Positions 1 through 34,174 of a stretch of DNA of 34,174 nt are shown here, piece after piece (the stretch's first letter is position 1; each line of letters opens with the position of its first letter). The DNA is from an uncultured bacterium (GTDB lineage Bacteria > Bacillota_I > Bacilli_A > RF39 > UBA660). A program made the position numbers and the translations under genes. Where the stretch lies: positions 1 through 34,174 of the forward strand of contig CASFOW010000019.1 of assembly GCA_949296705.1 (NCBI GenBank). Direction: 5' to 3'. The notes beneath the pieces are model-generated. The model ran no database searches. It was not told where the DNA came from and saw nothing but the letters and a program-made list of their open reading frames with translations.

Positions 1-2
1 GT

Positions 3-107
3 ATAAAAGTATCAGATTATGAAATGGAAACTAAAATAAATACACATATAATAAGAGAAACAGGATTAGAAAAATGGAGTCTTGTTATTACTCCATATGC
101 TAACTAA
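3..107 (+). CDS. 3' end of an unidentified plus-strand gene (cut by the window edge)
   Basis: An open frame enters from the left edge and runs 34 codons to a TAA at 105-107. The visible tail has mixed polar and hydrophobic residues and ends in SLVITPYAN; I do not recognise a family from it. An inverted repeat (ATGGAGT at 74-80, ACTCCAT at 90-96) lies inside the last codons but has no T-run behind it, so I do not call it a terminator. The gene converges with the minus-strand gene that ends at 119. The reading could be chance, since only 35 codons are visible. Confidence 0.35.
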   Translation: MKVSDYEMETKINTHIIRETGLEKWSLVITPYAN

Positions 108-118
108 AATTGTAAGAT

Positions 119-340
119 TTATTTTTGAAAAATCCCTAAAATATATTCTTCTTTTCCAGAAAAAGCATCACTAATTGAACAATGCGTCTCTAAAATAGCC
201 CTTATCGAAGCACCATTGTTTTTTACTTCTTTTGTTTTCGCAACCTCTTCATAAATATCTTTTAAATGTATCCATTCTTTTTGTGTTTTCCGGTGTAAAT
301 TAATCACTGATTGTTGAACAACTTCTCTTAATGTACTCAT
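119..340 (-). CDS. Small hypothetical protein, winged-helix-like
   Basis: This 73-residue soluble protein is mostly helical by composition, with no signal peptide or membrane segment. Its layout (helix, WIHLKDIYEEV, a charged loop, SIRAILETHC, a short strand ending GIFQK) resembles small winged-helix modules found alone or fused to restriction-type proteins; this is a fold impression, not a firm family. The start ATG (338-340) overlaps the TGA of the Nudix pseudogene upstream as ATGA, and the ribosome binding site (AAGGAGAAG) lies inside the last codons of that gene. The two were therefore translationally coupled. With the upstream gene now broken, its expression may be reduced. Confidence 0.55.
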   Translation of the reverse strand: MSTLREVVQQSVINLHRKTQKEWIHLKDIYEEVAKTKEVKNNGASIRAILETHCSISDAFSGKEEYILGIFQK

Positions 341-728
341 ATAATCTTCTCCTTTACATATTTAGCTAATAAACTATTATCAGCAGGCGCCAAATCGTAA
401 GTTAAAATATGTTCTAAATCAACCCATTCGTATTGGGAATGATCATGTAATTTAAACTCGCCACTTACATATTCACGTTCATATAATCTCAAATCTATTG
501 TTTTTGTGGAATACTGATAAACATAATTGGGATAAACTTCTTGATATGTACCTTTAACTCAAATTCTTCAGTTATTTCACGTTCGATAGCAAGAAGTTCA
601 TCTTCACCTTTTTCTACTTTTTCTCCAGGAAACTCCTACTTTCCAAATACATTCTGATTACCAGTAGAATGTTTAGCTAATAAAACTTTACTATTTTGAA
701 ATATTAATGACACTACTACTGTTATCAT
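337..728 (-). pseudogene. Broken Nudix (MutT-like) hydrolase
   Basis: Reading the minus strand from the ATG at 726-728 gives a MutT-type start (MITVVVSLIFQNSKVLLAKH), then a Nudix box: G, five residues, E, seven residues, then REITEEF. Two lesions are visible. A TAG replaces the residue after FGK, where the family has Trp (FGKWEFPGG), so a TGG to TAG change is likely. A one-base frameshift follows near 550, after EEFEL. The reading then continues in the next frame with the family's C-terminal strands (YQEVYPNY ... LRLYEREYVSGEF ... EWVDLEHIL) to the TGA at 337-339. In the Nudix box PGG also reads PGE. The intact family hydrolyses nucleoside diphosphate-linked substrates, often for sanitation. 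Sequencing or assembly error could explain the lesions, but two independent ones plus the altered box favour real decay. Confidence 0.8.
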
Positions 729-1320
729 AAAGCGCCACCAATCTACAATTATAATTAGCAATGTCGAAATTCTTCACACTTTTCTATTACAGTTCGTCTT
801 CTTGTTTGTGATAGACTTAAATCTAGACTACTTTAACTTAATGACGACTTGCTAGGTCTTACCATACCAGTTTTTCTCGGCTGGCATGTATCAAACTCCA
901 AACCTGACACTCTTATATAAAGATTATACCATTTTATAAGCATAATTGATGCTTTTATATATGAAATTAAAAAAACGTGTAGAGAAAAGTTATAATACCT
1001 TATAAATTGGTTTTTCTCACGACTAGTCCTTCGAGCCAGTATGTATGCGATTTAATCCATATTACAGTATATACTTTTCTTATTTTCTAAAATAGATTAA
1101 TAGTAGTTTTCACTTTTTACATTATAGCGATTTAAATTTCAGTCTTATAGAAGGCTTTTTACGGAACTTAGAAAGAAAAAACAGTCAACAATTTATAAAT
1201 CGGCTGTTTTTTCAGTTATTTATTTGTGAGGTTATTGAGTATTACCTTGAAATGGAGTTGAAGGTTAATATAAGTTCTATTCATTCCCCTATTTTATTGC
1301 ATCTTTCTGATTTTTTTCAT
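729..1320. other. Gene-poor spacer, probably decayed coding DNA, with one terminator
   Basis: No convincing gene is present. On the minus strand, open frames with protein-like composition (for example TRRRTVIEKCEEFRHC near 770-830, and an open stretch from about 1050 to 850) are interrupted by stops and frame changes, which suggests an eroded gene upstream of the Nudix remnant. Two short related stretches occur: TTTTTCTC followed by a GCC/GGC-ATGTAT element near 872-892, and again near 1012-1053. The terminator at 1175-1213 is listed separately. No tRNA, CRISPR or insertion-sequence ends were seen. Confidence 0.4.
1175..1213. terminator. Rho-independent terminator, usable in both directions
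   Basis: GAAAAAACAG (1175-1184) pairs perfectly with CTGTTTTTTC (1204-1213), extended by a G-U and a C-G pair around a loop of about 15 nt. The A-run and T-run make it work on either strand. On the minus strand it lies about 110 nt after the stop of the TPR protein gene (1321), so it probably ends that transcript. Confidence 0.7.
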
Positions 1321-3801
1321 CTATTTTTGGGAAGGAGAAACAAAAACTAAATTTCGATATTTATAATATCTTTTATTGGTACTTACTTCTTCTACTTGTT
1401 CTTGTAAAAATTTTGGTTTATTTTGTCCTCTTTGAGCTAGTTTTAAATATCGGTTACCAAGTTCAGTTTGGCCTTTTGTATAATATTTTTTAGCTAGTAT
1501 CAATTCAACTAGTGTTTTTTCTTCTTCAGAAAGGGCTAATTGTTTACTAATTTGGTGAATATTCATCTTTGCGATTAGTAGTTTTTCGATATTTTCAATT
1601 CCATATTTTTCATCAATCTGTTTTTCAAAATAGTCTAATGTAACTTTTGGATAGGGAGTGGTTTCTCCTTTTAATTTGGCAAGTAAATTTGAAAAATCTA
1701 ATTCTAAGTTTTGTTCTTTAGCTAGTTCATTCGCAACAGTTAAATAATCTATTGCTAAATCATTTTGGTGATTTTTCATATAAGATAATCCTAAACGAAT
1801 ATAAACATAGATATTGGGTGTATCTGCTCTTAGTAGCTGTTGATATTTTTCTATGCATAAAGTATATTCTTTCTCTTGATAGGCTAAATCTCCTTCAATC
1901 TTAACATCAGACAAATCAGTAGATTGATTGATATTTTTCAAACGTAAAACAATTTGTTTGTTTTTATCTTTTCCAATTGGAAAAGAAGCTATATTCGGCA
2001 TGTTATTTACTCTGGTTTCTATTTCTTGTATTTCTTTTTCAGTCATTGCTTCTAATAGGACGATTCCTCTTTCTTCTAGTTCTGATATTCTATTTTCTAG
2101 CCATTCATTCTGATGACTATCGGCTTTTTTGGTGGAGATAGTTTGGGTTTTCTGTTGATCCTTACTCCCTACATTGAGTGGCTTTTTTTCCATTTCTGCT
2201 GTTTTAAGAGAAGTAGTAGCCCTTTTAGGTAAAGATTGATGCTCATTTTTATCAATACTAGCTATGTTTGAATAAGCAGGATTTGATAATTTATCTTCTA
2301 GATTATTGGAAGGTAGTGCTTTTTGTAAGTTGTCATCTTTCTGGTTCCCTCTTCTTGTCATTATTTCAAATACCTGCATTAGATCATCTATCATGATACA
2401 ATTTTGATTAAGTCTTTCTGCTTTTGAAAGAATATCTAAATAGACTTTGGCAATTTCTGTTTCCTGTTTTTCTATACTTTCAAAAAAACATTTGACATAG
2501 GTTGAGAGTTCAAATTGAAAAATTCCCATCTGAAGTAGGCTTAGTGTTGTTAGAGTTTTACTATAAGTACTATTCTTTTCTAATAAGTCGATTTTTATCA
2601 AATCAGCAATTAAAAATTCAAATTCTTTTTTATCTATTTTCTCAAGGTATTTACTCAACTGTTCTAATGAAGAATCTAAATCTTGGTTGATTAAATCCTT
2701 AGCAAACTCTACAAAATCACTTATGGATTCTGCTTTTGAGGAGGCGATTACTTTTTCTTCTTTCTTTTCTTTATTATCTTTTAAAATCAAATTCTTTTTT
2801 TGAGAAAATTTTTGTTTATCAATAATTTCTATCACATCTCGTAACAAGGTATTTATCGCATAAGTAGCTTGATTACTTCTTTTTTGGGTAAGATATTGTT
2901 TACTTATAGATAAAGCTAGTGAATAATTTTTGGCTAAAACAGCAGAATAAAATTTATTCTGACTATCCTTTATTTCAGGAATTATTCCAGTTTTGGTTAT
3001 TTCTACAATGTCTTTAGCTAAAGATAATATTAAGTGTTCTGTGGTAATTAATTTGCGTTGATGTTCTACTTTTTCTAAATATTTAATTATTTCGTCATAC
3101 TGTTTTTCTTGAATCAAAATAACTAAATCATTTATTTCATTATCTAATTGTTCTATGACTTGGTTGAAGAGAATTCCTGTTAGAAGATTAGAACTTTCTA
3201 TTCGATCATTTTTAGGGATACGCAAGCAAAACTTTTTAGCATGGTTAAAATGACATTCAAAAGCTAAATTCCTTATCTCATTTTGTAAATAGATATCTTG
3301 ATATCTGGGATCGTCATTTTGGATATTTAAACTTTCTCTAGAAATTTCTTTTACCATAGGGCAATATTTCTCGGGAATTTCGGTAATAAAACTCAATAAA
3401 TATAAGTAAAAGCGATTATCTGATTCGTAATATGAATTATTCGACTGAAAACAAGTATCAAAATATTCAAAAACTTTTGGATATTCTTTACTACGAACAC
3501 TAATAAAAAAAAGATAAAAATTAGTAGCCAGATAATCAGGATTTAACTCACGACATTTTTGAAAACATAATTTAGCATTTTCAAAGTCTCTTTTTTGAAG
3601 AAGGACTTTCCCATAGTTATATAACTTCTCGATTGCTTGAAAGGAATATAAACCTCTTTCTATTCTCTTGACTATTCCCTTTTTAATTAAAGCAGATATA
3701 TCATTACCATCTAAACCATAATTTTTTAATTCTTTGGTGGTTAAGTTTTTTCCTTGACTTAAACCTATATATATTTTATTTAATTTTTCTTCAGTAATCA
3801 T
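1321..3801 (-). CDS. Large protein with N-terminal AbiEi-like winged helix and TPR repeats
   Basis: 826 residues, no signal peptide or membrane helix, so probably cytoplasmic. Residues about 1-55 (LTTKELKNYGLDGNDISALI, then KRIERGLYSF) match the winged-helix module seen at the N-terminus of AbiEi-type antitoxins and related regulators. The rest is helical repeat. TPR-like units are clear at about 55-125 (YNYGKVLLQKRDFENAKLCF) and 635-690 (GDLAYQEKEYTLCIEKYQQL). Between them is a charged, low-complexity Lys/Ser/Asn linker (about 505-570). The start ATG has a GGAGG six bases upstream. The winged helix could bind DNA, but without a toxin partner nearby an antitoxin role is unlikely. Function unknown; a scaffold or regulator is a guess. 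Confidence 0.85.
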   Translation of the reverse strand: MITEEKLNKIYIGLSQGKNLTTKELKNYGLDGNDISALIKKGIVKRIERGLYSFQAIEKLYNYGKVLLQKRDFENAKLCFQKCRELNPDYLATNFYLFFISVRSKEYPKVFEYFDTCFQSNNSYYESDNRFYLYLLSFITEIPEKYCPMVKEISRESLNIQNDDPRYQDIYLQNEIRNLAFECHFNHAKKFCLRIPKNDRIESSNLLTGILFNQVIEQLDNEINDLVILIQEKQYDEIIKYLEKVEHQRKLITTEHLILSLAKDIVEITKTGIIPEIKDSQNKFYSAVLAKNYSLALSISKQYLTQKRSNQATYAINTLLRDVIEIIDKQKFSQKKNLILKDNKEKKEEKVIASSKAESISDFVEFAKDLINQDLDSSLEQLSKYLEKIDKKEFEFLIADLIKIDLLEKNSTYSKTLTTLSLLQMGIFQFELSTYVKCFFESIEKQETEIAKVYLDILSKAERLNQNCIMIDDLMQVFEIMTRRGNQKDDNLQKALPSNNLEDKLSNPAYSNIASIDKNEHQSLPKRATTSLKTAEMEKKPLNVGSKDQQKTQTISTKKADSHQNEWLENRISELEERGIVLLEAMTEKEIQEIETRVNNMPNIASFPIGKDKNKQIVLRLKNINQSTDLSDVKIEGDLAYQEKEYTLCIEKYQQLLRADTPNIYVYIRLGLSYMKNHQNDLAIDYLTVANELAKEQNLELDFSNLLAKLKGETTPYPKVTLDYFEKQIDEKYGIENIEKLLIAKMNIHQISKQLALSEEEKTLVELILAKKYYTKGQTELGNRYLKLAQRGQNKPKFLQEQVEEVSTNKRYYKYRNLVFVSPSQK

Positions 3802-3834
3802 GTTAGCCTCCAGGTTATTTCGTAATTACTTATT

Positions 3835-3863
3835 ATCTTATCTTCTTTTACTAAATAAGGCAA
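3835..3863 (-). promoter_or_regulatory. Possible promoter of the winged-helix/TPR gene
   Basis: On the minus strand TTGCCT (3858-3863) is followed after 17 bases by TAAGAT (3835-3840). Each hexamer matches the sigma-A consensus at four of six positions. It lies just upstream of the ribosome binding site of the gene starting at 3801 and downstream of the terminator at 3899-3924, so an independent transcript is expected here. Confidence 0.35.
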
Positions 3864-3898
3864 TACTTATCTTATATAATGAAAGCAGTAAATGAAAA

Positions 3899-3924
3899 AG
3901 AACTAGCTTATTACTTCTAGTTCT
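3899..3924 (-). terminator. Rho-independent terminator of the five-repeat protein gene
   Basis: Minus strand: AGAACTAG, a 10-nt loop, CTAGTTCT, then TTTTTC. The perfect 8-bp stem with a T-run lies about 20 nt after the stop codon at 3944 and separates this gene from the next one downstream. Confidence 0.75.
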
Positions 3925-3943
3925 GTACTTTGTTTATACTTTT

Positions 3944-6900
3944 TTACCTTTTTATTTTAACCACTTCTGCTTCAATTTCATCGTTACTTGGCATAATGGT
4001 AACTTCTTCCCCTATTCTAGCAAGATATTCTTCTAATGTTTGGCATTCACTCGCAATTGCTTGCATGATTTTTCGTTGATTATAGATTTGAACAGCCATT
4101 TCTTGAATAGACAAATCTGATACATTGTCTGGTTGATTTTGAACACCTTGCTTTGGTTTTATTTGATCTGTCTGATAAGCCAATTTAATCTCATTTACTA
4201 ATTGTTCTACTTGAGTTCTTATTTCTGGGTTTGAGAAATGAATATTTTGTGATTGAGCGACAATTTGATTATATTCTGATTCGTTATCGAATAAACGTAT
4301 AGTTTCGCCGTTTTCTCTTTTTTTCTGTTGTTGTTGAATATAGAAATTTATTCTTACTATATCTTTTAGGAAATTTTCTTCTTCTGGTTTTACAATTTTT
4401 TTATTATTAATCGCACTATTAGCAAGATTAATCAATGTTTTGGCAACTGCTGTTTCTTCTATTTGCATCTTTTCCATACGAGATTTAGAAACTTGATATA
4501 AATCTTTAGTAGCATCATTTAAAGTAGAAGGAACTTGACCTTCAATTTTAGCTGATTCGATAAATAAATCGGCTAACTCAACCGCATTAATATCGGCTTC
4601 TGGATTTCCCTTTAAAAAGTTAGTTACACCATTTAAACGATTTATTAATTTATTTGTTTTTTCTTGAACTGTCGTATTAGAATTTGTATTATTCTTTATT
4701 TTAGTTTCATCGCTGTCAGTTTTTGGTTCAGTAGAAGTAGCTTTTTCACCTAGATATTTATTGAAAGTAGTTTCAATTTCGGTAAATAAGCGATCAGTTA
4801 AAGTTTGCATTAATGCTTGAGAAAATTTTGTATTTTGATGTATTTGTTGTAAATATTCAAACTCTTCTTTTTTAGTCTTTAAAAATGGTACAATCACTTC
4901 TCCATTCTTATCTTGATTTTTACTTCTTTGAACTTCTGCATTTAAATTAATCACTTCTAGCAAGTGTTCTTTTTCGGAAAAGGAAGAAATAGCTGGTTTT
5001 TTAGAACGTGCACTTTTATACAAATGAGTTAAGGTATCGGCAAGTGTTGTCTCTTCCATATTATTATCAGCTAATATATTAAAAAATCTTGTCCATAATT
5101 GATTTAACTTAATGTTTAAATCCACACTTTTATTTTCTGCTTTAGCAACATCTATAAATAATCCCGCTATAACCTCGGCATCAAATGCTTCTGGGTTATC
5201 TTTTAAGAATGAAATTTCTGATTTTAATTCTTTTTTTAACTCTTTTACTTTTTTAGAACTTAATTTTCCACTATTTTCTTCTTCAACCTTACTTTTTTCT
5301 ATTTTGTCTTCTTGATAAGCAGTCTGTACTTCTTCTAATAATTCCTTGGCTAAAGACTGAATACTTGGTTCTTTAAAGCGTACGGTATATTGTTTACTAT
5401 TTAGTGTTTGTAACTGTTCTTTATTATCAAAAAGACGAAGCTCTTCCCCATTTTCTCTTCTTTCTTGTTGTTCATAGATAAAGGCATTGGCACTAATCAA
5501 TTCTTTTAAATACTCTTCTTCAAGAGGAGATACTATTTTCTCATGATTAAGGGCCGAATTCGATAATTTATTCATTAAGATATTAAGTGGAGTATCCATT
5601 CTATTCTTTTTATTCATACGCTCTTGAACAGTATCGGATAAAGTATGTATTGTGGTATTTAACTCTTCTTTATTTGCCTCTTTAGTAGCATCTATATACA
5701 AACCGGCTAACTCTACCATATTGACATTATTATCTGGATTATCGATTAAATATTGATTTACCCCTTGAATTCTTTTGATTAATTCTTGGGTTTTATCTGC
5801 TTCTTTATTTTCTACTTCTACTTTTTTTAGTTCTGGTAGTGAAAATGGTAAACTAAAACTATAAATCTTGTTTTCTGTTTTCGCTTTAGTGATTTCTGCA
5901 AATAGGCAGTCTGTAAGTGTCGCATAAATTCCTTTTTGATGATTTTGTTTATATTTTTCACGTTGTTCTTTTATTGTTTGGTATTCACTTTCATTGTCAT
6001 AAATTTTGTGATTATTGTCTAAATTTATACGTTTGTTTCTATCTTCTTGTCTAGTAAATAAAGAGATCTTGGCCAAATTTTTAATATATTCTTCTTCTTG
6101 TTCTTCTACGGCTGGAGTTCCTATAACCGCATTTCCCGCTAACTGGGAAATTAATTGGCAAAGGGATGAATTCTTTTCTAATTGAAGATCAGTATTTAGT
6201 AATCTATTTACTGCAGTTTGACTTAAGTCTATTATTCCATTGATAATTTCTTGCGTATCTTTACTTTCGTGGGCTAGATCTTTTTGAATTACTTTAGCGC
6301 TGTCTAGTAGAATCTCGGTAATTTCTTTTGCATTAATATCGGCATCTTGATGTTCAGCTAAATAATTATTTAAGTTGATTACTCTTTCTTTTAAGCGCTT
6401 TCTGGTATTGTCTTGAAGATGAGTCTGATGAACACTCGATACTAATTTAAATGCTTCATCATAACCCATAGAAGAATTAAGTTTAATCATTTCATCAAAT
6501 TTATTCGCAATAATGATTTGAGCAAATAAAAATTCTGTGGTCTTTAAAAGTTCACTATTTATGTCCTTTTTCAATACTTTTTCTTTCAATTCTTTCAAGA
6601 AACTTACTTCTGTGTCATTAGCGTGAAGTCTTTTAGTACTTGTATCTTCTAAACGGCGACTTCGATCATTTTGATAAATATTTAAAGAGGCGGAAGCTAA
6701 AGTACGTAGATAATCTCTTGTTTCATTATCTATACTTTGATTTTCGTCTTTTACTATTTGCATCAGTTCCGCAAACAATTGAAATAATGGGGTATTTTCT
6801 GTTACACCCAGATTTTTGGTTAGTAGTTTATTTTTCACTTCATCATAGTACTCTTCTACACTTTTTAATAATTGTTGTTTTTGTTCTTTAGGACATGTTT

Positions 6901-7012
6901 TTATCTCATTATTTGCATCAACAAACATTCTTACTGCTTCTTCGGCATTAATATCAACATCAGGATTATTCTTCCAGTATTCTAAAATATTTTGAATATT
7001 TTTCTCGACCAT
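3944..7012 (-). CDS. Large protein of five ~200-residue helical repeats, unknown function
   Basis: 1022 residues, no signal peptide, membrane helix or Cys-rich motif, highly charged, so probably cytoplasmic. Five degenerate copies of one unit begin near residues 14, 219, 423, 603 and 800. Each opens with an NPD/NPE-x-(D/N)-(I/V)-N-A-x-E element followed by a hydrophobic helix and (D/E)SAK or DATK (NNPDVDINAEEAVRMFVDA; GNPEADINAVELADLFIESA). Each then has an EEE/EKE-(Y/F)(L/I)K segment, a basic RRENGE-x-RLFDN-like element and a closing LF/AE helix. Copies 3 and 5 are the most alike in the RRENGE/RLFDN element. A tail from about 960 is unrelated. I do not recognise the unit as a named domain. 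The gene is monocistronic: own strong promoter (7042-7070) and terminator. The ATG follows GAGGG. Confidence 0.85.
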   Translation of the reverse strand: MVEKNIQNILEYWKNNPDVDINAEEAVRMFVDANNEIKTCPKEQKQQLLKSVEEYYDEVKNKLLTKNLGVTENTPLFQLFAELMQIVKDENQSIDNETRDYLRTLASASLNIYQNDRSRRLEDTSTKRLHANDTEVSFLKELKEKVLKKDINSELLKTTEFLFAQIIIANKFDEMIKLNSSMGYDEAFKLVSSVHQTHLQDNTRKRLKERVINLNNYLAEHQDADINAKEITEILLDSAKVIQKDLAHESKDTQEIINGIIDLSQTAVNRLLNTDLQLEKNSSLCQLISQLAGNAVIGTPAVEEQEEEYIKNLAKISLFTRQEDRNKRINLDNNHKIYDNESEYQTIKEQREKYKQNHQKGIYATLTDCLFAEITKAKTENKIYSFSLPFSLPELKKVEVENKEADKTQELIKRIQGVNQYLIDNPDNNVNMVELAGLYIDATKEANKEELNTTIHTLSDTVQERMNKKNRMDTPLNILMNKLSNSALNHEKIVSPLEEEYLKELISANAFIYEQQERRENGEELRLFDNKEQLQTLNSKQYTVRFKEPSIQSLAKELLEEVQTAYQEDKIEKSKVEEENSGKLSSKKVKELKKELKSEISFLKDNPEAFDAEVIAGLFIDVAKAENKSVDLNIKLNQLWTRFFNILADNNMEETTLADTLTHLYKSARSKKPAISSFSEKEHLLEVINLNAEVQRSKNQDKNGEVIVPFLKTKKEEFEYLQQIHQNTKFSQALMQTLTDRLFTEIETTFNKYLGEKATSTEPKTDSDETKIKNNTNSNTTVQEKTNKLINRLNGVTNFLKGNPEADINAVELADLFIESAKIEGQVPSTLNDATKDLYQVSKSRMEKMQIEETAVAKTLINLANSAINNKKIVKPEEENFLKDIVRINFYIQQQQKKRENGETIRLFDNESEYNQIVAQSQNIHFSNPEIRTQVEQLVNEIKLAYQTDQIKPKQGVQNQPDNVSDLSIQEMAVQIYNQRKIMQAIASECQTLEEYLARIGEEVTIMPSNDEIEAEVVKIKR

Positions 7013-7041
7013 TCTTCTTCCCTCATTTCTTTTCTAGTTAT

Positions 7042-7070
7042 ATTATACTTTGTTTTTTATTTTCCGTCAA
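7042..7070 (-). promoter_or_regulatory. Strong sigma-A-type promoter of the five-repeat gene
   Basis: Minus strand TTGACG (7065-7070), exactly 17 bases, then TATAAT (7042-7047). Eleven of twelve consensus positions match. The start codon is about 30 nt downstream of the -10 box. Confidence 0.85.
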
Positions 7071-7095
7071 AAATTTATTGGTAGAATCACAGAAT

Positions 7096-7135
7096 AAAAG
7101 TAGCTTTACATTTTCTTTTTACGCAAGCTACTTTT
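7096..7135. terminator. Hairpin terminator after the GT2 gene
   Basis: AAAAGTAGCTT (7096-7106) and AAGCTACTTTT (7125-7135) form a perfect 11-bp stem around an 18-nt loop. On the minus strand it begins right after the stop of the GT2 gene (7139) and is followed by TTTTATT. The plus-strand T-run is longer, but no plus-strand gene reads into it. Confidence 0.7.
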
Positions 7136-7138
7136 TTA

Positions 7139-8083
7139 TTATTCATCTTTTTCTTTTTCCGTTTCTCTAATAATATAAATTGGTCTTTTTTTGGTTTCTA
7201 AATATGCTTTAGCCAAGTATTCTCCGATGATACCAGTACAAAACAGTTGAATTCCACCAACAAAGAACATAATACAAGCCATACTAGGCCAGCCACCTAC
7301 AGGGTCCCCCCAAATTAATGTTTTGGCAATAATCACAATAATTAAAATGAAAGAGATCAGGCAAAAAATTAATCCAACTAAAGCAGCAAGCACCAAAGGT
7401 GTGGTCGAAAAAGCAACTATTCCTTCTACCGCGTAGGAAAACAATTTCCAGAAATTCCACTTCGTTGTGCCAGCTACTCGTTCTTCAATTTCAAAATCAA
7501 GCCATTTAGTTTTAAATCCTACAAAGCTAAATAATCCTTTGGAATAGCGGTTATACTCTTTCATAGAAATAATAGCGTTTACCATTTGTCTAGTCATTAA
7601 GCGAAAATCTCTAGCGCCCGGTACCAATTCGATATTGGATAGTTTACTAATGATACTATAAAACCACTTCGTGAATGTTTTTCTAAGAAAAGAATACCCT
7701 TTACGATTTGTGCTTTTAGTCGCGACACAATCATATTCACCACTTTCTAATAGTTCAATCATTTCTTCTAATAAAGACGGGGGATCTTGTAAATCCGCAT
7801 CCATAATGGTTATGTAGTCTCCTTGGGCATGTTCTAATCCCGCTAGCATGGCAGCTTCTTTACCAAAATTTCTAGAAAAAGAAATATATCTAACTCGTTT
7901 ATCTTGTTTAGCTAAATCTTTTAGTGTCATTAACGTTTTATCTTTACTTCCGTCATCTACGAATAAAAATTCAAAACTTGCTTTGTCCTTTAACTCTTTA
8001 GCTGTTTTAATAATTGTTTCATAGAAAATAGGTAGAGATTCTTCTTCATTATAACAAGGTACTATAATAGAAACTTTTTTCAT
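7139..8083 (-). CDS. GT2 glycosyltransferase, DPM1/GtrB (CsbB)-like, membrane-anchored
   Basis: 314 residues. The GT-A fold starts at the N-terminus (VSIIVPCYNEEESLP), with FVDDGSKDKT at 42-50 (D43/D44) and the metal-binding MDADLQDPP at 94-102. Two hydrophobic spans follow at about 230-260 and 270-290, then a short basic tail. This is the layout of GtrB/CsbB/YkcC proteins, which load a sugar from a nucleotide donor onto undecaprenyl phosphate at the inner face of the membrane. The product is normally used by a flippase and a GT-C enzyme outside; none is adjacent. The gene stands alone with its own promoter (8109-8137) and a GGAGGAAGG ribosome binding site. The sugar cannot be read from sequence. 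Confidence 0.9.
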   Translation of the reverse strand: MKKVSIIVPCYNEEESLPIFYETIIKTAKELKDKASFEFLFVDDGSKDKTLMTLKDLAKQDKRVRYISFSRNFGKEAAMLAGLEHAQGDYITIMDADLQDPPSLLEEMIELLESGEYDCVATKSTNRKGYSFLRKTFTKWFYSIISKLSNIELVPGARDFRLMTRQMVNAIISMKEYNRYSKGLFSFVGFKTKWLDFEIEERVAGTTKWNFWKLFSYAVEGIVAFSTTPLVLAALVGLIFCLISFILIIVIIAKTLIWGDPVGGWPSMACIMFFVGGIQLFCTGIIGEYLAKAYLETKKRPIYIIRETEKEKDE

Positions 8084-8108
8084 GTTGTTTCCTTCCTCCT
8101 TTTTCTCT

Positions 8109-8137
8109 ATTATAAGTCAAATTACAGTATTTACCAA
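8109..8137 (-). promoter_or_regulatory. Promoter of the GtrB-like GT2 gene
   Basis: Minus strand TTGGTA (8132-8137), 17 bases, TATAAT (8109-8114). It lies in the 93-bp gap after pssE-like (8177). No terminator is visible in that gap, so read-through from the operon upstream is also possible. Confidence 0.65.
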
Positions 8138-8176
8138 TAACCTACATTTAAAATATGAGTTAGTTTACTATATTTA

Positions 8177-8731
8177 TCAGGTAAAAATGATAAATAAGAG
8201 AATACAAGTAATTACTAACAATATTAAATAGAGTAAAATACGATTATCTTTATGGTTAGTTGTAATGTAAGTATCAATTAAATCTAACATTTTTTGATTA
8301 TTTCCATGATACTCTTTGGGATTGAATTTTTTTGCTTTATTTAATGCTTTTTTCAAGTCTTTTAAATCTACGACACTAAGTAGATAACCTTCTTTTTCAA
8401 ATTCTTCCGCAATTTGTAGTTGATGGTCATTGGTATGTTCTTGATATTTTGCTAAACGTGGGATGGCGATGATTTTCTTTTTTCTTTTTAATCCAGCCAT
8501 AATTGAGCCTACTCCGGCATGTGTAATTAATAAATCACATTCTTCGATTAATTTTTCAAATTCTTCTTTAGGAAGATAGGAGAATACTTTCATGTTTTTG
8601 CTTTCATAATTTGTGTATCCTGCTTGAACAACTACTTCTTCTTGAATTATCTTTTTGTCTATTAAATTGTCTAAAGCTTTTAAAAGTCTTTCAAAACTCT
8701 TATCTTGCGTTCCTAATGTTACTAAAATCAT
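8177..8731 (-). CDS. PssE/Alg13-like glycosyltransferase subunit with an added C-terminal membrane helix
   Basis: 184 residues. MILVTLGTQDKSFERLLKAL at the N-terminus and CDLLITHAGVGSIM near 85-98 are hallmarks of the GT28 C-terminal half (Alg13, PssE, Cps14G), the donor-binding subunit. Its partner, the PssD/Alg14-like protein, is encoded 12 nt upstream. In the known pairs the two act together to add the second sugar to a lipid-linked glycan on the inner membrane face. Oddly, a hydrophobic run of about 20 residues closes the protein (165-184, ILLYLILLVITCILLFIIFT). PssE/Alg13 proteins usually lack this, since the Alg14 partner provides the membrane contact. It is the last gene of the 10367-8177 operon. 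Confidence 0.88.
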   Translation of the reverse strand: MILVTLGTQDKSFERLLKALDNLIDKKIIQEEVVVQAGYTNYESKNMKVFSYLPKEEFEKLIEECDLLITHAGVGSIMAGLKRKKKIIAIPRLAKYQEHTNDHQLQIAEEFEKEGYLLSVVDLKDLKKALNKAKKFNPKEYHGNNQKMLDLIDTYITTNHKDNRILLYLILLVITCILLFIIFT

Positions 8732-8743
8732 ATTTTTCTCCCC

Positions 8744-9217
8744 TTAATAAATCCAGCCACCATACTTGGCTTTGGGATATAACTTCAACATACTTGGCCA
8801 CTGGACGATAAATAGATCTGCAAATAAATAAATTAGTCTTCCTGTTATGGTTTTGGTTTTAATATTGGCTAATGTTTCAATGTAAATGATTTTACTACCA
8901 AAGATTTTACCGATACAACACATTGGTCCCGCGGTGTGAGTACCGGTAGTCACAATGAATTCGGGACGAATTTTAAAATATAGATACAAACTTTTAAAAC
9001 AGTTAGCTAATAATTTAAAAGGATAAGTTAACAGATGGTCTTTAGTTCCATAGTATAAAAAGGAAACTTTTTTGGGATATTTTTTAGTTAAATAAGTCGT
9101 CGAAGCAGTGCGTTCTGTAATTAATGTATAATTATATTTAGAAAATAATTTAGATAACATTAATAATTCGGATAGATGCCCACCAGCACTTGAAATAAAC
9201 ATTACTTTCTTTTTCAT
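8744..9217 (-). CDS. PssD/Alg14-like glycosyltransferase subunit
   Basis: 157 residues. The N-terminus VMFISSAGGHLSELLMLSKL is the Alg14/PssD signature, and FIVTTGTHTAGPMCCIGKIF near 103-122 is the conserved Gly-rich part. A hydrophobic/basic stretch before it (FKLLANCFKSLYLYFKIRP) could sit on the membrane; there is no clear transmembrane helix. The family forms a heterodimer with PssE/Alg13, which here is the next gene. The start is 4 nt after the stop of the GT4 gene, with AAAGGA as the ribosome binding site, so the three genes form one tight operon. Length is normal for the family. Confidence 0.88.
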   Translation of the reverse strand: MKKKVMFISSAGGHLSELLMLSKLFSKYNYTLITERTASTTYLTKKYPKKVSFLYYGTKDHLLTYPFKLLANCFKSLYLYFKIRPEFIVTTGTHTAGPMCCIGKIFGSKIIYIETLANIKTKTITGRLIYLFADLFIVQWPSMLKLYPKAKYGGWIY

Positions 9218-9221
9218 CTTT

Positions 9222-10367
9222 TTATCCTTTCTTTTTCAATAATTTATGCCAACTGTCTTTTACCCGATCAGGTGTATAATTTAAGCTTATTTTTCTTCCG
9301 TTTTTTCCTAAATATTGGCGTTTTTTAGGTTCATCAATTAATTCGATTAATTTTTCTACCATAAGATCTGGATCCCTATTTTCAATCAGATAACCATTTT
9401 GGTTATTTACAATTAAATCATTAGCTCCTTCTGCGGAAGTGTAAGCAAGACATGGTATCCCATAGGACATTGCCTCAATTAACACTATTCCAAAAGACTC
9501 TGTGTAAGAAGTCATCACATAAAGAGAAGATTTCGACAATAATTTGTCAATTTCTTTTCGATTTAGATAGCCATGAACCGTAACACTTTTGGTTAATTGA
9601 TAACCATAAATCATATCGACTACTTTATTTCTTTCAGCTCCGTCCCCTACAATATCTAAGTGCCAATCTGGTTTTTTCTCATGTAGTAAACGAAATACTT
9701 CAATTAAATCGGTAAATCCTTTTTCTCGGGACAAGCGACCAATAGAAACAATTCTTTTTTCTGTTAGTGAAGAAAGCTTTTCGGGAATTTTATCTAACAT
9801 GTTAGGAATATATACACATTTACATTTATAGTTTCTTTTTTTCATTTCTTTTTTATAGAAACTTCTTAATGAATCAGAAACTAATACTAAAGCATCTAAC
9901 TTTTTACAAGAAGTAACTACTTTATTGATATAGGTGACATCTTGATGATGGTGATTATGTTCCCAACCAATCTTATAGGTTTTCTTTTTTCCATATTCTC
10001 CTAACCATTTATTAAATAAATCACGTGTCGAAATAATAATATCACTATTACAATTTTTGATTGCTTTCGTTGTTTTAGATCGCCTTAAAAACAAGACAAC
10101 AAGGGCTTTATAAGTCTCCTTGATAAAAGTAATTGGTTTTAATTTTTTTAAAGAGTGTTTCCATTCTTCCCGATTAGGTTTATATTTTTCAATTAGATAG
10201 GTTACTTTTACTTTTGAATCGATTTCAAAAGCGGGAGAATGATCTAGTTTATAAGTTGAGATGATTTCTACTTCGTAATCTTTAACAAGTAAATTAGCTA
10301 AATTAACTACACTTTTTTCAATACCCCCATAACCTAAATGAAGGGATAAAATACTTATTTTTTTCAT
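9222..10367 (-). CDS. GT4 glycosyltransferase
   Basis: 381 residues, normal for the family. The N-terminal half opens with ISILSLHLGYGGIEKSVVNL, whose Gly-rich acceptor/phosphate loop is typical. The C-terminal donor domain begins near 200 (RIVSIGRLSREKGFTDLIEV) and carries the E-x7-E motif in YTESFGIVLIEAMSYGIP. This is a retaining GT-B enzyme using a nucleotide sugar, probably acting on a lipid-linked acceptor in the cytoplasm. It is the first gene of the operon with the PssD/PssE pair, and the promoter at 10384-10412 lies 17 nt upstream. The ATG follows CAGGTG. The sugar is not predictable. Confidence 0.9.
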   Translation of the reverse strand: MKKISILSLHLGYGGIEKSVVNLANLLVKDYEVEIISTYKLDHSPAFEIDSKVKVTYLIEKYKPNREEWKHSLKKLKPITFIKETYKALVVLFLRRSKTTKAIKNCNSDIIISTRDLFNKWLGEYGKKKTYKIGWEHNHHHQDVTYINKVVTSCKKLDALVLVSDSLRSFYKKEMKKRNYKCKCVYIPNMLDKIPEKLSSLTEKRIVSIGRLSREKGFTDLIEVFRLLHEKKPDWHLDIVGDGAERNKVVDMIYGYQLTKSVTVHGYLNRKEIDKLLSKSSLYVMTSYTESFGIVLIEAMSYGIPCLAYTSAEGANDLIVNNQNGYLIENRDPDLMVEKLIELIDEPKKRQYLGKNGRKISLNYTPDRVKDSWHKLLKKKG

Positions 10368-10383
10368 AGTTTCACCTGTATTT

Positions 10384-10412
10384 ATTATAAAATAGATTAT
10401 TTTTTTAGTAAA
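10384..10412 (-). promoter_or_regulatory. Promoter of the GT4-pssD-pssE operon
   Basis: Minus strand TTTACT (10407-10412), 17 bases, TATAAT (10384-10389). The -35 box abuts the T-run of the terminator of the adhesin gene, a very compact junction. Confidence 0.65.
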
Positions 10413-10416
10413 GAAA

Positions 10417-10436
10417 AAGAACCTTTTCAGATTCTT
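10417..10436 (-). terminator. Terminator overlapping the adhesin stop codon
   Basis: Minus strand AAGAATCT, GAAA tetraloop, AGGTTCTT, then TTTTCTTT. It is an 8-bp stem with one G-U pair. The left arm includes the last codons and the TGA (10427-10429) begins the loop region, so the hairpin starts inside the gene. Confidence 0.75.
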
Positions 10437-12877
10437 GTTTGCTTTATTTTTCGATAACCGAGGAAAATTCCTACTATGCTTAAGAAGATTAGCGAAGAAT
10501 GATTCGTTTTGTCTTTGGTAATAGATACTCCTGTTTTTGGAGGTAATTCTATTTTCCGATTAGGAATGGTAATGGTATAGGTTTTCTGATTCTCTACAAT
10601 TTCTAAGTAATGTTCACTTTTATTTATTTCATAGCCTAATGGGGCTTCTTCTTCAACGACATAGTATTTTCCTAAGGGAATATCATAAAAGTAAGCTTTT
10701 CCTTCTTGATCACTATAAACACTACCTAAGTATTCTTTATTTTCGCTATAAAGAGAAAACTTAGCTTTACCGATTTTTACTTTCGTATTAGCATCAATTT
10801 TGATTATTTCAATATCACTTTTCTTTAATGTGTTTTCAAAGGTTAAGGTTAACTTTTGACTATGGGTAGTTAAATCGACAAAGTATTTATGATTATTTTC
10901 ATCATATGGTTCTAAATTTTTAGTTTCGATAACATAATATTTTCCTAAAGGCAGTTTACTACTTCTTGTTAATCCTTCTCGATTAGTGACTAAGATTTCT
11001 ACTAATTGATCTTTTTGGTAAAGAATAGTTCCGTCTTGAGCTTTTATTTCTTCGCTAGCATAAATCGAAAATTCTACTCCTTCTAGGGGCATCATTCGAT
11101 AATACAGTCCCCCTGTTGTCATCATTACTTCACCCTCTTTTTCTATTTCAATTACACCATAGGCTCTTTGATTTTCTACTTCGACAAGAATTACTTTGCC
11201 ATATAATGAATCATTTATTGTTTCCACCTCTTCAGAAATAGTGAACTCGAGTGGTTCTGTTTGTTGTTGATAACCAAAAGGTGCGGATACTTCCTCTAAT
11301 AAGTATGTTCCTGTTAATAGAGGCATATCGGTAATAAAATAACCTTCTTCATTAGTTTCAAATATTGTTGTTTCGGAAGGAATTGGTGTTGTAAGATGAC
11401 GAATAAGATATTCTCCGGTTTCTTTATTTTTTATCTTAAACTTGATCTTAGCTTTGATTGGTAATTGGCTATCGGCATCAAGTTTAACTACTTTTACGCG
11501 GTAACCAATTTCTTCATTCTTTAACGTTATTTTTTGTTCTTTTTCACTTGTTTCACTGATTACCACTTTGAATGGTTTACTTAATTCATAATTATTTTTT
11601 CCTTTTGTCTGAACAATCTGATAAGTCCCGTAAGGTAACTCTATTTCTGCTTTTCCATCTTTATTAGTGATTATTGTTTCTATTCGTTCATTTTTATTGT
11701 TATAGATTTCAAATTCAGCGTTTTCTTCTTCAAAATATTCTTTCTTTTCGCTACTACCATAGAATTTTTGAAGAATGATTTTTCCTTTATAGACTTCGTT
11801 ATCCCAATTCCATACTAGTTTTGGATTACTTTTTTTTATAGATAGATATTTTGGTGTGGAATCTAATTGGTAGCCTATCCCGGCTTTGATTTCTTTAATC
11901 TGGTACTCTCCATAAGGCAATTCTACTATATTTGAGTATCCATCTTCTTGAATGACTAATTGTTTCACTATACTTTTGTCTTGATTAAACAATTCGAAAG
12001 TGGTACCGGTAAAGCTAGCTTCCCCTTGTGGTATACTTCCCGTTTGTTTATCCTGTTTCCTAATTTGAAAGGTACCGGATGGTAATTCTACTTCAATTTC
12101 ACTGGAAATTGGACTGAAACCTCCACGAACGATTAAGCTTTGACTTTCTAAATCGACATATAGTGTTGTTTTACTGTTTGCTTTTTTAGTCAAAATAAGT
12201 TTACTTTTTCCTACGCGCTTAGTGGTTAATCGTAATTCATTTCCCTCCTTTTTTACCGTTAGATGTTCATCTGCTTGAACAGTAAAATTCTCTAGTACTT
12301 GATTGGTATCGGTAAGAACATACTCCTCATTATAAGTAAGGTGATACTTCTGATTCACAAAACTAGGTAGTTGATTATGGTTTTCTACTAATCGTTCTAA
12401 TTCCGCAATTTCTTTTTGATATTTATCTATTCGATTACCATTTAACTTATCAGTAAAATAAATAGTACTATCCGGTTCTAGTGTCTTCCAGATTAAATAT
12501 TGAGTTACTGCATACCAATCCAAGGAAGTATGATTCTGATAGCCATAACCGTAATAGGCTAATAATTCAATTTTCGCCCAGACTTCTTCTGATAGGTTGG
12601 TGTGATTTAGGAAATCTTCTTGGTAACCAATGACTGATTTTCCATCTAGTAATTCTTTCCATATTTCAATACAGTAAGCTACATGATGATCTGAACTTCT
12701 TCTAAACACTCGCATTTGTTGGTATCTTCCTGTATCTGCGCCTGGTTTAAACTTCTTAATATACGCGCCACTCACATACTCTGCCTCATAGAAGCTATCG
12801 GTTAATGCTTTTACTTCTGTTGTTTCTATCAAACTTAATGATAGAAGTAATACTAATAATGTCCATATTTTTTTCAT
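10427..12877 (-). CDS. Wall-anchored thioester adhesin with five Cna_B/SpaA-type domains
   Basis: 816 residues. A signal peptide (MKK, hydrophobic core, likely cut after EVKA near 24) precedes a thioester domain at about 30-150, with Cys69 in YCIEIW and Gln126 in TQYLIW. These are the pair that forms the Cys-Gln thioester used by Gram-positive adhesins to bond covalently to host targets. After a linker, five Cna_B/SpaA-like beta domains follow (about 265-365, 365-460, 460-575, 575-690, 690-775). Each has a (F/Y)-x-(L/I)-(Y/F)-x core and a closing L-P-(Y/L)-G-x-Y-x-(I/V)-x-E segment. The C-terminus is a sortase signal: PPKTG at 779-783 (not strict LPXTG), a hydrophobic span and a basic tail (YRKIKQTRI). 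No sortase is in the window. The ATG follows AGGGGGAAAG. The gene is monocistronic. Confidence 0.9.
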   Translation of the reverse strand: MKKIWTLLVLLLSLSLIETTEVKALTDSFYEAEYVSGAYIKKFKPGADTGRYQQMRVFRRSSDHHVAYCIEIWKELLDGKSVIGYQEDFLNHTNLSEEVWAKIELLAYYGYGYQNHTSLDWYAVTQYLIWKTLEPDSTIYFTDKLNGNRIDKYQKEIAELERLVENHNQLPSFVNQKYHLTYNEEYVLTDTNQVLENFTVQADEHLTVKKEGNELRLTTKRVGKSKLILTKKANSKTTLYVDLESQSLIVRGGFSPISSEIEVELPSGTFQIRKQDKQTGSIPQGEASFTGTTFELFNQDKSIVKQLVIQEDGYSNIVELPYGEYQIKEIKAGIGYQLDSTPKYLSIKKSNPKLVWNWDNEVYKGKIILQKFYGSSEKKEYFEEENAEFEIYNNKNERIETIITNKDGKAEIELPYGTYQIVQTKGKNNYELSKPFKVVISETSEKEQKITLKNEEIGYRVKVVKLDADSQLPIKAKIKFKIKNKETGEYLIRHLTTPIPSETTIFETNEEGYFITDMPLLTGTYLLEEVSAPFGYQQQTEPLEFTISEEVETINDSLYGKVILVEVENQRAYGVIEIEKEGEVMMTTGGLYYRMMPLEGVEFSIYASEEIKAQDGTILYQKDQLVEILVTNREGLTRSSKLPLGKYYVIETKNLEPYDENNHKYFVDLTTHSQKLTLTFENTLKKSDIEIIKIDANTKVKIGKAKFSLYSENKEYLGSVYSDQEGKAYFYDIPLGKYYVVEEEAPLGYEINKSEHYLEIVENQKTYTITIPNRKIELPPKTGVSITKDKTNHSSLIFLSIVGIFLGYRKIKQTRI

Positions 12878-12932
12878 TTATCTTTCCCCCTATCTCTATT
12901 ATTCTAAGAAAAAAGGAAAACATCTCGCTTTA

Positions 12933-12961
12933 TTTTCAAAAATTTTAAAATATTGTATAAT
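12933..12961 (+). promoter_or_regulatory. Promoter of the MtaD-like deaminase
   Basis: TTTTCA (12933-12938), 17 bases, TATAAT (12956-12961). A transcript starting about 7 nt after the -10 box would begin at the Shine-Dalgarno GGAGG (12968-12972), giving a leader of only about 10 nt before the ATG at 12978. Confidence 0.6.
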
Positions 12962-12977
12962 GAGTACGGAGGAAGAT

Positions 12978-14270
12978 ATGAAAAAGGTAATTAAAAATGG
13001 AACTGTAATTACGATGGATAGGAATCGTGCTAAATATGAAAAAGTAGATATCGTGATTGAAAATCAGTATATTTGTGATATATGTAAAAACTATACCGGT
13101 AACTATGATGAAGTAATCGATGCGACTGGAAAAATCGTCATGCCCGGTTTAATTAATGGTCATACCCATCTAGGAATGAGTATTTTTCGGGCAACTAATG
13201 ACAACTTGAATTTACAAGATTGGTTAAACAAAAAAATTTGGCCAATCGAAGATAGAATGACGGATGATGATCTTTATTATACGACGTTATTATCTTGTAT
13301 TGAGATGATCAAAACTGGAACCACCACCGCTAATGATATGTATTTTGGGTGGCGAGGAAGTATTCGTGCTTTAGAAGAAACTAAGGTTAGATGTACATAT
13401 TCTAGATGTCTAATGGGAAATGGTGATGAGGCATCTATAGGGAGAATCCAAGACTTTATAAAACTTTATCAAAGTCATAAAAATTTCCCTCTACTTACTT
13501 TTAGTTTGACACCACATGCAATGTATACTTGTAGTAAAGAGTATTTAAAAAAGTGTAAACAGTTGGCTGATGATTTACACTTACCAATCCATATGCATTT
13601 TTGTGAAAACAAAAGTGAAGTACAACAAATTGAACAAGATTATCAAAAGCTACCTGTTGAGGCTTTAGAAGAACTAGGTTTTTTAGAGAATAAATTAATT
13701 CTTGCCCATGGGACTTTTATTTCCGAAAAGGAACAAGAAATATTAAATGGAAAAGATGTCTCTATTGTGACCAATCCAATCAGTAATCTTAACTTAGGTT
13801 GTGGAATTGCCGATATTAGTAGCTACATGAAACATGGAATTAATGTTTGTTTAGGTACAGATGGGCAAGGAAGTGGTAATAACCTTAACTTGTTTTACCA
13901 TATGTCAGTTACTGATCAACTGCAAAAAGCGCTCTATCAAGATCCTACTGTTTTTAGCTCTTACGATGCGTTAAAGCTAGCTACCATAAATGGGGCTAAA
14001 GCATTGGGATTACAAGATAAAATCGGTTCAATCGAAGTAGGAAAACTTGCCGATATTGTTATTCTTGACTATTCTGATATCGAATCATATCCTGCTGTTG
14101 ATTTAATTACCCAGATCGTTCATAATACAGAAAGTAAACATGTAGATACGACAATAATAAACGGCGAAATATTAATGAAAAATCACCAACTACTTTTACC
14201 AATTGATGAAGAAGAATTAAAAATTAAAATTAATTCTATTATTGAAAGATTATCAAAAAAGTATGATTAA
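12978..14270 (+). CDS. mtaD: Amidohydrolase, MtaD-type (methylthioadenosine/S-adenosylhomocysteine deaminase family)
   Basis: 430 residues from the ATG at 12978, chosen because GGAGG lies 5 bases before it; an in-frame ATG at 12960 overlaps the -10 box. Metal ligands of the amidohydrolase barrel are visible: GHTH (H62, H64), HMH with E210 nearby (H205/H207), AHG (H244) and GTDG (D295). LINGHTHLGMSIFRATNDNL, followed by WLNKKIWPIE, and TDGQGSGNNLNLF match the MtaD/TrzN/chlorohydrolase subgroup. Members deaminate MTA, SAH or 5'-deoxyadenosine to the inosine analogue using a bound metal in the cytoplasm. Substrate choice within the subgroup is uncertain. It is the only complete plus-strand gene, divergent from the adhesin and convergent with galE, and probably unrelated to the glycan genes, though it could recycle SAH from the methyltransferase. 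Confidence 0.88.
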   Translation: MKKVIKNGTVITMDRNRAKYEKVDIVIENQYICDICKNYTGNYDEVIDATGKIVMPGLINGHTHLGMSIFRATNDNLNLQDWLNKKIWPIEDRMTDDDLYYTTLLSCIEMIKTGTTTANDMYFGWRGSIRALEETKVRCTYSRCLMGNGDEASIGRIQDFIKLYQSHKNFPLLTFSLTPHAMYTCSKEYLKKCKQLADDLHLPIHMHFCENKSEVQQIEQDYQKLPVEALEELGFLENKLILAHGTFISEKEQEILNGKDVSIVTNPISNLNLGCGIADISSYMKHGINVCLGTDGQGSGNNLNLFYHMSVTDQLQKALYQDPTVFSSYDALKLATINGAKALGLQDKIGSIEVGKLADIVILDYSDIESYPAVDLITQIVHNTESKHVDTTIINGEILMKNHQLLLPIDEEELKIKINSIIERLSKKYD

Positions 14271-14290
14271 TTTTATGGTTAATCATACTT
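14259..14290. terminator. Bidirectional terminator shared by mtaD and galE
   Basis: AAGTATGATTAA (14259-14270) and TTAATCATACTT (14279-14290) form a perfect 12-bp stem with an 8-nt loop. T-runs follow on both strands. The left arm contains the mtaD stop codon, and galE ends 2 nt beyond the right arm, so one hairpin closes both convergent units. Confidence 0.9.
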
Positions 14291-14291
14291 T

Positions 14292-15296
14292 TTATTTTCT
14301 ATTTTTTACTCTATATTGATAACTGTCTCTTACCATGTCTTCTAGAGTCTTCGTACAAGTGAAATTTAATTCTTGCTTTGCATACGACGGATCCGCATAG
14401 CATTCTGCAATATCCCCACTTCTTCGCTCAACGATTTGGTAAGGTATTTTTACATTATTTATTTTTTCAAAAGTATTTACAATTTCTAAAACACTGTAAC
14501 CGTGTCCTGTTCCTAAATTGTAACAGTCTATTTGATTAGTTTTCATGATCTTTTCTATTGCTTTTATATGGCCTTTGGCAAGATCAACTACGTGAATATA
14601 ATCTCTTACTCCAGTTCCATCCTTTGTATCATAATCGTTTCCAAAAATATTTAAGTGATCAAGTTCTTTTGTGGCTACTTTTACGATATACGGCATTAAA
14701 TTATTTGGAATTCCATTAGGATCTTCTCCTAATAAATAAGATGGATGAGCGCCAATAGGATTAAAATATCGAAGAATAGCAATACTCCAAGTAGGATCAG
14801 ACTTGTATAAGTCTTTTAATATATATTCGATAAATAATTTAGTTGAACCATATGGATTAGTAGTAGATAATGGGAAATCCTCTTTAATTGGTAATGAGGA
14901 AGGATTCCCGTAAACTGTAGCACTTGAAGAAAATACCAGTTTCTTGCAATTATACTTAGTCATTATCTCTAATAAATTTAATGTAGATACTAGATTGTTC
15001 TGATAGTATAAAAGCGGTTTTTGTACGGATTCTCCTACTGCTTTTAATCCAGCGAAATGGATTACCGCATCGATTTTATTTTCTTTAAATACTTGTTCTA
15101 AATCACTTTGATTACACAAATCATATGGATAAAACTTAGGTCGTTTCCCAGTTATTTTTTCAATATTATCTAATACTTCTAATTTAGAGTTGATTAAATT
15201 ATCCACAATAATTACTTCATAGTTATTTTCCAATAATTCTACTACTGTATGACTACCGATATAGCCCATACCACCGGTAACTAAAATAGTTTGCAT
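14292..15296 (-). CDS. galE: UDP-glucose 4-epimerase
   Basis: 334 residues, usual length. The NAD-binding GGMGYIG sits at 8-14, the catalytic Ser lies in SSSATVYG (123-130), and the Tyr-Lys pair is YGSTK (Y149, K153). ILRYFNPIGAHPS and the C-terminal YNLGTGHGYSVLEIV are GalE-specific within extended short-chain dehydrogenases. The enzyme interconverts UDP-Glc and UDP-Gal, and in some members the N-acetylated forms. It is the last gene of the ABC-transporter operon, 38 nt after the GT2 gene, with AAGGAGG upstream of its ATG. Here it most likely feeds galactose to the glycosyltransferases of the same operon. Confidence 0.95.
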   Translation of the reverse strand: MQTILVTGGMGYIGSHTVVELLENNYEVIIVDNLINSKLEVLDNIEKITGKRPKFYPYDLCNQSDLEQVFKENKIDAVIHFAGLKAVGESVQKPLLYYQNNLVSTLNLLEIMTKYNCKKLVFSSSATVYGNPSSLPIKEDFPLSTTNPYGSTKLFIEYILKDLYKSDPTWSIAILRYFNPIGAHPSYLLGEDPNGIPNNLMPYIVKVATKELDHLNIFGNDYDTKDGTGVRDYIHVVDLAKGHIKAIEKIMKTNQIDCYNLGTGHGYSVLEIVNTFEKINNVKIPYQIVERRSGDIAECYADPSYAKQELNFTCTKTLEDMVRDSYQYRVKNRK

Positions 15297-15334
15297 TTTT
15301 ATTTCCTCCTTTTATTTATCATTTTAAATATTTA

Positions 15335-16294
15335 CTATCTTTTTATTTGATGTAAGTACAATTCGTATAACTGACGGTGTTTCTTTACAATTACCCCTAA
15401 GATAATTGCAGTAATCCAAAGTAATAAAGCAATTACCAAAAAGATGCTAGCCACTATCAAACTTGGGAATCTAGGTACTAATCCTGTTTCAAAATATTCT
15501 AGAAATACAGGAACGCCTAAGATTAAAGATACAAGTAGAAAAATTGAAGCAAAAATTCCAAAAAATATACCTGGTTTATATTCCTTGAATAAGGTTGCAA
15601 TTGTTTTTAACACTTTAAACCCATCTTTATAAGTATTGAGCTTCGAAACGCTTCCTTCTGGACGATCGCGATAATTAACCGGAATTTCAACCATTTTAAA
15701 ATTCTTATCTACGGCATGAATCGTCATCTCAGTTTCTATTTCGAATCCTTTAGATAAAACAGGAAAACCTTTAGCAAATTCATAACTAAATGCTCTATAT
15801 CCTGTCATGATATCTTTAATGTTATTTTTAAATAACTTGTTAATAGAAAATCTGACAATTTTATTTCCGAAATTATGAAATGGTCTTTTATTTTCGGTAA
15901 AATACGTACTTGATAATCTATCCCCTATTACCATGTCTGCTTTTCCACTTAGTACTAGCTCACACATCTCTCTAGCATTTTCTGCTGGATAAGTATCATC
16001 ACCATCAATCATCAAATAGCAATCCGCATCGATTTCTCGAAACATCGTTCTAATTACATTCCCTTTACCCTGACGATATTCATATCGAACAATAGCTCCT
16101 GCTTTTCTAGCAATTTCATCGGTCTTATCTTTAGAATTATTATCGTATACATAAATATCTGCTTCAGGTAATACTTTTTTATAGTCTTTTACTACTTTTT
16201 CGATAGTTTTACTTTCGTTATAACACGGAATTAATACTGCAATTTTTTTATTTTTCCATTCTAAATTTTTTGTTTCAACTTCTTTTTTCATCAT
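15335..16294 (-). CDS. GT2 glycosyltransferase, DPM1-like with C-terminal membrane anchor
   Basis: 319 residues. IAVLIPCYNESKTIEKVV near the N-terminus, the VYDNNSKDKT donor motif and the metal-binding MIDGDDTYPAEN (near 115-127) place it with dolichol/polyprenyl-phosphate mannose synthase-like GT2 enzymes. Two hydrophobic spans lie at about 242-265 and 280-305. The likely product is a polyprenyl-phosphate-linked sugar. The upstream gene encodes a DUF2142 multi-spanning protein, and the stop TAG is directly followed by ATGATG, so the two are coupled. That fits a donor-maker plus membrane glycosyltransferase pair. No strong ribosome binding site is present, and either of the two adjacent ATGs may be used. 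Confidence 0.9.
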   Translation of the reverse strand: MMKKEVETKNLEWKNKKIAVLIPCYNESKTIEKVVKDYKKVLPEADIYVYDNNSKDKTDEIARKAGAIVRYEYRQGKGNVIRTMFREIDADCYLMIDGDDTYPAENAREMCELVLSGKADMVIGDRLSSTYFTENKRPFHNFGNKIVRFSINKLFKNNIKDIMTGYRAFSYEFAKGFPVLSKGFEIETEMTIHAVDKNFKMVEIPVNYRDRPEGSVSKLNTYKDGFKVLKTIATLFKEYKPGIFFGIFASIFLLVSLILGVPVFLEYFETGLVPRFPSLIVASIFLVIALLLWITAIILGVIVKKHRQLYELYLHQIKR

Positions 16295-17848
16295 CTAAAT
16301 ATGGGTATAGAACAACAATGTTAATGCAGCGATATTAATAAATATCATTGTGACACATAAATACTGTTCGAACCAACTTTCTCCTTTTTCTGTAATTTTC
16401 ATTTTTTTATCTTTTACCTTGGTAATAGCCATAGGAATTAACAATAATAAAGGAATAAAATATCTCCCTTGAATCCCATCAATAATATAGCTTTTTACTG
16501 GAGTCCATTGTACATATAGACTGGTGAAAATTAACAAAATACACATTACTAGAACCCCAATTGAAAACAATTTTTGAACTATAGAATCCCAATATGTATT
16601 TTCTGTATCTTTATTAATCGCTATTACCATCATAATTAAGATAAGTAATTGGAAAACATAAGGCATAGTTACATTAAAAGATTCTAGACTTCTGCTTAAT
16701 ATTCCTGATAAGAATTCTCCGCTTGTAAATATAGTACTAGCCATTACTTGTAGATAAGCTAAAGGATTTAATAAGATATATTTTACTTGTTCACTAGAAT
16801 TTACCCCCGGGTTAAACTCTAATAAGAATTGTGACCCTATGCTTAACCACAATAAATTAATGATTGCAGCAACTCCAATGATAAAAGCAATTTTTTTCAT
16901 CTTATCCTTTTGATTCTTGAATTTTTCTTTGGGAATTAGTAAAAGTAATAAACAGAAAGGTATATAGACAATTTTACATAGCGATACGATAGTTGTTATA
17001 ATTAGTAACAAAATAAATTCTTTTCTACTAATTTTCTTTTTTTTCGCTTTCGCTAAATATAATACATAGGAAATAAGTAGGAAGCACATACAAATCGTCA
17101 AAGCATCTGCGGATAATGAAGCTACCTCTTGCATCGTTATCGGTAAAAGTGCTGCTATTAGGAAAAGCTTTTTGTAGCATGGAATCAATTTTAACGCTAC
17201 ATACATAAGTGCTATCCAAGCAGCAAGATTAAATAATCTTCCTAGATAAGCTATGCCCAACATTGGCAAATTTAATACTTTTCCAATGAAAATTCCAATT
17301 GTTTGGGGCAGATAGCAGACGAATGAGTACGATGCAGTATTAGCAAATCCTATAAACTCTTCATCTCCAGAAGCTTTTATATTCATTTTATCTGCTATTT
17401 CGTCATATTTACTTGTGGTAGACGATAAAATGGTATTAACTTCTATAGGTAATTTCCGTCCGCCAATTCCATCTTCATTTTTGTCAGAAACAAGATGTCC
17501 GTTTGATATCTCATAAGCTCTAAAAAAATGTGGACCTTCATCTGGAACTACTCCTATAGGAATAGTTAACATATACAAAATTCCCATTGGAATAGCAATA
17601 GTCAAAAAAATATTTTCTATTTTCCATTTATTAGACTTGGTTTTTAACAAAAATATTGTTCCTAACAATTCTAAAATAATAATCATTAACAATAGAGTCA
17701 TATGTGTTTTTCCAAATATCGGCATGGAATTTTGAATCGTAACATTATTTAAAAAGAAAATATTCAACAAAGTTAGTAATATACCAAAAATTAAAAATTT
17801 TATTCTTGAGTTATTTAGTTTTTCAATATGTTTTTTTAGCTTTTCCAT
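16295..17848 (-). CDS. DUF2142 family multi-spanning membrane protein, possible GT-C glycosyltransferase
   Basis: 517 residues with about eleven or more hydrophobic spans, first at about 18-36. The loop after the third span, VVPDEGPHFFRAYEISNGHL, is the DUF2142 hallmark (PDExxHFxRAY). The acidic residue in a first extracytoplasmic loop recalls GT-C enzymes that use polyprenyl-phosphate sugars. Family members are poorly studied. The neighbouring DPM1-like GT2 gene, coupled at the stop codon, is a plausible source of the lipid-linked donor. The ATG has GGGATGGA upstream and lies 13 nt after the preceding stop. A role in decorating the exported glycan outside the membrane is inference; a polymerase role is an alternative. 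Confidence 0.85.
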   Translation of the reverse strand: MEKLKKHIEKLNNSRIKFLIFGILLTLLNIFFLNNVTIQNSMPIFGKTHMTLLLMIIILELLGTIFLLKTKSNKWKIENIFLTIAIPMGILYMLTIPIGVVPDEGPHFFRAYEISNGHLVSDKNEDGIGGRKLPIEVNTILSSTTSKYDEIADKMNIKASGDEEFIGFANTASYSFVCYLPQTIGIFIGKVLNLPMLGIAYLGRLFNLAAWIALMYVALKLIPCYKKLFLIAALLPITMQEVASLSADALTICMCFLLISYVLYLAKAKKKKISRKEFILLLIITTIVSLCKIVYIPFCLLLLLIPKEKFKNQKDKMKKIAFIIGVAAIINLLWLSIGSQFLLEFNPGVNSSEQVKYILLNPLAYLQVMASTIFTSGEFLSGILSRSLESFNVTMPYVFQLLILIMMVIAINKDTENTYWDSIVQKLFSIGVLVMCILLIFTSLYVQWTPVKSYIIDGIQGRYFIPLLLLIPMAITKVKDKKMKITEKGESWFEQYLCVTMIFINIAALTLLFYTHI

Positions 17849-17861
17849 ATTCCATCCCTTA

Positions 17862-20027
17862 CTAATTTTCTAAATATGCTTTTATAATTTCTTTTTCAAT
17901 GCTTTCCCAACTTCTACTCTTGGCTGTTTCTAATCCATTCTTAATTAACTTTTCTCTTAATTTTTTATTTTGAGTAATTTGTTCAATTTTTTCTACTGCT
18001 TCACTGATATTTCCTTTTTGATAAAACAAACAGTTTTCTTCATCTTTTAAATACTCTACATTTCCATCATTGGGAACTACAACACATATACCACCGGTTG
18101 CCATCATTTCAAGTGGTGGGTAGGAAAAGCTTTCTAGAATACTTGACTTAATTAAAATATCAGCTTCTTGATAAACTTTAGCTACCTCGTCATATGGAAC
18201 ACGGTGCATAAACTTATCTACATAATACCATTTTTTTGGTGTCCCTTGGTAAGATAAAAAATGAATCTCATATTTTTCTTTATCTAATTTTTCTACTATT
18301 TTAAAGCTCTCGTCTACATTTTTGTAATAATCATCGCTATTTCCTTCAACTAAGATTTTAATCTTTTCATTGAATTTTCTTTCTTTATATGGAAATTGTT
18401 TTAGGTTTAAGCCATTTCTAATATAGGATACTTTTCTTCCAAAATCTTCTTCTAACCATTTTTGACACCATTTAGATATAGTGATGTATTTAATATCATC
18501 ATGACTATAAGTGGAATTGGCAATTATTCTCGAAAAATCCCCATATTTCATAAAATCAGTTTCAAAGTTTTGAACCAAGTAGGCTTTAGTCAATACTTTG
18601 GGATAATTTTTTACATATTCCAAGGTAGCCCAAAGGGAAGCTACCATCATGTCTAGTTTAGCATCTACTCTACTAATGATATTAGAAACTACTTCAGTTT
18701 CACCATCTTGATTGATAATATTATCATCTACTTTATCTGAATTGATAATAAATACATTTATTCCTGCATTTCTTAAAATACTACAATGTTTTAAGATTAC
18801 ATTCACACCACCACTAATATTCGTAGTAGGTAGTACAAAAGCAATTGTTTTTGGCAGTTTACTAGTAATAAACTTGGTTAATGGATATCCGGTATAAGTT
18901 GTAATATTATTTTTAATTATGCGAGAGTAAGCTTCTTCTCCTACCTTTCTTCTTAGTTCTTTATTTATAATTAACTTATCTAAGGTAGAAAACCAATCTT
19001 TTTCGTTTTTACAGAGGAAGCCATCCTTTCCATTTATAATCATCTCTTGAAAGGCTCCTACATCGGAAGCAACAGTAGGCACTTTACACAAAGCTGCTTC
19101 TACCCATTTATTTTCTGATTTCGCCCTATTGAACAAACTATCTTCTAGCGGAGCCAAATTTATATCAAGTGAAGCAATAATGTCTGGTAATTTTTTCCAT
19201 GATACAAATGGTTCCGTAAGAATTCTTTCTGATAAGGGTTTTAATTCTTCAGGTAGATCTAAAATTCCTACTACCTTTAAATATACGTTTTCGTGTTTTT
19301 CCATTATTTTAGTAATTGTCGGCAAAACAAGTTCAAAATCTGCATTATGAGTAATACTACCACTTAGATAGCCAAGTATTACTTTTGAATCATCCTTTAC
19401 TATATTTTTAGTTGCTCGGATTGATAATTCTGCCATTTTTTCTGATGCTACATTTCGATTAACGAAAACTTCTTTTACATATTTTTTTAATTCATTAGCT
19501 AGTGTTGGGGTAGTAGTAATTGCATAATCACATAACTTTAAAGTTTCTCCCATCCTAGTCACACCATCATAATACAAGTTTAACTCTTCTTTAGACATAT
19601 TATTTAGATGTTTTATGGTTTTCGTATATTCTTTATCGAATACTAAATCATCAATATCATAAAAAATAACTTTATTTTGTATCTTAGCTTTCGCAATAAA
19701 CTCTTTTATAGTATCAGTAACCGGACATCTAAAAAACACAAACGTTCTATAGTATTTTGCCATTTCTAAATCGAGCTTCTCGTAGAAAATAATATCCGCA
19801 GTATACCCATTTGCCAGCAATTGTTCAATTTGATGATCTATTCTGTATCTAGTGGGATGGGGTAAAGTGCATCCATTTATAAATAGTACATCTTTATAAC
19901 TTCTTTTATGATTTATTGGATTTTTCTGACCTTTGATGTAGCGAAAAGACTTTTTAGCAAATTCCCTAACTCCGCCTTCACTTATAGTCTCTTTAGATTT
20001 TTCTATTAAGTATTTGATATCTGGCAT
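17862..20027 (-). CDS. Double GT4 glycosyltransferase (two GT-B modules)
   Basis: 721 residues from the ATG at 20025-20027. That start has GAGGG about 6 bases upstream and lies 1 nt after the previous stop; longer in-frame starts overlap the upstream gene. Module one (about 40-385) ends with a donor domain containing KWVEAALCKVPTVASDVGAF. Module two starts near 390 (TIAFVLPTTNISGGVNVILK) and carries E-x7-E in ESFSYPPLEMMATGG. Both modules look complete, although the first lacks a clean E-x7-E. Such tandem enzymes often add two linkages or one repeat of a polysaccharide (rhamnan- and mannan-type systems). The position after the ABC transporter and GT2 genes suggests a main-chain enzyme of the ABC-exported glycan. 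No membrane segment is present. Confidence 0.88.
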   Translation of the reverse strand: MPDIKYLIEKSKETISEGGVREFAKKSFRYIKGQKNPINHKRSYKDVLFINGCTLPHPTRYRIDHQIEQLLANGYTADIIFYEKLDLEMAKYYRTFVFFRCPVTDTIKEFIAKAKIQNKVIFYDIDDLVFDKEYTKTIKHLNNMSKEELNLYYDGVTRMGETLKLCDYAITTTPTLANELKKYVKEVFVNRNVASEKMAELSIRATKNIVKDDSKVILGYLSGSITHNADFELVLPTITKIMEKHENVYLKVVGILDLPEELKPLSERILTEPFVSWKKLPDIIASLDINLAPLEDSLFNRAKSENKWVEAALCKVPTVASDVGAFQEMIINGKDGFLCKNEKDWFSTLDKLIINKELRRKVGEEAYSRIIKNNITTYTGYPLTKFITSKLPKTIAFVLPTTNISGGVNVILKHCSILRNAGINVFIINSDKVDDNIINQDGETEVVSNIISRVDAKLDMMVASLWATLEYVKNYPKVLTKAYLVQNFETDFMKYGDFSRIIANSTYSHDDIKYITISKWCQKWLEEDFGRKVSYIRNGLNLKQFPYKERKFNEKIKILVEGNSDDYYKNVDESFKIVEKLDKEKYEIHFLSYQGTPKKWYYVDKFMHRVPYDEVAKVYQEADILIKSSILESFSYPPLEMMATGGICVVVPNDGNVEYLKDEENCLFYQKGNISEAVEKIEQITQNKKLREKLIKNGLETAKSRSWESIEKEIIKAYLEN

Positions 20028-20028
20028 T

Positions 20029-20874
20029 TTATCCCTCACTTTCATATTTCCCATATTTTTTTCTTTTATAATCTCTTATACCTAAAAAGATACTTCTTAA
20101 TTTTCTATATTTATCCTTTTCATAAAAGATAATTTTAAAAATTAAACCTTTTATTTTCACTAAAACATCACAAAATTCTGGGGCAATATCACGATATTCT
20201 TTTTTTATATAACGGTAGTTTCTTGTCATATAGTAAATTCTTAAATAATTGTGATTATCACACATGAATTCCTTATTAAAAAACTTTCTATAAAATATAT
20301 CTCCTAAATCATGATCCAATTCTATTTCATTTAATCTCATTATTTTATAGCCTTCTTTTTTTAGATGTAAGCAATACTCGATGTCTACTCCGTCAATAAA
20401 TAAGAAATCTTTGAAACCTTTTAATTTTTTATAGATCTTTAAATTGATGATATTTCCAGAAGTCATAACATCAAGAGGGTAATCTATTTTTTCTTGTGGT
20501 TTTTCTATTTTTAATTTTGTTTTATGCCAAGGGCTAATAATACCTATTTTAGATAAATCCTTAGTTTGTACAAGATTCTTCATCTTTTTTAAATCATCTT
20601 TTTTAAATTTACTGTCTTGGTCCATTGTTAGTAAATATAAATACCCCTCGCCTAGAGCTTTATTAGCTGCAATATTCAAGGCTGTCGCTATTCCTAGATT
20701 CTTATGCTGGGAAATGTATTCAATTTTTTTTGAAGTGGGTACTTTATTTTTATTATCTTTTTTTTCACTATTATCAAAGATGTATAATTTATCTAATTCA
20801 TCAATATAGGAGTGAATATTTTTAATATCTTTATCACTAGGATTATACCAAACAACTACGCCTGCTAACTTCAT
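20029..20874 (-). CDS. GT2 glycosyltransferase, rhamnosyltransferase (RfbF)-like
   Basis: 281 residues from the ATG at 20872-20874, chosen because GAGG lies 9 bases before it and it starts 1 nt after the permease stop; a TTG six codons upstream overlaps that gene. Features are KLAGVVVWYNPSD at the N-terminus, IFDNSEKKD as the donor motif, HKNLGIATALNIA, LLTMDQDSKF as the metal-binding motif and FIDGVDIEYCLHLKKEGY in the acceptor region. These match GT2 enzymes annotated as rhamnosyltransferases. The gene sits between the exporter and the double GT4, in the order exporter then polymerising enzymes common in ABC-dependent polysaccharide operons. The sugar is uncertain: no rml genes are nearby. 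Confidence 0.88.
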   Translation of the reverse strand: MKLAGVVVWYNPSDKDIKNIHSYIDELDKLYIFDNSEKKDNKNKVPTSKKIEYISQHKNLGIATALNIAANKALGEGYLYLLTMDQDSKFKKDDLKKMKNLVQTKDLSKIGIISPWHKTKLKIEKPQEKIDYPLDVMTSGNIINLKIYKKLKGFKDFLFIDGVDIEYCLHLKKEGYKIMRLNEIELDHDLGDIFYRKFFNKEFMCDNHNYLRIYYMTRNYRYIKKEYRDIAPEFCDVLVKIKGLIFKIIFYEKDKYRKLRSIFLGIRDYKRKKYGKYESEG

Positions 20875-20875
20875 A

Positions 20876-21658
20876 TTATAGTTCCTCAGCAAAGCCTTTT
20901 TCTAATTTTCTAAATATACGTAATCCTAGATAGAATAAAATACTAGCGACGACTAATATAATCAATAACATCTGTATATCTGGCATAGTCTGATAATAGA
21001 AAATATCTCTATAGGCATTGATAATAACTGCCATCGGATTAATCTTAATTAACCATTCTACTGCACTACCAGCAAACATATCAGCTGAATATAAAATAGG
21101 AGTTGCGTAAAATAACATGTTTACAAAAAAATTAATGATATATTCTGAATCTCTAACGTATACATCAATTGCACTTGTGATAAAGATAATTGCCTGTTGA
21201 ATAATAAATTGTGTTAATACTATTAATGGGAAGAAGATGATTAACCAACTAAAACCTATACCACTAAATATCAAAAATAAACACATAACTAAACAAGAAA
21301 TTAGAAAATTAATTACTCCACTTAAATTCACGGAAATCGGAAATATTTCACGTGGAAAATAAACTTTTTTTAATATTCCACCATTTCCTAAAATCGTGGT
21401 GGTTCCTTGACTAATTACCGTAGTAAAATAGTTCCAAGGTAAGATTCCAATTACTAGATATGTTACATAGTGTGGTTCAGTATTTTTTAGAATTAATGGG
21501 AACACTATTGCGTAAACTAAAGTCATCAAGAGAGGATTAACAAACGACCAAAGCACTCCTAAAAAAGAACCTTTATATTTTCCTCTTATTTCTTTTTGAA
21601 CATTACTTTTTAATAACTGTCGATATGAATATAAATTATTTATCATTTCTTTTATCAT
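20876..21658 (-). CDS. Polysaccharide ABC exporter, permease (Wzm/TagG/RgpC-type)
   Basis: 260 residues from the ATG at 21656-21658, 1 nt after the ATPase stop; a GTG three codons upstream would overlap. About six hydrophobic spans are present. The N-terminal amphipathic stretch with LLKSNVQKEIRGKYKGSFLG, then LWSFVNPLLMTLVYAIVFPL, is the ABC-2 signature of polysaccharide and teichoic acid exporters. With the ATPase encoded upstream it forms the dimeric channel that moves lipid-linked glycan across the membrane. The ribosome binding site is weak, consistent with coupling to the ATPase gene. Symbol not assigned because the cargo is unknown. Confidence 0.93.
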   Translation of the reverse strand: MIKEMINNLYSYRQLLKSNVQKEIRGKYKGSFLGVLWSFVNPLLMTLVYAIVFPLILKNTEPHYVTYLVIGILPWNYFTTVISQGTTTILGNGGILKKVYFPREIFPISVNLSGVINFLISCLVMCLFLIFSGIGFSWLIIFFPLIVLTQFIIQQAIIFITSAIDVYVRDSEYIINFFVNMLFYATPILYSADMFAGSAVEWLIKINPMAVIINAYRDIFYYQTMPDIQMLLIILVVASILFYLGLRIFRKLEKGFAEEL

Positions 21659-21659
21659 A

Positions 21660-22430
21660 TTATCCACACACCTTCAAGTATTCTTCCACCACTTTATCTG
21701 TTTTTCCATCCATCCTAATTTCCCCATTATAGATCCAAACAGCGCGATCACATAAGTCTTTTATTGAACTAAGGGCATGGCTGACAATTACGATTGTCTT
21801 TCCACTTTTTTTTAGTTCTTGTAATTTGGCAAAGCATTTTTCTTGGAAATGTTGATCGCCGACAGCTAGAATTTCATCAATTAGTAAAATTTCAGCATCT
21901 ACATTTATCGCAACTGAAAAAGCAAGACGCATATACATACCTGATGAATAAGTCCTGACCGGATTATCAATGAAGCTACCAAGCTCAGAAAATTCGATAA
22001 TATCTCCTACTCTTTTATCAATTTCAGCAGCAGTTAATCCAAAGATAGATGCGTTAAAATAAATGTTCTCTCTTCCTGTAAAATCAGGATGGAACCCTGC
22101 TCCTAACTCTAATAAGGAGGTTAGTTTTCCATTAATTATAATTTTTCCACTTGTTGGATAAATGATTTTGGTCATTAACTTTAGCAATGTACTTTTTCCA
22201 CTACCATTAACTCCGATTAAAGCTACTGTCTCACCTGGCTTTATTTTAAGACTCACACCTTTTAACACTTCGTGTTTTCCTACACGGGTTGTTTTTTTAT
22301 TCCAAAATACCAACCTTTCTTTTAAAGTAAATGGTTTATCATAAACTAGTTTAAAACTTTTAGAAACATTTTCTACAATAATTGCATATTTAGTTTTTTG
22401 ATTATTGTTATTTTCCTTCTTTTGAGCCAC
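21660..22430 (-). CDS. Polysaccharide ABC exporter, ATPase (Wzt/TagH/RgpD-type)
   Basis: 256 residues. Walker A GVNGSGKST (73-81), signature YSSGM (161-165), Walker B ILLIDE (181-186), and an H-loop in VIVSHAL. LELGAGFHPDFTGRENI after the Walker A is typical of the glycan-exporter subfamily. At this length it has no C-terminal carbohydrate-binding domain of the kind that gates chain-terminated O-antigens in some Wzt proteins, so substrate selection must rest elsewhere. The start is a GTG with only a weak purine-rich site upstream; no ATG exists near it. It is the first gene of the operon, about 76 nt after the predicted transcription start. Confidence 0.93.
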   Translation of the reverse strand: MAQKKENNNNQKTKYAIIVENVSKSFKLVYDKPFTLKERLVFWNKKTTRVGKHEVLKGVSLKIKPGETVALIGVNGSGKSTLLKLMTKIIYPTSGKIIINGKLTSLLELGAGFHPDFTGRENIYFNASIFGLTAAEIDKRVGDIIEFSELGSFIDNPVRTYSSGMYMRLAFSVAINVDAEILLIDEILAVGDQHFQEKCFAKLQELKKSGKTIVIVSHALSSIKDLCDRAVWIYNGEIRMDGKTDKVVEEYLKVCG

Positions 22431-22512
22431 ATTATCACGCTTCTTTCTATTGATAGTATCACTTTGAAAAACAGTTTAATTTTACCTTAACTATATTTCT
22501 AGTACAATAAGT

Positions 22513-22541
22513 ATTATAACAAATCTTTAGGTGTATATCAA
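22513..22541 (-). promoter_or_regulatory. Strong promoter of the ABC-exporter glycan operon
   Basis: Minus strand TTGATA (22536-22541), 17 bases, TATAAT (22513-22518), with TG one base before the -10 box (extended -10). This separates the downstream operon transcriptionally from the one upstream. Confidence 0.85.
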
Positions 22542-22780
22542 ATAGTAATCAGTTACAGAGAAGTAATAAAAATTCTGGATTTTTATATAAATTTATCAAT
22601 TATTTTAATTATCTACGAAATAATAGATTATAGTATACTTTCTTGTGTTAAACATATTTATATTTCATATTTAAGGACTATTGATATAATCAAAAATATA
22701 AATGCTTCACAAAATAAAATATCATTAATATTCAACTTTAATCATTATGACATTCTTTTCTTCTTAATTATTTCAGAAAA

Positions 22781-22808
22781 AAACCTCTAGAAAAAAATCT
22801 AGGGGTTT
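22781..22808 (-). terminator. Rho-independent terminator between the two glycan operons
   Basis: Minus strand AAACCCCTAGA, a 6-nt T loop, TCTAGAGGTTT followed by a run of T ending TTTTCTG. The 11-bp stem has a single G-U pair. It lies about 300 nt after the aminotransferase stop and 240 nt before the next promoter. Confidence 0.85.
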
Positions 22809-22819
22809 ATCTACACTCT

Positions 22820-22846
22820 GAAGAATCATCATTTTGATGATTCTTC
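22820..22846 (-). repeat. Perfect 12-bp inverted repeat upstream of the terminator
   Basis: GAAGAATCATCA (22820-22831), 3-base loop, TGATGATTCTTC (22835-22846). It lacks a T-run, so it is not itself a terminator. It lies 11 bases before the terminator hairpin on the minus strand and may be a stabilising or regulatory stem-loop. Confidence 0.75.
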
Positions 22847-22929
22847 GTGCAACTTAAAACAACCATTTATTATCGCCTATAAGGCATTGTTTTTTTATTA
22901 ATTATATGTTTTTTTATTGTAATTAACCA

Positions 22930-23052
22930 CTATATTAATATCTTTTGCATATCTTCTAATATATTTTTTCCATTACTAATTCTCTGACAGCTTATTCTCA
23001 CTTTAATTCTTCTTGTTTCGTTATTGATGCATATAAATCCATCTGCAAAATT
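22930..23052 (-). other. Open 41-codon stretch without a start codon, possible gene remnant
   Basis: The minus strand is open from 23052 to a TAG at 22930-22932 and reads like real protein (ADGFICINNETRRIKVRI, then ISNGKNILEDMQKILI), but has no usable start and a stop directly upstream. It may be the eroded end of a small gene. The rest of the 22431-23105 spacer not listed elsewhere (22542-22772 and 23053-23105) is AT-rich and I see nothing in it. Confidence 0.25.
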
Positions 23053-23105
23053 TTACACTTACTTTTTTATTTTTTTATATTAATAGCTTAATTTAATATG
23101 AATTA

Positions 23106-24227
23106 TCATTTATATAATTTTTTTACTTTCTCCGCTGAATAATTATTTATGATATCAATTACATATTCAACATCTTCAGAAGCCATTCCGTAATACATCG
23201 GTAAACTTAATACAGAATTGGCAATTTCTGTTGCAACAGGATAATTTTCTTCTGATAACTCCTTATAAGCTTGTTGTTGGTGTATTGGAATTGGGTAATG
23301 GATTACCGTATTAATACCGTTATCCGCTAAATATTTTTGTAAAAGATCTCGTTCTTTTGTTCTTACGGAAAAAATATGCCATACATGCTCGTTAGTAGGG
23401 GCAACTTTTGGTAATATAATTTCTTGATTGTTAATATTTTCTAAATATTCTTCTGCTACTTGACGTCTGAAAGCATTTGTTTCGTCTAGATGCTTTAACT
23501 TTACATTTAGAAATGCTGCTTGCATTTCATCTAATCTGGAATTTGTTCCTTTTACATTATGATGATATTTTTCAATCGCACCATAGTTTGCGTATTCTCT
23601 TACTTTAGTTGCTAATTCCCCATCATTAGTTACAACACAACCTGCATCTCCTAGAGCTCCTAGATTTTTTCCTGGATAAAAACTGAAAGCTGCTGCATCT
23701 GCTAAAGAGCCAACTTTTCTTTGATTATACAATGCACCATGTGCTTGGGCTGCGTCTTCTATTACTTTCAAATTGTATTTTTTAGCAAGTTCGTTTATTT
23801 TATCCATATCACATGCTTGTCCATACAATTGAACTGCAATAATTGCTTTCGTTTTATCTGTTATTTTTTCTTCTATTTTCGTTACATCAGTTAGGCAATA
23901 GTCTGACTCCGCATCTACCAAAATTGGAGTTGCCCCTGCTTTAGATATAGCTAAAGCGCTGGCAATAAAAGTATGTGCACAAACGATTACTTCATCGCCT
24001 TTCCCTATTCCAAATCCTTTTAAAGTTAATTCTATAGCTTCTAGGCCATTACCACAACCGATACAGTATTTACTATTACAATATTTTGCATAGGCTTCTT
24101 CAAATTCAGTTACCTTTTTGCCATTAATAAACCAACCATTATCATAGATACTTTCAAATTGTTCTAGCATTTCTTTTTTTATTTTCTCATGTAAAGGTTT
24201 AAAACTGGCAAATGGAATTTCTTTCAT
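23106..24227 (-). CDS. DegT/DnrJ/EryC1-family sugar aminotransferase (FdtB/QdtB-type)
   Basis: 373 residues, usual length. [17 protein letters not shown] at the start, [10 protein letters not shown] near the cofactor site, [19 protein letters not shown] (D/Q of the PLP site), and [16 protein letters not shown] with the Schiff-base Lys (K in PGKNLG) are diagnostic. [16 protein letters not shown] follows. The preceding gene, overlapping by one base (TAATG), is a QdtA/FdtA-type 3,4-ketoisomerase. The pair therefore most likely makes dTDP-3-amino-3,6-dideoxy-glucose or -galactose from dTDP-4-keto-6-deoxyglucose. It is the last gene of the operon. Which epimer is made cannot be told from sequence by eye. 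rmlA and rmlB are not in this window. Confidence 0.9.
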
Positions 24228-24658
24228 TATTTCTTCACCCCATACTTTTTCTCATTATGTTTTAAAAACTCATCATAATCTCTTATATAATCATTTTCAT
24301 CATATTGTTCTGAAGCTAAAACTAATAATACGCCATCATCCTTAAAATTAAACATTTCGCGCCAATTATCAGGGCCAATATATAAACCAACTGATGGGTC
24401 ATTTAAAGTATAAACTTGTTCGCCTAAGAAATTTTCAACCCTAATATCAATGCTACCGTGTACACAAATCAGCACTTGATGAAGTCTTTCATGTGCATGC
24501 TTTCCGCGTATTACACTATCATTTACGTCATATATATAATAAATTCTTTTAATATCAAAAGGTATTTCTACTCCTCCCTCAATAGGGGTTAATGCTCCAA
24601 TTTCTGATTTAGAAGGAGAGGTTATCTTTCTAAATTTTAACATTCCGCAATTAAACAT
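24227..24658 (-). CDS. dTDP-4-oxo-6-deoxyhexose 3,4-ketoisomerase, QdtA/FdtA-type cupin
   Basis: 143 residues from the ATG at 24656-24658, which overlaps the upstream stop by 8 nt and has AAGGAtgg about 7-11 bases before it; an ATG five codons later (24643) is an alternative. The cupin reads [20 protein letters not shown], then [14 protein letters not shown], the metal/active-site region [20 protein letters not shown] (His pair in KHAHxxxHQ), and [16 protein letters not shown]. This is the WxcM-like C-terminal/QdtA-FdtA family, which moves the keto group from C4 to C3 before transamination. Its one-base overlap with the aminotransferase gene fits that pathway. Confidence 0.9.
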
Positions 24659-26549
24659 TCTTTTTACCATCCTTTGCTTTGAATTCTTCAAATAACTTAT
24701 CAATTCTATTCATGATTATAATACTAGGTTTTTCGTCCATTTTTATAGGTTCTTTAGTATATTTCTTATAGTTTTTATAAAAATATTTTATATTATCAAA
24801 GTCATTATTAAATGGTAAAGCGTTCCAACCTAGCCCTTCCGTTTTAACTTCGACCTTTGTTCTCATAATAAGATAGGGCTTTCCCATATAGAAAAATTCT
24901 TGTTGATTACCGCATCCATCTCCGATTATAAATTCGCAATGTTTGATGATATTTATAAAATTGATATAATCTTGTCTTCCTATAATGGTGATATCCTTAT
25001 TTTTCATAATTTTATCCCATAGTCCTAACTTTTCTAAAGTGAATTTTGTTTGTTCATGATAGATAAAAATACAATGCATCTTATTTGATAGATTATCTAC
25101 TTCATTGATAGTATTTTTCATAAAAGAGTTATTTAATAAATTTTCTTGTCGATGAATTGCAAATACAAAATATTTTCCTTTATAAGGGCTTTTTAATTTT
25201 TGCTTTTTGCATTGCTCTAAAGCATAATATAATATCTCTATTCCAGTGTTATAGTGGGTATTTATTGCTTCCGCTTTAAAATACTTTTCAGCATATTCAG
25301 TCGCGATATCACTTTGGCAAAAATTTAAAATAGAATGCTTTGAGGAAAGGTATCTATCAATCTCTTCAGGAAATGGAGAAAACCAATTTAAAGATCTAAT
25401 TCCACTTTCTATGTGAACGTATCTAAGTTTTACCTTTCTTGCTATCATGCTTCCCATTAAGGTAGACATAGTATCACCATGAACCACCATAATACTATTA
25501 TCAAAATCAAATCTTAATTTTTGCTTTTTAAATACTTTTATACCTAACTTTCTTGTCTTGATGAACCATTTTAAATAGCTACTAATTCCCTTTTTCTTTG
25601 GAGCATATTTTGTTAAATCAACATCTACTTTTTTGTTGATTAAATTTAAGTACGGGCTATCATTGATAATATTTTGTCCATTTGAAACAATAATAGCATT
25701 ATATCCTCTTTTTATGGATTCGGCAATAACATTGTACATTTTCATTACTTCAGCCTCAGTGCCTAAAAAATAATATAGATTTTTTTGTTTTCCTAATTTG
25801 GCTTCTAACATTTTATCATACTGCTTTTTTATTTTTAACTTGTAAAATATTTTTATAGTATCACCGAACATTTTAGTAATATCCTTCAATTTGATTCTTC
25901 CCATTGCATGCTCTCTGGTAAAATTCAATTCAATAGGTGCATCAACGATTTTATAACCTAGTCTATTAATAAGTGACAATACTTCGATATCAAAAGAAAA
26001 TCCCTCTATTTCTGCTATTTCCATGGCTTTTTTTACTGCTTCTTTTTTAAATAGTTTTAATCCAGTTTGAGTGTCTTTAACTTTTAAATTAAATAATATT
26101 TTTAAAAGTAAATAATAACAAAAGCTTAAAATTTTTCTTTTTAGAGGATAATTGATAATGGAATCTTTATGCATCTTAGAGGCAATAACTACATCGGCAT
26201 TCTCTTTATCCATTATTGCAATATACTTCTTTATATATGATGGTGGTAGTTCTAAATCGCAATCAATAAATACAACTAACTCACCTTTTGCCTTCTCTGT
26301 TCCTACTTTTAACGCATGGCCCTTTCCTTTATTTTTATCATAACTGATTATTTTTACTTTTTTATCTTTTTTACTTGCTTTTGCTAACTCTTTTTTCGTA
26401 TTATCTTTACTACCGTCATTTATACAAATAATTTCGTAATTATCATAAAATTCCGAGATTATTTTAGACATTTTTAATATGTTCTTATATACTTTTTCTT
26501 CTTCATTATAGCATGGTACTATAACTGATAATAATCTTTGTTTTTCCAT
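24651..26549 (-). CDS. Fusion: GT2 glycosyltransferase + UDP-GlcNAc 2-epimerase (WecB)-like domain
   Basis: 632 residues. Residues 1-240 are a DPM1-like GT2: VIVPCYNEEEKVYKNIL, INDGSKDNT (44-51) and FIDCDLELPP (95-103), with no membrane spans. From 257 a WecB-like GT-B fold begins (YYFLGTEAEVMKMYNVI). Equivalents of WecB catalytic residues are present: D359 in HGDT, E381 in HIESGIRS, E395/E396 in FPEEIDR, and H466 in IHRQEN. The UDP-binding loop DSGGIQEE is altered to DGCGNQQE (544-551), so substrate or activity may differ; a glycosyltransferase using this fold is possible. There is no stop or frameshift between the parts, so the fusion is real in this sequence. It overlaps the flippase gene by one base (TAATG). 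Confidence 0.88.
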   Translation of the reverse strand: MEKQRLLSVIVPCYNEEEKVYKNILKMSKIISEFYDNYEIICINDGSKDNTKKELAKASKKDKKVKIISYDKNKGKGHALKVGTEKAKGELVVFIDCDLELPPSYIKKYIAIMDKENADVVIASKMHKDSIINYPLKRKILSFCYYLLLKILFNLKVKDTQTGLKLFKKEAVKKAMEIAEIEGFSFDIEVLSLINRLGYKIVDAPIELNFTREHAMGRIKLKDITKMFGDTIKIFYKLKIKKQYDKMLEAKLGKQKNLYYFLGTEAEVMKMYNVIAESIKRGYNAIIVSNGQNIINDSPYLNLINKKVDVDLTKYAPKKKGISSYLKWFIKTRKLGIKVFKKQKLRFDFDNSIMVVHGDTMSTLMGSMIARKVKLRYVHIESGIRSLNWFSPFPEEIDRYLSSKHSILNFCQSDIATEYAEKYFKAEAINTHYNTGIEILYYALEQCKKQKLKSPYKGKYFVFAIHRQENLLNNSFMKNTINEVDNLSNKMHCIFIYHEQTKFTLEKLGLWDKIMKNKDITIIGRQDYINFINIIKHCEFIIGDGCGNQQEFFYMGKPYLIMRTKVEVKTEGLGWNALPFNNDFDNIKYFYKNYKKYTKEPIKMDEKPSIIIMNRIDKLFEEFKAKDGKKNV

Positions 26550-27805
26550 TATTTACTACCCCCTAATTTTTTGTTTTTTATTGCTAAAAGGTTTATGATA
26601 AATATAAATATGTTGATTAGAAAAATTATTATTAATGATGCATATTTATAGCGATTTATAGCAATTAGAATAATTGTTGCCAATATACTTCCTATTACTA
26701 AAGTTTTCTTCATAAATTTTACTTTATTGATTCCTGTTAGGTAATTTAATAATATTAGATTCAGACTATATGATAAGGAAATTAAACTTGCATATTTTAA
26801 ATATATAATGGCCGGATCATATTTACTACCAAACACAATATTTAAAATGCCTTTTCCAAAAACATTAGTTGGAATCAAGAAAATTAATGTCAGAATAATA
26901 GTATATGTTAATGTTTTATATAACATTTTGTCAACGTATTTTGAATCTTTTCTATTTCTTGAAATTAATGGTAACATTACTGTTACAAGTGCTGTAACAA
27001 AGTAATATATCATTTTTCCAAATACAAGTACTGAACTATATAATCCTATTGTTTCAGAATCATAAAAACAAGTTAAATATAAAATATCGATGTTCATTAG
27101 AAACATTATCAAAATATTCGCATAAAATACATTTTTATATTCTTGCCATATATATCGAACTTTTCTATTGCTTTTTTTTATTTCCTTAACATTCTTTCTA
27201 GTTATGATGTAGCCCACTATTAAAGAAATAATATTTCCTAAAATGATGGATAATAATATAGAGTATACTTCAGAGAGACCATCTATATTCAATAAAACGA
27301 TTAAGATCAAACTGAATATCTTAATTACAGGTATAATTAAAGTATACAAACCTAAACTGACAAATTTACCTAATCCACCAAATATTCCTTGATATACAAT
27401 AGGATAAATGCTAGTTACCAAACTTATTATTGCCAAGACAACAATTAAATAATTCCAATTTAAGAAATGAGCAAATAAAGGACTAATGATTATGCTTGCT
27501 AAAAATAAGATTATACATACGATGTTAACTACTGATAAAATCTTATAGCATAAGCCAGCACCTGATTTACGATTTTCTGAAATTACTTTTGATAAAATCA
27601 TAGAAGCAGTACTGCCAATCACACTAACAATAATCGTCAATGAAAAGATTGTATTCACAATACCATAATTACTTACTGAAAAAAATCTTCCCATTAGTAT
27701 TTGACACAAATAATTTAGTGCGCTACCAAAAGTAGTCAAAATAAAAACGATTAAACTATTTTTTGCTAATATATTACTATTTTGGTTATGATTATTTATT
27801 TTCAT
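26549..27805 (-). CDS. Wzx-type polysaccharide flippase (MOP superfamily)
   Basis: 418 residues, about twelve hydrophobic spans, typical length. The first span pair with LNYLCQILMGRFFSVSNYGI and NTIFSLTIIVSVIGSTASMI is the usual start of RfbX/Wzx proteins (small residues, then xFG/YG after span one). The C-terminal half continues with polar-poor helices and ends in a Lys-rich tail. It would flip a lipid-linked glycan unit to the outer face. It is the only flippase in this operon and sits downstream of a large membrane protein that could polymerise or ligate the product. A GAGGT ribosome binding site precedes the ATG. The specific unit flipped is unknown. Confidence 0.9.
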   Translation of the reverse strand: MKINNHNQNSNILAKNSLIVFILTTFGSALNYLCQILMGRFFSVSNYGIVNTIFSLTIIVSVIGSTASMILSKVISENRKSGAGLCYKILSVVNIVCIILFLASIIISPLFAHFLNWNYLIVVLAIISLVTSIYPIVYQGIFGGLGKFVSLGLYTLIIPVIKIFSLILIVLLNIDGLSEVYSILLSIILGNIISLIVGYIITRKNVKEIKKSNRKVRYIWQEYKNVFYANILIMFLMNIDILYLTCFYDSETIGLYSSVLVFGKMIYYFVTALVTVMLPLISRNRKDSKYVDKMLYKTLTYTIILTLIFLIPTNVFGKGILNIVFGSKYDPAIIYLKYASLISLSYSLNLILLNYLTGINKVKFMKKTLVIGSILATIILIAINRYKYASLIIIFLINIFIFIINLLAIKNKKLGGSK

Positions 27806-27821
27806 TATGTACCTCTTTTTA

Positions 27822-27857
27822 CAAAATTAGTTGCCCTTTTATGTGATACTAATTTTG
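27822..27857 (-). repeat. Intercistronic hairpin between the membrane protein and flippase genes
   Basis: CAAAATTAGT (27822-27831) and ACTAATTTTG (27848-27857) pair perfectly around 16 nt. On the minus strand the stem starts right after the stop of the upstream gene (27858-27860) and ends before the flippase ribosome binding site. It has no T-run, so at most a weak terminator or an mRNA-stabilising element. Confidence 0.5.
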
Positions 27858-29645
27858 CTAATCTATATATAATTCGAAGTGGTCAGTTATCACTTGATCG
27901 TCTATTCCATTATTATAATAAGAATCAACAATATAATAGCCTTTTTTTGCTTCTATCGAGTAATCCTCATTTAACCAATCTGTATCAATAATTGTTTCTA
28001 GTGTATTATAACTATCCCCGTAGTTAATTTTTAATTTTATTTTTTCATCTTTATCTACATCTGTTTTGAATACTATTTTATCGTTTTCGATGCACACTTG
28101 TTTTAAAGCTGATATATTATGATTATAAAACAATACTTTAGTTCTTCTGTCTAATTGGTATGCTTCTAAAAACACGTCATAGTGAACTGTTTCTTGTGAA
28201 ATAGCGCCTGTTCTAAACATGTCATTTGCTTCATATATCGGTATAGCTATATAGCAAGAATAATCAAATTCATTCATTTCTTGCTTTTCTAGAGTTGTTT
28301 GCAATATTCTATCTCTTTTTTCAGTTACATCATTGATTCTTCTACCGAGTAAAATTGTATGATCTAGTGCAATTATAAATAATGTTATTATTATTCCTTT
28401 TATTAGGCGGAAGTCATTTAATTCATAAAAGTATATCACGGATATAATTACTAATGCAAAGAAACCAATAGACGATATTCTTGCCCCGGTATTAGGTGTT
28501 ATTAACATTGGTAATAAACACAATATACCTATCCCAAAAACATATAATGATAACTCTTTGTTTTCTACTTTAAAAATTGAAAATATAATCACTGGAAGCA
28601 TAACTAGTATACTTATTATAATAGGGATTATTTCAGCACTGTAATAGGTTGGTGGAAAAAGAGTATTAATAAATTCCAATGATGAAAAAAAGAAAGTTTT
28701 ATAAATCATGGCAACTAAAAATATTCCTGATATTACAGAAGAAATTGTCCCCATTATATAATCTATATGTTTTTTCTTTTTTTTAGTAAATATTATAAAT
28801 GCAATTAGAAGAAAAAGAATAAAAAATAAATGAGTATTCTGAGAAACTATATCTACATATATTGATTTTATATTATTAGCTAGAGTTTCAATTAATGGAC
28901 TAGAACTTACGATTTCCCTATTATTTTTTAATCCTGGAGATAGCATCATCAACAAAAATCCAGCAATAGCAAATATATTTGGTATCAATAATTTAAATCT
29001 ATTTTTGTTTTTCTTTATAAACTGAATAATAGTTATTAGTGAAATAACTGCTGCAAATCCAAACGAAATATGTTCCATCCACATTCCGATAGAAAAACTT
29101 ATTACCGACATTAATATTAGTATTTTTTTTCCTTTAAACTTATCATCTATTACTTTCTGTAATAGGTAATAGTAAATTAGGAAAAATGGTATTGGCACAA
29201 TATAAGCAGAATTAGCATAAAATAAAACTTCTGTTCTCATTGGCGGACTAACTAATAGAATTAATCCAGAAAATAAGAGAAGCCCAAAAAAGAATTTTTT
29301 CTGATCTCCATTTTTCTTTTTGCATATTAAATATATAAAAATATACATTATTAAAATACAAAGCGCATTAAAAAAATCTAAAGGAATCTCAGAGGTAAAA
29401 GACTCTAATATGCCGCATATAAAATTAGAGACTAATCTGCCATTCGTATAAAAATAACATTCAAAAATTAAATAATAAATATAATTTATTATTCCACCAG
29501 TCGATGGGTAAGTAAATTTACTAGCCCAACCATCATAAGTCATTGGTACTATTCTATATAGGACAAAGAAAATAAAAAAGCATAATAAGGAAGAAAAAAT
29601 AAGCAATTTATTTTTTTTTAAAAGTTTTTTATTTATCTTAAACAT
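27858..29645 (-). CDS. Large multi-spanning membrane protein, DUF6056/GT-C-like, with C-terminal soluble domain
   Basis: 595 residues. One span at about 13-31, then the loop MTYDGWASKFTYPSTGG with FYTNGRLVSNFICGIL. An acidic residue in the first outer loop and an NGR motif before the next helix recall DUF6056 and related GT-C-like families; I am moderately sure of this. About ten spans follow to residue 440. The last 140 residues are hydrophilic and rich in Asp/Lys/Tyr, probably outside the cell. Given a flippase next to it and no other Wzy candidate in the operon, it may polymerise, ligate or decorate the glycan. That is inference. GAGG lies about 10 nt before the ATG. Confidence 0.75.
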   Translation of the reverse strand: MFKINKKLLKKNKLLIFSSLLCFFIFFVLYRIVPMTYDGWASKFTYPSTGGIINYIYYLIFECYFYTNGRLVSNFICGILESFTSEIPLDFFNALCILIMYIFIYLICKKKNGDQKKFFFGLLLFSGLILLVSPPMRTEVLFYANSAYIVPIPFFLIYYYLLQKVIDDKFKGKKILILMSVISFSIGMWMEHISFGFAAVISLITIIQFIKKNKNRFKLLIPNIFAIAGFLLMMLSPGLKNNREIVSSSPLIETLANNIKSIYVDIVSQNTHLFFILFLLIAFIIFTKKKKKHIDYIMGTISSVISGIFLVAMIYKTFFFSSLEFINTLFPPTYYSAEIIPIIISILVMLPVIIFSIFKVENKELSLYVFGIGILCLLPMLITPNTGARISSIGFFALVIISVIYFYELNDFRLIKGIIITLFIIALDHTILLGRRINDVTEKRDRILQTTLEKQEMNEFDYSCYIAIPIYEANDMFRTGAISQETVHYDVFLEAYQLDRRTKVLFYNHNISALKQVCIENDKIVFKTDVDKDEKIKLKINYGDSYNTLETIIDTDWLNEDYSIEAKKGYYIVDSYYNNGIDDQVITDHFELYID

Positions 29646-29714
29646 AAGTTAGCTACCTCTCTTTCTAATGTCCTTATTTATAAAACATCGAATATATTTT
29701 TATATTTTCTCTCT

Positions 29715-30842
29715 TTATCCTTCTCTGTGCTTTAAAAATTTTCTTATTTTTAATGGTACTATTCTTCTAAAAAGGGTTCTTAATGGTGAAGCGTTAGATG
29801 AATTTTCATCACCCTTACTAGGCCTTAAAGTTCCATTCATTAAATAATCTAAATGTTCATTACTGAGAGAAAATGGATTGGTATCAATTGTGTCATAAAA
29901 TTTTTTGTTTCTATATTCGATTCTAATGTTTCTATCAATCTTCTGACCATTAAAATATCTATCATATGTCCACTGATAATTTCCTATTTCTTGTTGGCCA
30001 TATTCATTCATCTCTTTAATATACTCGTTTCTCAACTTATAAATATAATTTTTTTTATCAGGTACGTAGTAATCAAAAACCGTCTGATTTGCCCCGCTAT
30101 CAAAACCAGAATAATGAAAAAATACTAATTCATATTTTTCATTTACTAAAATTTTGTTATTTTTGTAGCTTATTTTTCTAGTTGATAAGTTCCATGGTGC
30201 CATATTATAACCTGGATTTTTCATAATATAAACGTCAAAATAGGCTGGCGCTAAATCGCACCATCTTTGATCTGTAAAAATTCCTCTTGGAATATCATCA
30301 TAGCAATATAGTGAAAGCCTATTGTTCCACCAGTTTGCAAATTTCATCCCTTCTTCATCATTTTTTACTCCAACAAATCCTAAGTTATATACACCGTGTT
30401 GGAGTGCACACAACTCATTATTATTAATATCAATTTCATTTTTTTCTGGTATTGTCAAATGTGGAGTTAGAATAATAGAATGCTTGTCTAAAATATCCGA
30501 TAACTCTTTTAAAGATGAATAAATTTTTATGTCTGGATCAATATATAGGACTTTATCATCATAATTTTGTAGTAAATGTACCAATGCTTGTCCTTTCACG
30601 GAAGTTGAAGCTTCTACTATTGAATGTTTAAAAATAAACTTATCAAAATCTTCAAAGCCTAAATCTTTTGCTAAGATCACTTTATCCACAATTTTGTTTG
30701 CTTCTTTAGGCCATTCTTTTGGTATCTCTCTCTCTAACAATATTATAAAAAATTTAACATTTTTGTTTGTGTTTTTTAATGATTTGCCTAGTGTTAATGC
30801 TTTAGGTAAATAATTCATGCATATAGATGTGAATACTAACAT
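29715..30842 (-). CDS. GT-A-type glycosyltransferase with DPD motif (GT8-like)
   Basis: 375 residues, no membrane span. The N-terminus (MLVFTSICMNYLPKALTLGK) and VKGQALVHLLQNYDDKVLYI leading to DPDIKIYSSL give the Rossmann-like GT-A layout with a DPD in place of DxD as metal-binding motif. Further blocks are ILTPHLTIPEK, QHGVYNLGFVGVKNDEEG, WWNNRLSLYC, FTDQRWCDLAPAYF and the late FFHYSGFDSG. This set is typical of a bacterial glycosyltransferase group distantly like GT8 that occurs in capsule loci. The C-terminal 130 residues are variable and end strongly basic, perhaps for membrane contact. It lies 5 nt after the fusion gene's stop, with GGAG before its ATG. Donor unknown. Confidence 0.82.
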   Translation of the reverse strand: MLVFTSICMNYLPKALTLGKSLKNTNKNVKFFIILLEREIPKEWPKEANKIVDKVILAKDLGFEDFDKFIFKHSIVEASTSVKGQALVHLLQNYDDKVLYIDPDIKIYSSLKELSDILDKHSIILTPHLTIPEKNEIDINNNELCALQHGVYNLGFVGVKNDEEGMKFANWWNNRLSLYCYDDIPRGIFTDQRWCDLAPAYFDVYIMKNPGYNMAPWNLSTRKISYKNNKILVNEKYELVFFHYSGFDSGANQTVFDYYVPDKKNYIYKLRNEYIKEMNEYGQQEIGNYQWTYDRYFNGQKIDRNIRIEYRNKKFYDTIDTNPFSLSNEHLDYLMNGTLRPSKGDENSSNASPLRTLFRRIVPLKIRKFLKHREG

Positions 30843-30847
30843 TTTCT

Positions 30848-33181
30848 CTACTCCGTTCTTTTTATTTTATATTTTATTTTTAATTTTCTCAAAAACTTAT
30901 TTATTAGATCATCATTTTTATCTGTTCCTTCAGGAACAATACAATCGTATAGTTTTTCGATAGAAATAATCATTTCTTTTAATTGAGGTACTTCTGCCAA
31001 TTGTAAATTTTTTATGTATTTATTATAATTTTGCTTTTTTAAAATTTCTTTAATTGCACTAATTATTTTTTTATAATCCGAATTGCTATCTAATACTATT
31101 CCAACATCCATTTCTTTTACTCTGTTTCCTATTGCACCAACATCTAATGCAATGACAGGAACTTTTGCGTATACAGTTTCGCTCAAAACATAACTAAACG
31201 TTTCTGGACAAATCGAAAGCATTAGTACTACATCAATATGATTATCATTTAATAATTTAGGCAATTGTTTCTTTTTATATTCACCATGATATATATAATT
31301 TTTATAATTTTTTAAAAAAAACTTATCATTTGATGTTCCAAATAAATGATACATGATGTTTTCGTCGTTATTTTTTATTATTTGTTTGGCTAAATGTGAG
31401 CCTTTATGTATATTTAAACCACCTATAAAAGCAATATTTTTAATTTTTTTAGGAATTTTGTCACAGTAATCAAATTTAGAAAATGTTGATGGTTCAATTC
31501 CATTTGGAACGATAATAAACTTATCATAATTATAGTACTTTTTTACTTCTGTTATCACGCTGGCGTCTGGGACTGTTATTTTATCAACTGATTTTAGTAA
31601 ATTATTCACTGCGTTATTCCTTGTTTCTATATATATACCCCGTGAGCATTTTAAACATTTCTTGGTTCCAGCTTCCTGACAATATTTTTTTTCTTGATCA
31701 ATTAAAAAGTAATTCGGACATAGAATTGTATAATCATGCAATGTTAAAATGACTCTAGTTTTCTTCGAAATGTATTGCAAATCACACGGAAAATTAATTA
31801 TATGCTGGATATGAACAAGATCAATCTGCAAGGTATCAATAAGATTGTTGATCATATACAAAAATTCATAATGATAGCAGTCATATCTATATATTTTCAC
31901 TTGAAGTCCAAGGCTGTGGATTATTTGTTCTCCGTTTTCAAAGGTAATTAAAACATATTCATTATCAATAGCAGTTAATATATATATATTATATTTATCT
32001 TTTAAGTGGCTAACAAGTTCCAACACATGCAAAGTTGTCCCACCAATATGAGTATTATTAGGGTTATTTATATCTACCCATGACTGCACTACATATAATA
32101 TTGACTTTTCATAAATTGAGTGATTATTTTTTTCAGCATTACTTTTTTTTACTTTTTTCATCACTTGTCTTGCTGGCACAGTTATCTTCCAAGAACTACT
32201 ATTATAAATTAGATCAAGTTGCTTTTGTAAACTAGTACTATTTTTCTTTAAGGTTTCATTTTGATTTTTCAGTAATTCAACTTTTTCTTTTAATTCTTGA
32301 ATTTCCAACTGAGATTCATCTATTTTTTTCTGATTAATTAGTAATTCATCATTAATTGTTTTGGTAATATTTACTCTATTTTCTAATAAAATCCTTTCAA
32401 GATTAATTGCTTCAGCTTGCTGATCAATTTTTGTTAGCTTAAAAATATTTTGCAACACCAGCAACTGTTCATTTTTTGATATTATTTCACTTAAACATTT
32501 GTAGTCTTCATAAAACTCAGGTTTGATTATGGTTCTACCTATTACTTCTAAATCAAATTTACAGTTGGTTAAACCTTCATCATCATTTAAAGTTTTTATA
32601 TATTCAGCAAAAGAGTATTTTGTAAAAAAGCGAAGATGTGTATTATCTAGTATTCCCATTTCGGAATAGTTGAATTTTTCGTTCAATAGCCCATCAATAA
32701 CATCATAGTGAGCAATGTTAGGCAAGCTGATAAGTATAGAGCCTTTTGGGGTTAGTTTTTTTGAAAATTCATATAGTATTTCATCTGGGAATAATAAATG
32801 TTCTAATACGTCTGAAAACAAAATATAGTCGAATGTTATGTTTGTACTAAAAAATTCTTGATAAATTTTACTCTTTTTATCTGATATATCAAAATTATAT
32901 ATTTCTTGATAATAGTTTGTCTTTTTAGCAATTTTAATTGCTTCTTCATCTATTTCAATCCCATATATTTTACAATTAGACTTATGAATTGCTTCGCCAA
33001 TTATTCCTTGAGCGCATCCTATATCTAATACTGTAGCACCAGGCTTAATATTACTTGCAATTATTGCATGCGACTCATTTGTATCATTTAGCAAAACTTT
33101 AAAGGTTGAATCGTAATATTTATTTTTTTTATTCAAATGCAACTTGTTCGTTTTGTCATTTGCTATTATGCCAATTGCCAT
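30848..33181 (-). CDS. Fusion: SAM-dependent methyltransferase, coiled coil and GT4 glycosyltransferase
   Basis: 777 residues, three parts. Residues about 20-225 are a class I methyltransferase: SAM motif LDIGCAQGIIGEAI (52-65), acidic GIEIDEEAI (74-82) and FSDVLEHLLFPDE (122-133). Residues about 255-325 are a heptad-rich Leu/Lys/Glu coiled coil. A SSSWKITVPAR element (328-338), common before GT modules in polysaccharide loci, leads to a GT4 module (about 360-745). That module has HIGGTTLHVLELVSHL, four clustered Cys (CPNYFLIDQEKKYCQEAG, then KKCLKC) and E-x7-E in PETFSYVLSE. Methyltransferase plus coiled coil recalls the chain-terminating, chain-measuring WbdD-type proteins of O-antigen systems, although WbdD lacks this GT and has a kinase. 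Ribosome binding site GGAGG. Same operon as the acetyltransferase 28 nt upstream. Confidence 0.88.
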   Translation of the reverse strand: MAIGIIANDKTNKLHLNKKNKYYDSTFKVLLNDTNESHAIIASNIKPGATVLDIGCAQGIIGEAIHKSNCKIYGIEIDEEAIKIAKKTNYYQEIYNFDISDKKSKIYQEFFSTNITFDYILFSDVLEHLLFPDEILYEFSKKLTPKGSILISLPNIAHYDVIDGLLNEKFNYSEMGILDNTHLRFFTKYSFAEYIKTLNDDEGLTNCKFDLEVIGRTIIKPEFYEDYKCLSEIISKNEQLLVLQNIFKLTKIDQQAEAINLERILLENRVNITKTINDELLINQKKIDESQLEIQELKEKVELLKNQNETLKKNSTSLQKQLDLIYNSSSWKITVPARQVMKKVKKSNAEKNNHSIYEKSILYVVQSWVDINNPNNTHIGGTTLHVLELVSHLKDKYNIYILTAIDNEYVLITFENGEQIIHSLGLQVKIYRYDCYHYEFLYMINNLIDTLQIDLVHIQHIINFPCDLQYISKKTRVILTLHDYTILCPNYFLIDQEKKYCQEAGTKKCLKCSRGIYIETRNNAVNNLLKSVDKITVPDASVITEVKKYYNYDKFIIVPNGIEPSTFSKFDYCDKIPKKIKNIAFIGGLNIHKGSHLAKQIIKNNDENIMYHLFGTSNDKFFLKNYKNYIYHGEYKKKQLPKLLNDNHIDVVLMLSICPETFSYVLSETVYAKVPVIALDVGAIGNRVKEMDVGIVLDSNSDYKKIISAIKEILKKQNYNKYIKNLQLAEVPQLKEMIISIEKLYDCIVPEGTDKNDDLINKFLRKLKIKYKIKRTE

Positions 33182-33209
33182 TTTTACCTCCGCTATTGTA
33201 ACTATGATT

Positions 33210-33950
33210 TTATAATTTTTTTTGTTTTTCTTTAGATTCCACCTGCCAAGGATATCCCCTAAAATCTTTTAAATAGTCTGGCCATGGGTAAACTCTATTT
33301 TCATCATTGTCTAGAATTTCTTCTACCTGACATCTATACTTAGCAGGGTGTCCCATTACCACACAATGCGGAGCAACATCCTTACTAACTAATGCATCTG
33401 CTACTACCAAGGCATGCTTACCTACTGTAACACCGGGCAAAATAACTGCGCCGGCCGCAACTATTGCACATTCTTCAATAGTCACTCCTTCTAACTTATT
33501 AAGAGGTGGATAAGTATCGTTTGTAACTACTACATGTGGAAATATCCAAACATAATTTTTAATAGTTGTTAGTGGGGCGATGAACACATTTGAATGTATT
33601 CGTACAAAATCTCCTATACAAACAGTTCCTTGTATGTCACTTAAAGTTCCAACCGAGCAATTTTTTCCAATATGACTGTCTTCTCGAATAGTAACATGAT
33701 GCCCAGTCTGAAAATTTTCTCCAATATTTACGTCTTCATAAATAATTGAATGTGATCGAATAATAGAATTAGCTCCTATTTCAGTTTTCTTAAATTCATG
33801 ATGTTCAGGATCTTGATAATATGAAGAGGTTGGCTCCCCTATAATACAATATGGTCCTATAAAAACATTGTCATGTAATACTACATTAGGATAAATCAAT
33901 GCTGTTGGATGTATTTTTACGTTTTTTCCTTTTATTATATCTTCTCCCAT
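33210..33950 (-). CDS. Hexapeptide-repeat (left-handed beta helix) sugar N-acetyltransferase
   Basis: 246 residues. From residue 10 onward, imperfect hexapeptide turns of the (L/I/V)-G-x4 type run to about 200: IHPTALIYPNVVLHDNVFIG, IGANSIIRSHSIIYEDVNIG, VTIREDSHIGKNCSVGTLSD, IVAAGAVILPGVTVGKHALV. VVMGHPAKYRCQV then closes the helix as usual. The tail (YPWPDYLKDFRGYPWQ) is not part of the repeat. The catalytic His is probably the one in TGHHVTIRE or IRSHSI. Given the ketoisomerase and aminotransferase in the same operon, it probably acetylates the 3-amino group of the dTDP-sugar (FdtC/QdtC role); another acylation target is possible. First gene of the operon; AGGAGGG lies 4 bases before the ATG. 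Confidence 0.85.
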   Translation of the reverse strand: MGEDIIKGKNVKIHPTALIYPNVVLHDNVFIGPYCIIGEPTSSYYQDPEHHEFKKTEIGANSIIRSHSIIYEDVNIGENFQTGHHVTIREDSHIGKNCSVGTLSDIQGTVCIGDFVRIHSNVFIAPLTTIKNYVWIFPHVVVTNDTYPPLNKLEGVTIEECAIVAAGAVILPGVTVGKHALVVADALVSKDVAPHCVVMGHPAKYRCQVEEILDNDENRVYPWPDYLKDFRGYPWQVESKEKQKKL

Positions 33951-33979
33951 ATAACCCTCCTATTTTTTGTTTTGCTTAT

Positions 33980-34008
33980 ATTATATATAATTTTGCTTGT
34001 TCTCTCAA
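33980..34008 (-). promoter_or_regulatory. Strong promoter of the Wzx/aminosugar operon
   Basis: Minus strand TTGAGA (34003-34008), 17 bases, TATAAT (33980-33985). Ten of twelve consensus positions match. It lies about 30 nt before the acetyltransferase start and defines the 5' end of the roughly 11-kb operon. Confidence 0.85.
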
Positions 34009-34048
34009 GTGTTTTTCAAGTATTTGCTGACTTTTTTGTTACAGTTCA

Positions 34049-34083
34049 GATAGAAACAACACTTTTATTTATTTGTTTCTATC
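34049..34083. repeat. Perfect 11-bp inverted repeat between divergent promoters
   Basis: GATAGAAACAA (34049-34059) and TTGTTTCTATC (34073-34083) flank a 13-nt AT-rich loop; TTTTT follows on the plus strand. It sits between the minus-strand promoter (33980-34008) and a possible plus-strand promoter (34128-34156). It could be an operator, or a terminator for a plus-strand transcript of which I see no gene. Confidence 0.5.
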
Positions 34084-34127
34084 TTTTTAATTACTATTCT
34101 ACTAGAAAAAACAAAAAAATAATAGAC

Positions 34128-34156
34128 TTTAAATAGTCAAACAATTTAGATATAAT
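34128..34156 (+). promoter_or_regulatory. Possible plus-strand promoter at the right edge
   Basis: TTTAAA (34128-34133), 17 bases, TATAAT (34151-34156), followed by an AAGGTAAGG purine stretch at the window end. It suggests a divergent gene starting just outside the window. The -35 box is weak (four of six). Confidence 0.45.
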
Positions 34157-34174
34157 ATTACAAAAGGTAAGGTA

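What the first reader, a model, noticed from the sequence alone, without database searches (positions are those of the whole stretch)
30848..33181. Methyltransferase-coiled coil-GT4 fusion: possible chain terminator with built-in ruler
The order methyltransferase, 70-residue coiled coil, glycosyltransferase recalls WbdD-type proteins that cap O-antigen and measure its length with a coiled coil. WbdD uses a kinase and a separate polymerase, so an all-in-one capping GT in a Gram-positive-type locus with a Wzx partner would be new. The neighbouring ABC ATPase lacks the cap-recognising domain, which argues that the cap, if made, does not gate that exporter.
Basis: partly seen in the sequence, partly recalled or inferred. 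Interest (0 to 1): 0.65.

Follow-up and report, generated by a model that had tools for sequence, protein, structure and literature searches.

The report
Methyltransferase, coiled-coil stalk, sugar-transferase fusion
An uncultured gut bacterium of the Bacilli carries one protein that joins a methyl-adding enzyme, by a short coiled-coil stalk and a membrane-sticking helix, to a sugar-adding enzyme; it looks like a new variant of the known capping enzymes of surface sugar chains, but that it measures chain length is unproven.

Summary
The described protein is real: 30848-33181(-), 777 aa, good ribosome site, methyltransferase (MT), coiled coil, GT4 in that order. The coiled coil is about 55 residues (about 8 nm), not 70, and is followed by a basic amphipathic helix beginning NSSSWK. 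Relatives explain the build. In the same bacterial family MT-coiled coil-tail occurs as a complete stand-alone protein, ending where the GT4 begins here, usually near a Wzm/Wzt ABC exporter and twice directly before a gene carrying a relative of this GT4. A second genus has the same fusion (45% identity). MTs with a coiled coil lie near Wzt far more often than those without (13/18 v 3/61). The best reading is a WsaE/Klebsiella-O7-type module: a methylating chain-end enzyme held on a membrane-anchored stalk and tied to a glycosyltransferase. The ruler is undecided: the stalk is short, spacers vary 51-97 residues, the relative's coiled coil is weak, and the tail also ends GTs without an MT. New variant of a known kind.

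The parts
30848..33181 (-). MT-coiled coil-GT4 fusion protein, 777 aa
32429..33076 (-). class I SAM methyltransferase domain, residues about 36-251
   Evidence: Pfam Methyltransf_23/31; AlphaFold2; nearest solved structure 3cc8, Foldseek E 2.3e-15
32207..32371 (-). coiled-coil helix, residues 271-325 (COILS-type 273-329)
32129..32200 (-). tail helix, residues 328-351 (motif NSSSWKITVPAR at 327-338), basic and amphipathic; corresponds to the end of the stand-alone MT-coiled coil proteins
   Evidence: helix in the model; hydrophobic moment 0.56, shuffle p 0.022, net charge +6; shared motif
30941..32113 (-). GT4 (GT-B) glycosyltransferase domain, residues about 357-747, with four conserved Cys and E-x7-E
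33187..33191 (-). Shine-Dalgarno GGAGG of the fusion gene
29715..30842 (-). GT8-like glycosyltransferase, conserved partner gene (71% and 61% identical in the two other loci)
33210..33950 (-). hexapeptide acyltransferase, first gene of the putative operon
26549..27805 (-). Wzx-type flippase of the same putative operon
   Evidence: Polysacc_synt_3, E 3.1e-13
27858..29645 (-). DUF6056 polytopic membrane protein; GT-C-type role assumed
   Evidence: the role is inference
21660..22430 (-). Wzt ATPase without cap-binding C-terminal domain
20876..21667 (-). Wzm permease
   Evidence: ABC2_membrane, E 4.9e-17
33980..34008 (-). promoter-like site before the fusion's putative operon (11 of 12)
   Evidence: consensus match only
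22513..22541 (-). promoter-like site before wzt (11 of 12)
   Evidence: consensus match only

Best explanation
It is a stalk-tethered two-enzyme module of cell-surface glycan synthesis, of the WsaE/Klebsiella-O7 type. The N-terminal methyltransferase adds a methyl group to the free end of a membrane-lipid-linked glycan. The coiled coil makes the protein an oligomer and holds the methyltransferase a few nm from the membrane. The NSSSWK tail helix lies on the inner membrane face, and the GT4 beyond it adds a sugar of the same glycan near the membrane. Methylation would stop growth of that chain before export by the neighbouring Wzm/Wzt or, for a side chain, Wzx. Shown: domain order, intact motifs, coiled coil, amphipathic tail, gene fusion, association of the MT-coiled coil unit with Wzm/Wzt. 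Inferred: sugar substrate, terminal rather than internal methylation, oligomerisation, membrane contact. Not shown: length control.
For: Anatomy. A terminating enzyme on the far side of the coiled coil from the GT modules is the published layout (PMC11231755). Stand-alone MT-coiled coil-tail proteins in the same family end 17-24 residues after the tail motif starts, where the GT4 begins here, and stand directly before a GT2-GT4 gene in L016 and L017, a gene-fusion argument for joint action. All 8 close Bacilli-type loci with enough flank have Wzm/Wzt within about 7 kb. Over all fetched loci Wzt lies near 13 of 18 MTs followed by a coiled coil and 3 of 61 without, Fisher p 1.5e-8. MT-additional domain-coiled coil-SxxW-GT2(-GT2) proteins occur in Deltaproteobacteria and Clostridia (L035, L043, L047), and in two of these loci and in Enterococcus the MT-coiled coil gene adjoins a Wzt with Wzt_C.
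Against: No Wzt_C domain found in this genome, so a cap could not gate export in the known way. The fusion's putative operon has its own promoter-like site and a Wzx; wzt starts after a 676-base gap. A GT4 of this kind without MT or coiled coil sits before the same GT8 gene in L095, so the MT is dispensable to that pair. In the only full-length relative the coiled coil is weak (none at window 28). The Wzt association counts loci, several of them close relatives, not independent events. [quoted passage not shown]
Confidence: 0.45

Rival explanations
1. Docking, not ruling: coiled coil plus tail is a general oligomerising and membrane-docking module of these loci, and the MT merely decorates sugars (internal or side-chain methylation) without setting length.
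For: The NSxxWK-type tail ends 7 GT2-GT4 enzymes without MT and, after a coiled coil, a further MT-less enzyme in L008; spacer length varies 51-97 residues between relatives; in L100 the MT-coiled coil carries a different N-terminal domain.
Against: MTs with a coiled coil associate with Wzt far more than MTs without; in the characterised Klebsiella systems the coiled-coil protein carries the terminator (PMC11231755). WbdD-type rulers also anchor and recruit, so docking and ruling are not exclusive.
Confidence: 0.35
2. The enzyme works on a Wzx-flipped lipid-linked side-chain sugar or short oligosaccharide, not on the ABC-exported polymer.
For: The putative operon 33950-23106 holds Wzx, a GT2/epimerase fusion, FdtA, a DegT-type aminotransferase, an acyltransferase and a polytopic DUF6056 protein, with separate promoter-like sites and a 676-base gap before wzt.
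Against: In L010 the same fusion lies about 4.5 kb downstream of wzt-wzm on the same strand, and stand-alone MT-coiled coil genes directly precede wzt in L012, L013, L014 and L018.
Confidence: 0.25
3. One reading: the GT4 itself adds a capping sugar, which the MT then methylates, with the coiled coil as ruler.
For: Order of domains.
Against: In the WsaE and O7 analogues the fused GTs build the chain and the methyl or methylphosphate is the cap (PMC2943079, PMC11231755); the GT4's relatives are GT2-GT4 enzymes, several next to wzm.
Confidence: 0.1

Closest known systems
WsaE of Geobacillus stearothermophilus NRS 2004/3a (S-layer glycan)
   Same: N-terminal MT fused to GT modules; Gram-positive; locus with wzm/wzt; chain-end O-methylation (PMC2943079)
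   Different: Two rhamnosyltransferase domains instead of one GT4; a coiled coil is not mentioned for it in the passages read; sequence not compared here
ORF6 of Klebsiella pneumoniae O7
   Same: MT, coiled coil, GT modules in one chain, terminator far from the GTs (PMC11231755)
   Different: Has a kinase and a CBM and two GT2 modules; Gram-negative O antigen
WbdD of E. coli O8/O9a
   Same: MT plus coiled coil plus membrane-binding C-terminal region; acts with an ABC exporter (PMC3482155, PMC5082667)
   Different: O9a form has a kinase; polymerase separate; stalk about 20 nm against about 8 nm here; there export requires the cap, whereas no Wzt_C was found in this genome
WbbB of Klebsiella O12
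   Same: Terminator and GT polymerase in one chain with a coiled coil (PMC11231755)
   Different: Caps with Kdo by a GT, not by methylation
MT-coiled coil-tail stand-alone proteins of the same family of Bacilli (L011-L014, L018, L097, L104)
   Same: Homologous MT, coiled coil and tail (about 35-43% identity)
   Different: No GT4

Membership tests
Coiled-coil glycan chain terminators (WsaE / O7-ORF6 type) | catalytic terminator-type domain, coiled coil, then GT module(s) in one chain | tested here: met
Coiled-coil glycan chain terminators (WsaE / O7-ORF6 type) | encoded in an ABC-transporter-dependent glycan locus | tested here: met
   wzm/wzt in the window and in all 8 close loci with enough flank; here in a separate putative operon
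Coiled-coil glycan chain terminators (WsaE / O7-ORF6 type) | modifies the non-reducing end and stops the chain | not testable with these tools
   biochemistry needed
Coiled-coil glycan chain terminators (WsaE / O7-ORF6 type) | coiled-coil length sets glycan length | not testable with these tools
   spacer varies 51-97 residues among relatives; glycan sizes unknown
Coiled-coil glycan chain terminators (WsaE / O7-ORF6 type) | amphipathic helix next to the coiled coil | tested here: met
   helix 328-351; moment 0.56, p 0.022; membrane contact itself not shown
WbdD (O9a) | kinase domain next to the MT | tested here: not met
   no kinase family in Pfam or NCBIfam
WbdD (O9a) | stalk of about 20 nm | tested here: not met
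   55-residue helix, about 8 nm against about 200 A (PMC5082667)
Cap-gated ABC export | Wzt with C-terminal cap-binding domain | tested here: not met
   256-aa Wzt without Wzt_C; no Wzt_C match in the genome, 95% complete
GT4 glycosyltransferases | GT-B fold and E-x7-E | tested here: met
Class I SAM methyltransferases (Methyltransf_23) | SAM motif I and acidic motif II | tested here: met
   D53-x-G55-x3-G59 and E76

The most novel reading that the evidence does not exclude
A lineage of Bacilli that kept coiled-coil methyl terminators but lost cap recognition: exporter (Wzt without Wzt_C) and terminator (no additional domain between MT and coiled coil) both lack the putative glycan-binding parts that distant relatives have (Enterococcus, L035, L043), so that termination and export are coupled by physical tethering, as in this MT-stalk-GT4 fusion, instead of by reading the cap.
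Probability: 0.15. Interest if true: 0.6.

Novelty: new variant of a known kind. Interest (0 to 1): 0.35.

Why it matters
It extends methyltransferase-coiled coil terminator-like proteins to reduced-genome gut Bacilli and to GT4 partners, and gives a natural series (MT-stalk alone, MT-stalk-GT4, GT4 without MT, MT-extra domain-stalk with cap-reading Wzt) with which the open question of how termination is coupled to export without a cap-reading exporter could be tested. The single protein is otherwise what a specialist would expect from WsaE and O7 ORF6.

Tried and rejected
Kinase or WbdD membership: no kinase domain, and no WbdD entry among the 60 best of 88 PDB sequence matches to the MT profile. 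Assembly chimera: rejected, same junction in a second genus. First AlphaFold alignment A3 misplaced the GT4 fragments onto the MT and was replaced by A4. A longer coiled coil in MT proteins than in other proteins with the tail was not supported: 9 against 3 values, p 0.29 (one of the three is a cut piece of an MT protein). A search of 395 genomes of the class at E 1e-40 found only the window's own. The model of the Enterococcus protein is weak (mean pLDDT 64) and was not searched further.

Full report
Observation. The ORF at 30848-33181(-) is 777 aa, has GGAGG five bases before its ATG, and holds, in order, a class I methyltransferase, a coiled coil and a GT4. It occurs once in the genome. COILS-type scoring gives residues 273-329, above all 500 shuffles of the same stretch (the score table was entered from memory, so the shuffles and the comparison with other window ORFs are the safeguard). 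AlphaFold2 gives helix 271-325 and a second helix 328-351, with confident MT and GT-B domains but only moderate confidence in the stalk (64-78), and no reliable domain arrangement, pTM 0.55. Foldseek's best MT match is 3cc8, of unknown function, and the GT matches are GT4 enzymes such as BshA, PimA and WaaG. So the coiled coil is real but about 55 residues.

Relatives. The MT-coiled coil-tail part exists as stand-alone proteins of 320-390 aa in the same family, and in one case, L015, in a contig labelled Saccharibacteria. They stop 17-24 residues after the tail motif starts; the window protein and L010 go on for 451-453 residues with the GT4. In L016 and L017 the stand-alone gene is directly followed by a GT2-GT4 gene whose GT4 is a relative of this one. 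The two fusions group together in a GT4 tree (95/99 support). In L095 a GT4 without MT precedes the same GT8-like gene (61% identical to the window's). A search of 386 genomes of the family gave matches in 16, the fusion in two, and the listed same-genus genomes lack it: it is an accessory gene.

Known architectures. MT-additional domain-coiled coil-SxxW-GT2 proteins occur in L035 and L043, and with two GT2 modules in L047, a Clostridia contig. WsaE and Klebsiella O7 ORF6 are characterised examples of MT plus GT in one chain (PMC2943079, PMC11231755). Whether WsaE is homologous was not tested, as its sequence was not at hand.

Exporter. MTs followed by a coiled coil lie near a Wzt-like ATPase in 13 of 18 loci, others in 3 of 61 (the grouping was made by hand, and related loci are not independent). 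Two types emerge. In Enterococcus, L035 and L043 the Wzt has Wzt_C and the MT-coiled coil protein has an additional domain of about 120 residues before the coiled coil, beta-rich in a weak model of the Enterococcus protein. In the window's family Wzt is 241-256 aa without Wzt_C, and that additional domain is absent. The number of independent cases is small.

Tail. The NSxxWK helix is basic and amphipathic in 8 of 10 cases tested at p<0.05, and a tail of this type also ends all 7 GT2-GT4 proteins listed. It is therefore a shared docking or membrane element and not by itself a mark of a terminator.

Mechanism. Best reading: methyl-capping enzyme on a membrane-anchored oligomeric stalk, tied to a GT of the same glycan. 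[quoted passage not shown] Whether the substrate is the ABC polymer or a Wzx-flipped side chain is also open, because the gene lies in a putative operon with Wzx, separated from wzt by 676 bases.

Noticed in passing
L055, L070, L074 (Enterococcus ratti, E. durans, Enterococcus sp.): An MT-extra domain-coiled coil-second beta domain protein overlaps the end of a wzt gene with Wzt_C, which suggests a cap-gated, methyl-terminated polysaccharide in enterococci.
   Followed up: partly
L100:808-2472(+): MT-coiled coil-tail fused behind a different N-terminal domain (start MKILVYTVLASQYDNLYEI; glycosyltransferase-like by eye, not searched), next to Wzm.
   Followed up: no
window 24651-26549(-): GT2 fused to a UDP-GlcNAc 2-epimerase domain in one ORF.
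   Followed up: no
window 22431-23105: Stretch of about 676 bases without a convincing ORF between the aminotransferase gene and wzt, with a strong promoter-like site near wzt.
   Followed up: partly
window 10427-12877(-): Surface protein with thioester domain and five SpaA-type domains, ending in a sortase-like PKTG motif.
   Followed up: no
window 31649-31723, GT4 residues 487-511: Four conserved cysteines (C487, C500, C508, C511) in the GT4 subfamily, possibly a metal site.
   Followed up: no
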